Source: a virus. Taken from it: a stretch of DNA of 64,000 bases. Under the pieces are notes generated by a model. That model had not been told where the DNA came from. It did no database searches and worked only from the letters and a program-made list of their open reading frames with translations. The first letter of the stretch is position 1; every line of letters begins with the position of its first letter. The stretch covers positions 37,133 to 101,132 of IMG/VR virus record IMGVR_UViG_3300021600_000393; one strand, 5' to 3'. The position numbers and the translations under genes are program-made. This document shows, piece after piece, positions 1 through 64,000 of this stretch.

Positions 1-3000
1 GACCAGAAAAAATATGTTTCATGTATTGATTTGGCGTTGGTCTTGTTATTTTTTCAACATCAAAATACCCAAATTGAGACGCTGCCCAAAATAATCTAAT
101 TGACCCATTATGTATTGAAGTATTTCCGGTTACACTTTGAATTAATTTATTATTATCGTTAATTATTTCATTATATGCTTGATTTTTAAAAGAACCGTGC
201 GAAGGTAAGATGTAACTATTTAATTTATCATCACTATAAATAATAGAAGTCCATGGTGTTATTGAAAAATCTTCAAATTTAGAAATTATTGCATCGTTTA
301 TTAAAAAAGTTTTAAGTCCTGGACTTCCATCTATAGACATTTTTGATTGTATCTCTTCTGAAATTGAAGTACCTGTTGTACCAGTTGTTTTAATTTCAAA
401 CAAATCTTTCCCCGTTAAGAAAAAATTAAAATCGTTAATAAGTTTAGGGTAAAACCCAACGTTTATTGAGGTAAATTTAACGTTTCCAAAAGACATATTT
501 TTTTCTAAAACAATGTCATAATTGTTATTAACGCCTGTTAAATAATACGTAAGTTCTGGATTTTTAGTTATTGGGTCATAATTATTAAGATAACTAAACC
601 CAGACCAAGATTGGTTTAAAATATCATTACCGGTTTGAATATGTTTCTTATAACGATGCCAAATTGACCCTATTTTTAATATCCAAGAATACGGTAATTT
701 ATGAACACCAGCAAATTTTTTCAACGACGCAAAAATATAATCTAAATCTTCAATAGAAGATGGCCCAGCTAAACCTTCCGGAGTAAATGTTTTATATTTT
801 TCTTTTAATGTTGACAATGGTAAACTATTTAAAAAAAGATAAGCGGCGGAAATAAATGGGGGGTCGATTGAGTTGTTTTTATAATTATTAATTCCTTCTT
901 GTAAAGCATTTATAAAAAATGGGGTGTTTAAAATTGAAGTTGTTTGATTGTTTCCTACAAACCCGCTATAATTAAAATATCTAACATTACCTTCAGTTAT
1001 AAATTGATTATTGAACTTTCTATCTTTATAAAATTCATTAAAAAAATTGTCATTAGACTTTAAAACTTGAGGCGTTATTGATTGTCCAGTCTCAGTTAAA
1101 AAATTAACAATTGGTCTTCTTGTTAAACTGGTAGTCTCAGAATTAAAATTAGTAATGGTTTTTAAAGTTTTGTGGTATTTTAATGTTGTTTTTGTTTCAA
1201 ATCCATTTTTTTTTATATTTTTTCCATCCGCAAAATAATCTTTAACCCAATTTAAATCTATAAATGGTTGTAAATCTGTAAAGTCAAAATTATTACCACT
1301 ATCCGAGCTAAGAAATTCATCTATTTCTACAACATTACTTAAAGAAGGTTTTGGTTGATATGCGGTGTTTGATAAAACATTAATATTTAAGATTGAAAAT
1401 TGAGAGTTTTTTAAAATGTTCTGTATATATGGCGTTACAAATTCTCCCCTTATAAACGTTAACCAATTATCCCCACTTCCGTTATTTGAAGCTTGTCTTA
1501 AAACATCCTGAAAATTAGTACTACTTATATTATATTCCTTTAAAATGTTAACTAAAAATGGGCTGTTATTACCTAAGGCGGTAATTAAATTATTTGACTC
1601 AACTTCGGTAACAGAAAATAATAATTTGGAATAATTATCTGTATCTGCCTTTTTAGATACTCTAGATAATCTTGAGTAGTTAGCAGTTAAAAATATTCTT
1701 TCATATAATTCATATAAAAATCTAACAACTTCTTTATTTGAAAAAACTTGGTTATTAATTGGTATTTCAATAGTGTTAAAACTAAGTCTTTCAATATCAA
1801 CATCTGAATTTACTGTTGGCGGTAAACCTTGTGATACTTCTTCAGTTTGCGTTAAAGCGTTAACAAATTCTTCAACAAACTCAACTTCAGGCCAAATACT
1901 ATAATCATTCCCTTTAGTCTGAGTAATTAATTCTGGGTCCCCAGGATATTTATGATTATAAATACCTTGACCATTTTCTCCTTTAGATTTAACAATAAAT
2001 GACGGCCAAGGATAAACTGGAGTGTCATTACCGTCAATTGCATCAGGATTTGCGCTTTTTGTAAAAGTATTTAAAACAGAATTAACTCTATCTTCATCCT
2101 TACTTTTTTCCCAAGCTTTAGTATGAACATCATCTAAAAGCCTTAAAAAAGCTTCTCCATTTGCAAAAAAAACAGATAAAACATTTCTTAAAGTTGGTTG
2201 AAATTTTATTCCTGTGTTTCCTCCACTTTTAACAAAATTTCCAAGAGCGGCGGTTATACTTTCTTCAATTTTATTTTTTTTATCTTCAAGTTCTTTTTTT
2301 ATGTCTTTTATAATTGGAGTAAAAGTGTTTGGTGTTCCATCATCAAAAACAAAAAACATTTGTCTTATTTCGTTTTTTGTGTTTCCTTCGGCGTCTATAA
2401 CTATTTCAATTTGTTTTGCTTTCAGTTTGAGAATTTCATTTTCATACGCCTTTTTTTGTGTTTCATTTGGTCCAGAATTACTCCCTGTCCTTTGTCTCCA
2501 AGTTTTTTCAATATTAATGTCTTCACCGTTATTAAAATTATAAACAAATTTTTCATAGGTTATCTTTGTAACATTTGAAATTTCTGAATCTTCTGAGTTT
2601 GATTTATTTCCATTACCATTATTAATAACATATTTTCCTCCAGTACCAAAAGTTTTATTTTTTAATAAAAGGTCATTAAATTTAATAATTATACCTTTTA
2701 ATTTCTCTTTTACCTCATATTCTTTACCGTCTAGTAAAAAAGCATCATTTAATTGATAAAATATTGCTCCATTATTTAAAACAAAAAAAGCTTTTGTATC
2801 TAAATATTGTTTAGCCCATGACCCTTCAATAGACGCGTCACCAAGAAAAATTTTTCGATTATACTCATTAAGGGTATCGTTGTAAGCCCTAATATCTGAT
2901 AACGGACCTAAATTTTGTTTACTAAAAGATTCTATAACATTTTTTGCAAAAGTATCTAAATACGCTTTAAGTTCCATTAAAGTGTATTCAGGTAAATTAT

Positions 3001-3898
3001 TATTAATCAAACCTTTTATTTTATATTCACTATAAACCTCACTTAATTTTTGTTGCCCTAAAGTAAGTGTGTTATTTGTAACGTTTTTACTTCCGTCATT
3101 TGAATTTAAAGTAGATGTTGTAGTAACTGTGGTTTTATACATATGAGGTAACGCTAAAACGTGTCCCATCGTTATTTCACTTAATATTGTATATTTATAA
3201 GTTAAAAAATTTAAATCAATTACAAAATTTCCCGTTTCATGAGAATACCTTGATGTAAATTTTTGTAACATTATCTCATATCTAACGGCTTTTCCATAAT
3301 AACCTTTTAAAGTTAAAAAAAATTTTGGGTATGGTAAATTAAAAAAGGCAGCATATGGTGAATTATCTCCAAGTTCAAATAATGCCCTTCCTTTTATGTC
3401 TTCTAAAACGACTGAAATTGTTGGTAGAAAAGATGTGTTTTGTTTAATTGTAATACTTTTTATTCCCAATAATCCATTATTAACAGAACCTGGTTTACCT
3501 CCCGAATTAATCGATTTTGATAAATAATATTCATCAGGTTTATTATCATTAACTTCGATTTTTGATGTTAACACAACTTGATTATTACCTTTACCCTCAA
3601 TAGAATCTTTACCAGTTATTTCATCTGTCCAACTATTATCCAAAAAAGTTTTATCCTGTTGTTTTAAAAAATTAATTGTGGCTAATGAAACAATATTTGC
3701 ACTATCATACGATTCACCTAAAACTAATTTAGTTCTAGGTATCATCTTACACTCAAGATTTGCATACATAACAAGATTTTCTTGTTTTACAAATCTATCA
3801 CTTACAATTCCATTTTCATTTATAACCCTATTAGGGTCAACAACAACAATGTTATTATAATCAAATTCTACAAAAATGTTTTCTGAATTATCTTCCAT
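1..3898 (-). CDS. Very large virion structural protein, 3' end outside window (partial)
   Basis: A minus-strand frame starts with ATG at 3898 and stays open to the window edge, giving about 1299 residues without a stop. The start overlaps the end of the gp53-like gene by 11 nt, as in a tightly packed operon. The protein is rich in Asn, Lys, Phe and Ile, has no signal peptide or clear membrane segment, and has a beta-rich look near the N-terminus (stretches such as GRALFELGDNSPYAAFF). I do not recognise the family. Position in a tail/baseplate operon and size argue for a baseplate or tail-peripheral structural protein; that is inference from context. The C-terminus is missing, so full length is unknown. 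Confidence 0.75.
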   Translation of the reverse strand, partial: MEDNSENIFVEFDYNNIVVVDPNRVINENGIVSDRFVKQENLVMYANLECKMIPRTKLVLGESYDSANIVSLATINFLKQQDKTFLDNSWTDEITGKDSIEGKGNNQVVLTSKIEVNDNKPDEYYLSKSINSGGKPGSVNNGLLGIKSITIKQNTSFLPTISVVLEDIKGRALFELGDNSPYAAFFNLPYPKFFLTLKGYYGKAVRYEIMLQKFTSRYSHETGNFVIDLNFLTYKYTILSEITMGHVLALPHMYKTTVTTTSTLNSNDGSKNVTNNTLTLGQQKLSEVYSEYKIKGLINNNLPEYTLMELKAYLDTFAKNVIESFSKQNLGPLSDIRAYNDTLNEYNRKIFLGDASIEGSWAKQYLDTKAFFVLNNGAIFYQLNDAFLLDGKEYEVKEKLKGIIIKFNDLLLKNKTFGTGGKYVINNGNGNKSNSEDSEISNVTKITYEKFVYNFNNGEDINIEKTWRQRTGSNSGPNETQKKAYENEILKLKAKQIEIVIDAEGNTKNEIRQMFFVFDDGTPNTFTPIIKDIKKELEDKKNKIEESITAALGNFVKSGGNTGIKFQPTLRNVLSVFFANGEAFLRLLDDVHTKAWEKSKDEDRVNSVLNTFTKSANPDAIDGNDTPVYPWPSFIVKSKGENGQGIYNHKYPGDPELITQTKGNDYSIWPEVEFVEEFVNALTQTEEVSQGLPPTVNSDVDIERLSFNTIEIPINNQVFSNKEVVRFLYELYERIFLTANYSRLSRVSKKADTDNYSKLLFSVTEVESNNLITALGNNSPFLVNILKEYNISSTNFQDVLRQASNNGSGDNWLTFIRGEFVTPYIQNILKNSQFSILNINVLSNTAYQPKPSLSNVVEIDEFLSSDSGNNFDFTDLQPFIDLNWVKDYFADGKNIKKNGFETKTTLKYHKTLKTITNFNSETTSLTRRPIVNFLTETGQSITPQVLKSNDNFFNEFYKDRKFNNQFITEGNVRYFNYSGFVGNNQTTSILNTPFFINALQEGINNYKNNSIDPPFISAAYLFLNSLPLSTLKEKYKTFTPEGLAGPSSIEDLDYIFASLKKFAGVHKLPYSWILKIGSIWHRYKKHIQTGNDILNQSWSGFSYLNNYDPITKNPELTYYLTGVNNNYDIVLEKNMSFGNVKFTSINVGFYPKLINDFNFFLTGKDLFEIKTTGTTGTSISEEIQSKMSIDGSPGLKTFLINDAIISKFEDFSITPWTSIIYSDDKLNSYILPSHGSFKNQAYNEIINDNNKLIQSVTGNTSIHNGSIRLFWAASQFGYFDVEKITRPTPNQYMKHIFSG

Positions 3899-4214
3899 AA
3901 TAGAAAAAACGGTTTTCTAACGCCGCTTTATAGTCTTGTAATGAACTTACTAAAGGAAATGGAATTGTCAAGATAGAATTATTAGGTATTGCCCACTCTT
4001 GACTCCCAAATTGTGGATTTGCCATCATAATTAACCACCCAAAATACGGTGTCCCATAATAAAGTTGAGATACTTTATCCATTCTAGATTGTCCAGACTT
4101 ATATATGTAACGTTTATCTGTTGATTTACTTTGTATTAAAACAAATGGTAATACCGTTTGTTCCCCATTAATTATAAAATCGGAATATCTATTATAATAT
4201 TGTCTTGATGCCAT
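3888..4214 (-). CDS. Baseplate wedge protein, gp53-like (LysM-like fold)
   Basis: This 108-residue protein contains the segment KVSQLYYGTPYFGWLIMMAN at about residues 47-66, followed by an Asn/Pro-rich stretch. It resembles the T4 gp53 signature, in which an ALxxxIYGNPxxYWVLLMxN-type helix-turn belongs to a LysM-like domain. T4 gp53 is a baseplate wedge subunit of 196 residues, so this is a short version holding little more than the core. It sits 2 nt after the 1632-residue structural gene and overlaps the next gene, consistent with a baseplate operon. It could instead be another LysM-like tail protein. Confidence 0.55.
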   Translation of the reverse strand: MASRQYYNRYSDFIINGEQTVLPFVLIQSKSTDKRYIYKSGQSRMDKVSQLYYGTPYFGWLIMMANPQFGSQEWAIPNNSILTIPFPLVSSLQDYKAALENRFFYYGR

Positions 4215-4216
4215 TT

Positions 4217-7200
4217 TTAGTTAAATTTAATTTTACCGTCAAAAGTAGTTGTATCCACGTTAGGGTTTTGTGTTGCATATAAATCTTTTATTTTTTTCTT
4301 TTGGTCACTGTCCTCAGCAATTGGAACGGTTGTATATGTAAATTTTCTTATTGGCCCTTTTACATATGTATTTTGAGAAAGTTTATCAATAAACTCTTTT
4401 TTTACCGATTCTTTACGTTTTCCAAATTCTTTAATTTCATTATCAAATTTAGTAATATAAATTGTTGATACATTGTTTAACGAACTGTCAAAAGCTTGAA
4501 TTTCTTTTTTATATTTTTTTACGTCCTTTAACAACACACCTAAAACATTTGCTCTAAATTCATTTTTTTTGTTTTTAAGAGTTTGAACAATGACACTATA
4601 AAATGCTTTAGCAATCGGCGGATTTTCATTTCTTGTTATTTTTAAATAAAGGCTGCCTATTCCTAACCCTTGGTCACCATAAAATTTTAAAACGTTTTTG
4701 CCAAAATTATCAAAATCAGATTTTAACTCATCTAACGTATTATTAATACCCTGTTTTGCTGGTTTAGTTATATCATCTGTACCCTCTAAATTATAAATCC
4801 GTATATTACCACCACCTATAATAATCCCATCTGTTTTTTCAGATATTAAATTTATTTTTCTTATATCTTGAACTAAAGACTCTTGTTGTGTAGATAAATT
4901 TTGAATAATTTGTTGGATTGAATTACTAAAATTACTTTGTACTTTGTCTTTTATATAGGTTTTCATATTATCTTTAATTATTTTTAAAGTAGTACCTGAA
5001 ATATTTTGCATTTTTTCTAAAATTCCACCTATTATTGGATTTGACGATTTATCTATATCAGTATAAACACTTGTAAACAAGTCATTTATATTTGTACCAA
5101 TCTCCGGTTTTGGTTTACCAAAAATTTTAGTTTTTTGTCCACCTGTTAAAACGGTTCCCTCAATAAACAATCTGTCTTTTCTAAATAATTCTAAAATATC
5201 AAGATTATAAGTTTTAACAATAATTTCTAACTGATTTAATAAATTTGTATAATATGTTTTAGTATCGTCAAATAATAAATCCATTATGTTTTTATATGAA
5301 ATATCTCCATTTGACCCTACAGCATTTGATTTTGTTGTTAATATTTGCCCAATTGTAGTACCACCATTATTATTAATTTGGGAAGCTATGTTGTTAACAT
5401 CAGTTTTTATTTCACCTTTAACAATTGAATTAAAAAACTCCATATCCATAGCGGAAGTGTCTTCAGTTGGTACCGCTCTTTCATCGTAAATTTCAGTGTT
5501 TGCGTAATAATTAAAAGATAACGCATTTTGAAGTTGTTCTATTGGTCTTTGTAATCCAGACCCACCAATAAAATTAAACGCCATTGTTATTTTGGCAATC
5601 ATTGGTTGGACTCCTATTCCTTCGGGATTTAAATCAAATAAAAGCGGGTCATATTGAATACCGAATTGAGTTGGGACTATTTTGGTGTTATAAAAATCGC
5701 CAATTCTAAGAACTAAAATTGGTGGAGTCCCAAAAGAAGTGTTTAAAGCGTCATTAAATTTTGGCTTACCATCAGGGCCAATTACCGGAATTGTGTCACC
5801 AGGTCTTACGCATTGTTGTAAAAAAGTTAGTCTTGAATTTAATCCTTCAGGAGTCATTGAATGAAACGCAGGGTTAAAATGTTTAATTTTTTCTTTTATT
5901 GAGGCGTAAACCATTGGAGAATTCTCTTCAATCATTTCAAAATAACTAGCCTCGTTTAACAGCCCTCTTATTATTTTTTTTGCAATTCCTTCTTTAAGTT
6001 TTGAAGTTATTCCAATTACCTTTGGTAGAATTGGTGTTTTTTTAATCCCAATTTTTGACTTTTCAACAACATTTTCTTCTTTAATTGTTTTGGAATAGTC
6101 TTTCGCACTTATGTCAGAAATTACAACTCTACGACAAGCCATAGCACTAACCGAATAAACTTGAGCGTCCTTAGGCGTTTGTAAGTCAGTACATGTAATA
6201 TTATTACCAAAGTCACCTGTACCTCCTTTTGGGGTTACATTTTTTTCAGATTCTCCTTTGGAGTCAAAAGTTATTTCTAAACTTCCGTCCAATAAAGCCT
6301 CTTGAAACGTTTTAGATGATGTTTTAAAATACGTCTCAATAGAGTCAACTCTGTTTTTGGACAACGTTAGATTGTACTTATCATCAGCAAGAGCCGATGC
6401 TGAACCAACAAAAGTGATTTTTACTTCTCCCTGTTTTTTAATTAAATAAGTTTCAAGGTCAGACATAAGATTTTTATCGGGGTTACCAATTGTCTTATCA
6501 ATCTGTTTAAAATTATTAACAATTATGTTTTCAAAAAACTGTGTTGTGTTTTTATTAAAACCAGTAAAATTTTTAGAAAACGTTTCATATGTTCCACTTC
6601 TTCCCGTATACGTATTAAATAAAGTAAGATAATTTCCAGCACCAACATCATTATCAAAATAAAAACCAAGGGATTTGTAATCATTAAATGAATCGTTTGT
6701 TTTTGGACCAATCGTTGTTTCCTCTGTTTTTGTTTCTTTAACAATCTCAGTAATTTGTTCAACGCTAACTCCAGGTTTACTTAATATTTCTTGATACGTT
6801 ACCAAATCTTTTGATTCTACATAAGGAAATCTTTTTGCTAATTCAATTATGTCAAATTTTGCACATCCAGCAAAAAAAGATTCAACAATTGAATTTACTC
6901 TTTCACTATCAGCGTTTTGAAGTTGTTTTTTAACTATAAGGTTTAAAATTGATGGATGGTCAACAATTATTTTCCAAGATAAAGTTCCAGTCCTTGTAGT
7001 TTCTTTATATGTATATATTGGCTCTGGTCTTCCAAGAAAACTTGTCGGAGTAAAACTTGGATTACTGGTTTCGCTAAAACTAATATCATAAGGTGGAAAC
7101 CACATAACTCTACCCCCATTTTGTCCTTTTTCTTCAGCAGGTAATTGGTCATAAGTAAAACCATCTCTACTAGATGTTCTCCAAGCTAAATTTTCAATTG

Positions 7201-9115
7201 AAAACATGTATTTTTTAACCGATTTTTGTCCATTACTATTAACAACAATATTTGTAGACTCAGTCCCAGCCGCTCCATTCATTGGAGCAATATTTAAATT
7301 ATATGTATTATCTAAAACCGAATTTGTAAAACGTCTGTTTTTTGTTGTTATACCATCTGTTTTTTGTAAATCAGCATATGTAAAATATGGAGTATCTTTA
7401 GCAAATACTCTACCATATTCAAACCCTTTTTGAATCCCGGTAGTGTTATCTTTGTATCTTAAAATCTTAGAACCTTTAGTTATTTCTTTATACCCATCAT
7501 TAAAAACTTTACTTACTTGATTAATCGCATTACCAACATGTTTTAATCTAGTAATACCGTTAACGTTATCCGCAGAATCAATAAGTCTTTGAGTGTTATC
7601 TAAAATTGAACTTGATTTAAATTTTATGTTTGTTGATTCATTTTTAAAATAATCACTTGATATTTGATTAAATTGTTTATCAACAGGGCCAGGTCCTCCA
7701 CCAATTGTTGGTGCAAAACCAGCTGCGTTTTTATATCTTGGAGAAACCCAGACAAATTCACCTCCAATACCCCCACCATCAGTTAATGATTTACCAGCTA
7801 AACCAAAATTAAGTCTACCTATATTACCTTCATATAAATTACTTAACTCCGTTGGACCATAAACTGGTGACGACACTTGACGCCCAAAAATGTTTATAGG
7901 TATTTGATTTCCTGGTGAAGTAATTAAACTAGGTTCGGCATTTGCGCTACCAACATAGTAACCACCAGTTGGGTCTCCAAGAAACTTTAAGGCGGTATTA
8001 ATTGCTTTTAAAGTTGCCCCGACAATACCACCTGCGGTTCTATCTAACGATGGTTTATATCGATTTAAATCAATATTTGAAAATAAACTTGATTTTTGTC
8101 CGTCCCCAGTATTTGCTATAAAAATTTGTGAAGGATTTCTAATTGTATTTAACGCTCCGGATATAATCCCACCTGTTAATTGATTTAAAGAATTTAATAT
8201 TAAAGAACCTTGTATTGCTGACGCACCAAGAAATAAATTAGGTGTAAAATAATCACCAGGAATTGGTGATGTTGGATAAAACTCACCGTTCAATCTTGTT
8301 TTTAAATTTGTTTGAAAACTACTTTGGTTTTCTGGAACAGTAATTGACCAATTTTTATAAATTAATTGTTGTTTACCAGTCGCTAATGAACTTGTTTGAT
8401 TTGGGTCTTTTAATGATTGTAACGTATTTTTACCAAAATTGTTACGGGATAATTCAGCGTCAGCTCTAACTTTAAATAAACCTTGTAAATAACTTCCCCC
8501 TAACTTAGCAATAAATGAATCGCTAGATAATGCTCCATCACTACCATTTGGATTTTTATTATTAAATATTTCAGACGAAGTATATGTTGAAGGAACAAAA
8601 CTTGGAGGCCCCCAATAATTTTCATAAAGTTTATTATTATTTTGAATGTCGGTTATTGTTACCATATTTTGATAACCACCCGTTGGACCATAAACATTTT
8701 CATTATATGATAAATCAATAAAGAACTCATTTAATAAGTCCATTTTTGTGTCTTTTGGGCTATATTCACCTTGATTTGAATTAATAGGTAATGGAGCTCC
8801 ATTATATGTAATGTCAATGTTATAACCACCCTCAGGGCCATATTGATTTAAAGGAAATAATTTTTTTGCAAACGGGTCTTCCGCAATATAAGAATCCGGA
8901 GAATCGATAACTGGTGAATCAGTAAGAATTGTTTCGTAATTTAAATTTCCAACTGAAGGTGAAAAAACTCCAACAACTTTATACGCCGCAAGGTTTTTTC
9001 CAACTAATAAATCCCTAAATGTTTTTGTAGACGCAAAAGATAAAAAACTTTTACCCGGAGAACCAATTGAGTTCTGACCGTTTGTTACGCTATTTGGTAT
9101 ACCTTCAACCGCCAT
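4217..9115 (-). CDS. Giant tail/baseplate structural protein with internal OmpA-like domain
   Basis: A 1632-residue protein in the baseplate operon. Around residues 895-935 it has VKITFVGSASALADD followed by YNLTLSKNRVDSIETYF, the pattern of an OmpA/MotB C-terminal domain (GxAS, LSxxRAxxV), a fold that usually binds peptidoglycan. Around residues 680-705 a conserved-looking segment (FLGRPEPIYTYKETTRTG, then LSWKIIVDHPS) precedes it, and a segment with GGSGLQRPIEQLQNALSFNY lies near residue 1190. The C-terminal third is Lys/Asn-rich and probably helical. The N-terminal part is rich in Gly, Asn, Ser and Pro. The whole family is unknown to me; a baseplate role is inferred from the neighbours. 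A TATTTATT element lies 11 nt before the start. Confidence 0.75.
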   Translation of the reverse strand: MAVEGIPNSVTNGQNSIGSPGKSFLSFASTKTFRDLLVGKNLAAYKVVGVFSPSVGNLNYETILTDSPVIDSPDSYIAEDPFAKKLFPLNQYGPEGGYNIDITYNGAPLPINSNQGEYSPKDTKMDLLNEFFIDLSYNENVYGPTGGYQNMVTITDIQNNNKLYENYWGPPSFVPSTYTSSEIFNNKNPNGSDGALSSDSFIAKLGGSYLQGLFKVRADAELSRNNFGKNTLQSLKDPNQTSSLATGKQQLIYKNWSITVPENQSSFQTNLKTRLNGEFYPTSPIPGDYFTPNLFLGASAIQGSLILNSLNQLTGGIISGALNTIRNPSQIFIANTGDGQKSSLFSNIDLNRYKPSLDRTAGGIVGATLKAINTALKFLGDPTGGYYVGSANAEPSLITSPGNQIPINIFGRQVSSPVYGPTELSNLYEGNIGRLNFGLAGKSLTDGGGIGGEFVWVSPRYKNAAGFAPTIGGGPGPVDKQFNQISSDYFKNESTNIKFKSSSILDNTQRLIDSADNVNGITRLKHVGNAINQVSKVFNDGYKEITKGSKILRYKDNTTGIQKGFEYGRVFAKDTPYFTYADLQKTDGITTKNRRFTNSVLDNTYNLNIAPMNGAAGTESTNIVVNSNGQKSVKKYMFSIENLAWRTSSRDGFTYDQLPAEEKGQNGGRVMWFPPYDISFSETSNPSFTPTSFLGRPEPIYTYKETTRTGTLSWKIIVDHPSILNLIVKKQLQNADSERVNSIVESFFAGCAKFDIIELAKRFPYVESKDLVTYQEILSKPGVSVEQITEIVKETKTEETTIGPKTNDSFNDYKSLGFYFDNDVGAGNYLTLFNTYTGRSGTYETFSKNFTGFNKNTTQFFENIIVNNFKQIDKTIGNPDKNLMSDLETYLIKKQGEVKITFVGSASALADDKYNLTLSKNRVDSIETYFKTSSKTFQEALLDGSLEITFDSKGESEKNVTPKGGTGDFGNNITCTDLQTPKDAQVYSVSAMACRRVVISDISAKDYSKTIKEENVVEKSKIGIKKTPILPKVIGITSKLKEGIAKKIIRGLLNEASYFEMIEENSPMVYASIKEKIKHFNPAFHSMTPEGLNSRLTFLQQCVRPGDTIPVIGPDGKPKFNDALNTSFGTPPILVLRIGDFYNTKIVPTQFGIQYDPLLFDLNPEGIGVQPMIAKITMAFNFIGGSGLQRPIEQLQNALSFNYYANTEIYDERAVPTEDTSAMDMEFFNSIVKGEIKTDVNNIASQINNNGGTTIGQILTTKSNAVGSNGDISYKNIMDLLFDDTKTYYTNLLNQLEIIVKTYNLDILELFRKDRLFIEGTVLTGGQKTKIFGKPKPEIGTNINDLFTSVYTDIDKSSNPIIGGILEKMQNISGTTLKIIKDNMKTYIKDKVQSNFSNSIQQIIQNLSTQQESLVQDIRKINLISEKTDGIIIGGGNIRIYNLEGTDDITKPAKQGINNTLDELKSDFDNFGKNVLKFYGDQGLGIGSLYLKITRNENPPIAKAFYSVIVQTLKNKKNEFRANVLGVLLKDVKKYKKEIQAFDSSLNNVSTIYITKFDNEIKEFGKRKESVKKEFIDKLSQNTYVKGPIRKFTYTTVPIAEDSDQKKKIKDLYATQNPNVDTTTFDGKIKFN

Positions 9116-9126
9116 GTTTTTTTAAT

Positions 9127-9134
9127 AATAAATA
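9127..9134 (-). promoter_or_regulatory. TATTTATT upstream element, candidate late promoter
   Basis: On the minus strand TATTTATT ends 11 nt before the start codon of the 1632-residue structural gene. The same element recurs at a similar spacing before other genes in the window. A promoter role is inference. Confidence 0.4.
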
Positions 9135-9150
9135 GGTTGAATTTAATTTT

Positions 9151-11166
9151 TTAATTGGGTCGACTACCATTAGTTACAACATCTTTTATACTTGTTGCAA
9201 CAACTTGTTTTAATCCCATATCATCTTTAAATGCTTGAGTAACAACATCAACTATTTTTTGATTTAAATCAGGATTAATATTATCGTTTGATGTGCTTAC
9301 TCTAACTTCAATAACTACTTTATTTTCATTTGATGTTTCATTTGTTGTTGAATTTTTAGTCATATTTTCCAACTCTTTTGTTGGTATATTTAATCCTTTA
9401 GATATCATTTGAATAATATCACCGTTTGTATTAATAGGATTAATATCTTTAATAGTTGAACTTGTTTCCATACCATTAGACATTGGTGAAATATCACCTT
9501 TAATCATTTTTGCAATATTATTAAGTCCAGTTCCAGCAATAATTGTATCTTTTTCAAAAAATTCAATATCCCCATCTTCGGTCCTAATAAAATCATCCCC
9601 CGTTTGTGTCTTAATATTTTTTGATATTTCTGATAAAACACTCCCAATGCCCACACCTAATAAAGTTAATTTATTAGTTAACTCACCAATTACAATATTA
9701 AATGGTTCAGGTAATTTTGCAGTTTCTATATCTAGTTGTTGACCACCTTTATTTATATCAAATAATGATTTTGGAAATGTTTCTAAATACTTATCACGTT
9801 CGGCCTTGGTTGGAAAAGTTTTTACACTAACATTATCTTTTTTTTCTGTAATTTTTCTAGTACTACCCCCCGCAAATTCTCTAAATATTTTTGCTAAGGA
9901 TTCATTAATGTCCTGACCTATTTTTGCTGCGTTTATTGTTGATGACGCAACAGCCATACCTAACCCTTTACTCACACCAACAGTACCTATAGTTTTATTT
10001 AATAGTTCTAATTGAGTTAATTGCTCTTGAGCTAATTTTTCAACTGTTTTTGGTTCTAATTGTTTTAACATATCCTTATTTATTTCCCCATTTTCACTTA
10101 TTTTTGCCATATAATCATCCAGATTTTCGTCAACACCATTAACGGCAATTACAAATTTTCCTTTGTCATTTAAACGTGTCATATTTGCAATTAACGTTTT
10201 TTGTTCTTCAGTTGCCATTTCAGGAAATTTAATACCAGCCATTTTACTTTCTAATTCAACGCCAGACCTAGCCATATTAGTTAATGATTCATAAGGTATT
10301 TTTAATTCAGCAGCAATTGCTCTAAGTTGTTCTCTACCACCTGGTAATATTTCCATTTGACCCGCCTCATTTAATTTAGTAAACCCCTTTGTCATTTCAG
10401 CAATTTGTCTTTGAAGTTCCGCAGGGTCATTTTGAGATAAATTCATTAATCTCATTGGGTCTAATAAATCAGATTGAACAACACCTAACCTTTGTAACGC
10501 TGCCGCCATATCAATTGCATTTTCCGGGCTTAACATTCTGTCTGCAAAGTCTAATGTTGATTTCATTTCAACCCTCATTTGAACGGCCTGCGCAGCCATT
10601 TTTGTTAAACCATCAACCCCACCTTGAAATGTGTATTTATCCATAGCGGACATGTTACTAGCCATTTCGTCACTTACTTTTTTACCATTGAGCCCAGACG
10701 CTCTTGCAACATCAAGAGTCTTACCCATTTTTTCTGAAATAGATTCTAAACTAAATCCAGCATTAGTAAATTTTTCCGCCAAGGTTTTAGCCTCTATACC
10801 AGTAACCTTTGCTGTTCCTTGTAAGTCTCCAAATAACTTATCATTATATAAAGCGTTTTTTCCGGTGACCTGACTTAAAGTCACCATCATGCCTTGAGCG
10901 AGTTCTATTGATTTTTGAGCATCATACCCAAGTTTTTGGATACCTTCTACTGAACCAGCAATATTTTTTCTGATAGCGTCAGCAGATTCTTCTCCAAGAC
11001 CAAGTTGATTAGTTGTTTGAGCCGCTAAATCGTAAACGGTTTGAAAAGTTTTTTTAAGGGTTTTGGTACTTAAAGCGTCAGCAAGTTTTCCAAGGAAAGT
11101 GTTAAAAACATCATTTATGTCAGCTATTTCAGTTAAGACTGCCTTTTTTTTGTTACCTGGTGGCAT
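9151..11166 (-). CDS. Tape measure-like tail protein
   Basis: A 671-residue protein, mostly helical, without Cys and with long amphipathic stretches. Residues about 30-330 carry tape-measure-like features (repeated Ala/Gly/Leu/Met helices, for example DMAAALQRLGVVQSDLLDP and AQGMMVTLSQVTGKNA). The position directly downstream of a chaperone gene with a candidate frameshift extension is the classic place for a tape measure. The length is close to T4 gp29 (590 residues) and implies a fairly short tail if it sets tail length. The Ser/Thr/Asn-rich C-terminus may interact with the baseplate. Internal scaffold is the best guess; a baseplate hub protein of gp29 type is equivalent. Confidence 0.65.
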   Translation of the reverse strand: MPPGNKKKAVLTEIADINDVFNTFLGKLADALSTKTLKKTFQTVYDLAAQTTNQLGLGEESADAIRKNIAGSVEGIQKLGYDAQKSIELAQGMMVTLSQVTGKNALYNDKLFGDLQGTAKVTGIEAKTLAEKFTNAGFSLESISEKMGKTLDVARASGLNGKKVSDEMASNMSAMDKYTFQGGVDGLTKMAAQAVQMRVEMKSTLDFADRMLSPENAIDMAAALQRLGVVQSDLLDPMRLMNLSQNDPAELQRQIAEMTKGFTKLNEAGQMEILPGGREQLRAIAAELKIPYESLTNMARSGVELESKMAGIKFPEMATEEQKTLIANMTRLNDKGKFVIAVNGVDENLDDYMAKISENGEINKDMLKQLEPKTVEKLAQEQLTQLELLNKTIGTVGVSKGLGMAVASSTINAAKIGQDINESLAKIFREFAGGSTRKITEKKDNVSVKTFPTKAERDKYLETFPKSLFDINKGGQQLDIETAKLPEPFNIVIGELTNKLTLLGVGIGSVLSEISKNIKTQTGDDFIRTEDGDIEFFEKDTIIAGTGLNNIAKMIKGDISPMSNGMETSSTIKDINPINTNGDIIQMISKGLNIPTKELENMTKNSTTNETSNENKVVIEVRVSTSNDNINPDLNQKIVDVVTQAFKDDMGLKQVVATSIKDVVTNGSRPN

Positions 11167-11178
11167 GTTATTTTTAAT

Positions 11179-11186
11179 TATAAATA
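11179..11186 (-). promoter_or_regulatory. TATTTATA upstream element, candidate late promoter
   Basis: Minus-strand TATTTATA ends 12 nt before the tape-measure ATG. It matches the element seen before many late-type genes here. Function inferred. Confidence 0.45.
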
Positions 11187-11194
11187 TCTAAAAA

Positions 11195-11341
11195 CTATTT
11201 TTGAGACTCTAATAATTTATTCATTAAAAAAGTTTTTACATATGTAGGCATATTTAAAAATTCAGAATAACCAATATGTAGTAATTTTGCGAAATAAAAA
11301 TATTGGTTTAATACAACCTCAATATGATTAGAAGAAAGGCC
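11195..11341 (-). CDS. Frameshift extension of the gp26-like tail assembly chaperone
   Basis: A 48-codon open frame lies in the +1 frame relative to the end of the upstream chaperone gene, and ends with TAG at 11195-11197. It begins inside the last codons of the chaperone gene. The peptide (GLSSNHIEVVLNQYFYFAKL, then LHIGYSEFLNMPTYVKTFLM) has the helical 'Y-x-E-x-x-x-M/L-P' look of the T region of tail assembly chaperones. The fusion product would have about 248 + 48 residues. Read alone it would have to start at an internal Met (NMPTY) and would be only about 18 residues long, so a fusion makes more sense. Expression by frameshift is inferred from the sequence, not proved. Confidence 0.6.
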   Translation of the reverse strand, partial: GLSSNHIEVVLNQYFYFAKLLHIGYSEFLNMPTYVKTFLMNKLLESQK

Positions 11342-12086
11342 GAAAAAATTCAACCCCGAAGGTAATATTAATATCTACCATTTCTCCTGACGGGGTTTTA
11401 ACTTTTCGTTTAAGGTCTAAACCTGGGTTATTGTTATTTAAAAATTTTCTTATGTGTTTAGAATCCATAATTGGAAGTTTTTCAACATATGTAGAAATAA
11501 AAATATTATCTTCATTACCATTAACACTAACAATTTCTTTATTAAGTCTTAATGTAATAGACGGAACTGTTCTTCCAACTGGGTATTGATTAATTATTGA
11601 TTCTAATTCTCTTTGTTCACCATACGACATTAGTTTTAACTTAATAGTATCCCCACTTCTTGGAAGAACGGTAGTTAAATGTCCATTTTCGTCTGGAGTA
11701 ACTTCAGTTTTTTTAATGTTTAATTCATCTAAAAGAATCGAAGATTCAAATTTTTTACTTGTTTTTGTGTCGGTTATTGAAAAGAAATATTCATGTCCAA
11801 ATGAGGTGTTTCTTAAAAAAATTAATATCGCTTCAATATCACCATCTAAAAGTTCTTCAACTTTTAATTCTGGTTCATAAAGTTTACTTCTAATTAATGT
11901 TGTTATTATGTTAGCCGATGGGTTAGATAACGCTGACGCAATTATATTTTCATCTGAAGCGGTTAAATAACCAACCTTAACAACCTTTTTTTTTGATTTA
12001 TAATAAATTCCACCTGACGGTAATGTTACCAAATCGTGGGGTAAATTCATATTTTGCGTTCCCGCATTAATTAATTCTTGGTCCAT
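11328..12086 (-). CDS. gp26-like baseplate hub / tail assembly chaperone
   Basis: A 252-residue protein with the T4 gp26/T4_baseplate family layout: an N-terminal LPSGGIYY segment, a V-x-V-x-YLTASDENII segment at about residues 36-50, then ELLDGDIEAILIFLRNTSFG at about residues 98-117, and a C-terminal FGVEFFRPFF. In relatives the C-terminal region often holds a zinc-ribbon and ends in FF(W/R)P; here the cysteines are absent. T4 gp26 is a minor baseplate/assembly protein; in related phages the gene precedes the tape measure and behaves as the tail assembly chaperone. It lies directly upstream of the tape-measure gene, with a candidate +1 frameshift extension between. Confidence 0.7.
   Translation of the reverse strand: MDQELINAGTQNMNLPHDLVTLPSGGIYYKSKKKVVKVGYLTASDENIIASALSNPSANIITTLIRSKLYEPELKVEELLDGDIEAILIFLRNTSFGHEYFFSITDTKTSKKFESSILLDELNIKKTEVTPDENGHLTTVLPRSGDTIKLKLMSYGEQRELESIINQYPVGRTVPSITLRLNKEIVSVNGNEDNIFISTYVEKLPIMDSKHIRKFLNNNNPGLDLKRKVKTPSGEMVDINITFGVEFFRPFF
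11340..11348 (-). promoter_or_regulatory. Candidate programmed +1 ribosomal frameshift site (TTT TTT CGG)
   Basis: Reading the minus strand, the chaperone frame ends GAA TTT TTT CGG CCT TTC TTC TAA. A tRNA-Phe on the second TTT can slip forward one base to TTC, an equally good or better match, while the A site waits on CGG, a codon expected to be rare in so AT-rich a genome. Forward slippage enters the 48-codon extension. A -1 shift meets a stop after about 12 codons. Confidence 0.55.
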
Positions 12087-12118
12087 CTTTTTATTTTAAA
12101 AATAAACCTTTAAATAAA

Positions 12119-12241
12119 TTAATCAATCTTTTTATTAACTTTTTTTACTTTTTTTTTATGTCTATTTTTAAATTCTTTTTCAGTTTCAAATATTTTTCCA
12201 CAATTTGTACAAGTATATCCGGTGATTATGTTGTTTTCCAT
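12119..12241 (-). CDS. 40-residue zinc-finger-like protein
   Basis: A short minus-strand gene starts with ATG at 12241 and ends with TAA at 12119-12121. Its sequence contains YTCTNCGKIFETEKEFKNRH, a C2H2-finger-like CxxC-x12-H arrangement, but the fourth ligand is missing and a Lys-rich tail (KKKVKKVNKK) follows. It may bind nucleic acid or act as a small structural piece. It sits between the chaperone and tube genes in the same orientation. Short and Lys-rich, but the exact zinc-finger spacing argues for a real gene. Confidence 0.6.
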   Translation of the reverse strand: MENNIITGYTCTNCGKIFETEKEFKNRHKKKVKKVNKKID

Positions 12242-12288
12242 TTTATTTAGTTTTGTATTAGTACTTATTATTAATTTTTAAAAAAGAA

Positions 12289-12316
12289 AAACCCATATAT
12301 TTTAGTATATGGATTT
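12289..12316 (-). terminator. Hairpin after tail tube gene
   Basis: An inverted repeat with an 11-bp stem (one mismatch) and a 6-nt loop lies about 30 nt beyond the tube gene stop. On the minus strand it is followed by a T-rich run, as expected for an intrinsic terminator. Confidence 0.55.
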
Positions 12317-12347
12317 AAAATTTGGATGTAAAGGATATGTAAAATAT

Positions 12348-12836
12348 TTAGTAAACTAATATACAACGGTCCATTCTTAATTCAGTAGTAATTGTTGCTA
12401 ATTTATCAGAATCATACCCAAGGGCTCCAAAATCAGCACTAGTTAAAAAACAACCTTCTAAAATCCATTTTTCAACTACAACACCTGTTGGGTCCAACAT
12501 TTCAAGGTCAACATTTTTTTTATATCCTGCGGCATAACCCATACGACCTGTAACGGATTCTGCACATAATCTAACCCATTCCATTAATGCTTGAGACGCT
12601 GAAGGACCTATAGGGTCTCTAAACGTAACCGAAATTGGTGACCATTCAAATCTACCAGCAACATAAGTTGATGTGTTTAAAAAAGGAATTGGGGTTGAGT
12701 TAATTTTTATGCTAGGTCTTTTTGCGGCTTCAACAAACCATTCGTTTATACCTAACGTTGAAGGAAAACGCATAATAAACCTGTTAGCTCTTTTTGGTTC
12801 ATACGGTATGGGCATTTTCATTAATAAATCGGCCAT
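12348..12836 (-). CDS. Tail tube protein (gp19-like)
   Basis: A 162-residue protein whose pattern fits T4 gp19-like tube subunits: NRFIMRFPSTLGINEWFVEA near the N-terminus, a Pro/Asn stretch, WSPISVTFRDPIGPSASQAL in the middle, and a C-terminal LEGCFLTSADFGALGYDSD before a beta strand. T4 gp19 has 163 residues, so the length matches closely. It polymerises into the inner tube through which DNA passes. A terminator-like hairpin follows, and a TATTTATA element lies upstream, consistent with strong independent expression. Confidence 0.85.
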   Translation of the reverse strand: MADLLMKMPIPYEPKRANRFIMRFPSTLGINEWFVEAAKRPSIKINSTPIPFLNTSTYVAGRFEWSPISVTFRDPIGPSASQALMEWVRLCAESVTGRMGYAAGYKKNVDLEMLDPTGVVVEKWILEGCFLTSADFGALGYDSDKLATITTELRMDRCILVY

Positions 12837-12870
12837 GTTATTTTGTTTTAATTGTTTTTATTTCTTTTAT

Positions 12871-12878
12871 TATAAATA
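12871..12878 (-). promoter_or_regulatory. TATTTATA upstream element of tube gene, candidate late promoter
   Basis: Minus-strand TATTTATA lies 34 nt before the tube ATG in an extended A/T-rich leader. Function inferred from its recurrence. Confidence 0.45.
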
Positions 12879-12939
12879 TACGGTTATAAAATTTTTCTAT
12901 TTACTTTTGTTTTTTATTTTTTATCATAACAATATAAAA

Positions 12940-13818
12940 TTACTGCAGTTTTTTAATTCCGCCATATGTTGAATATGTTTTAAGATTATTTTTTGGATTT
13001 TTATCAAAATGTCCTTTTATTTTTTCTACATTTTTTAAATCATCATCAGAAAAACCAATCATAGGTTCTCTTTCCATAAAAGAATTATTAACTTTTGTTA
13101 TAAGTCCTCCATTTTTAATTAATTCTTTTAAATTACCAACATTATGTTTTACATATTGTAAAAATTCAGTTAAAGCTTCAATTTTACCTTGTTCTGGGGA
13201 AGACGCTTGATTTGAACCAAAACTAACTGGATAAAATTTACAAAGATTTAAATATTCATTAACTAATTGTTCTTTAGTTTCATTTTTATTAATTGGTTCG
13301 TTAGCAAGTTTTTTAAATTTTATAATGTTTTTTACCACTTCATCAGAATTAATTCCGTTATGATTTGACATTATATACATATAAACACCTTTTTTAAGAG
13401 TATTTGGGTTATGTCCTCTTGCGGTCACTATTGAAAAAATTGAAGCGTGATTAATAGCTTCTTTAAAATCTTCCCAAGCCGGACCTTCTTTAGCATTTAA
13501 AATATCTTTTAAAAACTTAGAATCCCCCTGAACTTGAAAATTTCTAAAAGAATTATCTGCAAATTCAACAATTTCTTGTCCCTCATACGTAAATGGAACT
13601 TTACCTATTTTACTTCGATATGTTGCAAAATCTTCAGTTGACATTCCAACTTCATCACCTTTTGAATTTTTTAGCATAATTTCGGTTGGCATTGTTACAA
13701 TATTATCATCCCAATCAAATGAGTAATATTTTAAACTTGGTAGTCCTTCTTTATCAAAATTTTCATCAATTAAAAATTTAAAATTTTGATATTGTTTATT
13801 TGTTAATTTAAAGTTCAT
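12940..13818 (-). CDS. HAD-like phosphatase-type protein in the tail operon
   Basis: A 292-residue protein with YYSFDWDDNIVTMPTEI at residues 31-47, where D35 and D37 fit HAD motif I (DxD), and SIVTARGHNP around residue 129-138, where T132 fits motif II. A SPEQGKIEAL segment near residue 208 could supply the motif III Lys. HAD enzymes are Mg-dependent phosphatases; the nucleic acid 3'-phosphatase domain of T4 polynucleotide kinase is one example. Lying between tube and sheath genes is unusual for an enzyme, so it may be a virion protein. The first 19 residues (MNFKLTNKQYQNFKFLIDE) match the window's recurring N-terminal motif. A strong terminator lies upstream, so it needs its own promoter or read-through. 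Confidence 0.6.
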   Translation of the reverse strand: MNFKLTNKQYQNFKFLIDENFDKEGLPSLKYYSFDWDDNIVTMPTEIMLKNSKGDEVGMSTEDFATYRSKIGKVPFTYEGQEIVEFADNSFRNFQVQGDSKFLKDILNAKEGPAWEDFKEAINHASIFSIVTARGHNPNTLKKGVYMYIMSNHNGINSDEVVKNIIKFKKLANEPINKNETKEQLVNEYLNLCKFYPVSFGSNQASSPEQGKIEALTEFLQYVKHNVGNLKELIKNGGLITKVNNSFMEREPMIGFSDDDLKNVEKIKGHFDKNPKNNLKTYSTYGGIKKLQ

Positions 13819-13830
13819 AATGGCTAATTA

Positions 13831-13863
13831 AAAAACAAGTTGACATTACATCAACTTGTTTTT
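13831..13863 (-). terminator. Strong intrinsic terminator after tail sheath gene
   Basis: A perfect 13-bp stem with a 7-nt loop, flanked by A and T runs, lies just downstream of the sheath stop codon on the minus strand. The symmetric A/T flanks would let it work in either direction. Confidence 0.85.
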
Positions 13864-13872
13864 AATAAAAAT

Positions 13873-16800
13873 TTATATATTCTCAAACGATGCTCCAGTT
13901 GGAGTAATGTAAAAGGTTATGTCAATAAATTCAAGTGACTTAGTTGGTTTGATATAAATCTTACCAGTCAATTGATTTCTATCTAAATCAGCTGCGTCTG
14001 AAGAAACTGTTACACGAAAATCGTATAAACCTCTATCTCTTCTAATCGCGTCTAAAATTGGATTAACCGCGTCTAAGAAATCTTGTCTTACTTTAGCGTC
14101 ATTTTGTTCAAATAATAATCTAACAGAAACTGCTGATATTAATTTACGAGCTTGTAATAACAATCTTCTTACGTTTATTCTATCAAGTGCGGATTCTCTA
14201 ATTTGTAAAGTTTTATTTCCCCAAATAACAGTTCCAACATCAGAAAAAGTTGCAATTGGATTGATTCTACCTTTATATAAAGTATCTCTATCCTCTTGTG
14301 TTAATTTTTTTCTTGCTTTGATAGCGTTTACTAAACCACGTGTATAACCAGCCGCTGCGAACCAAGGGAACGCAATGTTATCGGTTAACGCTAAGTTTCT
14401 TGTAACCTCAGCGGTAGGTGGTAGGTAAATTTGAGTGTTATTAACACTATCTCTAGTTAAAACCCAAGGGTAATAAGTTGCGGTGTAGTTAGAGTCAATT
14501 CCAGTACCTTCTAAATTATCAACCGATTCTTGTGGGTAAATAATATCAGTTGGTTCTCCAACTGTAGGACTAAATAAATTATAATCTGGTGTTGTACAAA
14601 TATATAATGAATCAGCTCTATCAAATTCAATCATTTGAATTGCTCCTTCAACTAAATCAGAATTATTTAAATAATCAATACCAGGAGTCACAAATAAATT
14701 AATATTAACCGCCTCAGGATTAGAAAATGTATTAATACCTAAAAGATAAGCATAATAGTCAGAATTACCATATTCAATTGTGTTGTCACCAACAGTAATT
14801 TGTTTAAACGCTCCCCAACCTGTTGCTGTAGGATATTTAATTGACGGACAAGCTCCTTTTAAATAACCACCTCGACCTAAAACAAATCTATCAGCGTTAG
14901 TTCTATATTCTCTGTAAATATCCCAACCGTCAAAACCTCCTATACAAAGTAAAGTAAATTTACGAGAAAATAATCTATAATATTGGTTTGACTCATTTAC
15001 AGGGTCTGTTGTAAAAGATGATGCTCCAACAAAAAACAAAGGAGTTCCACTTGTAGTGTAATTACTAGATATTGTTAATGCACTTGCGTTAACATCCATA
15101 TGATAACCTCTTGTTTTATACGCCCAATCGTCACCAGTGCTATCTGAACAAACACTAAGAGGTAATTGTTTACCTTTGTATTGTAAGAAATCAGTATCAA
15201 CTCCAACTGAATCAGATATACCTAAATAAGTTCTTCTTACTTTATCACCGTTACTTCTGATTGCGTCATCAGCTCCTGATGCCAAACCAAATGGTGGATT
15301 GTAAACTACTTCCCCAGGAAAATCGTACTTTGTTTTATAAACTGGGAATGGAGGTCTTACACCAGCATATTCTCTATATTGGAAACCTTCAAATCCACAA
15401 GGTAACGCGTCAACCGGAGCGTCATCATTCATTTCAACCATTACTAATTTAGAATTTAATGTGTATTCTCCGTTTTTAGTTCCTATTTTTTTCCCAATAA
15501 ATCCATTATCATTAGGGTTCATATTACAATTTGTAAATTTTTCTAACACAACTGGTGCTTCGTCACTATCAAAGAAATCTCTAATTAATACGTCAAAATT
15601 ACCATTACCAAATGATATATTTGCAATTGAAATTTTAATTTCAGTGTTAGCAGCGTCACCATCAGCAATTGTTGTAAATTTAAATAAATTAGAAACTTTA
15701 TTTCCTCTTAATTCAGAAACTACCCAAGGTGATGTTGGTGATTGATATTGTTCTAAATACCAACCAATACTTGTTGGGTCTGAACCTTGTCTTGCATCTG
15801 GTAAATAAGTTAAGTTAGAACTTACACCTCTAATATATCCTTTTCTATAACCATATGTTAATAATGCCCCAAATTGTTCTTCAACAAATAAAGGTACCGT
15901 AGTCCTCGGTTTTGAAAAATTAGACGCTCCAAAAACTTTTGATACATAATTAACATCAGAAATTTGAAAAGAAGTTTCAAAAAATAAATTATTACCGTCT
16001 TTATCAGTAATATTAACACCAAAAGTTGAAAAAGGATTTTTAGATGCTCCAGAATAAGAACTTGAAAAATCTAAAGTCATTCCAGTTTGTCCGGTAACTT
16101 GATATACTGCCCCAGTATCGGTAGAGTAAGTCGCTAACCCTCTTGACCTCATTGTTGCAATAACTAAATCATCATAATTTAAGTAAGGTGTTCCTGAATA
16201 AATGTATAATGTTCCATTAACAGTTCCACTAAAGTTAGTAATTATAATTCCGTTATTATTATTTCCAGTATTACCTGTCACACAAGGATTACAAGGGTCA
16301 CTAATTTCAACATTTACTGTCCAACTTTCAGTTACCGTAGTATCTTCTGACACTAAAACGTATGTTTTTGTTAAACCGGTAAAATTAACGGTACTTCCGG
16401 TAGAGTATTGTGTTACAGAATTAAGAGTTACCCCTGTTGTACAAGCACTAAATGTAACCGTTAAAGCGGATAAATCATTAATAGTTGTTGCTGAAGGAAG
16501 ACAAAATGAAATAGTATTTGTGTTGTGGTTAATATTACCACTATAAGTACTACCACTAAGAGCGGATGATGCTCCACTAACTGAAAACGAATAAAACGTA
16601 GCACAATTTGATGAAGTGGATGTTTGAGTTAAACCTGAAATATAATTATAAAACGAATAACCGCTATATGTACCATTACCATTATTATCAAATAATGCAT
16701 AATACCAAGGGTCGTTATTTGGGTCATTAAAATTAGCATTTCCTGAATTAACATAATCTAAATTAAAGACATTTGTTGACGCTGTATAACCACTTAATGA

Positions 16801-17457
16801 ATTATAATCGGTTTGAGGTATAACACCAAAATATTTTATAGAATAGTTCTCAGTATTGTTATTAGATATTACACCATAAATTTGATTTTTTAAATCTGAA
16901 CTTAATGTTGATGTTGTACCGTTAAATTGTTGATAAGTAGAATTTAAGTCTTCATTTAATAACCAAGGAAATGTTTCTGTAAAATCTACCGAAGTAACAT
17001 TATCATTATTCCCTGTAAAAGAAACTGAATAAGCGTATTCTTCATATTCAACACAACTTTCAACACAATCAACTGTTGATGAACTAAAACAGTTTTGACC
17101 AACAGTAGTTGTATCAACGTTTGCAACAGTCGTTATACTCCAAGATGGACCGGCGTCATAACCAGATAAACCCAAAACTCTCGTAACAAATAATTGGTTT
17201 GATTGTTGTAAATAAGATTTAGCTATATAAGCAGCTTCATATTTAGGGATTTGTGTGTTTATGAATTTTTCGGCGGATGTTCCACCAAAATACGTTGAAA
17301 ATTCATCAAAATTTGTGATGAAAATAGGTTCAAAAGCGGGACCTTTTAATGTCTCACCAACAATACCTAAAGTTGTAACGCCAACACTTTGCGCAACAAA
17401 ACTCAAATCAACTTCCGAGGTATATACTCCCGGGGACACGAATACTTTATTTGCCAT
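13873..17457 (-). CDS. Contractile tail sheath protein, enlarged by insertions
   Basis: The N-terminus (ANKVFVSPGVYTSEVDLSFV) and C-terminus (LDRINVRRLLLQARKLISAV, then FRVTVSSDAADLDRNQLTG) are diagnostic of contractile-phage sheath proteins. The protein has 1194 residues against 659 for T4 gp18. The extra length lies mainly between residues about 100 and 500 and is rich in Ser, Thr, Asn and Gly, with Ig-like or cadherin-like beta patterns near residues 285-400 (for example TWTVN-type strands and a CNPC). Such surface insertions probably decorate the tail exterior. It is followed by a strong terminator and preceded by a TATTTATT element, fitting high-level late expression. Confidence 0.92.
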   Translation of the reverse strand: MANKVFVSPGVYTSEVDLSFVAQSVGVTTLGIVGETLKGPAFEPIFITNFDEFSTYFGGTSAEKFINTQIPKYEAAYIAKSYLQQSNQLFVTRVLGLSGYDAGPSWSITTVANVDTTTVGQNCFSSSTVDCVESCVEYEEYAYSVSFTGNNDNVTSVDFTETFPWLLNEDLNSTYQQFNGTTSTLSSDLKNQIYGVISNNNTENYSIKYFGVIPQTDYNSLSGYTASTNVFNLDYVNSGNANFNDPNNDPWYYALFDNNGNGTYSGYSFYNYISGLTQTSTSSNCATFYSFSVSGASSALSGSTYSGNINHNTNTISFCLPSATTINDLSALTVTFSACTTGVTLNSVTQYSTGSTVNFTGLTKTYVLVSEDTTVTESWTVNVEISDPCNPCVTGNTGNNNNGIIITNFSGTVNGTLYIYSGTPYLNYDDLVIATMRSRGLATYSTDTGAVYQVTGQTGMTLDFSSSYSGASKNPFSTFGVNITDKDGNNLFFETSFQISDVNYVSKVFGASNFSKPRTTVPLFVEEQFGALLTYGYRKGYIRGVSSNLTYLPDARQGSDPTSIGWYLEQYQSPTSPWVVSELRGNKVSNLFKFTTIADGDAANTEIKISIANISFGNGNFDVLIRDFFDSDEAPVVLEKFTNCNMNPNDNGFIGKKIGTKNGEYTLNSKLVMVEMNDDAPVDALPCGFEGFQYREYAGVRPPFPVYKTKYDFPGEVVYNPPFGLASGADDAIRSNGDKVRRTYLGISDSVGVDTDFLQYKGKQLPLSVCSDSTGDDWAYKTRGYHMDVNASALTISSNYTTSGTPLFFVGASSFTTDPVNESNQYYRLFSRKFTLLCIGGFDGWDIYREYRTNADRFVLGRGGYLKGACPSIKYPTATGWGAFKQITVGDNTIEYGNSDYYAYLLGINTFSNPEAVNINLFVTPGIDYLNNSDLVEGAIQMIEFDRADSLYICTTPDYNLFSPTVGEPTDIIYPQESVDNLEGTGIDSNYTATYYPWVLTRDSVNNTQIYLPPTAEVTRNLALTDNIAFPWFAAAGYTRGLVNAIKARKKLTQEDRDTLYKGRINPIATFSDVGTVIWGNKTLQIRESALDRINVRRLLLQARKLISAVSVRLLFEQNDAKVRQDFLDAVNPILDAIRRDRGLYDFRVTVSSDAADLDRNQLTGKIYIKPTKSLEFIDITFYITPTGASFENI

Positions 17458-17490
17458 TATTAATTTTTTTTAATTAGTTATTTATTTTCT

Positions 17491-17498
17491 AATAAATA
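17491..17498 (-). promoter_or_regulatory. TATTTATT upstream element of sheath gene
   Basis: Minus-strand TATTTATT lies 33 nt before the sheath ATG, the same element as before tube and tape-measure genes. Function inferred. Confidence 0.4.
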
Positions 17499-17580
17499 TT
17501 TCATTAAATAGCAAAAAACTTGACTTTATGATAAGTATTAATAAATTAGGTAGACTTTTTTCTGCCTTTTTTATCTTACC

Positions 17581-17748
17581 TTGCAAAACGAGTCAAAAAT
17601 AAAGAATTTAAAAATTTCAAAAGACGCTCATGAAATTTTAAAAACCTATTGCAACAAAAAAGGAATTAAAATTTATAGATTTATTGAAAAATTAATTTTA
17701 GAAAAATGTAAAAATAAAAAAGATATTTATGGGGATAATTTAGATTAA
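17581..17748 (+). CDS. Small ribbon-helix-helix-like protein
   Basis: A lone plus-strand frame of 55 residues from a TTG at 17581 encodes IKNLKISKDAHEILKTYC, then NKKGIKIYRFIEKLILEKCK. The short strand followed by two helices resembles Arc/MetJ-type small DNA-binding proteins common in phages. No in-frame ATG exists. By analogy with the family the natural first residue falls on the ATA at 17599, just before KNLKIS, so start is unclear: TTG, ATA, or a mutated ATG. It overlaps the end of the opposite gene by 9 nt, tail to tail. A regulator role is inference. Confidence 0.5.
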   Translation: MQNESKIKNLKISKDAHEILKTYCNKKGIKIYRFIEKLILEKCKNKKDIYGDNLD

Positions 17749-18777
17749 AGAATTTTCGTATAAAATTTTAGATTCTAAACTACCATTTGTTTTTATAATA
17801 ACAATTCTTAAAGTGTCTTTATTATTTATTTGTATCTCAGTTAAATCGGACCCATAATAATTATTGTTAATATACACATCAAAACTACTAATATTAATTT
17901 TTGATTTTATTAGAATATTTGTATTGTAATCATAAACTTGAGTTATAGTACTATTACCAATAATAAACAATATTTCTTTTGGTCCTATTATCACATCTTC
18001 TTTGTCTTTTTTACGATTAATAATTTTTCGATTATCTAACTCAAGTACTTTAAGAATTCTAGTGATTGCCGGGGAAACCTCAAATTCGTTTTCGTCTATT
18101 AAAAACCCCAACATTGTGAATTCATAACTTTGAATATAATACTTTCTTTTTTCAAGACCAGATTCAGACTCATCTGTTATGTTCCCCATAACAATTGGAA
18201 TATAATGTCCTTTAATTTCAGCGTAGGCTTGTCTTGACGAAAACTTTTCTAAAACATTCTTATTAAAAGAATTAATTTCTCTCATTCTATTACATATTAT
18301 TTTAACAGAATAAGTTATATCGACAGGAACTGGTTGTGGTATTTTATATACGTCCATACCATTTCGTGTACCATCCCAAGTAGGAACCTGAGCGTAAAAA
18401 AATTGTTTTCGATTGGGTATTGTGTAAAGTAGAGATGGATTTGTTCCGTATTTAACTTCAGGTATTCTAACTATAGTTATAAAAGGAGGTTCAACATTTT
18501 TATCAATATTTTGTAAATCCCAAGTTTCGGTAAATTGAACCCAATTTTGAGTTGTTATTAAGATATCAACCGTTGGAATAATTTTACCGTTAACAATTGT
18601 TTTAAGTTCGTTTTTTACAAAAGATAAAAACCCCCCATCTAAATCCGCATGTAATAAAGATTTTGGAAGGTAAGTTCCATCCATATTAATTTTTTCAACT
18701 AATTCTTCTCGTCTAGAAAATAACGTTCTTTGATTAGTTAAAGGTATATTTTTTTTTATTTTACTTGGTAACGCCAT
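17740..18777 (-). CDS. Probable tail completion / sheath terminator-like protein
   Basis: A 345-residue protein with a beta-rich core: VDITYSVKIICNRMREINSF at about residues 152-171, then RQAYAEIKGHYIPIVMGN and YIQSYEFTMLGFLIDENEFE at about residues 214-233. It lies directly upstream of the sheath gene. In T4 the sheath terminator gene 15 also lies near the sheath gene (order 15, 16, 17, 18, 19), which suggests a gp15-like role, but I have no residue-level proof. The last 90 residues look like a separate small beta domain. The start overlaps the stop of the metallopeptidase-like gene by one base, suggesting translational coupling. Confidence 0.4.
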   Translation of the reverse strand: MALPSKIKKNIPLTNQRTLFSRREELVEKINMDGTYLPKSLLHADLDGGFLSFVKNELKTIVNGKIIPTVDILITTQNWVQFTETWDLQNIDKNVEPPFITIVRIPEVKYGTNPSLLYTIPNRKQFFYAQVPTWDGTRNGMDVYKIPQPVPVDITYSVKIICNRMREINSFNKNVLEKFSSRQAYAEIKGHYIPIVMGNITDESESGLEKRKYYIQSYEFTMLGFLIDENEFEVSPAITRILKVLELDNRKIINRKKDKEDVIIGPKEILFIIGNSTITQVYDYNTNILIKSKINISSFDVYINNNYYGSDLTEIQINNKDTLRIVIIKTNGSLESKILYENSLI

Positions 18778-19379
18778 TACATATCTTTTTTAACCCAATT
18801 ATAAAATAATTCAGATATTTCTTTTGGGTTTGTTATATTTTCATTTTTTAACATCATTCTAACTTGACTAATTAACCCAACAAAATGTTCTGGTGGTACA
18901 TTTTTATAAAAACCCTCAAAATTTGCTTCGTTTGGTTTAATTATTCCAAATTTAACAAATTCTCTTAATTTTCTTTTTGCAAATTCATCGGCAACGGTTT
19001 CTATTTTTTTCATAAAAATTGCGGCTTCAATCAAACTAATATTACCTAAATAGCACTCATACATTTTTTCAGCACCGTATTTTTTAAATTGATATTGATG
19101 AGCGATTTCGTGAAATAATATAAATAAAAAATTTGGTAAACTATTGTTAAATATCGTTGAATTTAATATTACCCTATCATCTAAAGAAACTCCCATCCCC
19201 ATTTTTAATGGTTCAACTGTTATCTTTTGACATTCAGAATTTTCTATAAATTTATTTATTTTTTCAATTTGGGTATCATCAATATTAAAATTATCTTTAA
19301 TTTGTGACAAAAAAATGTCAATACCTAAAGTTTCTTCGGTAATTAAATTATATTGTATTTTATTAATTTTATATCTCAT
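18777..19379 (-). CDS. Zinc metallopeptidase-like protein (HExxH)
   Basis: A 200-residue protein with LFHEIAHQYQFKKYG at residues 88-102: the HExxH zinc motif is H90-E91-x-x-H94, and E127 or D131 in KKIETVADEFAKRK could be the third ligand. The layout resembles small SprT/WSS1/ImmA-type metallopeptidases, but I cannot place the family. Its N-terminus (MRYKINKIQYNLITEE) carries the recurring N-terminal motif seen on other accessory proteins here. It overlaps both neighbours by a few bases, so it is expressed with connector and tail-completion genes and may act in virion assembly. Confidence 0.6.
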   Translation of the reverse strand: MRYKINKIQYNLITEETLGIDIFLSQIKDNFNIDDTQIEKINKFIENSECQKITVEPLKMGMGVSLDDRVILNSTIFNNSLPNFLFILFHEIAHQYQFKKYGAEKMYECYLGNISLIEAAIFMKKIETVADEFAKRKLREFVKFGIIKPNEANFEGFYKNVPPEHFVGLISQVRMMLKNENITNPKEISELFYNWVKKDM

Positions 19380-19795
19380 AAAAATCTATATTCAAATTCA
19401 TTATAAGTTACCGTCTTAACAGGTAAATTAAAATAAAATTTAAACCATTCTTTCATTGGTTCCTTCCAATGATGACTAAACACAGAATTTAAATGTTCAG
19501 CGTATTTACCTTGAACTTCTAAAATTGGTGATTTATCTCTAAATGGTTTATGTGATTCGTCATTTTTATTGTAGTAATCAACATCAAAATAATAAAAAAT
19601 AACATCTGAATCTTCATCGCCTTCCCAATCTCCATTGTAAAATATTAAAAAATTTTCGGTTTCTTCTGGTTCATTATATTCATTTTCAGCATCAACAGCA
19701 CCATATGTCCAATTAATTTTATTACCCTCAAGATAATCATCGATATATTTACTGATTACATCGTGTAATTTATTTTCACTTATAATTGTTTTCAT
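19376..19795 (-). CDS. Acidic protein of unknown function
   Basis: A 139-residue acidic protein, rich in Asp, Glu, Tyr and aromatic residues (for example YNGDWEGDEDSDVIFYYFDV at about residues 53-72). I do not recognise the family. The overlap with both neighbours (4 nt and 1 nt) puts it in the connector/tail-completion operon. The N-terminus MKTIISENKLHDVISKYI loosely resembles the recurring N-terminal segment found on other proteins here. Confidence 0.6.
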   Translation of the reverse strand: MKTIISENKLHDVISKYIDDYLEGNKINWTYGAVDAENEYNEPEETENFLIFYNGDWEGDEDSDVIFYYFDVDYYNKNDESHKPFRDKSPILEVQGKYAEHLNSVFSHHWKEPMKEWFKFYFNLPVKTVTYNEFEYRFL

Positions 19796-20307
19796 TATAA
19801 TCCTCTAAATTCATTATCAACAACTGCTGACGCAGTTATTGTCCTATAAAATGGTTTGTATCCCGCATAATTATGTTTATTGTCAGATATTACTCTACCG
19901 TCATTATTAACCGTATAGTATCTTACGCGGTCTTCAGTTTCATAATAACCAATATAATCACCATAACTAATATCTATATTTAATTCATCAAGTTGTTTTT
20001 GATACACAGAAACAGTTAAATTTCCAGGTTCAAGTTGTTCTATTTTTGAAGTGCCGTAAGTTTTATTTTCTGGGGCCACTATTTTAACATACCCCTTAAA
20101 TTCAACCGGAGGTAAAAATTTAATTCCATCGGAAACGGATTCGCCGTAAACATTATCTGTTTTAGTTTTCATTCGGTCAATCCTATATAAAACCAATGTA
20201 AAATTTAAATCACCATAAAGCCACTCAGAACCTACTGACGTGTCTAAATCAAAATCTTCTTGTGAAAAAAATTTACCTAACCTTGTTATTGGTACTTTGT
20301 TAACCAT
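19795..20307 (-). CDS. Probable neck / head-tail connector protein
   Basis: A 170-residue protein with a mixed beta pattern: TRLGKFFSQEDFDLDTSVG near the N-terminus and DISYGDYIGYYETEDRVRYY near residues 113-132. It is the first gene of the minus-strand tail operon, across a 39-bp divergent gap from the helicase gene. I do not recognise the family firmly; a connector role follows from the position next to tail-completion and tail genes. A TATTTATC element sits 4 nt before its ATG. Confidence 0.4.
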   Translation of the reverse strand: MVNKVPITRLGKFFSQEDFDLDTSVGSEWLYGDLNFTLVLYRIDRMKTKTDNVYGESVSDGIKFLPPVEFKGYVKIVAPENKTYGTSKIEQLEPGNLTVSVYQKQLDELNIDISYGDYIGYYETEDRVRYYTVNNDGRVISDNKHNYAGYKPFYRTITASAVVDNEFRGL

Positions 20308-20311
20308 TATT

Positions 20312-20319
20312 GATAAATA
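20312..20319 (-). promoter_or_regulatory. TATTTATC element in divergent intergenic region
   Basis: Minus-strand TATTTATC lies 4 nt before the first ATG of the tail operon. If it is a promoter -10 element the transcript would be almost leaderless. Confidence 0.3.
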
Positions 20320-20346
20320 TTAGAATAAGCCTTATTTTTCATTTAA

Positions 20347-22104
20347 TTGACATCAATAAAAAATAATACAATTGAACAAAAACCATTATCAATTCTAACT
20401 GATTATAATGGGGCTAATAATTATATTATTAATTTAAAAATAAAAAAAGAAAGTAATAATAAATTTTATTTAACCCCTTCTCAATCCGAATATTTAATTA
20501 ATTATTCAAAAATAATTCCAAAAGTCGCAAAAAAATGGGTGGACATTGACCCTTATTTTGCAAAAAAAATTGCCGACGAAAAACTATTAACTTTTATACC
20601 TGAAAAAATTTGGGTTGAAAAATTACTTGTTGAAAAAGAAAAATCTTATCATATTTGGGGAAAAATTTTATCGGGAGATACAAATTACGATTTTTGGTTA
20701 CCAAAAGGAGCTTTTATTAAAACCCACGTAATTAAAGATGTAAAAATTGATTATAATAAATACTCTAATAGGTTTCCACTTGAACATCAAAAAATAGCGA
20801 TTGAAAAATTGGCAGGGTCGTCAAGGTTTATTCTTGCGGACGACATGGGGTTGGGTAAAACTCTAAGTGCGGTAATAGCCGCGTTGGAAACAAATGAAAA
20901 AAGAATTTTGGTAGTTTGTCCTGCAACGCTTAAAATAAATTGGAGAAGAGAATTTGAATTTTTTACAAAAAAAACAATTTTTATTGCGGAAAGTAAAACA
21001 TTTTCTGACGACGCTGACATTGTGATTGTTAATTATGATATACTTAAAAATTTTCACAATCCAAAAAACATCAAGGAGTCTAAAATATACGATAAGTTTG
21101 ATATAATAATTGCGGACGAATGTCATTATGTGTCTAACCCTCAATCAAAACGAACTAAAATATTTAACCATTTTGCAAAAAAATCAAAGTATCTATGGTT
21201 ATTGTCAGGAACTCCAATGACTAATCGTCCAATTAATTATTTTAATTTACTTTCCCTTATTGATAGTCCAGTTGCTCAAAATTGGGTAGGTTATGCGGTT
21301 CGTTATTGCGAGGGGTACCAATTTAACGCCGGAGGTCGTAAAATATGGAATGTGTCTGGAGCATCTAATTTAGAAGAATTAAGAGAAAGAACATCAAGAC
21401 AATTTTTAAGACGATTGAAGACGGAAGTTTTAGAGTTACCTGAAAAAATAATAACCCCAATTTATTTAAAATTAAAATCAAAATTGTACGAAAACTTAAT
21501 GGGCGAATATTATGATTGGTACGATAATAAAAAAGAAGAGTCAACATCACTTACAATTCAATTTAGTAAATTAATGAAAGTAAGGCAAGTTATCGCCGAA
21601 GAAAAAATAAATAACACGATTGAATTAGCACAAAATATAATTGACCAAGACAAAAAAGTTATTATTTTTACAAATTTTACAGACACGTTAAATAGAATTG
21701 CTGACCATTTTGGTAAACAATCGGTTAGGTTAGATGGTTCAACCCCAAAATTAAAAAGACAAGAATCCGTGGACCAATTTCAAGAAAATGAAAAAGTAAA
21801 AGTCTTTGTTGGTAATATGAGAGCTGCCGGAGTTGGAATAACTTTAACATCGGCAGAAGCGGTTATTATTAACGATTTGTCTTTTGTTCCTGGGGAATTA
21901 TCTCAAGCTGAAGACAGAGCTTATAGGTACGGTCAAAAAAACAACGTTTTAGTTTACTATCCAATATTTCATAATACTATTGAAGGGGGGATATATGATA
22001 TTGTTGTAAATAAAAAACAAATCATTGATACTGTGATGGGTGATAATTTAGATAAAAGCGACGTTGTTGCTGAAATCATGAACAGAATACAAGAAAAAAG
22101 ATAA
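20347..22104 (+). CDS. SNF2-type DNA helicase/translocase (UvsW-like role)
   Basis: A 585-residue superfamily 2 ATPase. Motif I is ILADDMGLGKTLSAV (about residues 160-174), motif Ia LVVCPATLKINWRREF, motif II IIADECHYV (DECH instead of DEAH), motif III LLSGTPMTN, and the second RecA lobe holds IIFTNFTDTLNRIA, AAGVGITLTSAEAVII and QAEDRAYRYGQ (motif VI). This is the SNF2/SMARCAL1-type arrangement, associated with fork remodelling and annealing. In T4 UvsW does such work, so a role in replication restart is likely. The gene has no in-frame ATG near its start; translation seems to begin at TTG 20347. Confidence 0.85.
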   Translation: MTSIKNNTIEQKPLSILTDYNGANNYIINLKIKKESNNKFYLTPSQSEYLINYSKIIPKVAKKWVDIDPYFAKKIADEKLLTFIPEKIWVEKLLVEKEKSYHIWGKILSGDTNYDFWLPKGAFIKTHVIKDVKIDYNKYSNRFPLEHQKIAIEKLAGSSRFILADDMGLGKTLSAVIAALETNEKRILVVCPATLKINWRREFEFFTKKTIFIAESKTFSDDADIVIVNYDILKNFHNPKNIKESKIYDKFDIIIADECHYVSNPQSKRTKIFNHFAKKSKYLWLLSGTPMTNRPINYFNLLSLIDSPVAQNWVGYAVRYCEGYQFNAGGRKIWNVSGASNLEELRERTSRQFLRRLKTEVLELPEKIITPIYLKLKSKLYENLMGEYYDWYDNKKEESTSLTIQFSKLMKVRQVIAEEKINNTIELAQNIIDQDKKVIIFTNFTDTLNRIADHFGKQSVRLDGSTPKLKRQESVDQFQENEKVKVFVGNMRAAGVGITLTSAEAVIINDLSFVPGELSQAEDRAYRYGQKNNVLVYYPIFHNTIEGGIYDIVVNKKQIIDTVMGDNLDKSDVVAEIMNRIQEKR

Positions 22105-22138
22105 GGTACCTGTTATTAACAATTACAGTCCCTTGTAA

Positions 22139-22146
22139 TATTTATT
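22139..22146 (+). promoter_or_regulatory. TATTTATT element before superoxide dismutase gene
   Basis: TATTTATT ends 4 nt before the ATG. It matches the recurring upstream element but is very close to the start, so a transcript from it would be nearly leaderless. Confidence 0.3.
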
Positions 22147-22150
22147 GTAA

Positions 22151-23701
22151 ATGGAAAAATTAAAATTAAAATCACAAAAGATTGAAAAACAAATCTTATT
22201 AGCCGAAAAACAAGACGTTAAAGAAACCCTTATTACCGAAATGAAAAAAATCGGTATTGAAAAATTACCCTATTCGTACACTTCTTTAAAAAAATTTATT
22301 GACTCTGAAACAATGTCAATACATTATAATCGTCATTATAAAAATTATGTTGAAAAATTAAACAAACTAATTTCTAAAAAAGATTATCCAGATATGGAAC
22401 TCGAAGAAATTGTTAAATCTATTAGTCGATTTAATAAAGGGGTTAGAAATAATGCAGGTGGGGCGTTTAATCACGCTTTGTTTTGGAAAATGTTGTCTCC
22501 AACAACTCAAGAACCTAATGGTGAAGTATTAGAAAGAATTAAAAAAGATTTTGGAACTTATAAAAGTTTTGTTAATATGTTTCAAAACGCAGCAAAAGAA
22601 AGATTTGGTTCTGGATGGGTTTGGTTGGTTTTAACTAAAAATAACGTATTAAAAATACTTTCGACTGAAAACCAAGACAATCCGTTAATGAATGTTGTGA
22701 AAGATGGCGGATACCCAATATTAGGGTTAGATTTATGGGAACACGCGTATTATTTAAAATATCGAAATAAAAGAGACGAATACGTTACTAATTTTTGGAA
22801 ATGTGTAAATTGGGAATTTGTTAATTCACTTTATAATTCAAGATTAAAGAAAAAAATTAATGAAACAGAAAATTTACGTAAACTTATTTCTGAAACAAAA
22901 TCAAATACTTGTAGTTGGCCAGAGGTTGAAGCGATTAGGTTTATTTTTAATAACAATCCAAATATTAAATATATGTACAGAACGGCTATAGATATAATTT
23001 TATCTGAAGTTTTTCCTGAACATTATTATAAAGAAAATGAGTATGAACCAAACAGTTTATATGGAATTTATGATTTAGAACAACCTGGAAGGTCAGGAAT
23101 AAATAAATTAAACACTAATTATAACACTTTTTGTACCTTACTTAAAGATATAAATCTTGTTATTACCCGTGAAAAAGGAAGTGACCCAATAAATAAAATA
23201 AATATTGTTGGTGTTAAACCATTTGAACAAATATTACAAACTAAAAAATTTATTGAATATTTAAACGAATATAAATTTCGAATCTTTTCAAGAAATTCAG
23301 AAACATTTAATAATTTAATGGTAATTTTAAAAGAAAAAGACTCTATTGGTGAAAAAAGAGAATCGTCAGTTGTCAAAAAACTTAAAGAAATTTATGGCGA
23401 AGACAACGTAATAAAAGTAGGTGAATTAGGTAGTAAAAGAGACACTAAAGATGGTGTGGATTGTGAAATAATTATAAATGGGGAGGTATTAACAGCTCAA
23501 ATAAAACCATTTTTAAAAGCTGAAGATATCGGGGAAAATTTTAAAATGCACAATACTGGAAATGTAAAACCTTACAAAACAAATTTTATTATTTTTTCAA
23601 CAATGAGTAATAAAATAATGGTATTTAAAAATGATGATATCACAATTAAAAATGGTAATTATATAATACCAAAGAAAAATTTAATTCATAATATTTATTA
23701 G
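22151..23701 (+). CDS. Mn/Fe superoxide dismutase fused to a nuclease-like domain
   Basis: Residues about 35-230 are a complete Fe/Mn superoxide dismutase: metal ligands H58 (SIHYNRHY), H108 (FNHALFW), D194 and H198 (LGLDLWEHAYYLKY), and Tyr66. Q175 in STENQDNPL is where Mn-type enzymes carry the second-shell Gln. All four metal ligands are present, so activity is plausible. Residues about 250-400 form a linker domain I do not recognise. Residues about 400-516 resemble a PD-(D/E)xK nuclease: E404, D437 and Q450-x-K452 (VDCEI then LTAQIKP). The N-terminus (MEKLKLKSQKIEKQILLAE) adds about 35 residues before the dismutase and fits the recurring N-terminal motif. Expression with the neck genes suggests late timing. 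Superoxide removal during infection and virion packaging are both inference. Confidence 0.85.
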   Translation: MEKLKLKSQKIEKQILLAEKQDVKETLITEMKKIGIEKLPYSYTSLKKFIDSETMSIHYNRHYKNYVEKLNKLISKKDYPDMELEEIVKSISRFNKGVRNNAGGAFNHALFWKMLSPTTQEPNGEVLERIKKDFGTYKSFVNMFQNAAKERFGSGWVWLVLTKNNVLKILSTENQDNPLMNVVKDGGYPILGLDLWEHAYYLKYRNKRDEYVTNFWKCVNWEFVNSLYNSRLKKKINETENLRKLISETKSNTCSWPEVEAIRFIFNNNPNIKYMYRTAIDIILSEVFPEHYYKENEYEPNSLYGIYDLEQPGRSGINKLNTNYNTFCTLLKDINLVITREKGSDPINKINIVGVKPFEQILQTKKFIEYLNEYKFRIFSRNSETFNNLMVILKEKDSIGEKRESSVVKKLKEIYGEDNVIKVGELGSKRDTKDGVDCEIIINGEVLTAQIKPFLKAEDIGENFKMHNTGNVKPYKTNFIIFSTMSNKIMVFKNDDITIKNGNYIIPKKNLIHNIY

Positions 23702-23702
23702 T

Positions 23703-24842
23703 ATGTTAAATATTAAATTGTCAAAAAAACAATTAAAAGTTTTAGTTGAAGATATAAATAACAATATCGATTACACATATCGACTTTGCAAACAATCAGT
23801 TGACAAAAAAATTAACTCCTCCCCTTGGTGCGAATTAAAAAATATAAGTTATCGAGCGTCAGATGTTTTAAACAAACAATTACAGGAAACTTTAAAAACC
23901 TTACTTGATTTTTTTCCTAGACATCATACAGGTATTTTACCTAACATTATTAAAATTTCACAACAAGACCAAAATAGAACTATTTCGTTTTTAAAAACAA
24001 TTGCCGATTTTATAAACGACCCATTGTTTAGTGATGACCAAAGTAAAAAAACATTACAAAATTTTAAAAATCTTGATGAAATACCAAGTGATTTAGAAGA
24101 CCTTTTAAAAGTTGTAAGAGCTAAAGAATATTCAAATTATGAAAATTCTTTTGTTGGGAACGAATTTACACTCAAACGAGGAATGTTAAAACTAGATTAC
24201 AAATGTGGCGATTTAACTGAAACTAAAAATTTTTTTGAAATAATTAAAAAAATTAATCAAGATTCTAATTTAGCATCTGAATATTGTACAAAAATTATTG
24301 AATGTGTAAAATCTTCAATAAATAACATAAACATTCCGCAAAAAGGAGATTTAATTACTAATTCACCATTATACGTTATTGAAAATGGGGTTAATAAAAA
24401 GATTTTTGATGCCAATTCTTTTTTTGAAGTTAAAAAAATGGATGTCGAAATTGATAGTTACCTTTCAGAATTTTTTTCTATTTTTAAAAAAACAGATTTA
24501 AAAAGTTTAAAACCGGAGTATATTCAAACATATAATAAAGTAATGTCAGTATTATATATGTGGATTAAATCTAATGGAAATGAATTTTTAAATAATGTAA
24601 GAAAATCACTTAATGGAATAATTTATGATAAAAACATAATTGTTCCAACAGAAAATATTGAATTTTATTGGTCAAATAAAGGACAACGAGGTTGTGATGA
24701 ATTAAGACTTTCTATACGATTTAGAATTAAACCTCAAATCACAAAAATTAATGGTTACAAATACATTAACGGGTCAAATATTCTTGAAAATTTTGTTTTT
24801 GATGTAAAACAAAAAGACACTGAGCAAATAATTTGTAAATAA
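23703..24842 (+). CDS. Unknown protein with recurring N-terminal motif
   Basis: A 379-residue protein without a family I recognise. It starts one base after the superoxide dismutase stop, so the two are probably co-translated. The N-terminus (MLNIKLSKKQLKVLVED) closely matches the recurring segment seen on the dismutase, HAD-like and metallopeptidase-like proteins. The centre is helical and Lys/Asn-rich; a C-terminal stretch (FYWSNKGQRGCDELRLSIRF) looks beta-rich. Possibly a head or internal virion protein, by context only. Confidence 0.6.
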   Translation: MLNIKLSKKQLKVLVEDINNNIDYTYRLCKQSVDKKINSSPWCELKNISYRASDVLNKQLQETLKTLLDFFPRHHTGILPNIIKISQQDQNRTISFLKTIADFINDPLFSDDQSKKTLQNFKNLDEIPSDLEDLLKVVRAKEYSNYENSFVGNEFTLKRGMLKLDYKCGDLTETKNFFEIIKKINQDSNLASEYCTKIIECVKSSINNINIPQKGDLITNSPLYVIENGVNKKIFDANSFFEVKKMDVEIDSYLSEFFSIFKKTDLKSLKPEYIQTYNKVMSVLYMWIKSNGNEFLNNVRKSLNGIIYDKNIIVPTENIEFYWSNKGQRGCDELRLSIRFRIKPQITKINGYKYINGSNILENFVFDVKQKDTEQIICK

Positions 24843-24865
24843 TCGAGAGTTTTCAATAACTTAAA

Positions 24866-24873
24866 TATTTATA
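24866..24873 (+). promoter_or_regulatory. TATTTATA upstream element of neck gene, candidate late promoter
   Basis: TATTTATA ends 13 nt before the ATG of the gp13-like neck gene, in a 44-bp gap between genes. Spacing matches that before several other genes. Confidence 0.45.
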
Positions 24874-24886
24874 CAATAAATACTTT

Positions 24887-26014
24887 ATGTCAATTATCGC
24901 AGAACCGCAAAGAACGGAACTTTATACAAGATTGAGGCATTTACTTGGTGCTCCTCTTAGAAGTGTTGAATTAGAAGATGAGCAATTAGATTCTTTTTTA
25001 CAATTATCGATTGATGATTATTCACAATATGTTCAAGACTGGTTAATTGACTCACAATGGGCATCTTTGGATAATCTTAATTTATCAACACAATCATTAT
25101 CTAAAGCTTTTTTAACTAAAAGTTTAAATTATGAACAACGTTATTCCTACGCATATTCAAAAATAGTTGGGTTACAAGCCGGTGGAGATTCGGTCTTAAA
25201 AAAAGACTATATTGTTTTAGAAGCAAATCAACAAATTTATGAAATCCCAGCTGGGAGAGAAATTAATGAATTATTATGGTTTTCTCCATCGGAATTAAAC
25301 AACGCAATGTTTGACCCTTGGTCTTTTGGGTCATTGGGAGCTGGTGGGGGATTAGGTGGTGGAGGTGGATTGGCTCAACCGGCCGGTATGGGTGGTGGGT
25401 ATTTTATGATGCCGGCATTTGATATGTTGTTAAGAATGCAAGAGATTAACATTCAACGAAGAATTATTGCCGGAGACTTAACATATAGAATAACCGCATT
25501 ACCTGATGGTAAAAAAGCAATTCATTTAATGAACACTCCAGGTGGTAAATTTGATTTTGGTAACGGAACTTTAACTAAAGGTAAAGTTTGGTATTGGTAT
25601 TATGATGTTGGTCCAGACGATAGAGACAAATGTTTAAAAATGAATCCAGATATTATTAAATTACCATCAGACGTACCAATGGATAAAATTTACTGGGAAG
25701 AACTTAATAGTCCATCCCAAATTTGGATTCGTCGTTGGTTTTTTGCATACGCAAAAGAAGCTCTTGGAAGAATTCGTGGTAAATTTAGTGGTAATTTAAA
25801 AACGCCGGATAGTGAACTAACTATGGATTACGCATCGTTATTTACGGAAGCTAAAGATGAAAAACTTAAATTATTAGAAGAGTTAATTGGGGTTGAAGGT
25901 AGATTAACAAGACTAAGGCCAGAAAAAGTTATGGAAAGAGAGGCATTAATTGCAAAATCTTTAAACGACCAAATGAAATTTAGAGCGTTTCCAAGACAAA
26001 TTTATGTAATTTAA
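24887..26014 (+). CDS. Neck protein (gp13-like)
   Basis: A 375-residue protein with an N-terminal segment LYTRLRHLLGAPLRSVELED at about residues 12-31 followed by DEQLDSFLQLSIDDYSQYVQ, the pattern of T4 gp13-like head-completion proteins, where a helical domain precedes a beta core. The C-terminal half has WFFAYAKEALGRIRGKFSG and a helical tail (LLEELIGVEGRLTRLRPEKV) typical of gp13-like connectors. Residues about 149-172 form a Gly-rich loop (GAGGGLGGGGG), an unusual flexible insertion. Head completion, joining the portal to the tail, is the likely role. Confidence 0.65.
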   Translation: MSIIAEPQRTELYTRLRHLLGAPLRSVELEDEQLDSFLQLSIDDYSQYVQDWLIDSQWASLDNLNLSTQSLSKAFLTKSLNYEQRYSYAYSKIVGLQAGGDSVLKKDYIVLEANQQIYEIPAGREINELLWFSPSELNNAMFDPWSFGSLGAGGGLGGGGGLAQPAGMGGGYFMMPAFDMLLRMQEINIQRRIIAGDLTYRITALPDGKKAIHLMNTPGGKFDFGNGTLTKGKVWYWYYDVGPDDRDKCLKMNPDIIKLPSDVPMDKIYWEELNSPSQIWIRRWFFAYAKEALGRIRGKFSGNLKTPDSELTMDYASLFTEAKDEKLKLLEELIGVEGRLTRLRPEKVMEREALIAKSLNDQMKFRAFPRQIYVI

Positions 26015-26026
26015 AAAAATAAAAAT

Positions 26027-26386
26027 ATGAGTATAATTAAAAAAGGGAATTTTATAAGAAAAACAATTGGTGAAAAACAATTTAAAGTTGATTCTGCTGT
26101 AGATGAAGGTAAAAAATTTATAACTGAAGAAGTTTATAATACTAATGGTGAGTATCTGTTAGTGATAAAAAACGTTGACACATGTAGAGTTACTTTAGAT
26201 TCGGACACAACTGACCATATTATAATTAAAGCGTTAACAGGGACCTATATTGTTCCAAAACAAGGGTTAATTGATGACCAATATGGTGAAATTTTTATTG
26301 ATAAAGGAGCGTGTGTTGAATTTTATTCGTTAGAAAATCAATGGTTTATTGTATCTTCAGATGGACTTAAACTAGACGAAAACTAA
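26027..26386 (+). CDS. Small beta-rich structural-type protein
   Basis: A 119-residue protein that is beta-rich (YLLVIKNVDTCRVTLDSDTT, IIIKALTGTYIVPKQG, GACVEFYSLENQWFIVSSDG). Such repeated hydrophobic strands ending in 'W(F/Y)IVSSDG' are common in phage fibre or decoration domains. The gene lies 12 nt after the neck protein gene on the same strand and 1 nt from the end of the converging gene. I cannot assign a family. Confidence 0.55.
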   Translation: MSIIKKGNFIRKTIGEKQFKVDSAVDEGKKFITEEVYNTNGEYLLVIKNVDTCRVTLDSDTTDHIIIKALTGTYIVPKQGLIDDQYGEIFIDKGACVEFYSLENQWFIVSSDGLKLDEN

Positions 26387-26387
26387 T

Positions 26388-27101
26388 TTAAAACTCCGAA
26401 TAAAAAACTTTACCTCGGTCTACAAAATCCTCGGTATTTTCGTTAAATTCTAATTGAATATTATTATCAATAGGGTTAAAAATAAATTTACCAAAAGACC
26501 CTTCATTTATTTCCCACCCACTATAAAAATTACCTAAACTCTCATATAAAAAATTCTCAACATCATTATCGTAATTTACGTCTAACAATCCATTATTTTC
26601 ATCATAAACTGACGTTTCTATATCACCACTATCTCCACCACCATTAAATTCAACATAAGCGATAGGAATACTTAATTCTGTTAACAGTTTCATAAATTTT
26701 ACAACCCCTTCATTATCTTCAAAATCAGTAAAATCATATTCAGTTCCGGATTCTCTTGTGCCATAAACTCTTTCATTTAAAGTAATTAATATTTTACATT
26801 CTACCGCGTCAATATTAATGTCTAATTCGCCACTATTATCACAATCAGAAAAAGATTTTGAAGATAATTCATTATCTTCTATAATTTGATTAATAACAGA
26901 ATCAATGGCATCGTAACTATCAAAAAAACGTCCAGTAGATGAAATCCAATTGTCATTTATATCGTCAATTGAACAATCAGAAATCCAACATGATTTATTA
27001 GTCTCGGTATGACCATATGATTGTACATAATAAGAAAATAATTTTAAAGTTTTTTTCTGAGCTGGGCTTAAATTATCAAAATCTTCTTTTGTCTTATCCA
27101 T
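26388..27101 (-). CDS. Acidic protein, possibly DUF6878-like
   Basis: A 237-residue, strongly acidic protein. Around residues 150-165 it has IAYVEFNGGGDSGDIETSV, which resembles the conserved GxGDSGxIE segment of DUF6878-type proteins of unknown function. Cys residues are few. Two overlapping TATTTATA elements lie within 35 nt upstream of the ATG. It converges with the plus-strand block with almost no gap and precedes the DNA polymerase gene in sequence but is downstream of it in transcription. Confidence 0.5.
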   Translation of the reverse strand: MDKTKEDFDNLSPAQKKTLKLFSYYVQSYGHTETNKSCWISDCSIDDINDNWISSTGRFFDSYDAIDSVINQIIEDNELSSKSFSDCDNSGELDINIDAVECKILITLNERVYGTRESGTEYDFTDFEDNEGVVKFMKLLTELSIPIAYVEFNGGGDSGDIETSVYDENNGLLDVNYDNDVENFLYESLGNFYSGWEINEGSFGKFIFNPIDNNIQLEFNENTEDFVDRGKVFYSEF

Positions 27102-27117
27102 AAATATTTTATTTTTT

Positions 27118-27134
27118 TATAAATATTATAAATA
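27118..27134 (-). promoter_or_regulatory. Paired TATTTATA elements, candidate promoter(s)
   Basis: On the minus strand two TATTTATA copies (27127-27134 and 27118-27125) follow each other with one base between, ending 16 nt before the ATG of the acidic protein gene. Confidence 0.45.
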
Positions 27135-27150
27135 ACGTAAATATTGAAAT

Positions 27151-29934
27151 TTAAACAAAATTTTGCCAACCTTCAGACGCAAAATCATAAATATAATCAG
27201 GAGAAACATTTATATTTTTCCAAAATGTTTGTTCATCATTAGTGATTTCTAATAAATCTTCAATAGTGTCTTGATTTTCAATTTTAAATGGGTGACCATT
27301 TATTAGTTCACATTGTTCTTTAGTAAATAACCCCATATCATCTGGATTATTAACTAACAATGAATGCCTAACAATATCTTTAAAAACCACTAATAATGGT
27401 TGTATTCGTTTATTAAAAGTGGCAATAGCTCTAGCAACATTATAATCGCCTTTCATTTCTGGATTATTTTCTAAAGTTTTTTGTTCTAACAAATAACAAT
27501 TAATCTGTATTTCAGTTTTATCAGGAGGTGCCGGTTTACCGTTTTTAATTTCATATAATTCTCTTTGTTTTTTTGTCATTTTAAATGCAAAAACTTTTTG
27601 AACGTCCCCTTGAGAAGCTTTGTTTGCATTATTAACATAATAAACCACATCACCCAAATTAGGAGTTAATTTATTTTTAATGATTAATTCCATATGAGCC
27701 ATCATACTCATAGCTCCTCCAGACTTACTTGTTTGTTTAGAACGTTTTACATAATCACTTATACTTAATTTAACTTTGGCTCGTTGAGCAATTTTCATTA
27801 ATGGAATTTGTTTATTATATATAACTGACAAATATTCATAATACCAATCAACAAATTGTTTACCATTACCCTCAAGTAACATCCTAACACCTTTATCTAA
27901 AAAATCTTCAATATAAAGAGGTAATTTTTTTGATTTAATAGTATTACCAGTTAATTTAATTTTCCCTTCATGCTCTAAAGTGGCGTAATTTTTTCTTGCT
28001 AAATTTATACACGATTTCCAAGTACCGTCACAATCCAAACCCATTGCTCCTCTCATAAAAATATCGTTAAATTCGGCAACATCCGCATTATAACCAGTAT
28101 ATTCTTTGTCTTTTTTTACTAACCAATTAAGACCTTTACCAATGTATTTTCTATTATCTACCCCATCATTTGGTAATGAAAAATTCATACCATCTGTATC
28201 ACAAACAAGTGGGGTATATCCTCTTTTCATAAAAAATTTTAACATTTGACGAAGATATTGTCTACCAGTACAAGTAATTTTTTCTCCACAATCCATATCC
28301 CCCCAATTAAAAACGTGAGGGGCGCTTAACGAACCAAAAAAAGCATTTATAAATATTTTTAGTGGTAATTGTTTACGTCCATATGATAATGATTTTTTAT
28401 AATCAATAGATTTGTATTCGGAGGCTAAATTTTTATACATAATACGAGAATCCCTAAAATATCCTAACATTCCTTTCATTACCCCAGTTACATCGCATTT
28501 AGGAAAAACATCATGTACTAATTGTATTGAAGGGTAAAGTGAAGAATAGTCAAGTTTTAATACGTCTTTAGAATAACCAACTTTTAATAACCTTGATAAC
28601 CCACCAACAAAATCACGTTTTCCTTGTTTTTTAGGTATTGCTAATTTGTGTTTATATGACCAAGCTAACATAATCATACGCCAAAGAGTTGCGGTTCCCA
28701 TTGTTGATACTCTTTCATATGTTGTTGGTACTAGAGAAGCTAATAAAAACGTACCTTGGTTAAATTCATCATCCACTAATAAAGTTTCTTCTAAGTCATC
28801 ATCAAGATATCTTTCAACAATATTATCTCCGGTTACTTTGATATACGTTCCCGGAAATCTTTTATCTAAATCATTAAATTCTGGTTTATCGGCCATTTTA
28901 TATTTGCCATTGGTAACGTTTAACCAAAATTCATTTTTTTCTTTATACATTTTTCCAATTTCTTCGTGATTTATATAAACACGGTCAGGAGCTTCGGCAT
29001 CAATATATTTTGTAATATATTTTAGACCCGCAGATTTTATACCAGAATTAATTGCTTGAGCTCTTCTTACAGAATGGATAATATCAATTACATTATATCC
29101 CCATATACCTACTTGATTGTATCGTTCAACCTCATTAGCTAATTTTAATAAGTTTTCGGTTTGTTTTATTTTATGGTTTGGATTTAAAGTTTTACAAACT
29201 TTTTTAATGTCAACATTAAGTGATTTACATCTTTCAAATATCCAAAACCAATCAAAATTTGCTGAATTATATCCACCAATAATACTTGGTTTAATTTCAT
29301 CAATAATATTAAAAAACTCAATTAAACCTGATTTTTCCTCTTCTTCATTAGAACATTCAATAACTCTTTGTAAACCTTTATTGGTTTTTATACCAATCAT
29401 GAAAATACGCCCATCTTTAGGCTCAAGGGAGGTTGTTTCTAAGTCAAATACTAATCTTGTGATATCGTTATACTCACTATACCCTTTAAATAATCGTTTT
29501 TCTTTTTGTATGAGATACTGTTCTACAGGAGGTAAAATAGTGATTAAATCTTTTGTGTTTTCCCCCCAAGGCTCAAGACCACCATCTTTAAAAAATTGAA
29601 TTAATGAACGGTACCCTTTAAGAGATTTAACCATAAACTTTAATCCCGATTCCAATCTTTCGTCCCCTTTAGTTTCAAGTTTTTCAACCATGATACCGTA
29701 TTTAGACATTGCTTCTTTTTGAATCGCTTTGGACGATTTATAAAAATTTAATTCTTTTAGGTCTCCGACCCAAGCAAATGCGGTAAAAGTGTCTTTTTTA
29801 ATTGTTTTTCCTTGACCAGGGATTTCTTTGATTTTATAAATTGAATCTGACATATAATCAAATTCAATTGATACTATATGTTCTTCTGGGTCATTACCTT
29901 CTAAAAAAGACTTAATTTCTTCTTGACTAATCAT
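27151..29934 (-). CDS. DNA polymerase, family B (T4 gp43-like)
   Basis: A 927-residue replicative polymerase. The 3'-5' exonuclease motifs are LVFDLETTSLEP (Exo I, D/E pair) and GGYNSANFDWFWIF (Exo II). The polymerase motifs are VLKLDYSSLYPSIQLVHDVF (motif A), LPLKIFINAFFGSLSAP (motif B) and LVCDTDGMNFSL (motif C, DTD). The length is near T4 gp43 (898 residues). It synthesises phage DNA with proofreading, with clamp and helicase genes outside this window. Its leader is 59 nt from a TATTTATA element and contains a compact hairpin (see separate entry), reminiscent of T4 gp43, which represses its own translation by binding a hairpin in its mRNA. Confidence 0.95.
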   Translation of the reverse strand: MISQEEIKSFLEGNDPEEHIVSIEFDYMSDSIYKIKEIPGQGKTIKKDTFTAFAWVGDLKELNFYKSSKAIQKEAMSKYGIMVEKLETKGDERLESGLKFMVKSLKGYRSLIQFFKDGGLEPWGENTKDLITILPPVEQYLIQKEKRLFKGYSEYNDITRLVFDLETTSLEPKDGRIFMIGIKTNKGLQRVIECSNEEEEKSGLIEFFNIIDEIKPSIIGGYNSANFDWFWIFERCKSLNVDIKKVCKTLNPNHKIKQTENLLKLANEVERYNQVGIWGYNVIDIIHSVRRAQAINSGIKSAGLKYITKYIDAEAPDRVYINHEEIGKMYKEKNEFWLNVTNGKYKMADKPEFNDLDKRFPGTYIKVTGDNIVERYLDDDLEETLLVDDEFNQGTFLLASLVPTTYERVSTMGTATLWRMIMLAWSYKHKLAIPKKQGKRDFVGGLSRLLKVGYSKDVLKLDYSSLYPSIQLVHDVFPKCDVTGVMKGMLGYFRDSRIMYKNLASEYKSIDYKKSLSYGRKQLPLKIFINAFFGSLSAPHVFNWGDMDCGEKITCTGRQYLRQMLKFFMKRGYTPLVCDTDGMNFSLPNDGVDNRKYIGKGLNWLVKKDKEYTGYNADVAEFNDIFMRGAMGLDCDGTWKSCINLARKNYATLEHEGKIKLTGNTIKSKKLPLYIEDFLDKGVRMLLEGNGKQFVDWYYEYLSVIYNKQIPLMKIAQRAKVKLSISDYVKRSKQTSKSGGAMSMMAHMELIIKNKLTPNLGDVVYYVNNANKASQGDVQKVFAFKMTKKQRELYEIKNGKPAPPDKTEIQINCYLLEQKTLENNPEMKGDYNVARAIATFNKRIQPLLVVFKDIVRHSLLVNNPDDMGLFTKEQCELINGHPFKIENQDTIEDLLEITNDEQTFWKNINVSPDYIYDFASEGWQNFV

Positions 29935-29963
29935 ATTATATTTTTTTAAAATGACATATTAGC

Positions 29964-29980
29964 TCTGATTTTAAATCAGA
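29964..29980 (-). promoter_or_regulatory. Leader hairpin of the DNA polymerase gene, possible translational operator
   Basis: A 7-bp stem with a 3-nt loop (TCTGATT/AATCAGA) lies 29 nt before the polymerase ATG, between it and a TATTTATA element. T4 and RB69 gp43 bind such a leader hairpin to repress translation; whether this one does so is inference. Confidence 0.35.
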
Positions 29981-29993
29981 TTTGTCTTGTTTC

Positions 29994-30001
29994 TATAAAT
30001 A
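29994..30001 (-). promoter_or_regulatory. TATTTATA upstream element of DNA polymerase gene
   Basis: Minus-strand TATTTATA lies 59 nt before the ATG, making the hairpin at 29964-29980 part of the transcript if it is a promoter. Confidence 0.35.
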
Positions 30002-30033
30002 TATTGGAAATCTTTAGTTAAGTCAAATAATAA

Positions 30034-30055
30034 AAAAAGACCCGAAGGTCTTTTT
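30034..30055 (-). terminator. Intrinsic terminator with a UUCG tetraloop
   Basis: On the minus strand a 9-bp stem closes over a C-UUCG-G tetraloop, one of the most stable RNA loops, followed by a run of T. It lies directly after the stop of the 357-residue structural gene and before the polymerase leader. Confidence 0.85.
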
Positions 30056-30057
30056 GT

Positions 30058-31131
30058 TTATAAAGGTAATCCTGAAATATATTCTGATGTTAGGTCAACC
30101 CAACCACCGTTAACGCTATATTTCCAAAATTGGTCAATGTTAACATACGATTCATATCCATAATCAGTATTAATAAACACACCACTAGCAAAAAATATTT
30201 CAAGAGAAGGTCTTGATGCTAAAATACTATTTGTTGCTCCAGATAAATTAGTTTTTAAATAATCAAATGCGTTTTCTTTAATTTTATTTGTCGCAAAAAC
30301 CATTCTTTTATTATATATTTGTTCTGTTGTTCCTGTAAACCCTGTTAATGTACTACTAAACGGCCACAAAATATCAATTAATTTATAAAACTCATAATCA
30401 CCGGAACCTGAATAAGTACTAAATGTTGGTGTACTAGCACTCCAAGTTGTTAATACCTCACCTATTGCTCCGGCTACGGCTCCACAAGTATTGTCAGTAA
30501 TACTATCTGTTTTATCTTTTCTAAACATTCTACCCGCACGACCATCTATTGTAACACCAATGTGTGGAGTACTTGTAATAAATAAAGTTCCGCCACTTGT
30601 AATGTGACTAGCCCATGCTCCTAATCCAACAGTTCCAACAAATGGAAACCCAGCCAAACCTCCTGACATAAACGGACCAAGAAATGTGTTCATAGAATTT
30701 GGAAATTGTCCAATATTATCAACTCCCGTAAAAACAGGTCCATCAACATCATCAGAACATATACCTTCGGCATAAATTATATCATTAGCAGAATAACCTT
30801 TACTAGTAATAAAACCTTTTGTGTATTCCCCCCAAGATTCAGATAATGTTGAGGATGAATACGATAAACCACCTTCCGGATTAACAACACTTCTAACAGT
30901 AGTTGTATAACCAGATTGTAATGGTGCTGGTTCTGCAACATTAAAATTATAAATGTAATTATATTCTAATACATTAATATTGTAACTACCATACGGATAT
31001 GAAGTTAAGTTATTAAATGGTATTGTTTTGATACCTAAATTTTGTAATGTTCCACCTGACGCTGGTGTAAAGGTAACCGCGGCGGTTTTACCTATTAAAT
31101 TATTACTGATAAATCTTAAACCTATTGACAT
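30058..31131 (-). CDS. Probable virion surface protein, unknown family
   Basis: A 357-residue protein rich in Gly, Ser, Thr, Ile and Phe, with few charged residues, as in phage fibre and decoration proteins. Segments such as GGTLFITSTPHIGVTIDGRA and VEYNYIYN-like strands suggest beta structure. No catalytic motif is visible. It follows the 211-residue BppU-like gene in the same direction and ends at a strong terminator. The family is unknown to me, and a structural role is inference from composition and context. Confidence 0.55.
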   Translation of the reverse strand: MSIGLRFISNNLIGKTAAVTFTPASGGTLQNLGIKTIPFNNLTSYPYGSYNINVLEYNYIYNFNVAEPAPLQSGYTTTVRSVVNPEGGLSYSSSTLSESWGEYTKGFITSKGYSANDIIYAEGICSDDVDGPVFTGVDNIGQFPNSMNTFLGPFMSGGLAGFPFVGTVGLGAWASHITSGGTLFITSTPHIGVTIDGRAGRMFRKDKTDSITDNTCGAVAGAIGEVLTTWSASTPTFSTYSGSGDYEFYKLIDILWPFSSTLTGFTGTTEQIYNKRMVFATNKIKENAFDYLKTNLSGATNSILASRPSLEIFFASGVFINTDYGYESYVNIDQFWKYSVNGGWVDLTSEYISGLPL

Positions 31132-31152
31132 ACTTATTTTTTTTGTTTTGTT

Positions 31153-31160
31153 TATAAATA
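31153..31160 (-). promoter_or_regulatory. TATTTATA upstream element
   Basis: Minus-strand TATTTATA lies 21 nt before the ATG of the 357-residue surface-type protein gene. Confidence 0.4.
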
Positions 31161-31167
31161 TCCGTAA

Positions 31168-31803
31168 TTATAATAAAATTTCTAATCTGATATCATTATT
31201 TGGTATAATGTCATCGTCTAAATTATTATCAGGAATATAATATGATATAATATCATTATTTAGTATTATTTCATCGTCTAAATTATTATCAGGAATATTA
31301 TATGATATAATATCATTATTTGGTATAGCAATCTCTGTTAAATCATTCGATGGAATATTTGTTGGTGTTGGTGTTGGATTGACTGGGTTAACACAACACG
31401 GAAAATCTGAAACATAACAAGATGTAAATTCTAAATCGTCAGCAATAAACGAATCTTGAATATTAATATATAATTTTTCTCTAGTTGGTGTAATTAAAAC
31501 ACCGTCACTATTTCTTAACATGAATTGACCTTCAAACCTTCCAGTTTTACTAGTGTCTTTTGAGGTAAATTGATAATATATATAATATTCTGGTTCAGCG
31601 TTTGGTTCATCAAAAGTTTTTTCTACAAACCCTGCAGGTCTAGATGAAATTTTTGGTATTCCACTTTCAATATCAGTCATTGAAAAGAATATTGATGAAA
31701 CTTCAATTAACTTCATAAAGTTATTGTAATCACTTCTACCGTCTTTAACAATTTGCAATTTTAATAAGGGTAACGTTGAATTTTTTTTAATTATAAATTC
31801 CAT
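31168..31803 (-). CDS. BppU-like baseplate protein with C-terminal 20-residue repeats
   Basis: A 211-residue protein. The first 115 residues follow the BppU N-terminal pattern: a starting FIIKKNSTLPLLKLQIVKDG, an internal VSSIFFSMTDIESG, then a YQFTSKDTSKTGRFEGQFML strand pair and a Pro-Thr segment. Such domains anchor receptor-binding parts to the baseplate. It continues with a PTPTPT linker and 2.3 copies of a 20-residue Asn/Asp/Ile repeat (60 bp in DNA). The repeats may be a spacer or a site of variation. TATTTATA lies 12 nt before the ATG. Confidence 0.6.
   Translation of the reverse strand: MEFIIKKNSTLPLLKLQIVKDGRSDYNNFMKLIEVSSIFFSMTDIESGIPKISSRPAGFVEKTFDEPNAEPEYYIYYQFTSKDTSKTGRFEGQFMLRNSDGVLITPTREKLYINIQDSFIADDLEFTSCYVSDFPCCVNPVNPTPTPTNIPSNDLTEIAIPNNDIISYNIPDNNLDDEIILNNDIISYYIPDNNLDDDIIPNNDIRLEILL
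31190..31327 (-). repeat. 60-bp tandem repeat in the BppU-like gene
   Basis: About 2.3 head-to-tail copies with a period of exactly 60 bp encode a 20-residue unit (NNDIISYNIPDNNLDDE type). Copies are nearly identical, so unit number could change by slippage or recombination without a frame change. Confidence 0.85.
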
Positions 31804-31815
31804 CTAAATTTTATT

Positions 31816-31823
31816 TATAAATA
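31816..31823 (-). promoter_or_regulatory. TATTTATA upstream element, candidate late promoter
   Basis: Minus-strand TATTTATA ends 12 nt before the ATG of the BppU-like gene. Confidence 0.45.
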
Positions 31824-31893
31824 CCTGAGAAAACAAAAATATTAACATCCGATATTGGATGAATTTAATTAAAAAAAAGTAATAAAGATTAAA

Positions 31894-33570
31894 TTAACAT
31901 TCTTTTCTTAATTCCGCCGCGTAATGATGAAATCTATGATGCTCAGTAGGTGTTAATAATAATATTCCGGGATTTATTAGACCTTTTACTGTTTCTTGAT
32001 AAGCGTAGGACATTAATGTTTGTTCAAACGGAGATTGGAATTTTGTTTCCAAATAACATCTAAAATTACCTTCTTTTGTTAAAAGAATTGGCCAGTTACA
32101 TAAATAAATATCACCTGATGCGTATGATAATCCTTTATGTGATTTAATATTTTTGAATACCGTATTAGGAGCATTTGGGTCTAATCCTTGAACAGGTAAT
32201 TTTGGTTTTTCAGGCCAATTTACCTCCCTAAATGATTGTGGGGTATTATACCAAGCAAATTGGATATCGTTAGACCCATAAAATTCAGTAAAGTTTAATT
32301 TTAAAAAATCAAAATTTTCTTTCTTTAAAATCTCTAATGATTTTTGATATAGGTTAGGAACATATCTATTGAAACCATTTCTACAAACCTCGCCTTTTTT
32401 TGAATAAAACTCCATGTCATCTTCGTAAAAATAATAGGCCGATAAATCTGTTGTATCAAAATGTTCGGCAATATAAACTCGGCCTCTAACAATACCAAGA
32501 TTTTCACCAGTACCAATCCTTTCAAACCCATATTCCTCACAAAGTTCTTGATATCTTGGAGTTGTTGTTAAATCAGTAGAATTGTCCAGTAAAAATTTTT
32601 TAGGTTTAAGTATAAAATCTTTATCGTATTCTAACATTGATTTAACTAATGTCTCAAATTGATTTGGGCTATTAAAAGTAATAACATAAAGCCCTACTTT
32701 ATTTACGTCTAAATTATTATTAACTAACATTTTACCTTCTGACTTAACTTTTAATTCATCATTTTTTAAATCTTCAAAAAACTTACCAATTAATCCGTTT
32801 TGTTCAATTTCAAAATAATTTATTATGTCTGGATGTTTATAACACATAATAGAAAAAAGACTTTCTTCAGTTCCCATGTACCCTTCATCTAATGTTGACG
32901 ATAATAATCCATAATAAATTGAATTAATATCTGATATAGTATGTTTAGGACCACCAAAAAATCCACCTCTAGCGACTTTATCAACTTTATTACCGGCAAT
33001 TGAATTTAATTTATTAAAATCAAATCCGTGAATTTCTGTTTCCGCTTGATATGGAAAAGTTATAAAAGAAAATTTTGAAATATACTTAGAAAGTTTATTT
33101 AAAACCTTATCATGTGTAAAGTAACCAGGGTGAACAGTATTTGTTAAACCGGCATCAATCCAAAACATGTATTCGGAATCAAATTTGTCTAAAATTTTAG
33201 CGTCATGAATTAAAAATATTTTACTCATGACTAATGGATTGTACATTTCTAATTTAGCTTGAGTAGACTCACCTAACCAACCCGATTTATTGTACCAATC
33301 AGGGTTTGTTCTAATAGTTTGTATTTTATCAAAATAATTGTTTGATTTAAACCAAGACACATCTCTTAAAATAAATTGAGTGTTTGATGGTGAACGTCTT
33401 TCCGATACAAATTTTTCTAATTCAGAATCCCCAAAAATTATTAAATTATTATCAATTTTTAATAATTGGTCAAACTTTTCTAAATAATGTGAAAATGTTC
33501 TAGACCAACCTTCAGTAAGTTCATCTCTTTTAATATTCCAAAGACCTGTAACTAATGTAATATTATCCAT
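31894..33570 (-). CDS. Two-domain glycosyltransferase (HtrL/YibB-like plus GT-A)
   Basis: A 558-residue protein. The N-terminal half (from ITLVTGLWNIKRDELTEGWS to about residue 260) resembles the HtrL/YibB family, with FWIDAGL at about residue 136 as a probable DxD-like site. The C-terminal half begins at about residue 290 (VGLYVITFNSPNQFETLVKS) and has a GT-A pattern with FYEDDMEFYSK near residue 395 as the metal site. It ends the minus-strand sugar gene cluster. Substrates cannot be read from the sequence. The fusion of two transferase modules suggests successive sugar additions by one protein. Confidence 0.7.
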   Translation of the reverse strand: MDNITLVTGLWNIKRDELTEGWSRTFSHYLEKFDQLLKIDNNLIIFGDSELEKFVSERRSPSNTQFILRDVSWFKSNNYFDKIQTIRTNPDWYNKSGWLGESTQAKLEMYNPLVMSKIFLIHDAKILDKFDSEYMFWIDAGLTNTVHPGYFTHDKVLNKLSKYISKFSFITFPYQAETEIHGFDFNKLNSIAGNKVDKVARGGFFGGPKHTISDINSIYYGLLSSTLDEGYMGTEESLFSIMCYKHPDIINYFEIEQNGLIGKFFEDLKNDELKVKSEGKMLVNNNLDVNKVGLYVITFNSPNQFETLVKSMLEYDKDFILKPKKFLLDNSTDLTTTPRYQELCEEYGFERIGTGENLGIVRGRVYIAEHFDTTDLSAYYFYEDDMEFYSKKGEVCRNGFNRYVPNLYQKSLEILKKENFDFLKLNFTEFYGSNDIQFAWYNTPQSFREVNWPEKPKLPVQGLDPNAPNTVFKNIKSHKGLSYASGDIYLCNWPILLTKEGNFRCYLETKFQSPFEQTLMSYAYQETVKGLINPGILLLTPTEHHRFHHYAAELRKEC

Positions 33571-33572
33571 AA

Positions 33573-34199
33573 TTATTTTAATTTACAAACCCAAACCGCT
33601 TGAGAAAATTTATTTTGATTATATGACTTAAGATTATTTTCAATCACAGATTGTTCAATATCTGACTCAGTAATTTCACACCAGTTCCAGATTTTATCTT
33701 TAATCTCGGTTTCATAAACTTCTTTACTAAACGAATAATCATGGGCTAAAATATAATCGCCTTCTTTAATTAATTTTGAAAATATTTTAAACTCACCAAT
33801 TTTCCAACCTCCATCACAAAGAACAATTGTAACACCGTCTTGTTTTACAAAATCAACAACCTCTTGGTTAACACCACTCCAATCCTTATTAAAGATATTT
33901 TCAACTCTAACATCAATCCCTTTTTCTATCATTTGGTGGTACCAGGGTCTTTCAGAAATGTCATAAGACAAAATCTTGGTATTTAATTCTAATTCATCAG
34001 TAATAATTTTTAAAAATTCTGTAAACCCTCCTAAAGCAGTTCCAATTTCTAAAATTCTATTTGGTTTAACTTCCGAAATAAAATCATAAAAAACTTGGTA
34101 AGCGTTATGACTTTGTTGTGCCGTATGTCCTTTAAATGCGGACAAACTATCGTTTTGTTCAAGGTTAGTAAATCTTGTTATATTTTCTTGTATATTCAT
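33573..34199 (-). CDS. Class I SAM-dependent methyltransferase (CmcI-like)
   Basis: A 208-residue protein with the SAM-binding segment PNRILEIGTALGGFTEFLKI at about residues 40-59, then LSYDISERPW and VTIVLCDGGWKIGEF, as in cephalosporin hydroxylase/CmcI-type methyltransferases. YILAHDYSFS follows. It lies 2 nt from the next glycosyltransferase gene. Probably O-methylates a sugar or a related small group in the phage glycan. The acceptor is unknown. Confidence 0.7.
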   Translation of the reverse strand: MNIQENITRFTNLEQNDSLSAFKGHTAQQSHNAYQVFYDFISEVKPNRILEIGTALGGFTEFLKIITDELELNTKILSYDISERPWYHQMIEKGIDVRVENIFNKDWSGVNQEVVDFVKQDGVTIVLCDGGWKIGEFKIFSKLIKEGDYILAHDYSFSKEVYETEIKDKIWNWCEITESDIEQSVIENNLKSYNQNKFSQAVWVCKLK

Positions 34200-34201
34200 A
34201 A

Positions 34202-34915
34202 TTAAAATCTTATATGTAAATTTCCTGATTTATCGTGGAATTCAAAACAGTTTGGAATAAACCCCCTAAAACTGTTCCAATCCCAATTCATTTCGGCCTC
34301 TAAAGCCGATACTCCAATGTCAAACCCATCTGGGTAATTTCTAATATTATTATGTATTGAATACCATAAAAATTCTTCCCATCTTCTAACAAAATATCTA
34401 AATTTCCAATTGTTTCTGAATACCATAAATTGTTCATTTACAACGTGAGCTTCATCCCATTTTGTATGTTCAAACACATGATAATCATATAACTTTCTAT
34501 CAAAAAAACAATCATTCATATTTTTTTTATGGTCCCCAACTTTTGATGGTCGTTCAAATAAAAAATCTAAATTATTTTTTTCCATATGATTAAATAAATT
34601 AAATAATTTATCTTCACTGAAATTATCTATCATTCTCCAATCGGCGTCATTGTAAATAATATAATCATATCCTTTATCTAAACAATATTTCAAGGATAAA
34701 ACTTTTAAATTTAAAAAAAATGAAAAACCTGGATTTCCGTCATCATATCGGTCAAGTTTAAAAAGGTCTAAATTTACTTTTGGACCCGCTTCGCAAATTT
34801 CATTAGTGGTAATGTTAAAATCTGCGGAACATTTTTCACTGTATTTAGTATAACATTCTGAGGCATTTTTTACATATGACTCTCCAACTGCTAGTGTGGT
34901 AAAAATATATTTCAT
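34202..34915 (-). CDS. Glycosyltransferase-like protein (GT-A fold)
   Basis: A 237-residue protein with a GT-A layout: MKYIFTTLAVGESYVKNASE at the start and DYIIYNDADWRMIDNF at about residues 84-99, where D-A-D fits a metal-binding DxD. The C-terminal half (GFDIGVSALEAEMNWDWNSF) may hold acceptor-binding residues. Co-transcribed with the fucosyltransferase-like gene, overlapping by one base. The family is not certain. Confidence 0.6.
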   Translation of the reverse strand: MKYIFTTLAVGESYVKNASECYTKYSEKCSADFNITTNEICEAGPKVNLDLFKLDRYDDGNPGFSFFLNLKVLSLKYCLDKGYDYIIYNDADWRMIDNFSEDKLFNLFNHMEKNNLDFLFERPSKVGDHKKNMNDCFFDRKLYDYHVFEHTKWDEAHVVNEQFMVFRNNWKFRYFVRRWEEFLWYSIHNNIRNYPDGFDIGVSALEAEMNWDWNSFRGFIPNCFEFHDKSGNLHIRF

Positions 34916-35898
34916 TAGGTTTCAATAATTTTTTCTAAAAAATTTAGTGTGTAATCAAAGTCATAATAATCAGGTAATTTGTTGTCTACAAAAATTGGAG
35001 ATTCAATATACTTTCTATATAATGTTTCGTTATTATCAATTTCTTTAACTAAAGATAAAAAGTCATTTAAATCAGTAAAGTCGTGTAAATTAATAAAACT
35101 TTCAGGATTAAAACCTTCTTCTAAAATATGTTTATTACCAAAAAATATTGGAATTGCCCCACTAAAGAACGCATGATATATTTTTTCTTGTAAAATATAA
35201 TCTGTGTTTGTATAATGAATTGACATGTTAAACTTGTATTTTTGAAACAGACCTATCTTTTCTCTATAAGTTAAACCATCAATTCTACCAAGATACAAGT
35301 GATTTTGCCATTGGTACTTATTTAATGTCTCGTCACCATATAGTGTTTGTCTCCAAGGACCTGACGAACTAACCATTTTATATTCAGATAATTTATCAAA
35401 AACTTTGCTCCTAAAATCATTATTTGATGCTTGAGTTATTGAACAAAAACCTGTATTTCTTTTTGATATCACATTAAAATTTCTTTTTTCTGTTAACCAA
35501 TTTAAAGGACTATCAACTAATCTTGATTCATCATACAAAGTCCAAACATCAAAAACACCAGATGGTTGTCTTAAGTATTTGTCATGTTCAAATTTATTAT
35601 AACCTAGCGCCCATTGATTTTCATTTGCCAAAATTGGACTTCTAAAATCAGCAACTTCACCTGAAACATATAAAAATTTTTTATTTTTATCTGATTGATT
35701 ATGGTTTGTTGGTAATTTACCTGTATACGTATCAATTTGATTTTCATTATAATTTAAATCAGAATGGATTACAATATCAGGATTTATTGGGTCAATAACT
35801 ACATTATATTTTTTTGATAAAATAAATTTAAAATAATTCATCCAACTATGTTGACCAACATTTGGAAATCCTTGTCTAGTTATTCTAATTGTTTTCAT
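34915..35898 (-). CDS. GT10 fucosyltransferase-like protein
   Basis: A 327-residue protein ending in the GT10 signature: YKFNMSIHYTNTDYILQEKI then YHAFFSGAIPIFFGNKHI at about residues 225-262, matching the (FENS)...(Y)xTEKLxxAxxxGxIPIYxG pattern of alpha-1,3-fucosyltransferases. The N-terminal part (RITRQGFPNVGQHSWMNYF) looks like the acceptor domain. It would transfer fucose from GDP-fucose, if the donor exists; a GDP-mannose dehydratase gene is elsewhere in the window. It overlaps the previous gene by 14 nt. Confidence 0.7.
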   Translation of the reverse strand: MKTIRITRQGFPNVGQHSWMNYFKFILSKKYNVVIDPINPDIVIHSDLNYNENQIDTYTGKLPTNHNQSDKNKKFLYVSGEVADFRSPILANENQWALGYNKFEHDKYLRQPSGVFDVWTLYDESRLVDSPLNWLTEKRNFNVISKRNTGFCSITQASNNDFRSKVFDKLSEYKMVSSSGPWRQTLYGDETLNKYQWQNHLYLGRIDGLTYREKIGLFQKYKFNMSIHYTNTDYILQEKIYHAFFSGAIPIFFGNKHILEEGFNPESFINLHDFTDLNDFLSLVKEIDNNETLYRKYIESPIFVDNKLPDYYDFDYTLNFLEKIIET

Positions 35899-36589
35899 TT
35901 AAAATTTGGGTCAATTTAAGAGTGTTATCAGTATATGGTCCATTATCATGTATAATATACGCTTCCAAATTTAAAAGTGAAACTTCCTTACCTATTATCT
36001 TAACACAATCTTTTGTGTCTAATGTGCTAAAAAAGAAATCACGTTCTTGGTCAATAATAATATCGTCATTAAGTAGATATTGAATTGTCCATCTACCTTG
36101 GTCATCAATACCTGTCTGGTATTCTTTTTCAATAATATCTTTTAAGTGAGATACGATTTTATCGGTGTATCCAAAATAAGTACCAGAATTTAAATACTTA
36201 CTATCATTAATGGCTCGTTTGTTATCATATAGATGAGTATAGTTTGTTGGTGGCCATAAACCTTTTTCCGAGCCCATAATAAGACTACAATTTAAAGATT
36301 TAAACTTTTCTATAATACCTTCAGGAGATTTAATAAAGTTGGTGTCTGTGGCATCTAAAAATAGAATATAATCATATTTCCCAACAATGTTTGATTCAAT
36401 ATATTCTAACACTTTTACTGTTTTGTAAAAAAACAATTTATCATAATAAGAACCATTTGTTATTAACCCTGAATTTCTTACAACATGAATATCTTCAGGT
36501 GAAAAATACTTTAAAGCGTTCTTATAAAAAGATGGTTCATAATGTTCGGGGTAATCAAACAAAGAAGTTATTAAAGCAATATTTTTCAT
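35885..36589 (-). CDS. Glycosyltransferase, PLOD/procollagen-galactosyltransferase-like
   Basis: The start chosen is the second Met (MKNIALITSLFDYPEHYEPS), which begins 2 nt after the upstream stop; the first Met at 36622 would overlap the neighbouring gene by 32 nt. The core has YDYILFLDATDTNFIKSPEG (metal-binding DATD), then EKGLWPP, YLNSGTYFGYTDK and DDQGRWTIQYL, the order seen in the glycosyltransferase domain of lysyl hydroxylases and related proteins. The donor sugar is unknown. It follows a methyltransferase gene in the same operon. Confidence 0.65.
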   Translation of the reverse strand: MKNIALITSLFDYPEHYEPSFYKNALKYFSPEDIHVVRNSGLITNGSYYDKLFFYKTVKVLEYIESNIVGKYDYILFLDATDTNFIKSPEGIIEKFKSLNCSLIMGSEKGLWPPTNYTHLYDNKRAINDSKYLNSGTYFGYTDKIVSHLKDIIEKEYQTGIDDQGRWTIQYLLNDDIIIDQERDFFFSTLDTKDCVKIIGKEVSLLNLEAYIIHDNGPYTDNTLKLTQILNENN

Positions 36590-36590
36590 A

Positions 36591-37229
36591 TTAATTAGTT
36601 GATATGTCTTTATAAAATTCATTTATTAAATCCGCGTCACTATAAAATATTTTATCTTCCGCAAAAAATTTATAAGGTATTTCGTTTTCCCAAAATATAA
36701 CAAGTTCTTTACCTAATGAATTTTTTAATAATTCATTTGAATCTTCAAAAACTTCAATAAATGAAAATTTTGGATATATACAGATTTTATTATCTTTCAC
36801 ATCAATTATTTGTTTATGGTGAGCATTACCTCTATATTTATTATCCCACAAAAAAGAAAATTCGTCAAATTTAGAAGGGATTGCAATATATCCTTTATTA
36901 GATATTTTCGGTAATAAATCTAACAATTGAATTGGGGTTATAACGTCTTCTAAAGTGTGAGAACAAATACTATAGTCAAATTTACCGTTTTGTTCTACAT
37001 AATTTAATAATTCAGACCAAGTATTTTTATTTTGAATATTAAAATCAAAAAATTTTACATCTTCTTTTTCAATTTTAACAATATCAGCAACAAATTTACA
37101 TTCGGGGTACGACCAAAATTGTAAAGACGCTCCAATATCAATTGTTTTATATCCATTATCTGAAATTATTTTTTTTACGTCACCGATTAAGTCTTTAACC
37201 GAATTATTATATTGCCAATGTGTTATCAT
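36591..37229 (-). CDS. SAM methyltransferase-like protein
   Basis: A 212-residue protein with a methyltransferase-like fold: YKTIDIGASLQFWSYPECKF at about residues 27-46, then FDYSICSHTLEDVITPIQLL and LLPKISNKGYIAIP, the typical sequence of class I enzymes (glycine segment, acidic residue, motif-IV-like). Residues NKYRGNAHHKQ may bind the acceptor. The target is unknown. It overlaps the FkbM-like gene by 23 nt. Confidence 0.6.
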   Translation of the reverse strand: MITHWQYNNSVKDLIGDVKKIISDNGYKTIDIGASLQFWSYPECKFVADIVKIEKEDVKFFDFNIQNKNTWSELLNYVEQNGKFDYSICSHTLEDVITPIQLLDLLPKISNKGYIAIPSKFDEFSFLWDNKYRGNAHHKQIIDVKDNKICIYPKFSFIEVFEDSNELLKNSLGKELVIFWENEIPYKFFAEDKIFYSDADLINEFYKDISTN

Positions 37230-37836
37230 ATTTTTTATTTAAGAAAAGTATATCTTGTTGAATTAAGTTGTAAGTCAAAGGGTGATTTATGTTACCAATA
37301 AGTTCAACAGGTTTAAAACCTATTTTATCCATATAATCATAAACAAATTCCTTTGTAGGGGCGTTTTTATTGTATTCAATTAAAGATATTTCCATTAAAA
37401 TACCTTTAGATTCTTTAATAATATCTAATCCTCCGTTTATAATATCAATTTCTGAACCTTGAACATCAATCTTAATTAAATCAAATGTTTGTTTATTTAA
37501 AATTTTTGAAAGTATTTGTGTTTGTTTTTTTTCTATAAGAATTTGGTCGTCATCATAAAAAGAGGTATTTTCACGATAAATTGAATTACCAGTGCATCTT
37601 GGTTCATTTTTTCTAATATAAAAATCAACTTCTTTTTCATAATCACTTAATAAACAGATTGAATAATCAACATTTAAAATTTCCAATGCCGGTTCGCAAT
37701 TTTCACTACCTTCTATTAAGTAATAATAAGCGTTGGGGAATATCAATTTACATTCATTATAAAATTGACCAACATTTGCGCCAATATCTAAAATTGAATT
37801 AGGGGTAAAATATTTTGTTATTAAATTTAAATTCAT
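37207..37836 (-). CDS. FkbM-family methyltransferase
   Basis: A 209-residue protein with SILDIGANVGQFYNECKLIF at about residues 14-33, a LIKIDVQGSEIDIINGGLD segment near residue 120 and a C-terminal ILMEISLIEYN, the diagnostic features of FkbM-type O-methyltransferases. These act on sugars or polyketide hydroxyls. In a phage sugar cluster a sugar O-methylation role is likely. Confidence 0.75.
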   Translation of the reverse strand: MNLNLITKYFTPNSILDIGANVGQFYNECKLIFPNAYYYLIEGSENCEPALEILNVDYSICLLSDYEKEVDFYIRKNEPRCTGNSIYRENTSFYDDDQILIEKKQTQILSKILNKQTFDLIKIDVQGSEIDIINGGLDIIKESKGILMEISLIEYNKNAPTKEFVYDYMDKIGFKPVELIGNINHPLTYNLIQQDILFLNKKYDNTLAI

Positions 37837-37839
37837 TTT

Positions 37840-39090
37840 TTATAAATTACCTGTTATTCTGTCACACCACCCTTTTGATTCTGAATGAGGCCAAACTACC
37901 CAATATTTTGGTTTTTGAGTTGTTGGAAACTCTCTCCATACTTTACAGTAATTATCTGGGTCGTTCATCATACGTTTAATTTCATTTATATCGGCATCTT
38001 TTCTAAAAATTGTTTCGTCTTTTTCAGTATGAAAAGCAACTACCCAAAAGTCATAATCTTTTTCAGGGACTTGATGAAATCCAATATCTATACAATGTTT
38101 AAAAATACTTGAAAAACTATTAATCCACTCTTCTTCTGTTTCGTAAATAGTTGGGTTTGGTGGGTAATTTTTATCTAACGTGTGTTGTTGTACCGCTCTT
38201 TTTGAAAATAATAAACCTGAATAAATTTCATAATCTTTTAAACTTCTTTCAGTCCCAAATCCATATTTACTAAAATCCATTGTAATTTCTTCACCATCCA
38301 TACCAAAAAGTTGTCTGTTTTTTTTATGTGATGTACTATTTTTTATTCCCCATTCTTTATCATCGTCCCATTGTTTTGTTCTTCCTTTTCTTGTGTATTC
38401 ATGCCAAATAGCAACTTTATGTGGGTGAAATAAATCGTATCCGTGAGTAAAAGCTCTAACAGCAATTGAAATTTCTTCACCATGAAAATAAAATTCTGGG
38501 TCATGTTGTACTTCCACAGAAAATTTTCCTAATGTGAAACAGAAATGAGCCGAATAAAATCTAGCAGGTACTGGTTCTTTTAAATCTTGCCATCCTGGGA
38601 TTGATTCTGGTAAGAAAAACACCGCTCCTTCAGGAATAAATCTATCAAACGCCATTCTCCAAGGTTCTCTAACTCTTTGTTCAGGGTCATTTTCAGGATT
38701 AAAAGATGAAACATATCCAGTTAAAAGAGGTTTTTCAAACCCTTTTTTTTGCAATTGTTTAATCATTTTAATAAAAGTTTCGTCCCAATTTTTTTCAAAT
38801 CTCATATGAGAATCGATTTGTAATGTATATTCTTCACCACCATAAAGTTGTTGAACTTGATTTCTTGCCCAACATACCCCTTTTGATTCGGAATATAATA
38901 CATCCGTAACTCTAAATCTTTTATCGTTTTTATATTCATCTAACACATCAAATTTATCATCCGGATGATATTGCCTACAAATACCAATAATTAATTTTTT
39001 TGGATTTTTAGCATTTTCAATCATACTTTTTAAAGTAGGGATTAATTGAGGGTCTCTATAAGACGCAATTTGGACAAAGATGTTATTCAT
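37840..39090 (-). CDS. GT60 N-acetylglucosaminyltransferase-like protein (Skp1-type)
   Basis: A 416-residue protein closely matching the Skp1-hydroxyproline GlcNAc-transferase family (GT60): NIFVQIASYRDPQLIPTLKS at the N-terminus, then ESKGVCWARNQVQQLYGGEE, TLQIDSHMRFEKNWDETF (DSH metal site near residue 93-95) and PEFYFHGEEISIAVRAF. The family is best known from eukaryotes and occurs in some bacteria and phages. It could add GlcNAc to a protein hydroxyl or to a glycan. It is the first gene of the minus-strand cluster in transcription order. The close match gives good confidence in the family; substrate unknown. Confidence 0.8.
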   Translation of the reverse strand: MNNIFVQIASYRDPQLIPTLKSMIENAKNPKKLIIGICRQYHPDDKFDVLDEYKNDKRFRVTDVLYSESKGVCWARNQVQQLYGGEEYTLQIDSHMRFEKNWDETFIKMIKQLQKKGFEKPLLTGYVSSFNPENDPEQRVREPWRMAFDRFIPEGAVFFLPESIPGWQDLKEPVPARFYSAHFCFTLGKFSVEVQHDPEFYFHGEEISIAVRAFTHGYDLFHPHKVAIWHEYTRKGRTKQWDDDKEWGIKNSTSHKKNRQLFGMDGEEITMDFSKYGFGTERSLKDYEIYSGLLFSKRAVQQHTLDKNYPPNPTIYETEEEWINSFSSIFKHCIDIGFHQVPEKDYDFWVVAFHTEKDETIFRKDADINEIKRMMNDPDNYCKVWREFPTTQKPKYWVVWPHSESKGWCDRITGNL

Positions 39091-39212
39091 GTTTAATAAT
39101 TTTATAAAAATAATAACTAAAAATAGAATAATGTGTACATTTTTAAAAAATTATTTTAAGATAATTTGGTTATAAAAACAACCATTAATTTGACTAAAGG
39201 TGTTGAGGTAGG

Positions 39213-41399
39213 TTATACAATTTGATACGAAAAATCGTTAGTTTTGCATGAATCTATTTCATACGAAAAATCGTCAGTTTCGCATGAGGCTATAAAACAA
39301 TTTGGACAATCAGGGTTAAACATTCTAAATATAGTGTTACTTATTTTAAAATTATGTTTAATTTCTGGTGAAGAAAGAGGTTCAACGTACATTCTAAATT
39401 GTGAAATACCCCCATCAAAAGACCCTGCAAAATTTTGTTCAATTAATATATTAGTACTTAACCCACTTAAAGTTGTACCACTTAAATCCGAATTCGGTAA
39501 ACATTCCGGGTCTTGAAAAAATGGTGAAGACAATCCGGTTAAATTTTCTCTAAGACCTTGAGTTCCTCCACCCCAAGAGATATTAAAAGGGACTCCAAGT
39601 TGTTTTTCTTTTTCAGTATTTAATGCTCTTGGTATAATTTCTTCAAAATCTTCAATCGTATGAAAAAGTTTACCGTTTACGTAAAATTTTAATTTTCCTT
39701 TTCTATATTTTTTATCAATCAACCATCTTTCATTTAGATTAACAATCTCAATTTTTTCTGGAATTTTACCATCTACCTCAGTATAAGGAACTGTTATTAA
39801 TGATTGACTATTATTAACTAAAGATTCTAAAAATTCTTTTTTAGTAATATTATCTAAACCTCCTTTATATTTTAAATCACAAGTTTCAAACCAAGAATAT
39901 CTTTCCCAAACAGCGTTAAATTGGAACCAATGTTCTTGTTCAAGAAAATAAGAATTAATTGATTCACAATAATCATAAATTCTATTTGTTGAACAATATT
40001 CATTAATAGTATATCCAGTACTATATGTTATTCCAGTTGTTGAACAAGTCCCTGTTGTAATACAATCACCAGTAAATCTTAAAACTTTAACACAAATTTT
40101 AGGGTTTTTAACGTCGCCTGATAATCTAAACGACATAGCATTTGATATGGAATCATATAGTGGGTCAGTTTCGCACGTATTTTCAATTGAAGTGAAACCA
40201 GTATAACATTGGTCACAAACGGGGCAATCCGGAGTATGTGTTGAACAAGTTGGAGTACATAAAGGGGTTGTAGTCGTACATGAGGTTGGGGTTGAACTAG
40301 GGGTTGGAGTTGGGGTCGGTGTTAAATCAACTTCAGACTCACATATATGTGTTTTACATTCCCATCCGCAAGTTTCGCACGGATTATTTTGACAATCACA
40401 CCCACAATTGACTTCTATTGATTTATTAACGTCTCCATTACAAACTGGACACCCATAACTTAAATGAGAGTCATGAACCCCATCCTTAGACCTTTGAGGG
40501 TAAACAAATAAACATCTTGAGTTTGTTATATTTCTGTTACAACATGCACATGTTTCAAAATTTTCCATTCCTTCGGTTACTCTAGTATAACCTGTGTAAC
40601 ATTTTGGATTTCCACTAGCATAATGATAGAATTTATTTTCGGCTCTTGTTCCAAAATAAAAAAAAGTATTTTTATTTTCTGGGTAAATTTCATTTAATGT
40701 GGTTTGTCCGGTAGATGGGAAATATTCATCAATAAGTCTTGGTTTTAAAATCATTTCAACGGTCCAACCTTTATTGACTCTTTCCGGAAAAATTTCATAA
40801 TCATGACCAAATAATTTATAAAACCCTTGATAAAACCCACCATATAAATCATGATAATGTCCTCCATAAGGGGTGGTTTTACTTACAACTTCATACAAAA
40901 CAGTTTTATCAAAACCAGAAAAAGAACTATTTTGACTGGTATATCCTGTTATTTGAAATAATTTAAGTTTTTTATCATATGATAATCTATTAAACATTAC
41001 TTCATCGGATAACACCCCTTTAGTAAACGTGATAGATTTCCCAGTTATTGAATTAACTAATCCGTTATCAATACCGGTTAACCCAATATCACATACGGTT
41101 GTTGATGTCATACAATTCAAATCATCATTATTAATGTTATAAAAATTTTTAGAAATTAAAACATTATTTAAATTGTACACACCATAAGTTAACGTTTGCA
41201 TTTGACAGGACCCGCTATAATTAATATCAAAGTAAATTGGTAATTTATTACCGTATGTTTGAGCGATTAAATAAGGAGAAAAAACAACTTCTTGATTAAA
41301 CCCAGTTTCATCTGAGGTTAATGACATGTCATATAGTTCCAATTTTAACTTTGGAAACAAATTTGAATTAACGTACTGATTGATATTTGAGTATGCCAT
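39213..41399 (-). CDS. Cys-rich virion surface protein, LamG-like
   Basis: The start chosen is the second Met (MAYSNINQYVNSNLFPKLKL) at 41399; a Met at 41465 would add a hydrophobic 22-residue tail and overlap the divergent gene. The protein has about 728 residues. The middle (about 290-420) is Cys-rich with CxxC pairs (CACCNRN, CPVCNGD, CGCDCQNN), then a TPTPTPTPSSTPTSC linker. The C-terminal half has concanavalin/LamG-like strands (KLKFYVNGKLFHTIEDFEE, GSFDGGISQFRMYVEPLS). The last residues form a 12-residue tandem repeat. It looks like a surface adhesin or tail fibre; this is inference. Confidence 0.65.
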   Translation of the reverse strand: MAYSNINQYVNSNLFPKLKLELYDMSLTSDETGFNQEVVFSPYLIAQTYGNKLPIYFDINYSGSCQMQTLTYGVYNLNNVLISKNFYNINNDDLNCMTSTTVCDIGLTGIDNGLVNSITGKSITFTKGVLSDEVMFNRLSYDKKLKLFQITGYTSQNSSFSGFDKTVLYEVVSKTTPYGGHYHDLYGGFYQGFYKLFGHDYEIFPERVNKGWTVEMILKPRLIDEYFPSTGQTTLNEIYPENKNTFFYFGTRAENKFYHYASGNPKCYTGYTRVTEGMENFETCACCNRNITNSRCLFVYPQRSKDGVHDSHLSYGCPVCNGDVNKSIEVNCGCDCQNNPCETCGWECKTHICESEVDLTPTPTPTPSSTPTSCTTTTPLCTPTCSTHTPDCPVCDQCYTGFTSIENTCETDPLYDSISNAMSFRLSGDVKNPKICVKVLRFTGDCITTGTCSTTGITYSTGYTINEYCSTNRIYDYCESINSYFLEQEHWFQFNAVWERYSWFETCDLKYKGGLDNITKKEFLESLVNNSQSLITVPYTEVDGKIPEKIEIVNLNERWLIDKKYRKGKLKFYVNGKLFHTIEDFEEIIPRALNTEKEKQLGVPFNISWGGGTQGLRENLTGLSSPFFQDPECLPNSDLSGTTLSGLSTNILIEQNFAGSFDGGISQFRMYVEPLSSPEIKHNFKISNTIFRMFNPDCPNCFIASCETDDFSYEIDSCKTNDFSYQIV
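39221..39292 (-). repeat. 36-bp tandem repeat at 3' end of the adhesin-like gene
   Basis: Two copies with 36-bp period encode SCETDDFSYEID and SCKTNDFSYQIV, the last 24 residues of the protein. Differences between copies show that they have drifted since duplication. Confidence 0.75.
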
Positions 41400-41407
41400 T
41401 TTTTTTA

Positions 41408-41415
41408 AATAAATA
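41408..41415 (-). promoter_or_regulatory. TATTTATT element upstream of the adhesin-like gene
   Basis: Minus-strand TATTTATT ends 8 nt before the ATG at 41399. A second element for the opposite gene lies 13 nt away, so the 49-bp divergent gap may serve both directions. Confidence 0.4.
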
Positions 41416-41428
41416 CTTAATAACGTAG

Positions 41429-41436
41429 TATTTATA
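41429..41436 (+). promoter_or_regulatory. TATTTATA element upstream of 276-residue protein gene
   Basis: Plus-strand TATTTATA ends 12 nt before the ATG at 41449, in the divergent gap. Confidence 0.45.
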
Positions 41437-41448
41437 ATAAAAAATAAT

Positions 41449-42279
41449 ATGATTTCATATAACAAACTATACTTTAATGATGAAATTTCTTTTTTAATTA
41501 AAGAAAGACAAGATACTATTGACGTATTTTACGCCATAAGTAATATTTTAAATGAGACTAAAAAAGAAGTTTCAAAAAAAACATTTAGTAAAAAAAATGA
41601 AACTTCCGTAAAAAAAATGTTAAACGCTGCTTTAAAATCCGACAAAAAAACTTCTAAAAAAGAATTAGGTGATAAATTAGATAACATAGAAAAAAATGGA
41701 GAAATTGAAGAATTGGTAGATTCAGATGGAGCTTTAAAAGATTCTAGCGTTCCAATTTTAGATATGGCAATGCACCCGAAAAAAACTATGGACCAAACAG
41801 TTGTCATGGCAAGACCTATGAATGACCCTATAAAAAGAGGGTATCGTGTTTATTGGGGAGAAAGTGAAGATAAAAAAGACAATATTGTGTCAGAAGTCGA
41901 TTATTCAGACGCGTTTGGTTATGAAGAGACTGAAGATATGGATTATAAAAATACTGTTAAAACATTGAAAAAAATGGGGGTTGATAACCCTAAACATAGG
42001 GCCGATGAATTTGGAAAATTGCCTAACGCTAAAAAAATAAAAGGTAAATTAAAACAAAGACTTTCGGAAAAAGAACAATTAGAAAACGCACAGAAAGAAA
42101 AAATGGTAAAAATGGTTGAAGATATAATTGTTAAAAAAGGAGATGAGTCCGATATTTCAAAAAAATCAAAACCATTAAATAAAATTATATTTCAAAATAT
42201 TAAAGCCATAAAAAAATTAGCTGAAAAAGAAGGTGTTAGTATGTCTGAACTTATTAAAGCCCTAAAACAAAATGAATAA
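41449..42279 (+). CDS. Lys/Glu-rich structural-type protein, unknown
   Basis: A 276-residue charged, helical protein. The N-terminus MISYNKLYFNDEISFLIKE fits the recurring N-terminal segment. Internal stretches (VYWGESEDKKDNIVSEVDYS, then DPIKRGYRVYW) look conserved, and the C-terminus KAIKKLAEKEGVSMSELIKA is a plausible HTH-like or coiled helix pair. It starts an operon of five small genes ending in a terminator. Role possibly head or scaffold related, by context only. Confidence 0.55.
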   Translation: MISYNKLYFNDEISFLIKERQDTIDVFYAISNILNETKKEVSKKTFSKKNETSVKKMLNAALKSDKKTSKKELGDKLDNIEKNGEIEELVDSDGALKDSSVPILDMAMHPKKTMDQTVVMARPMNDPIKRGYRVYWGESEDKKDNIVSEVDYSDAFGYEETEDMDYKNTVKTLKKMGVDNPKHRADEFGKLPNAKKIKGKLKQRLSEKEQLENAQKEKMVKMVEDIIVKKGDESDISKKSKPLNKIIFQNIKAIKKLAEKEGVSMSELIKALKQNE

Positions 42280-42742
42280 AGATTTATATGGACATAAAGT
42301 ATCTATACCTGAAGAAGTTATAATTTATTTAGGTAAATGTAATGATTCGGCAGTTAATGCGGATAAAAATACTGAAGGTTACAAAAGAAATCAAGAACTT
42401 AGAAATTCTAAAGAAGTTACTTACCAACAATTAAAAAGAATGAAAAATTGGTTTGATAATTTTAAAGGAGATAATAATGATTTATCGTTTATATTAAATG
42501 GTGGGGATTATGTTAAAAAATGGGTTGAAAATACTTTACGTAACATGAGAGATGACATTAGTGGTACAAAAAAACATACTTCTGTTGTTTTACCAAATAG
42601 GTTTAATGATGAACACGATAAAGATAATATTAAGGATATGAATAGACCGTCAAAATCGCATGGAGATTCATTAAATTATTACGGTTTAAAAATTACTGAA
42701 AATCTTGAAAGAATAAACGAAATAATAAAAAAAATAACATAA
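42272..42742 (+). CDS. Conserved-looking unknown protein
   Basis: A 156-residue protein that overlaps the previous gene by 8 nt. It has IPEEVIIYLGKCNDSAVNAD near the N-terminus and KHTSVVLPNRFNDEHDKDNI near residue 101. Charged and Asn-rich, without recognisable motifs. Co-transcription with structural-type genes suggests a virion or assembly role. Confidence 0.5.
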   Translation: MNKDLYGHKVSIPEEVIIYLGKCNDSAVNADKNTEGYKRNQELRNSKEVTYQQLKRMKNWFDNFKGDNNDLSFILNGGDYVKKWVENTLRNMRDDISGTKKHTSVVLPNRFNDEHDKDNIKDMNRPSKSHGDSLNYYGLKITENLERINEIIKKIT

Positions 42743-42743
42743 C

Positions 42744-43037
42744 ATGGCACAAAAAGAATCGGTTGATTTATCACAACCAGTCAATAAATTATCAGCATAT
42801 GCTGACGCTGAAAGAGCGAAATTAATTCCAAAAAACGATTACACGTATAAAAACGAATACTCCGCAGTTAATCCAGACGCTCTTGCAGATGGAGATGAAA
42901 GAGGTAAAGGTACTGGTGGTGATTTAGACATTCATAATTTTTCTGCGGGAGCAAAACAAGATATTCTTGAAAGAAAAAGTGAATTAACTACTAATTTATA
43001 TCAACAAAATAAACCATATACCACTCCAGGGACATAA
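42744..43037 (+). CDS. Small unknown protein
   Basis: A 97-residue polar protein rich in Lys, Asp and Tyr (AYADAERAKLIPKNDYTYKN) lies directly after the previous gene (2 nt gap) and overlaps the next ATG by one base. No family recognised. Confidence 0.45.
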   Translation: MAQKESVDLSQPVNKLSAYADAERAKLIPKNDYTYKNEYSAVNPDALADGDERGKGTGGDLDIHNFSAGAKQDILERKSELTTNLYQQNKPYTTPGT

Positions 43038-43423
43038 TGAAACTTTACAATTCGGTAAAATCACTTATTTTAGAAATAGCGTCAATAGATTCAATTGTTG
43101 ACGCAATAAAAAAAAGAAATAAAGTTATAATTTATTATAATGGTGATGAGCCGGGAGGAAGAGGATTAAGACAAATAGAACCTGTATGTTTTGGTTATAG
43201 TAAATCTGATAATCCTGTATTAAGAGCTTGGGACGAAGAAGGAGCATCGTATACATCGTATAATGGAAAACAACCTTTACCTGGATGGAGATTATTTAGA
43301 GTTGACAAAATAATGTCTTTTAAACCTTCAAATGAAAAGTTTAATCAGGTAAGACCAGGGTATAATCCAAGTGGTGATAAAGGAATGGTAAGAGTCATTA
43401 TAAACACAAAATTTGACGACTAA
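43037..43423 (+). CDS. WYL-like small protein
   Basis: A 128-residue protein with a WYL-like layout: IVDAIKKRNKVIIYYNGDEP at about residues 20-39, then LRQIEPVCFGYSKSDNPVLR and GWRLFRVDKIMSF. WYL domains are beta-barrel-like sensors, but the diagnostic Trp-Tyr-Leu triplet is not clear here. The N-terminus MKLYNSVKSLILEIAS matches the recurring N-terminal segment with an LxE site. It overlaps the preceding stop by one base. Assignment is by overall pattern, moderate. Confidence 0.45.
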   Translation: MKLYNSVKSLILEIASIDSIVDAIKKRNKVIIYYNGDEPGGRGLRQIEPVCFGYSKSDNPVLRAWDEEGASYTSYNGKQPLPGWRLFRVDKIMSFKPSNEKFNQVRPGYNPSGDKGMVRVIINTKFDD

Positions 43424-43435
43424 ATAGTATAATTT

Positions 43436-44002
43436 ATGAATGAAAATGATTTAATTAATAAGTTATTAATTTCCAAAAAAATAATGGAAAAACATAACGA
43501 AATACCTAGAGCAGGTAATACAAATTTAGGATTAAGTTCACCGACAGTTGATGATTATCAAGCTCCGCAAGCAAAATATAATTTACCAGACAATGTAATG
43601 TTAGAAAGTACTCCAAAAAAACAAATTGATTCTTCTCAAGTAAATTCTAAAGACAAAATTTTAAATTCAAAATTACCAGATGAAATTAAACGGTTAATGA
43701 TTGAACATCCTATACATCAACCTAAACAATCAACTTCAACTTTGTCTAACGATTTAATTGATAAAGCGGCAAGATTAATGAATGTTGACGCATCAGGTAA
43801 AAAAACAGTCCCATTATTACAAAAAGAACAATCTTCAGACTCAACTAATCTTAAAGAATTAATTAAAGAGAGTTTACGTGAAATCCTTTCGGAAGAAGGG
43901 TTACTAGTAGAATCCGTTAAAAAATCAAACGACATTTTTTCATTTAAAGTGGGTAAACATTTGTTTGAAGGAAAAGTAACTAAAATAAAAAAACTTTTAT
44001 AA
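43436..44002 (+). CDS. Unknown structural-type protein, end of operon
   Basis: A 188-residue, low-complexity polar protein (Lys, Ser, Asp rich) with a C-terminal helix-rich stretch (TNLKELIKESLREILSEEGL) and a short beta end. The N-terminus (MNENDLINKLLISKKIME) is helical and charged. Probably head/neck or scaffold related by position; no motif. A terminator follows. Confidence 0.45.
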   Translation: MNENDLINKLLISKKIMEKHNEIPRAGNTNLGLSSPTVDDYQAPQAKYNLPDNVMLESTPKKQIDSSQVNSKDKILNSKLPDEIKRLMIEHPIHQPKQSTSTLSNDLIDKAARLMNVDASGKKTVPLLQKEQSSDSTNLKELIKESLREILSEEGLLVESVKKSNDIFSFKVGKHLFEGKVTKIKKLL

Positions 44003-44022
44003 CATTATTTTATAATTTTTTT

Positions 44023-44057
44023 AAAACCCTCCTACAGTAATTGTTGGGGGGTTTTTT
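44023..44057 (+). terminator. Intrinsic terminator after the small-gene operon
   Basis: A 10-bp stem (one G-T pair) over a 13-nt loop, itself with a 3-bp inner stem, is followed by a T run. It ends the operon starting at 41449. Confidence 0.8.
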
Positions 44058-44064
44058 AATATAA

Positions 44065-44277
44065 TATTTTCCTTGGGTAATTAATAAAAATTGGAATTGC
44101 AATAAAAAAAAGATTGATTTAATAATAAATTATGGTTATAATTTAGAAGTAATTTGGGAGAATGACCTCAAATACGACAATAAAAAAATCATAACAATTT
44201 TAAATAAATATGACACAAAAAACAAATTCGCCCCTGAACGGTCGTCAAAAGATACGAGTATTAGTACTCCCGTCTGA
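44065..44277 (+). pseudogene. Remnant of an endonuclease-like gene
   Basis: An open frame of 70 codons without ATG runs from just after a stop to TGA at 44275-44277. It contains KKKIDLIINYGYNLEVIWEN, the C-terminal pattern (GYxLxVIWExDL) of homing-type endonucleases found free-standing in phage genomes. Its end overlaps the N-terminal reading frame of the neighbouring glycosyltransferase in another frame. The N-terminal catalytic part is missing, so it is probably a remnant. This is a match by pattern only. Confidence 0.5.
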
Positions 44278-45466
44278 CCGTACAGGGGTAGGTTAAGGCA
44301 AATTTCGCTCTATTGACCCCCACATACACTTGCAAAATTTATACTCAGATGATTTCCATGTTGATATTGATTATGAACCAAAGATTAATGACGTTAACTA
44401 TTGGAAACAATACCAAATTGTACATGCTCATAGAAGTATTGGCAACCAATACGATGAATGCCCTAAAATAATTAAATCGCTTAAAAGTTTAGGTATAATT
44501 GTAATAATTGACTTAGATGATTATTGGTTACCCACAAAAGAACACCCAATTCATAGTTTAATTGTACAACATAAAATACACGAAAAAATTATTGCAAATT
44601 TAAAAGAAGCTTCTTGGGTAACAACTACAACTGAATTATTTGCTGATGAAATTAAAAAAATAAATAAAAATGTTATTGTATTTCCAAACGCAATTAATCC
44701 AAATGAAAATCAATTTAAAGAAAAAACGTTGGATTCTAAAAAAATTAGAGTAGGTTGGCTTGGAGGTTCTTCTCATTTGCACGATATTGAATTATTAAAC
44801 GGGTTTGTCCAAAAAATAGGGGATGAAATAAATAAAAATATACAATACGTTATTTGTGGTTTTGATTTAAGAGGGACGGTAACTGAAATTAACGCTCAAA
44901 CAAAAGAAGAAAAAAAGAGAGACATTCGTCCAGATGAGACAGTTTGGGTAAAATATGAAAAAATCTTTACTGATAATTACAATATCATTCCAAATGATTA
45001 TAAAAAGTTTTTGTTGGAATATAAAGATAAAGAATATATTTCACAAGAAGAGTTACCTTATTTACGTGTTTGGACAAAACCTGTTACATCATATGCTACA
45101 AATTATAGTAAGTTTGATATTTCATTATCCCCAATAAAAAACCATATTTTTAACAGAATGAAATCTCAATTAAAAGTAATTGAGGCTGGATTTTATAAGA
45201 AAGCATTAATCGCATCAAGTGTTGGACCTTACAATATTGATTTACAACATTGTCTTAAAGAGGGTCAATTTCATGATGGGAATGCGTTATTGGTAGATGA
45301 AAATAGAAATCATAGTGATTGGGCAAAATATATTAAAAAATTAGTACAAAACCCTAATCTTATTGAAGACATGGGAAATAGATTATACGAAACAGTTAAA
45401 GTTAAATACCATCTTGATACTGTTACAAAAAATAGAAGTGAATGGTATAAAACCTTAGTTAAATAA
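44210..45466 (+). CDS. GT-B glycosyltransferase with an in-frame TAA near its start
   Basis: From ATG 44210 the frame reads MTQKTNSPLNGRQKIRVLVL, then PSDRTGVG, then TAA at 44294-44296, then GKFRSIDPHIHLQNLYSDDF and on to 45466. The pieces before and after the stop join into a normal N-terminal Rossmann strand of GT-B enzymes. The downstream frame can start at TTG 44330, giving 378 residues. The C-terminal lobe (IRVGWLGGSSHLHDIELLNG, FDISLSPIKNHIFNRMKSQL, KALIASSVGPYNIDLQ) is a GT4-like donor-binding domain. The stop would remove about 40 residues of the first lobe, so function may be lost, rescued by read-through, or kept through TTG initiation. A single-base change TAT to TAA is one plausible origin. 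Confidence 0.65.
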
Positions 45467-45468
45467 AA

Positions 45469-46170
45469 ATGATAAAAATACCAATTACCAAAATTCTATT
45501 TCTTGATATTGAAACTGTTGGGGGATGTAAAGATTATGAAACTTGTAAGGAAAGTAATCCTAAAGTTGCCAAACAATTTATTAAATATATTGATTGGTTT
45601 AAAAAAAGATTTCCGGAAGATTCTTTATTAAGTTTAGATGAAATCTTTATTAAACGAACATCGTTAGTTCCTGAATTTGCAAAAATTATATGTGTTAGCG
45701 TTGCATTTGTAATAGATAATGGCGAAATTAAAAAACAAACATTTTCTGGGGATAATGAAAAAGAACTTCTAATTGGCGTTCAAAAATTATTAGATAGATG
45801 TGGCAAATTAGACTTTTTTCTATGTGGACATAATTTAAAGAATTTTGATATTCCAATGATGGCTAAACGTATGATTGTTAATGGGTTATTACCACCATCA
45901 ATACTTCCATCTTACGATACAAAACCTTGGGAGATTAAAGCAATAGATACTAAAGAAATATGGCAATATGGAGCTTACACTGCAATTGGGTCTTTAGATT
46001 TAATGTGTGCTTGTATGGATGTTGAGTCATCAAAACAAGGAGATGTTACTGGAGATAAGGTACATGATTCTTATTGGAATAAAGACATGTTAAAAGAAAT
46101 AACTGAATATTGCGAAAGAGATGTTGAAGTATTAATACAAGTAATAAAGAAATTAAAATTATTAAAGTAA
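45469..46170 (+). CDS. 3'-5' exonuclease (DEDDy, DnaQ/PolB-like)
   Basis: A 233-residue nuclease with ILFLDIETVGGCKDYETCKE at the start (DIE), FLCGHNLKNFDIPMMAKRMI at about residues 124-143 (Exo II), and ITEYCERDVEVLIQVI near the end (YxxxD, Exo III). This DEDDy arrangement acts on DNA 3' ends and resembles predicted PolB-like exonucleases. It starts 2 nt after the glycosyltransferase stop. Its role may be proofreading, host DNA breakdown or recombination. Confidence 0.8.
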   Translation: MIKIPITKILFLDIETVGGCKDYETCKESNPKVAKQFIKYIDWFKKRFPEDSLLSLDEIFIKRTSLVPEFAKIICVSVAFVIDNGEIKKQTFSGDNEKELLIGVQKLLDRCGKLDFFLCGHNLKNFDIPMMAKRMIVNGLLPPSILPSYDTKPWEIKAIDTKEIWQYGAYTAIGSLDLMCACMDVESSKQGDVTGDKVHDSYWNKDMLKEITEYCERDVEVLIQVIKKLKLLK

Positions 46171-46172
46171 TT

Positions 46173-46769
46173 ATGACCGAAGAAGAAAAAAAATTTATGG
46201 AAGATTTTCAAAAAAGAATTTTTGAAGAAGAAATTAATTCTGATTTAGACATTGAAAAATTATATAGTGAATTTGGAATTGATATGGAAAAATTAGAAAA
46301 AGATTTAATGGAAAGCCCATCTCAAAAAGTACAATTAGGTTATACTAAAATACACCCTGACGCTATTTCGCCTTCATATAATTATGAAAGTGATAGCGGG
46401 TTTGATTTGTATTCAACTGAAGATGTTACTGTAGATGGATTTGGAAGAGCGTTAATACCAACAGGTCTTTCTTTTGACATTCCAGAAGGGTTTGAAATTC
46501 AAGTAAGGTCAAAGAGTGGATTAGCAATAAATCAAGGTCTAATGTGTTTAAATTCTCCAGGCACTGTAGATTATGGTTACACTGGGGAAGTAAAAGTTAT
46601 TATTTTTAATACAAATAAAACTCCATTTACTATAACAAAAGGAATGAAAATTGCTCAGTCCGTTATGACTAGAGTTGCAAATGGTAAATATGTTGATTTA
46701 AATGAAAAAAATAAAGTAGCAAATAAAGATAGAAATTCAAATGGGTTTGGGTCAACCGGATTATTTTAA
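46173..46769 (+). CDS. dut: dUTPase with N-terminal extension
   Basis: The C-terminal 145 residues are a trimeric dUTPase: YNYESDSGFDLYSTED (motif I), EIQVRSKSGLAINQGL (motif II, RSKSGLA), LNSPGTVDYGYTGEVKV (motif III), FTITKGMKIAQSV (motif IV) and RNSNGFGSTGLF (motif V, Gly-rich closing motif). It hydrolyses dUTP to dUMP, preventing uracil in phage DNA. About 50 acidic residues before the core (for example FEEEINSDLDIEKLY) are an extension of unknown use. Confidence 0.93.
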   Translation: MTEEEKKFMEDFQKRIFEEEINSDLDIEKLYSEFGIDMEKLEKDLMESPSQKVQLGYTKIHPDAISPSYNYESDSGFDLYSTEDVTVDGFGRALIPTGLSFDIPEGFEIQVRSKSGLAINQGLMCLNSPGTVDYGYTGEVKVIIFNTNKTPFTITKGMKIAQSVMTRVANGKYVDLNEKNKVANKDRNSNGFGSTGLF

Positions 46770-46774
46770 AAATT

Positions 46775-48406
46775 ATGCCAGAATTATTAACAGTCGGGTT
46801 TTCAACCAGAAATCACAATCCAAATTTTATTGGTTACCTTAAAAAAACTTCAGGGTTTAAAAAAATTAATGTTATTGAAAAAATAAACACCGGTGAAAAA
46901 TCATTGAGTGAAATTTATAATGAAATTTTAAATGAATCAAAAACAGACATTGTTGTTTTATGTCATGATGATATTTTATTTGACACAACATCTTGGTATA
47001 GTAAAATATTAAAACATTTTGAAAAAAATGATTATGGTATTTTAGGTATGGCGGGAAGCACATCTTTAACCGATTCAGGTAGATGGTGGGACGAAAGAAA
47101 AAAAATGGTTGGGATTGTAAACCACGAAAACGATGGTAAAAAATGGGAATCAAAATATTCTGAATCATTTGAAAATGGAGTTTGTCAAACTTTAATGGTT
47201 GATGGTTTGTTTATGATAATCCATAAAAAAAGAATTAAAAAAACATTTGATGTGGATTTTAAAGGGTTCCATTTTTATGATTTTTCATTTTCTTTTTTAA
47301 ATCATTTAGAGGGGGTTAAAGTAGGCGTTATTACTAATATAAGATTAACTCATAAATCAATAGGACAAACAAACGAACAATGGGAATCAAATAGAGGTTT
47401 ATTTGTTGAAAAATTTAAAAATAATTTACCATTAAAATTACCTTTTGATGCAAATAGAAAAATTAAAGTTTTATTTTCTTGTTTATCATTTAAAACTTTT
47501 ACCGGTTCGGAAGTTTACGTTTATGAATTAGCTAAAAATTTAAAAAAATTAAATTGTGACGTAACGGTTTTATCAGAAATTGGTGGACCATTAACTGAAA
47601 TGGCAAAAAAAGACGGAATTAAAGTTTTACCATTTTCAAATCCTCCAGGGTTTAAGTTAGGAGACGGAAAATGGGGGTTTAATACTCCCGAAGGAGTTAA
47701 ACCAAGTCAACCAGATAATATGTATAAAATATCTGAAGCGAATTTTGATATAATTCACGTTCAACATAAACCAGTAGCCGAAAAGATGTTTCAAATGTAC
47801 CCGGAAATAAATAAAATTTATACCATACATTCTGAAGTTATAAGTTTAGAAGACCCGGTAAAAAATATAACTGTTAAAAAATATATTGCAATTAGACCAG
47901 AAATAAAAGATTACATTAAAACATTTGACATTCCTGAAAAAGATATTGAAGTTATTTATAACCCAGTCGATAATGAAAAATTTACAAATAAAAATATTTC
48001 TTCAGGGAATTATACATTATTTGTTGGTACTATAGATTATTTAAGGGAGAACACTATCAAAGATTTAGTTGAAAATACAAAAATAAATAATCAAGAACTT
48101 TGGTTAGTCGGAGAAAATAAATCAAATTATTTAGAGTTAATTTTAAAAAACTCCCATGTTAAACATTTTCCGCCAACATGGGACGTTCAAAAATATGTTA
48201 AAAACTCAAAAGAAACTGCCGGCATTCAGTTAGGTAGAACCACAATCGAAGGGTGGTTATGCGGAAAACCAAGTTGGATTTATAAAGTTGATAGTAATGG
48301 GGACATTATTGAAAAAAATAAATTTGAACCTCCATTAGATATTGAAAAATATCACTCGTTAAAAGTTGCAAATCAAATAAAAAACGAATATTTAAAAATT
48401 TTATGA
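46775..48406 (+). CDS. Two-domain glycosyltransferase (GT-A plus GT-B)
   Basis: A 543-residue fusion. Residues about 1-215 are GT2/GT-A-like with TDIVVLCHDDILFDTTSWYS (HDD metal site), GWW-type acceptor segment and FHFYDFSFSFLNHLEGVKVG. From about residue 230 (KIKVLFSCLSFKTFTGSEVY) a GT4-type GT-B domain follows, with KYIAIRPEIKDYIKTFDIPE, EVIYNPVDNEKFT and ETAGIQLGRTTIEGWLCGKP at the donor site. Two activities in one chain suggest processive or coupled sugar addition. Confidence 0.8.
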   Translation: MPELLTVGFSTRNHNPNFIGYLKKTSGFKKINVIEKINTGEKSLSEIYNEILNESKTDIVVLCHDDILFDTTSWYSKILKHFEKNDYGILGMAGSTSLTDSGRWWDERKKMVGIVNHENDGKKWESKYSESFENGVCQTLMVDGLFMIIHKKRIKKTFDVDFKGFHFYDFSFSFLNHLEGVKVGVITNIRLTHKSIGQTNEQWESNRGLFVEKFKNNLPLKLPFDANRKIKVLFSCLSFKTFTGSEVYVYELAKNLKKLNCDVTVLSEIGGPLTEMAKKDGIKVLPFSNPPGFKLGDGKWGFNTPEGVKPSQPDNMYKISEANFDIIHVQHKPVAEKMFQMYPEINKIYTIHSEVISLEDPVKNITVKKYIAIRPEIKDYIKTFDIPEKDIEVIYNPVDNEKFTNKNISSGNYTLFVGTIDYLRENTIKDLVENTKINNQELWLVGENKSNYLELILKNSHVKHFPPTWDVQKYVKNSKETAGIQLGRTTIEGWLCGKPSWIYKVDSNGDIIEKNKFEPPLDIEKYHSLKVANQIKNEYLKIL

Positions 48407-50376
48407 TAATTTTAACCACCACATATAATTGTGAAAACTATATTGAAAAATGTTTATTTAGTATAATGAGTCAAAAATTTACTGACTTTAAATGTTATAT
48501 AACTGACGACCTTTCTACAGATAAAACAGTTACAATTATAAAAAATACAATTAAAGATGACTCAAGATTTATTTTAATTGAAAATACAAAAAAAATGTAT
48601 CAACCTGGAAATTATGACCAAGTTATTAGGGGGTTAGATATTGATGGTGATGAAATTTGCGTTGAGGTTGATGGTGATGATTGGTTACCAAATTCAAATG
48701 TATTGGGATACGTAGATAATGTTTATAAAGACAAAAATATTTGGATGACAAGTGGTTCTTTTAAATATCATGACGGTAGACTTGGATTTTCAAAACCCCC
48801 AAGTCAATACGATAATGTAAGAAAACAAACATTTACCCTTTCACATATTAGAACTTGGAAATCTTGGTTGTGGAAAAAAATAGAACCTAAAGATTTAAAA
48901 AATGAAAATGGGGAATATTGGGACGTTGCCGGAGATTTATCTTTTATGTTTCCAATGTTTGAAATGTCAGGCAAAAAACATTATTTATTTATTCCTGAAA
49001 CATTATACACCTACAATGAATTAAATCCTATTAATGACCATAAAGTCAATATGGATAAGGTTACAAAAACGGTAAATAAAATACGTAATATGTCTTCTTA
49101 CAAAAAAATATCTAATGACGATACAAAAACTATTGATATGGTTACACCATATAGATTTGATGTAATAATTAAATATTTATATGCAAAATCTATTATTGAG
49201 GGGTTTAAAACCGACTTTTTTAAAGAAATGTATAAAGAACATTTGCGTCTTTGGAATGGGTTTAAAGAATATGATAATCCAAATAAAAATACGTTTGAAT
49301 CGTTTGATAATGAATTTAAGTTAATTATTAATTCAATACAAAAAAAAGGATTTGACCCTGAAGTTTCAAAAATTCCAATTACTGAGGATAAGTACATTGT
49401 TAATGGAGCACATAGATTAGCCGCGGCTTTAGCATGTAATAAAGAAATTGTTACAAAATCAGCCAATATGCCAACTGACGGTCAAAAAGATTGTAGTTGG
49501 GATGGGTTATTTAAAGGATTAAATTTACCAGAAAAATACGCAAACCAGACGGCAATAGAATATTCCAAACTAAAAAATAACGTATATGTTGTTACTTTAT
49601 TTCCATCAACTAAAGGAGATTTTAAGTCGGCAATTGAAATAATTAAAAATCATGGTAAATTAGTTTATTATAGACAAATTAATTTAAAAAATAATGGACC
49701 TCTTAATTTAATGAAAGAACTTTACGTTGGTGAAGAATGGGCCGGAGGTTATTTTAATAATTATAATGGATTTCGACTTAAAGAAAGTCTTTGTTTTACG
49801 TCAGAACATCCAACGTGGGTATTTTTAGCGGAATTTGATTCTATTGAAATAACAAGAATTGTTAAAAATAAAATTAGAGAAAAACATGGGGTTGGAAATC
49901 ATTCGGTTCATATAAATGACACTCATGAACAAACATTACGTTTGTCAAAAATATTTTTTAATGATAATAGTATTAATCATTTAAATAATACCCCTCAATT
50001 TAATTATTTAAAATTTGAAAACACAATTTCTAGTTTTAAAAATTTAATTGAAAAAAATAATTTAGATATTGACGACTATTGTCTGGTTGGAAGTTCTCCT
50101 TTATCTGTATACGGACTAAGAGAAGGTGAAGACCTTGATTACTTACACATTAACCCATTTAATATTAAAGACGATAAAGATTTAATTCATAGTCATAATG
50201 AATATGGTAAAAATTTATATGATTTAAATTACGATGAAATCATATTAAACCCTGACAATCATTTTTATTCTAGAGGAGTTAAATTCGCATCTTTAAACGT
50301 TATTAAAAACATGAAACAAAAAAGAAACGAAATAAAAGACGTAATTGATGTTAATTTAATAAATTCAATAACATGA
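48403..50376 (+). CDS. GT2 transferase fused to ParB-like and nucleotidyltransferase-like parts
   Basis: A 657-residue protein. Residues about 1-230 form a GT2 domain: ILTTTYNCENYIEKCLFSIM, ITDDLSTDKT and CVEVDGDDWLPN (DGDD). Near residue 325-340 PITEDKYIVNGAHRLAAALA recalls the ParB-type VNGxHRLxAA motif. Around residues 559-583 the YCLVGSSPLSVYGLREGEDL, then DYLHI, fits the nucleotidyltransferase hG[GS]...Dx[D/E] pattern (D-L-D). The middle may handle an unknown cofactor. Such a triple layout suggests synthesis of a special sugar-linked group. Overlaps the previous gene by 4 nt. Confidence 0.7.
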   Translation: MIILTTTYNCENYIEKCLFSIMSQKFTDFKCYITDDLSTDKTVTIIKNTIKDDSRFILIENTKKMYQPGNYDQVIRGLDIDGDEICVEVDGDDWLPNSNVLGYVDNVYKDKNIWMTSGSFKYHDGRLGFSKPPSQYDNVRKQTFTLSHIRTWKSWLWKKIEPKDLKNENGEYWDVAGDLSFMFPMFEMSGKKHYLFIPETLYTYNELNPINDHKVNMDKVTKTVNKIRNMSSYKKISNDDTKTIDMVTPYRFDVIIKYLYAKSIIEGFKTDFFKEMYKEHLRLWNGFKEYDNPNKNTFESFDNEFKLIINSIQKKGFDPEVSKIPITEDKYIVNGAHRLAAALACNKEIVTKSANMPTDGQKDCSWDGLFKGLNLPEKYANQTAIEYSKLKNNVYVVTLFPSTKGDFKSAIEIIKNHGKLVYYRQINLKNNGPLNLMKELYVGEEWAGGYFNNYNGFRLKESLCFTSEHPTWVFLAEFDSIEITRIVKNKIREKHGVGNHSVHINDTHEQTLRLSKIFFNDNSINHLNNTPQFNYLKFENTISSFKNLIEKNNLDIDDYCLVGSSPLSVYGLREGEDLDYLHINPFNIKDDKDLIHSHNEYGKNLYDLNYDEIILNPDNHFYSRGVKFASLNVIKNMKQKRNEIKDVIDVNLINSIT

Positions 50377-51206
50377 AAAAAATATATTTCGCAAACACAA
50401 CTTGGAACGAAAGTCCCCAGTTAATTGAGAATTTTATTCATCAAACACCAGAAAATTTAGGTGTTTGGGAGAATATTATATACACTCTAAATAAAGATGA
50501 AAGCGATTATATTATTGTAATGGACGAAACTACAGAATCTGTTGACCCTAAAAAAGTTATTTTTTTTGGGCGTGAACCACATTATATAGGTCTTAGAAAA
50601 TGGACTCAAGAAAGTTATGGTAATTATCACCACGAATTAGGTAATTCATGGTTGGCAATGACATGGTGGACTAAAATTCAATTCAATGATTTAGTTAATA
50701 TGGAACCAATAAAGAATAAAGATTTAAGCGCAATTGATTCTGGTAAACGACATACTCCCTATCATAAATTTAGAGCCGATTTAATTACTTCTTTTTTAAA
50801 AAAACACCCAAAAGAAATAGATGGTTATGGACATATATGTAATAATGTTTTACCTTATAGAGACAAAACTAAAGGACTAATGGATTACAGATATAATTTA
50901 GTGTTAGAAAATGGCAAAACTGATTTTTATTTTAGTGAAAAATTTTGTGACCCTTTGTTGTTTCTTACAATGCCAATTTATAAAGGATGCAAAAAAATAG
51001 ATAAATTTTTTCCAAAAGGGAGTTATATTGAATTTGACGATTCTAAAGGGATTGATTACGCTATCGATATGATTTTTGATTATTCAAAATCAAAGTATAG
51101 AGAAGAAAATATTGAATTATTAAAAGAAGCTAGAGATTTAACACTAAATAAATATAACATATGGAACACCATTTCATTGGCAGTTAATAATAAAAAAATC
51201 ATATAA
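50373..51206 (+). CDS. GT10 fucosyltransferase-like protein
   Basis: A 277-residue protein with the GT10 C-terminal motif: YRYNLVLENGKTDFYFSEKF, then CDPLLFLTMPIYKGCKKIDK and FFPKGSYIEFD at about residues 169-225. In the family the ENS/SEK(F/I) segment binds GDP-fucose. A second copy of the family lies on the minus strand. It overlaps the previous gene by 4 nt and the next gene by 1 nt, showing tight coupling. Confidence 0.75.
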   Translation: MKKIYFANTTWNESPQLIENFIHQTPENLGVWENIIYTLNKDESDYIIVMDETTESVDPKKVIFFGREPHYIGLRKWTQESYGNYHHELGNSWLAMTWWTKIQFNDLVNMEPIKNKDLSAIDSGKRHTPYHKFRADLITSFLKKHPKEIDGYGHICNNVLPYRDKTKGLMDYRYNLVLENGKTDFYFSEKFCDPLLFLTMPIYKGCKKIDKFFPKGSYIEFDDSKGIDYAIDMIFDYSKSKYREENIELLKEARDLTLNKYNIWNTISLAVNNKKII

Positions 51207-51619
51207 TGGAAAAAATATATTCTAAAATAAATCCTGAAAAATTATTACATATAATTGTTCGTAAAGAAGACATTAAATCATTAAGAGAAGATATAATACC
51301 TGAAAATAACTTTTTACAATGTTCTACTTTAAATTTACATAAAGGAAAAACATTTAAACCACATAAACATATTTGGAAAGAAAAAAATCATAATGTTATT
51401 GCTCAAGAGAGTTGGGTCGTAATACAAGGTAGTGTGACGTGTTTTCTTTATGATTTAAATGACGAAATTATTTCAGAACCAATATTATATCCTGGTGATG
51501 CTAGTTTTACTTTAGAAGGAGGTCATAATTATTTAATTAATGAAGAGAATACTTTAGTTTATGAATATAAAACAGGACCTTATGAAGGTCAAAAAATGGA
51601 TAAAACTTTTATAAAATAA
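51206..51619 (+). CDS. Cupin-fold protein, WbuC-like
   Basis: A 137-residue cupin: LHKGKTFKPHKHIWKEKNH (metal-type His pair), AQESWVVIQGSVTCFLYDLN, then LYPGDASFTLEGGHNYLI. The pattern resembles WbuC-type cupins in O-antigen gene clusters. It could be a sugar-nucleotide isomerase/epimerase or binding protein. Position between GT10 and GT25 genes supports a role in sugar metabolism. Confidence 0.7.
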   Translation: MEKIYSKINPEKLLHIIVRKEDIKSLREDIIPENNFLQCSTLNLHKGKTFKPHKHIWKEKNHNVIAQESWVVIQGSVTCFLYDLNDEIISEPILYPGDASFTLEGGHNYLINEENTLVYEYKTGPYEGQKMDKTFIK

Positions 51620-51621
51620 TC

Positions 51622-52563
51622 ATGATTATAACTTTTTTCTGTGTAGGGGCAGTGATATTTGCGACCTACATGTATTTCACAATTTGGAATAATTATAATT
51701 CACAAACAAAGTCAAAAAGAAAAGATTATTCCAATCTTGGTGGTGAAAGTGTCGATTTACCAGAAAATATCCTGAAATTTACGGATTTTAAATACAAATA
51801 CGAAGAAATTGTAAAACACACTTTTAATAATTCTTTTTTTAAAAATTATTCAGTAAATGGTATTGATAAATTAACAGAAGATAAGTGGAGAGAGACTTTT
51901 CCGGCAATATATGTTATTGGGCCTGAAAATAATATAAGTGATATTATTAAGGAGGCAACTAAGGAGGGGTTTATAAATTTGATAAAATTTTTACACCCTA
52001 AACTTATGAAAGAAACAATTAAAGAAATTAATGGATGTGACGAATTTACTTCTTGGATGACTAAAAAAACAAATTTAAATTGTTTTGGTTGTCACTTGTC
52101 ACATGTTATAGTTGCTAAAGATATAATTGATAATAATTATGATTATGCTTTAGTTTTAGAAAACGATTGTAAATTTGAAGTGTCAATTTCAAATGAGATA
52201 TTAAATGAAATAAAAGATTTATATAAAAATTATTCAAATGATTTAAATTATTTAAATTTAGGAAATTCTAAAAGTGGTGAATTGTTTACAAAGACTAAAA
52301 ATTTAGAAATAGTGAACTCTCAAACTTTTTTTACTCACAGTTATATCATAAACAAATTAACTGCAAAATTTTTATATGAATCGGTTGACATAAGTAAACC
52401 CAAACCCGACCATAATTTTATGGGTGAAAGTTGGGACCATGAACAATTTTATAGGGCAGGAGCTGATGATTTTTTTAGTTGTTATGTGAATTCTTTTACT
52501 TTATCTAAAGGTTTTACATTTCAACAATTTATTGGTGATAACAGACATTTAAAAGCATTATGA
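51622..52563 (+). CDS. GT25-like transferase with N-terminal membrane anchor
   Basis: A 313-residue protein starting with a hydrophobic segment (MIITFFCVGAVIFATYMYFT), a likely membrane anchor, followed by a charged stem. The catalytic part has FGCHLSHVIVAKDIIDNNYD and YALVLENDCKFEV (the ALVLExD site), the hallmark of GT25 LPS galactosyltransferase-type enzymes. A membrane anchor on a phage enzyme suggests work at the host inner membrane, for example on lipid-linked sugars. Overlaps the next start by 4 nt. Confidence 0.75.
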   Translation: MIITFFCVGAVIFATYMYFTIWNNYNSQTKSKRKDYSNLGGESVDLPENILKFTDFKYKYEEIVKHTFNNSFFKNYSVNGIDKLTEDKWRETFPAIYVIGPENNISDIIKEATKEGFINLIKFLHPKLMKETIKEINGCDEFTSWMTKKTNLNCFGCHLSHVIVAKDIIDNNYDYALVLENDCKFEVSISNEILNEIKDLYKNYSNDLNYLNLGNSKSGELFTKTKNLEIVNSQTFFTHSYIINKLTAKFLYESVDISKPKPDHNFMGESWDHEQFYRAGADDFFSCYVNSFTLSKGFTFQQFIGDNRHLKAL

Positions 52564-53108
52564 TGAAATTACATTTAGGTTGCGGGAAAAGGGATTTTGG
52601 TCCTGAATGGATTAGTATTGATGGAGGAGATTACCCTCATCTAAAATACCATGATATTACATTATTACCATTTGAAGATAATTCAGTTGACCTTATATAC
52701 GCATCACACGTTTTAGAATATTTTGATAGAGAAGAAGTTGTTTTAATACTAAAAGAATGGCGTAGAGTTTTAAAACCGGAGGGTAATTTAAGAATTGCGG
52801 TTCCTAATTTTAAATCTATTTGTGAATTGTATCTACATAAAAATATACCTATTGAAAAATTTTTAGGTCCAATTTATGGAAAAATGAAAATGTTAAAAAA
52901 TACAATTTATCATAAAACAACTTATGATTTTAATTCTTTAAAAAATTTATTAACTATATGTGGATTTTACGAAATAATTGAGTATGATTGGAGAAACACG
53001 GAACACAGTAATTTTGATGACCATTCTCAAGCTTATATCCCTCACATGGACAAAACAAACGGAACTTTAATAAGTTTAAATGTGACATCAAAAAAAAATA
53101 AGTTATAA
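52560..53108 (+). CDS. SAM methyltransferase (type 11)
   Basis: A 182-residue class I methyltransferase: KLHLGCGKRDFGPEWISIDG (glycine loop), DVDLIYASHVLEYFDREEVV-type segment (FEDNSVDLIYASHVLEYF), then WRRVLKPEGNLRIAVPNF and a C-terminal helix pair. The target is probably a sugar or sugar nucleotide, given the surrounding cluster. No acceptor residues can be named. Confidence 0.85.
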   Translation: MMKLHLGCGKRDFGPEWISIDGGDYPHLKYHDITLLPFEDNSVDLIYASHVLEYFDREEVVLILKEWRRVLKPEGNLRIAVPNFKSICELYLHKNIPIEKFLGPIYGKMKMLKNTIYHKTTYDFNSLKNLLTICGFYEIIEYDWRNTEHSNFDDHSQAYIPHMDKTNGTLISLNVTSKKNKL

Positions 53109-53114
53109 AAAAAT

Positions 53115-53714
53115 ATGAGTGATTTTAATATTATAACAAAATTTGAAGAAGAAATGTCAATTTTTTTTGGCTCAAAATACGCAATCGCTGTTGACAGTTG
53201 CACACATGGTATTGAATTGTGTTTAAGACATTTTAATGTTAAAAATATTTCAATTCCAAAAAACACTTACATATCAGTCCCATTTTTATCTAATAAGTTA
53301 AATATTGCTCTTGAATGGCGAGATGAAATTTGGGAAGATTATTATTATATTACCCCAACTATTATTGACGCAGCAGTATTGTGGAAAAAAAATAGTTATG
53401 TCCCAGGGACGTTTATGTCATTAAGTTTTCAATATCAAAAACATCTTTCTTTAGGTAGAGGAGGTATGATTTTAACTGATAATGAAGATGTTGCAAAACA
53501 ATTAAAAAAAATGTCGTATGATGGTAGACTCCCAAATATTCCTTGGAGAGACCAAGATATTGATACCTTTGGATTACATTATTATATGACCCCTGAAACC
53601 GCAAAATTAGGTTTAGAAAAATTAGAATTAGCGATAAATACAGAACCCCGCAAATGGAAATGTTCCGATTGGCCGGACTTAACACAAATGAAAATTTTTA
53701 ATTATGAATTATAA
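53115..53714 (+). CDS. DegT/DnrJ/EryC1-type aminotransferase-like protein, very short
   Basis: A 199-residue protein with the N-terminal and middle core of sugar aminotransferases: FEEEMSIFFGSKYAIAVDSC, then THGIELCLRH, and FQYQKHLSLGRGGMILTDNE, where the Lys of QKHL matches the PLP-binding Lys. The usual length is about 370 residues. Most of the C-terminal half is absent, yet no frame break is seen in the DNA. It could be a minimal enzyme or a truncated one. Next to a GDP-mannose dehydratase it might make GDP-perosamine-like sugars. Confidence 0.7.
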   Translation: MSDFNIITKFEEEMSIFFGSKYAIAVDSCTHGIELCLRHFNVKNISIPKNTYISVPFLSNKLNIALEWRDEIWEDYYYITPTIIDAAVLWKKNSYVPGTFMSLSFQYQKHLSLGRGGMILTDNEDVAKQLKKMSYDGRLPNIPWRDQDIDTFGLHYYMTPETAKLGLEKLELAINTEPRKWKCSDWPDLTQMKIFNYEL

Positions 53715-53961
53715 TATTTTTGATTCGGTTTGTTATACAAATTTGGACCCTGTTGTTCCATTTACAAAAGTTGCCGAATATGATACACTTAATGAAGTGA
53801 GAAACTTTTTATCTAACTCTAATGAATTAATTAAATATTTTGTGTGTGATAAAAATAATAACATATTATTTGATAGTTTTACAAAAATTTATGAGTCGCC
53901 GGACAATGGTAAGACCATTTATGAAAGAAATATTTTACAATTAAATAAAAAAATTAAATGA
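53704..53961 (+). CDS. Small unknown protein between aminotransferase and gmd
   Basis: An 85-residue protein overlapping the previous gene by 11 nt and the next start by 4 nt. It has no known motif (VRNFLSNSNELIKYFVCDKN near residue 32-51). Its coupling with the two sugar-nucleotide genes suggests a helper role or the displaced end of the short aminotransferase, though the sequence does not resemble a DegT C-terminus. Confidence 0.5.
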   Translation: MNYNIFDSVCYTNLDPVVPFTKVAEYDTLNEVRNFLSNSNELIKYFVCDKNNNILFDSFTKIYESPDNGKTIYERNILQLNKKIK

Positions 53962-54932
53962 TTAATAAAAAAGCTTTTATAACAGGTGTAAATGGTCAAG
54001 ACGGAAGTTATTTGGCCGAATATTTACTTTCATTAGGGTATGAAGTCCATGGTATGATTAGAAGACATTCTATGGCAGAAAACCAAGATTCTAGAGTTAC
54101 CCATCTAACAGATAAAATTGTAACTCATTATGGTGATTTATTAGATGAAAGTTCTATTGACACTATATTAAAAAAAATAAACCCAGACGAAATTTATAAT
54201 ATTGGGGCTCAAAGTCACGTTAGAATTAGTTTTGATATTCCACAATTTACAGTAAAAACAAACGCTCTGGGGGTATTAAATATGTTAGAATCATACCGAA
54301 GAGTTTGTCCTGACGCAAAATTTTATCAAGCAAGTTCATCGGAAATGTTTGGTAATAGTGTTGATGAAGATGGATTCCAAAGAGAAAGCACACCTATGAC
54401 CCCAGTAAGCCCTTATGGTTGTTCAAAACTATTCGCATATTCGATTGTTAAAAATTACAGAAACTCATATAAGTTACACGCGACTAATGGTATATTATTT
54501 AATCATGAATCCCCAAGACGAGGTTCTAATTTTGTAACAAATAAAGTTGTTAAAACCGCAGTTCAAATTAAATTAGGTTTATCTAAGAACCTTGAACTTG
54601 GTAATATGGACACTTACAGAGATTGGGGACATTCTAAAGACTATGTTAAAGCAATGCATATGATTCTTAATCATGAAAAACCGGATGATTTTGTTGTATC
54701 TACAATGATTACTCATTCAGTAAGAGAAATGACTGATTACGTATTTAAAAAATTAGATTTAAATTATAAAGATTATGTTAGTGAAAATATAATTTTAAAA
54801 AGACCTGAAGAATTAAAATATTTAAAGGGGGATTCTACAAAAACTAGAACAATTTTGGGATGGAAACCTGAATATACTTTTGAAAGTATGTTAGACGAGA
54901 TGATAGAATATTGGTTAGATAAATTTAATTAA
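53958..54932 (+). CDS. gmd: GDP-mannose 4,6-dehydratase
   Basis: A 324-residue short-chain dehydratase with KKAFITGVNGQDGSYLAEYL (GxxGxxG NAD(P) site, G10/G13/G16), ASSSEMFGNS, and PYGCSKLFAYSIVKNYRNSY (YxxxK catalytic pair). It converts GDP-mannose to GDP-4-keto-6-deoxymannose, the branch point to GDP-fucose, GDP-rhamnose or GDP-perosamine. No GDP-fucose synthase gene (fcl) is in the window. GT10-type transferases, which use GDP-fucose, are present on both strands. Confidence 0.93.
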   Translation: MINKKAFITGVNGQDGSYLAEYLLSLGYEVHGMIRRHSMAENQDSRVTHLTDKIVTHYGDLLDESSIDTILKKINPDEIYNIGAQSHVRISFDIPQFTVKTNALGVLNMLESYRRVCPDAKFYQASSSEMFGNSVDEDGFQRESTPMTPVSPYGCSKLFAYSIVKNYRNSYKLHATNGILFNHESPRRGSNFVTNKVVKTAVQIKLGLSKNLELGNMDTYRDWGHSKDYVKAMHMILNHEKPDDFVVSTMITHSVREMTDYVFKKLDLNYKDYVSENIILKRPEELKYLKGDSTKTRTILGWKPEYTFESMLDEMIEYWLDKFN

Positions 54933-54941
54933 TTTAAAAAA

Positions 54942-55676
54942 ATGGAAAAAAGAAATAGAAAAAAAGTAGTACAACAAAATACCGAAGACGTTACCGAAAA
55001 AAAAAGTAAAAAAGAACTAATTTGTTCAATAATAAAGAAAAAAACAAAAGAAAAATTTTTATCTGAAAATCAAAAAATTTATTATGATAATTTAAATAAA
55101 AATCAAATTACGCTATGTTCTGGACCGGCAGGTGTTGGAAAAAGTTACATTTCCATGAAATGCGCCATCGACTTATTATCAGACCCTGAAACCCCTTATG
55201 AGAAAATTATTATTGTTAGACCCGCAGTTGAAGCGGAAGAAAAACTTGGTAGTTTACCTGGAAATGTTGAAGAAAAGTTAGACCCATACATTTTTCCATC
55301 GTATTATTTGTTAAATAAAATTATTGGTAAAACCTCTAGAGAAAAATTAAAAGAGATTGAAGCAATAGAAGTTTTTGCGTTGGCATTTATGCGTGGAATG
55401 AACATTGATAATTCGATTTTAATTTTTGAAGAAGCTCAAAATTCTACTCCAAGTCAAATGAAATTATTATTAACTAGAATAGGGTATAACTCTAAGTTTT
55501 TTATATCTGGAGATTTAGAACAAACTGATAGATATAAAGATATAAAACAAAGTGGATTGTACGACGCAATACAAAAATTTCAAAATATGAATGACGTTGT
55601 TGTTTTTAACTTTGAAACTAAAGATATTGTGAGGAACCCATTAATTAGTAAAATACTTAAAAGATACGAAGAATGA
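54942..55676 (+). CDS. phoH: PhoH-like ATPase
   Basis: A 244-residue PhoH-type P-loop protein: TLCSGPAGVGKSYISMKCAI (Walker A near residues 61-68), IIVRPAVEAEEKLGSLPG, ILIFEEAQNSTPSQMKLLLT (Walker B) and FFISGDLEQTDR. It is common in phages and probably acts on RNA or in phosphate stress; the exact role is unsettled. A Lys-rich 40-residue N-terminus (RNRKKVVQQNTEDVTEKKSK) precedes the core. Confidence 0.9.
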   Translation: MEKRNRKKVVQQNTEDVTEKKSKKELICSIIKKKTKEKFLSENQKIYYDNLNKNQITLCSGPAGVGKSYISMKCAIDLLSDPETPYEKIIIVRPAVEAEEKLGSLPGNVEEKLDPYIFPSYYLLNKIIGKTSREKLKEIEAIEVFALAFMRGMNIDNSILIFEEAQNSTPSQMKLLLTRIGYNSKFFISGDLEQTDRYKDIKQSGLYDAIQKFQNMNDVVVFNFETKDIVRNPLISKILKRYEE

Positions 55677-56275
55677 GAATTGGTGTGGAACTTAATGGTG
55701 TTTTAAGAAATACTCTTGGTAAAATAGAACAAACTTACCAAAAATATATGATTGAAAAAATGGAAGGGGTTGATGATGAAAACTCATTTAAGTACGAGTT
55801 AAAATTACCTATAACTTCTTTAGAACTTTCAAATCACTTAATGTTTGAAAATGAAGGTGATTTATATTCATTTCTTTATGAAGAATTTCCTATGGAAATA
55901 TTTGGACATTCACAATCAACAGAATATACCACATTTAATGATTTAAATGAACAATATGTTAATTTAAGAGATTCTCACGATTTATTAATAGTGTCTGATG
56001 AAATTGGAAAATCTAAACCATCGTCATTATTTTTTCTTTCTAAATTTGGATGTCAGTTGGAAAAAATAAAATTTTATAGTAATTCAACAATTAATTCAAT
56101 GTGGAATGAAATAGATGTTTTACTTACTGCGAATCCTACCTTATTATTAAACCATCCTGAAGATAAACTTGTTATTAAATATGAAACAATTTATAATCAA
56201 GAAATAAACACAATTCATAAAATTAAAAAAATAAAAGAATTGGAAGAAATTATTAAACAAATTGCAACATGTTAA
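55673..56275 (+). CDS. HAD-like protein with altered catalytic motif
   Basis: A 200-residue protein starting MRIGVELNGVLRNTLGKIEQ, where a HAD motif I would read DxDxT/V; here the key aspartates are replaced (VELNG). The middle (HDLLIVSDEIGKSKPSSLFF, FGCQLEKIKFYSN) keeps a HAD-like layout. Loss of both Asp suggests a non-catalytic or divergent member. It overlaps the preceding stop by 4 nt. Function unknown. Confidence 0.5.
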   Translation: MRIGVELNGVLRNTLGKIEQTYQKYMIEKMEGVDDENSFKYELKLPITSLELSNHLMFENEGDLYSFLYEEFPMEIFGHSQSTEYTTFNDLNEQYVNLRDSHDLLIVSDEIGKSKPSSLFFLSKFGCQLEKIKFYSNSTINSMWNEIDVLLTANPTLLLNHPEDKLVIKYETIYNQEINTIHKIKKIKELEEIIKQIATC

Positions 56276-56532
56276 AAATATTAGGGGAACATTATTATTT
56301 AGACCTTGATGAAATTGAAGAATATATTAACATTCCTCAAACAACCGCAACAACTGAAAATCATATCAGTATTGTTAAATATGAAATAGTAAAAGTCCTT
56401 ATGGATACAATATTAACTGAAAATGAACCTGTTGACGAAACGTTAGGGATAAAATCAAGCGGTAATATGACAATCTCATTTAAAGTTGCATTTAACACCT
56501 TATTAAATAAAAAATTATTAAACAAATACTAA
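56269..56532 (+). CDS. Small unknown protein
   Basis: An 87-residue acidic protein (YYLDLDEIEEYINIPQTTAT near the N-terminus) overlapping the previous gene by 7 nt. It ends 4 nt before the next gene. No family recognised. Confidence 0.5.
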   Translation: MLKILGEHYYLDLDEIEEYINIPQTTATTENHISIVKYEIVKVLMDTILTENEPVDETLGIKSSGNMTISFKVAFNTLLNKKLLNKY

Positions 56533-56536
56533 ACAT

Positions 56537-57598
56537 ATGAATACAGAACAAATTTCAAAAATTAAAACATCAATTGACAACTTGAAAGAAAAAAAATCAA
56601 GGATTTATTTTTTAGTTCAAGACACTAAAGGTAATGCTAAAGCATCAATGGCCTACATTTATAGATTAGCTCTTACTTTAAAAAATAATGGGTATAATGC
56701 AATTATTTTACACGAAAAAGTAGATTATACTGGAGTTTCAACTTGGTTGGGTGAAGAATACATGGAGAATTTACCACATAAACCAATTGAAGGTGAAAAT
56801 TTAGAGGTATCACCTGAAGATTTAATTGTTATTCCAGAATTATTTGGTTTTGTAATGTCACAACTTACTAAAATGCCGTGTGGTAAAATAGTACTTTGTC
56901 AAGCATATGACCATATCTTAGAAACATTGCAACCTGGGGCCACATGGACTCAATTAGGTTTTTTAAAATGTATAACTACTTCAGATTATCAAAAAGATTT
57001 TGTTGAAGGTTTAATGAGAAATATGTCATTTGACATACTACCCCCTTATATTTCAGATTCTTTTGAAAAACAAATATTACCACCAAATCCAATAATTGCA
57101 ATACATTCTAGAGAACAAAGAGAAAGTATAAATATTATTAAATCTTTTTATATTAAATTTCCACAATATAGATGGGTTACATTTAGAGATATGAGAGGGT
57201 TAAGCGAACAAGAATTTGCGTCTGTTTTAAAAGATTCGTTTTTGTCTGTTTGGATTGATGAAACAAGTTCTTATGGAACGTTTCCATTAGAATCCATGAA
57301 AGTTGGCGTACCTGTTATTGGTTTAACACCTAATTTAGTGCCTACTTGGATGAACGAAAATAATGGAGTTTGGGTAAACAATAAAATTCAAATTCTTGAC
57401 TTTATTGCCGATTTTTTACAAAATTGGTTAGAAGATAACGTTAAACAAGATTTATATATTGAGATGTTAAAAACAGTTGAAAATTTACCATCAAAAACCA
57501 ATTTTGAAACTAAAACAGTTGAACTTTTTAGTGGATACATAAACACAAGAGCTACTTCATTTGAAGAGCAATTATCTAAATTAGAAACCACAGAATAA
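56537..57598 (+). CDS. Glycosyltransferase-like protein (GT-B fold)
   Basis: A 353-residue protein with a GT-B layout: KSRIYFLVQDTKGNAKASMA at the start, EDLIVIPELFGFVMSQL and a C-terminal donor-side segment SVWIDETSSYGTFPLESMKV, then GVPVIGLTPNLVPTWM, where E/Gly-rich motifs of GT4-type enzymes are expected. The family is not certain but the fold pattern is good. Followed by a GT2-type gene; the pair may add two sugars in turn. Confidence 0.65.
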   Translation: MNTEQISKIKTSIDNLKEKKSRIYFLVQDTKGNAKASMAYIYRLALTLKNNGYNAIILHEKVDYTGVSTWLGEEYMENLPHKPIEGENLEVSPEDLIVIPELFGFVMSQLTKMPCGKIVLCQAYDHILETLQPGATWTQLGFLKCITTSDYQKDFVEGLMRNMSFDILPPYISDSFEKQILPPNPIIAIHSREQRESINIIKSFYIKFPQYRWVTFRDMRGLSEQEFASVLKDSFLSVWIDETSSYGTFPLESMKVGVPVIGLTPNLVPTWMNENNGVWVNNKIQILDFIADFLQNWLEDNVKQDLYIEMLKTVENLPSKTNFETKTVELFSGYINTRATSFEEQLSKLETTE

Positions 57599-57599
57599 T

Positions 57600-58418
57600 A
57601 TGACAAAGACTACCGAAAAAAAATTTACAATTTCTGTAATTTTACCAATTAAATCAGGTAAAGCGAACGGATTTACAGATTACTTTACTAAATGTATTGA
57701 ATCTATTAAAACACAAGAATCTAAAATTAATGAATTAATTATTGTTCATACTGATGAAGATTATATTACTGAATATCTAAAAAGTTTTGATTTTGGAGAC
57801 ATAAATGTACAATCACTCCCTTGGACTGGAGAACCTAATTTTGCGGAACAAGTAAATTATGGTGTTGAACAATCCAAATCAGAATGGATTTCATTATTAG
57901 AATTTGATGATGAATATTCTAAAATATGGTTTAAAAATGTTGAAAAATATAGTTCAGTTTACCCAGATTGTGATGCTTTTTTACCAATTGTTGTTGACGT
58001 TGATGAAAAAAGTATGTTTGTTGGTTTTACAAATGAAGCTAGTTTTGCTTTAAATGTTTCATCTGAAATGGGAGTTTTAACAAATGAAACTTTACATCAA
58101 TTTCAAAATTTTCAAATTGCCGGAATGGCGTTTAAAAAAGAAAAATATATAGAATATGGTAAAATTAAACCAAGTTTTAAATTAACTTTTGGATATGAAT
58201 TCTTTTTAAGAATGACTTATAACATGTCAAAAATTATGACAATCCCAAGAATTGGTTATAAACACATGAATTTACGTGAAGGTTCTATTTTTTGGAATTA
58301 TAAAAACGGTGAAAATGTTTTATCTGAAAATGAAGTTAAATTTTGGATTGAAAGTGCAAAAAAAGAATATTTTTTTAATAAAGATAGACAGATAAAATAT
58401 GTACCAGAATCTATTTAA
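57600..58418 (+). CDS. GT2-type glycosyltransferase
   Basis: A 272-residue protein with FTISVILPIKSGKANGFTDY at the start, INELIIVHTDEDYITEYL and SEWISLLEFDDEYSKIWFKN, where the EFDDE is the likely metal site. The end (GYEFFLRMTYNMSKIMTIPR) is typical of GT2 C-termini. It starts 1 nt after the previous gene and its stop overlaps the sigma factor start. Confidence 0.75.
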   Translation: MTKTTEKKFTISVILPIKSGKANGFTDYFTKCIESIKTQESKINELIIVHTDEDYITEYLKSFDFGDINVQSLPWTGEPNFAEQVNYGVEQSKSEWISLLEFDDEYSKIWFKNVEKYSSVYPDCDAFLPIVVDVDEKSMFVGFTNEASFALNVSSEMGVLTNETLHQFQNFQIAGMAFKKEKYIEYGKIKPSFKLTFGYEFFLRMTYNMSKIMTIPRIGYKHMNLREGSIFWNYKNGENVLSENEVKFWIESAKKEYFFNKDRQIKYVPESI

Positions 58419-59170
58419 TGTTAGAAAATATAACAGTCACCGGAAATACTGAAAATGAGGTAAAGAAAAAAGGGAGAAAACCAACCCAAGTTAATTATTT
58501 TGATGTTAAAGAAGAGTTGGCAGTTGTTGCATTTATAAATGCTAAAACATACGAAGAAAAAAATAAAATATATAACGAATCTTTACTAAAACCTTTAGAT
58601 AAAATGATATCTTCAATTATAAGAAGATATAAACTATATAGAAGAGATATGAATTTTAATGAAATTCATACAGATACCCATTCATTTTTAATGACAAAAA
58701 TGGATAAGTTTAAACCGGCAAAAGAAAAAAAAGCATATTCTTATTTTGGTACTATCTGTAAAAATTATCTCATGGGGCAAATTATTAAAGACCAAAAAGA
58801 ATTTAATAGAAAAATATCTTACGAAGATATTTCATCTTCAATTGAAAATAATGAAAATTATTCTTATGAAATCGATTCTGATTTTTTTGATACCGAATCA
58901 ATTATTAAAACTTTTTTATTAGAATTAGAAAATTTTATGAAAACTGAAAATTTAAATCCTAATGAAAAAAAATTAGGTTTAGCTCTTTTTGATTTATTTG
59001 AAAATTACGAGTCTATTTTTATTGGTAGTGGAAATAATAAATTTAATAAAAACATTGTTTTATTATCTCTTAGAGAAATGACTAATTTAAACACAAAGGA
59101 AATTAGAAGTTCTATAAGAAAATTTAGAAATCTATATTTTGAATTAGTAACTAAACTTATAAAACAATAA
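58418..59170 (+). CDS. Late-transcription sigma factor, gp55-like
   Basis: A 250-residue protein with ESLLKPLDKMISSIIRRYKL then YRRDMNFNEIHTDTHSFLMT and YSYFGTICKNYLMGQIIKDQ, matching the sigma region 2-like core of T4 gp55 (IRR.., SYFGTI.KN.L...I). T4 gp55 directs host RNA polymerase to late promoters without sigma region 4. An N-terminal Lys-rich segment (VKKKGRKPTQVN) precedes the core. The overlap with the preceding gene indicates co-translation. It would recognise a short late promoter, of which the recurring TATTTAT element is a candidate. Confidence 0.8.
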   Translation: MLENITVTGNTENEVKKKGRKPTQVNYFDVKEELAVVAFINAKTYEEKNKIYNESLLKPLDKMISSIIRRYKLYRRDMNFNEIHTDTHSFLMTKMDKFKPAKEKKAYSYFGTICKNYLMGQIIKDQKEFNRKISYEDISSSIENNENYSYEIDSDFFDTESIIKTFLLELENFMKTENLNPNEKKLGLALFDLFENYESIFIGSGNNKFNKNIVLLSLREMTNLNTKEIRSSIRKFRNLYFELVTKLIKQ

Positions 59171-59176
59171 TACAAA

Positions 59177-59184
59177 TATTTATT
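59177..59184 (+). promoter_or_regulatory. TATTTATT element before the 123-residue protein gene
   Basis: TATTTATT ends 3 nt before the ATG, the shortest spacing seen for this element here. Confidence 0.3.
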
Positions 59185-59187
59185 GTT

Positions 59188-59559
59188 ATGGGAAGACCTC
59201 AAAAAAAAGAAATTAATTTAACTAAAGATTCAATACTATCTCTTATGCAAGAAATATACAATGAATTAGTTGAACAAAGAAATACTGCAATTAGAATACA
59301 AAATAAAATGTTATCGTTAATGAAAGATTCTGAAGATATGCAAACTATTGGACCTATAATTAAAGAACAACAAAAAATAGTTAACGATTGTGTTGAAAAA
59401 AAATTAACTCTTTCTAAATTGCAATCATCAATTTGGGAAAAATCGTCTAAATCAACAGAATCATTTTCTATTACCGATATGGATATGGATGATGTTTTAA
59501 TTAAAGATTTAATTGAAAAAGATTTAACAAACATAAATAAAACTTATAAAATGAAATAA
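59188..59559 (+). CDS. Coiled-coil protein, possible late co-activator
   Basis: A 123-residue helical protein (SILSLMQEIYNELVEQRNTA, ENLTLSKLQS-type segments) with an acidic C-terminal tail (ITDMDMDDVLIKDLIEKDL). T4 gp33, the late co-activator that works with gp55, is also small with an acidic end, and this gene follows the gp55-like gene directly. The match is by size and context only. A small terminase subunit is an alternative. Confidence 0.45.
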   Translation: MGRPQKKEINLTKDSILSLMQEIYNELVEQRNTAIRIQNKMLSLMKDSEDMQTIGPIIKEQQKIVNDCVEKKLTLSKLQSSIWEKSSKSTESFSITDMDMDDVLIKDLIEKDLTNINKTYKMK

Positions 59560-59565
59560 TTTAAC

Positions 59566-61545
59566 ATGGCAAAATCTAACGAATCTCTTGATTTAAAAGA
59601 TTCTTACCTAAAAGCTCAGAATGAAATTAACGCCGTTAAAACATATGTTGCATTAAAAGACCAATATAATGAAGCGGCTCGCTCTGTTGGAAATTCATTT
59701 GAAGAAGCCTCTTCAAAACTTGCTGAAAGTATTAATGGTTTTTCGGAAAAAACAAAAACCGTTAAACAAAACGTTAAAAACCAATTTGAAGAATTACTTG
59801 ATATTAATAAAATAACTGGCGGTTATGGTAATTCAACAAAATATATTACAAAATTATTAATAATTGCGTTAAAAAATATTAAACCAAAAATATTAGAAAT
59901 TTTAGTTGAAGAAATAATTAACATTACTGGTTGCGACCAAAACAAACAAATTGGAAGTTCTCAATCGACTCTTACTCCTCCACCAATTCCTTTCCCTGTT
60001 CCTCCTATATCAGTAGGATATGCGGGTCAAGTTATTTATATTAATGTTCAATCTGTGGATATTGGAGGAATATTAAAAATTAACCCAAAGTCAAAAGTTG
60101 GTGCTATTATTTATGAACCAATACCACTTGAAGTACAAAGTAATCCTTTTGCAATGAATAAGGAACTGTTTGAGTTAATTCAAACTGGAGAAGCTTATTC
60201 AACAACATATAATACAAAATACGTTGGAAGTTCAGGTCAACCGTTATTTGATATACAATATGTTACGTCAAATGATGTTGGAGACCAAGGAAAATTTTTT
60301 AAAATAACAATTATTAACCGTATAGGAATTGAGGGGTTACAAGGATTTATACGAGATTATTATTCAACAATTGAACCTTATGAATTTCAATCAGTCATTT
60401 CAAGAATTTTTGATTCTGTGTTAAATTGTATTAAAATTGAAGCTAATATTGGAGTATCACAAACTAAAGATATGAGTGCGTTTAGTTTACTTATAGCAAG
60501 AATATTTGGGTTATGTTCGGACAGTGATAATGAAATAAGTGTAAGCGGTATTTCAAAAGCCGGAGAATTAGATGGGCCTATTAATGATTCATTTTTTAAT
60601 TTATCTCCAATAGATTTAAGAAATATTGACCAGACAGTTAGTAATGTACAAAATAAAGTTGTTCAATTTGTAGATTGTGGTAACGTAAATATACCAGTTA
60701 ATTCCGCACAAATTATTGAAAATTTAACACAATTAAACTTTGTTGACGGTGACGCTTTAATAAAAAAAGCGGAAAATTTAAGTAATGTAATATCAAATGA
60801 CCCTCTATTAAAAGCCGTATCAGTTAATGCAAATATTAAGGCATCAATTGATACCGATTTTGTAAAACAAATGATTCAAGGATTAATTTCAGCATTATTT
60901 TCACCAAAAGTTATCTTAGGTTTAATCTTACCTTTAAAATTAGTAAATGTTGATATATCTTTTAAATCATATGTACAATTTATGAAAGACTTTAGTAAAT
61001 TTGTTGTTAAGGTTATAGGAAGAATTGGCGCGTTATTAGTTAAAGAAATTGTAGATGTAATTAAAAAAGATTTATTTAATCTTTTACAAGTCATAATTCG
61101 TGATTTAGCAAAAGAAAAAGCGGATAAAAGAATTATAATAGTTTTAAAATTAATTCTAGTATTAAATACTTTATCATCGTTTATTAGTGATTATAGAAAA
61201 TGTAAAAGTGTTATTGACGATATTCTTAAATTTATAAAGATAGCCTTAATGGGGACTCCATTTGACCTTCCATTACCATTATTATATGCTTGCGCGTTAT
61301 TACCAGGATTTTCCGCAACAAGAGCAAATATAAATGTAATTAAAGAATTACAAAAATTTGGGTTTAATACTGGAACATTACCAAGCGGTGCTCCAAATAA
61401 AGACTTGTTATCAAAACAGGCAGTTGTTAAAGGATATTCTGACGAATTTTCTGAAAATAATAAAGTTTCAATTGGACTTCCTCCAATACCTGTTGGTCTT
61501 GTTGTATCGTCACCAATGCCAGTCCCATTTGGAAAATGTTTTTAA
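59566..61545 (+). CDS. Large virion structural protein, baseplate-type
   Basis: A 659-residue protein with an N-terminal helical region (residues 1-90, TKTVKQNVKNQFEELLDINK), a Pro-rich stretch (LTPPPIPFPVPPISVG), then beta-rich strands and a hydrophobic helical part at about residues 430-560 (ISALFSPKVILGLILPLKLV). The hydrophobic helices are unusual for a tail protein and might contact membrane. It lies with the gp5-like gene in a baseplate block. No family recognised. Confidence 0.6.
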   Translation: MAKSNESLDLKDSYLKAQNEINAVKTYVALKDQYNEAARSVGNSFEEASSKLAESINGFSEKTKTVKQNVKNQFEELLDINKITGGYGNSTKYITKLLIIALKNIKPKILEILVEEIINITGCDQNKQIGSSQSTLTPPPIPFPVPPISVGYAGQVIYINVQSVDIGGILKINPKSKVGAIIYEPIPLEVQSNPFAMNKELFELIQTGEAYSTTYNTKYVGSSGQPLFDIQYVTSNDVGDQGKFFKITIINRIGIEGLQGFIRDYYSTIEPYEFQSVISRIFDSVLNCIKIEANIGVSQTKDMSAFSLLIARIFGLCSDSDNEISVSGISKAGELDGPINDSFFNLSPIDLRNIDQTVSNVQNKVVQFVDCGNVNIPVNSAQIIENLTQLNFVDGDALIKKAENLSNVISNDPLLKAVSVNANIKASIDTDFVKQMIQGLISALFSPKVILGLILPLKLVNVDISFKSYVQFMKDFSKFVVKVIGRIGALLVKEIVDVIKKDLFNLLQVIIRDLAKEKADKRIIIVLKLILVLNTLSSFISDYRKCKSVIDDILKFIKIALMGTPFDLPLPLLYACALLPGFSATRANINVIKELQKFGFNTGTLPSGAPNKDLLSKQAVVKGYSDEFSENNKVSIGLPPIPVGLVVSSPMPVPFGKCF

Positions 61546-61550
61546 ATTAT

Positions 61551-61760
61551 ATGAAAGAAGAATCTAAAAAAGCGTTAGAAATTATTAAAAATTACAAATC
61601 TTCACCAAATAAAGATTTAATATTTGTTTTAGAAAAATTACAAGAAGATTTTAACCAAACAAAAAACGCGATAATAAAACTTACTCATCATTTAGATAAA
61701 GTAGAAATAACTTATAATTTAATATTAACTGAATATAAAAAAAGAACAAATACTGAATAA
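61551..61760 (+). CDS. Small coiled-coil protein
   Basis: A protein of 69 residues, almost wholly helical and charged (MKEESKKALEIIKNYKSSPN, LEKLQEDFNQTKNAIIKL). The start at 61551 is chosen because it follows the upstream stop by 5 nt; a Met at 61536 would overlap the end of the large protein gene by 10 nt. Likely an accessory of the neighbouring baseplate proteins. Confidence 0.6.
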   Translation: MKEESKKALEIIKNYKSSPNKDLIFVLEKLQEDFNQTKNAIIKLTHHLDKVEITYNLILTEYKKRTNTE

Positions 61761-63349
61761 TGAATATTTCCGAACTAAATCACCATCAAATTATATTTCA
61801 AGCAAGGATTGAAGACTCTGAAGACCCTGCAATGTTAGGTAGAGTTAGAGCTGTTTTAACATCAAATGAAGACCAATTCGCAATTACTAAAGGCGTAGAT
61901 TGGAATCCTGAAAAAGATAAATGGACAACTAAAGACCCTTTTATTTTTTTACCAATATTACCGTTTTTTTTATCTCAAACACCAAAAAAACATGAATTAA
62001 TAAACGTTATATTTCAAAATAAACAATCACCATTAGACAATAAATTTTATATTCAAGGACCATTTTCATCTCCATTACGTACAAATTTTGAAGAATCTAA
62101 CGGAGCTCAAGCATTATTAGCCTATGGTGATAGGATTAAAAAATCTCCAACTATTAGAAATCAAAATGGTAGTTATAACGTTGGAACTGAAGGAATTTAT
62201 GTAAAACCAGGAGATGTTGGAATTATGGGTAGAGGAACTTCTGATTTAATTTTTAAAGAAAATGAAGTAATTCTTAGAGCAGGTAAAATTAAATCAATTA
62301 ATGTTAAACCTCCATTAAAATTTCCAGAAATAAATAAAAATCGAGGGTTTTTACAATTGTCCTACTTTAATCAAAATAAAGTGTTAAAAGATACTAAAAC
62401 AAAAACTAACATAGTAGAAACTCCATTAAAAATAAAAAAAATAATAATTTGGAATATTTTAAATTTAGAAAATATTAATCCAAATGAAGATGGTACAATT
62501 GGATTATTTAATGGTAGCGTTGGTCTTTATAATTTAACCCCCTCAGAAAAAACAACAACTAAAACATTTGACCAGGACACAATTAATGATTTAGAAGTTG
62601 GCAAGGATTTTTCAGGTCCAATTGAAGAAATTAATTTTACCGAAAAAACTTTAAATGAAACTACTTTAATTATTAATGATTTTATGGATAGTTTATTTAC
62701 TAGGTCTGTAAAATTTAATGATTATCCGGTTAGAGACGTAAATAATTTTAAAGATGGGTTTCCATTTGCTATTACACCATCAAAAATAACTTATATGTCT
62801 GGGGCGTTTAATTATAGTCCAACGACCGCAGAACAAATATTTAAAAAAAGAAATTATAACGCCATATTTAATGAAATAAAAATTGATAATAATTTTAATG
62901 GTTTTTTTATTGTTTCGTCAAATAATAATAATGCCCCAGAATATGGTACACCATCCAGCCTTGAAAAAAATGACGTTAAGATATATGATTGGGAGGCAAC
63001 CCCAAAAAGTTATGGGGTTTTAGGGTCTCAAAAAATTTATTTATTATCTCAAGATTCTAAAAGTAGCAGAGGGTTTATTGATTTACAAAACACAATATAC
63101 GGTATTACTCAAGAAAATTTTTTAAATGGTGAAGATTCAATTGATTTAAAAACTTTTAGTACTGTAAGAGGTGAAGAATTAATGTCATTATTATCAAAAA
63201 TAGTTTCTTATTTAATTGGACATCTTCATAATCCTGTTGAAAAACCTGACACAGTTTCAACTGGAAATGGTGTTACAGTCGAAGAATTACAAAAAGCTAT
63301 TAATGCGGCAAATGAATTAATTCTTAATCAAAATATTAGGATTAACTAA
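61760..63349 (+). CDS. Baseplate hub/spike protein, gp5-like OB-fold N-terminus
   Basis: A 529-residue protein starting with an OB-fold pattern, FQARIEDSEDPAMLGRVRAV (about residues 13-32), as in gp5/VgrG-type spike proteins, then PFIFLPILPFFLSQTPKKHE. The middle is beta-rich with a Gly/Asn stretch (GIMGRGTSDLIFKENEVILR). The end (ELMSLLSKIVSYLIGHLHNP) looks helical. The protein probably forms part of the tail tip. No lysozyme or needle repeat is visible. Confidence 0.65.
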   Translation: MNISELNHHQIIFQARIEDSEDPAMLGRVRAVLTSNEDQFAITKGVDWNPEKDKWTTKDPFIFLPILPFFLSQTPKKHELINVIFQNKQSPLDNKFYIQGPFSSPLRTNFEESNGAQALLAYGDRIKKSPTIRNQNGSYNVGTEGIYVKPGDVGIMGRGTSDLIFKENEVILRAGKIKSINVKPPLKFPEINKNRGFLQLSYFNQNKVLKDTKTKTNIVETPLKIKKIIIWNILNLENINPNEDGTIGLFNGSVGLYNLTPSEKTTTKTFDQDTINDLEVGKDFSGPIEEINFTEKTLNETTLIINDFMDSLFTRSVKFNDYPVRDVNNFKDGFPFAITPSKITYMSGAFNYSPTTAEQIFKKRNYNAIFNEIKIDNNFNGFFIVSSNNNNAPEYGTPSSLEKNDVKIYDWEATPKSYGVLGSQKIYLLSQDSKSSRGFIDLQNTIYGITQENFLNGEDSIDLKTFSTVRGEELMSLLSKIVSYLIGHLHNPVEKPDTVSTGNGVTVEELQKAINAANELILNQNIRIN

Positions 63350-63357
63350 TATTTATT
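63350..63357 (+). promoter_or_regulatory. TATTTATT element before last gene, candidate late promoter
   Basis: TATTTATT overlaps the end of the preceding gene's downstream region, directly after its stop, and ends 11 nt before the next ATG. Confidence 0.4.
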
Positions 63358-63368
63358 AAGAAAACAAA

Positions 63369-64000
63369 ATGTCAATTAATAATTCTTATTTTAATAAAAA
63401 TAACACACTTATTTCAAGGAGTTATACTAACACAGGTAGAAACCCTGTTACTGAAATTTTTTATGGTTCTTTACCAACGTCAGATTATCCAAATGGATAT
63501 AGTCGTTTTATCTTTAATTTAGATTTAGACTTATTAAAATCCAAAGTTCAAGATGGTACAATTTTTACTGGTAATACCTCAACAATTACGCATACTTTAC
63601 GGATGACAAACACCGTTGCATTTAATCCTGACACACTTAATACAACAACTTCACAAGCAAGACAAAGAGCAACATCTTTTGACTTAATTCTTTTTAGAAT
63701 ACCTAATGCTCAATATTGGGATGAAGGGGTTGGATATGATTTTGCTGATTTAAAATATAACTACGTAATCGATAAAAATTTTTCAAATAGACCCTCTAAT
63801 TGGTATCAAACAACCACACTTAGCGCTTGGACTGAAAATGGGATTTATAGTAACGATAATACTGGAACTATAAATTATAGTGGGTTAACAATTGTTGACA
63901 CTCAAACATTTGAATTTGGAAATGAAAATATATCGTTTGACATGTCAAATGAGATTGCGTCAATATTAAACGGTTCATTACCATTAATTTCAGGTTGGGG
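63369..64000 (+). CDS. Virion structural protein, cut by window end (partial)
   Basis: A frame from ATG 63369 stays open to the window edge (about 210 residues). It begins MSINNSYFNKNNTLISRSYT and has TRMTNTVAFN-type and YNYVIDKNFSNRPSNWYQTT segments, beta-rich and Thr/Asn-rich, with a GWG at the cut end. Likely another baseplate or fibre protein in the operon with the gp5-like gene. No family recognised; the C-terminus is outside the window. Confidence 0.65.
   Translation, partial: MSINNSYFNKNNTLISRSYTNTGRNPVTEIFYGSLPTSDYPNGYSRFIFNLDLDLLKSKVQDGTIFTGNTSTITHTLRMTNTVAFNPDTLNTTTSQARQRATSFDLILFRIPNAQYWDEGVGYDFADLKYNYVIDKNFSNRPSNWYQTTTLSAWTENGIYSNDNTGTINYSGLTIVDTQTFEFGNENISFDMSNEIASILNGSLPLISGW

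Follow-up and report, generated by a model that had tools for sequence, protein, structure and literature searches.

The gene under study belongs to an uncultured virus represented by a record of 101,132 bp, of which a stretch of 64,000 nucleotides, referred to as the window, was analysed. The window contains genes for a contractile-tail sheath, an SNF2-type helicase, a family B DNA polymerase and neck proteins. The tail sheath protein (13873-17457, minus strand) comprises 1194 aa, with recognised sheath domains only at residues 896-1185. Between the helicase and a neck gene, a single reading frame joins a superoxide dismutase (SOD) to a nuclease-like part, and 1 nt separates its stop codon from the next ORF, which starts at 23703 (Table 1). 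In the two of 62 related loci where no neck gene follows, the contigs stop 2 and 16 nt past the fusion gene.

Table 1. Features of the SOD-nuclease locus (positions refer to the window)
Feature	Position	Strand	Remarks
SNF2/UvsW-type helicase, conserved upstream neighbour	20347..22104	+	loci of 62/62 distinct proteins
SOD-nuclease fusion gene, proposed head-cargo precursor	22151..23701	+	516 aa, ATG start
N-terminal propeptide, residues 1-30, predicted helical, capsid-targeting-sequence-like	22151..22240	+	ends I-T-E30; putative cleavage
Proposed cleavage site 1, E30-M31	22238..22243	+	[LIM]xE directly before SOD, 45/45 non-redundant proteins
Mn-type SOD domain, ~residues 35-232	22253..22846	+	ligands H58, H108, D194, H198; Y66, Q175
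Proposed cleavage site 2, I-N-E238-T239	22862..22867	+	E238 31/31; residue 236 L/I/M 31/31
Proposed cleavage site 3, I-S-E248-T249	22892..22897	+	E248 30/31
Nuclease-like module; PD-(D/E)xK-like core ~residues 398-515	22895..23698	+	model mb745f72e7fd4, pLDDT 94.4
E404, invariant acidic residue, helix before sheet	23360..23362	+	alignment and model
D431 and D437 (D-x3-G-x-D), invariant	23441..23461	+	alignment
Q450-x-K452, invariant QxK	23498..23506	+	alignment and model
Next gene (379 aa), module M	23703..24842	+	homologues occur behind SOD, in one chain with it, in other phages
Neck / head-tail adaptor gene, conserved downstream neighbour	24887..26014	+	phrog_211, E 2e-9; 60/62

A search with the whole protein returned at least 598 relatives, some of which may be SODs only; the best 80 of these were kept and further fetches were added. 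All 88 loci collected by similarity to the fusion or to its C-terminal part, some of them sharing contigs, carry the full-length fusion (alignments over 498-517 positions, 52.6-100% identity) and represent 62 distinct proteins, although a sample found with the fusion as query cannot tell how often the fusion is absent. Hence, the 516-aa reading frame is confirmed and the fusion is not an assembly accident. Its C-terminal region, whose absence from close relatives had been set beforehand as a possible refutation, is kept in all 88 loci. Among 50,697 phage records, the C-terminal part found no match, and the matches of a three-module relative end by residue 235, within the SOD part. Additionally, no bacterial or archaeal genome contig matched in a search with one single pattern, which is a weak test. 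A preliminary description of this DNA knew of no nuclease fusion among phage SODs. As a reading it is unreported as far as searched, but the BFVD collection of predicted viral structures holds A0A6J5L953, a protein of 501 aa labelled only 'superoxide dismutase', the other part of which matches our C-terminal model with a TM score of 0.91. Since UniProt lists the same entry as 'superoxide dismutase [uncultured Caudovirales phage]', sequences of the family are already public.

The SOD part is readily recognised. Pfam assigns Sod_Fe_N to residues 37-116 (E 9e-22) and Sod_Fe_C to residues 122-226 (E 1e-38), both well above cut-off, and structure comparison of the model supports the SOD fold with Z ~20 over residues 35-234. 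The four metal ligands H58, H108, D194 and H198, the gateway tyrosine Y66 and the Mn-type Q175, all named in the preliminary description, are invariant in 31 aligned relatives, and so are W156, W196 and E197, which were missing from its list. Judged by ligands and modelled fold, the SOD part is a complete Mn-type Fe/Mn superoxide dismutase, as had been proposed. Its best sequence matches among solved structures are bacterial Mn and Mn/Fe SODs. While it shares all ligands, the tyrosine, the Mn-type glutamine and the fold with bacterial SodA, the window protein differs from the latter by an N-terminal propeptide and C-terminal modules.

For the C-terminal part, no family above cut-off was obtained from Pfam, PHROGs or a sequence profile search of the PDB. 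A weak stray match to phrog_5018 (unknown function) reached E 0.0021 for a paralogue and 0.05-0.26 for three fusions, and a Pfam scan of 55 members touched seven families, each in one member of the 55 (best MC4, E 3.3e-4; Mrr_cat_2, E 0.0018). The C-terminal part was folded alone from a 55-row alignment because the SOD swamped fold searches with the whole model. The resulting model, built on 55 diverse sequences, has a pLDDT of 94.4 and a pTM of 0.87. Foldseek places the homing endonuclease I-Ssp6803I first (E 2.5e-3, probability 1.00), followed by archaeal Hjc and NhoI, with none at E <=0.001. VIA-align ranks Hjc first (2wcw; Z 8.7, rmsd 3.3 over 103 aligned positions), ahead of NhoI, Eco15I, HhaI, DpnI and PvuII, with matches covering model residues ~148-268, which correspond to window residues 396-516. 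As models without a clear match also reach Z 7-8 in this program, Z 8.7 alone gives modest support. Most of the 50 VIA-align matches shown are proteins which we take to be members of the PD-(D/E)xK superfamily, and among the BFVD matches are predicted structures of viral proteins that bear the names PD(D/E)XK or Holliday junction resolvase. The assignment to PD-(D/E)xK is persuasive because the match list keeps to one superfamily and the motif falls where it is expected. One BFVD match, A0A8D9CCA0 from an uncultured marine phage, is 1113 aa long and contains the nuclease-module fold inside (TM 0.81); it is perhaps a longer precursor.

Invariant across the 55 relatives are G400, E404, G427, D431, G435, D437, Q450 and K452. 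D431, which the preliminary description did not mention, belongs to the same invariant set as the four residues E404, D437, Q450 and K452 that it had arranged as a PD-(D/E)xK-like site. In I-Ssp6803I, too, Q-x-K replaces (D/E)-x-K. Going by fold resemblance and the invariant set of catalytic type, the C-terminal domain is PD-(D/E)xK-like, in agreement with that description. A predicted structure in which D437, Q450 and K452 fail to cluster had been set beforehand as another possible refutation. At the level of topology, the model is compatible with their clustering: E404 sits in a long helix before the sheet, D437 just ahead of a strand, and Q450 and K452 in the next strand. Compared to known PD-(D/E)xK nucleases (Hjc, I-Ssp6803I, the N-domain of NhoI/Eco15I), the module agrees in the fold over residues 398-515 and in the E/D/QxK set, while differing by a helical N-terminal part of ~145 residues, the D-x3-G-x-D motif and its lack of a Pfam or PHROG family.

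The stretches joining these domains carry a pattern of their own. In the first model, residues 22-41 and 233-251 have pLDDT values below 50, and most of the surrounding positions, ahead of E30 as well as from residue 229 to 250, vary among the 31 aligned relatives. In contrast to these surroundings, E30 is present in 31/31 with L or I at residue 28 in 31/31, and L, I or M precedes E30, E238 and E248 by two residues with one exception, at E248. The preliminary description contains none of these three sites. According to the accessible text of PMC9026906, the T4 prohead protease gp21 cleaves after L/I-X-E, the propeptides removed from T4 internal proteins serve as capsid-targeting sequences, and a further cut is made at the C-terminus of Alt. 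For the survey of the joints, redundancy was reduced at 90%, which left 45 proteins; 29 are of window type and 16 have other architectures. Within the 30 aa after the SOD, at least one [LIM]xE occurs in 45/45 (1000 shuffles: mean 25.1, maximum 35) and at least two occur in 43/45 (1000 shuffles: mean 6.6, maximum 16), bearing in mind that the motif is short and common and that, the sequences being related, shuffles overstate independence. L, I or M stands two residues ahead of 58% of E, compared to 13-29% of D, K, Q, N and S. Proteins in which the SOD comes last stop before the linker, and none of eight such distinct proteins has [LIM]xE after the SOD; hence, the linker goes with a following module.

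Profile searches of the related record G001 with the propeptide and the linker gave no convincing second copy. Among the G001 ORFs in L101-L119 are many short proteins with related N-termini, e.g. MKKVIRLTESDLxxLVKRIINE-Q or MKxLITES. In appearance, these N-termini form a peptide family of capsid-targeting type. At residues 9-40 of 288 G001 ORFs, [IL]xEQ occupies 19/9216 positions as against 26/75489, an enrichment that is suggestive and at the same time inflated by the relatedness of the N-termini; among the controls, [IL]xK is up 1.6-fold, [ILV]xKQ is up 2.3-fold and [IL]xD shows no rise.

The same joints are the places where the relatives of the window protein differ in their modules. A scan with the junction peptide gave at least 119 stretches and from these 80 loci with 61 ORFs uncut by contig ends, and further architectures were found with profiles of the nuclease module. 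The 61 uncut ORFs comprise 43 SOD-nuclease proteins (340 to 555 aa), two that carry an additional HEWVH module in front, 15 HEWVH-SOD proteins without a nuclease of window type and one SOD alone. This N-terminal module, found in proteins of ~710 aa with the motif HEWVH or HEWIH, has H78, E79, H82 and E104 invariant in an alignment of 24; it is labelled zincin-like here because of the motif, with no Pfam support. In the group of 15, five proteins carry a homologue of module M at the C-terminus, as does one cut ORF in addition, three end in module Y, and seven end after the SOD. Module Y has conserved E, YD and CK and is nuclease-like by eye only. Modules M and Y have no sequence similarity to the window nuclease, yet they occupy the same slot in other phages. 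Taken together, SOD-nuclease, SOD-nuclease-nuclease, zincin-SOD-nuclease, zincin-SOD-repeats-nuclease, zincin-SOD-M, zincin-SOD-Y and zincin-SOD have been found at this slot. The second nuclease stands in tandem in L140 (873 aa), with KKLTE-STRKNRLLLE-G as joint, and the extra repeats occur in L185-L187. In L188 the propeptide joins the nuclease directly and the SOD is absent. An HNH-endonuclease-like gene, recognised by eye, lies at L188:3269-3928 just upstream of this propeptide-nuclease gene, as if linked to SOD loss.

Out of 60 distinct ORFs with a nuclease module, 28 have the helicase in front of them, namely 26 fusions and both genes of L188; 26 of the 28 precede the neck gene, and in the other two cases the contig stops too soon. 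The remaining 32 are single-module proteins that have neither helicase nor neck gene as neighbour in the fetched stretch. A protein of 496 aa with the nuclease module, encoded at L234:2173-3663 on the minus strand, starts with MKILITEKQK and has a different N-terminal half. The gene behind the fusion gene takes part in this exchange as well: module M of the window matches the C-termini of L242, L243, L250, L251, L292 and L304 with 36-44% identity (E down to 9e-88), six loci that amount to five distinct proteins as L242 and L251 are identical. The link between the two genes, suggested earlier from the 1-nt gap as joint expression, is supported by these fusions of homologues of the second gene behind the SOD in six loci.

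One way to account for a SOD and a nuclease in one chain is an uncut bifunctional enzyme in the infected cell, in which both act together, e.g. in protecting DNA or its ends while it is replicated or packaged, a view in line with the preliminary description. Conservation of the fusion across 62 distinct proteins, the intact state of both active sites in the 31 aligned ones and the location of the gene beside a helicase and a neck gene would all suit such an enzyme. We nevertheless regard it as unlikely, given joints that keep (L/I)xE motifs amid variable sequence, modules that are gained, lost and swapped at these joints, and a nuclease that also stands alone while the SOD also occurs without it. 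The idea that the nuclease serves as a DNA-binding part for the SOD, raised in the preliminary description, is not supported in that form, as conserved cleavage-type sites and module exchange rather suggest that a precursor is divided into individual proteins.

A protease suited to such cutting is encoded by relatives of the virus. The gp21-type protease (Peptidase_S77) was found in 10 of 22 related records (3/10 and 7/12, the latter including G019, which showed a free-standing nuclease only) and in 5/5 records of 270 kb or more; gp23 was found in 4/10. In the window's 101-kb record and in G004, whose fusion is 98% identical, gp21 and gp23 were not found, as may be the case in fragments. In G001, G002 and G006, LINE-A precedes the region of gp23 that matches as shell protein; the gp22-like proteins contain SL[N/T/F]E-Q. 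T4 gp23 loses its N-terminal piece at a comparable place. The gp23 gene of G001 (L108:1692-3545) encodes 617 aa with a long stretch between two parts matched by the Gp23 family. In G001, the genes for the gp21 protease and the gp22-like scaffold have a free-standing copy of the nuclease module between them (L107:16104-17060). This paralogue was considered as a conserved head gene and ruled out as such, G002 and G006 being without a copy there.

From the domains, their conservation, the linker motifs, the module exchange and the gp21 and gp23 genes of large relatives, we infer a scheme of targeting, cleavage, injection, activities and roles in which the protein is probably a modular precursor that is packed into the head, cut there by a gp21-type prohead protease into separate enzymes and injected with the DNA. 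The helical propeptide (residues 1-30) would target the precursor to the prohead core, and the protease would cut after E30, E238 and E248. The products released inside the capsid would be a Mn-type SOD (31-238) and a PD-(D/E)xK nuclease-like protein (249-516), both of which would enter the host with the DNA. The SOD might remove superoxide encountered on entry, in the virion or in storage, and the nuclease might act early on non-phage DNA or on DNA ends. The stretch from helicase to neck gene would be a cargo slot whose modules, exchanged at the linkers, are a zincin-like protease, a SOD, one or two nucleases, module M and module Y. Such packaging would explain the conserved joints and their absence when nothing follows, module exchange at one slot beside the neck gene, and the finding that a separate gene of the window is a fused module elsewhere.

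Several observations count against packaging in the head, among them the negative searches for gp21 and gp23 in the window's record and in G004, both of which may be fragments. A T4-type late promoter (TATAAATA) was found within 150 nt upstream of the fusion gene in 1 of 62 loci; the third site is missing in L069; both linkers come out as helix in the first model, albeit with low confidence; and in L185-L187 one post-SOD site is seen in the 30-61 aa covered. At site 1, the residue in P1' is Met, which gp21 may not accept. Moreover, if active, a nuclease inside the head might harm the phage DNA packed there. With regard to a modified-base explanation for a packaged nuclease, genes of the thymidylate synthase family were found in 2/10 records and QueC in 0/10. 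The gene of this family in G002 (C1:5332-7607) occupies two separate frames with ~1 kb between them, as though an intron or insert broke it up.

Comparison with known cargo systems shows both kinship and distance. Like the internal head proteins of T4 (IPI, IPII, IPIII, Alt), the window protein has an N-terminal helical peptide ending in (L/I)xE, T4-type gp21 and gp23 occur in large relatives of the window, and a role as injected cargo is proposed. Unlike those proteins, the putative precursors of window type string together several enzymes including a SOD, with cleavage-type sites between them. Polyvalent proteins, as far as the accessible text of Iyer et al. 2017 (PMC5512222) describes them, likewise combine several unrelated enzyme domains in one protein of a mobile element and are thought to enter with the DNA; the window protein shares this makeup with its SOD and nuclease-like domain, and its relatives add zincin-like and other modules. 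Release of polyvalent proteins is ascribed in the same parts of that source to embedded peptidases, whereas the window-type proteins have sites of prohead-protease type.

A second alternative is processing by another protease, either the zincin-like module or a host enzyme, of a protein that acts in the cell and is not head cargo. Zincin-like peptidases have been proposed to process phage polyvalent proteins (PMC5512222, accessible parts), and the HEWVH/HEWIH module is present in relatives (24 aligned; 17/61 uncut ORFs). The window form and 44/61 uncut ORFs, in contrast, have no zincin-like module while window-type proteins keep the sites, and the joint motif is that of gp21, seen again in the gp23 and the gp22-like proteins that relatives encode, which leaves this alternative with a somewhat smaller chance than the uncut enzyme. 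A selfish domain of homing-endonuclease type hitch-hiking on the SOD gene is highly improbable: although I-Ssp6803I leads the Foldseek list and free-standing copies exist away from the locus, one at the gp21/gp22-like site in G001 where G002 and G006 have none, the fused copy stands behind the same helicase in 62/62 without any such presence/absence pattern, and the dissimilar modules M and Y fill the same slot elsewhere.

The proposal of a packaged precursor cut by prohead protease can also be compared with the free SOD-like proteins of cultured jumbo phages. PA5oct-like Pseudomonas phages and Vibrio phage 2.275.O resemble the window virus in encoding a SOD-like protein, and PA5oct and 2.275.O both have gp21; their SODs differ from that of the window by sharing ~27% identity with it and having no nuclease module. 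Each has one (L/I)xE: PA5oct gp223 (SOD-like, L098:4010-4558) begins with MNDSIKKYISIAE-A, near where its SOD part sets in, and the 2.275.O protein (L099:2968-3537) ends KMLDE-SVNIRHLINFISK, much like the fusion linker. These motifs fit the packaging of SOD in part; single motifs of this kind can arise by chance. The record of gp223 bears the note ESI-MS/MS. This note stands at 5 of 15 CDS in the 8.6 kb around gp223 and at 8 CDS in the first 50 kb of PA5oct, several of the latter named structural; since GTP cyclohydrolase, QueD, FtsH and a ligase are among the marked genes around gp223, the note may not mean presence in the virion.

In the literature, searched mostly without subscription papers, no description of a SOD-nuclease fusion was found, and no earlier report of an injected phage SOD or of a multi-enzyme precursor with joints of prohead-protease type. 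The main texts on MIJ3 (PMC6892783; the record names sodB) and PA5oct (PMC6950013) do not contain superoxide, and that of PMC5512222 gave no match for superoxide or dismutase. Neither SOD cargo nor such a precursor was found in the accessible parts of PMC7824862 and PMC10052503, and a word search of the available text of PMC5694885 gave no matches. Aquatic Bacteroidota jumbo phages have gp13, UvsW and a prohead protease according to the accessible parts of PMC12619734, which hold no match for dismutase. Earlier work has established capsid-targeting sequences, the cleavage by gp21 and the injection of polyvalent proteins as kinds of system; a SOD in such a cargo set and prohead-protease-type joints in a multi-enzyme precursor are new, as far as searched.

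More broadly, the locus may represent a phage counterpart of viral polyproteins, in which interchangeable enzymes are produced from one slot, their linkers are cut by the prohead protease in the maturing head and the resulting set, SOD included, is injected; we see the chances of this broader view as evenly balanced. The phages concerned would be a widespread group with T4-type head genes, and the enzymes would be the SOD, PD-(D/E)xK-like nucleases of two kinds, the zincin-like protease and module M. If true, the head would mature and the enzymes for injection would be set free in one and the same event, and a sequence rule would be at hand for recognising what large phages carry beside their DNA, namely to follow conserved (L/I)xE joints. 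The capsid-targeting sequences of T4 and polyvalent injected proteins would be linked in one locus with visible module turnover, and superoxide defence at entry, or in the virion, would matter enough to be kept across many phages.
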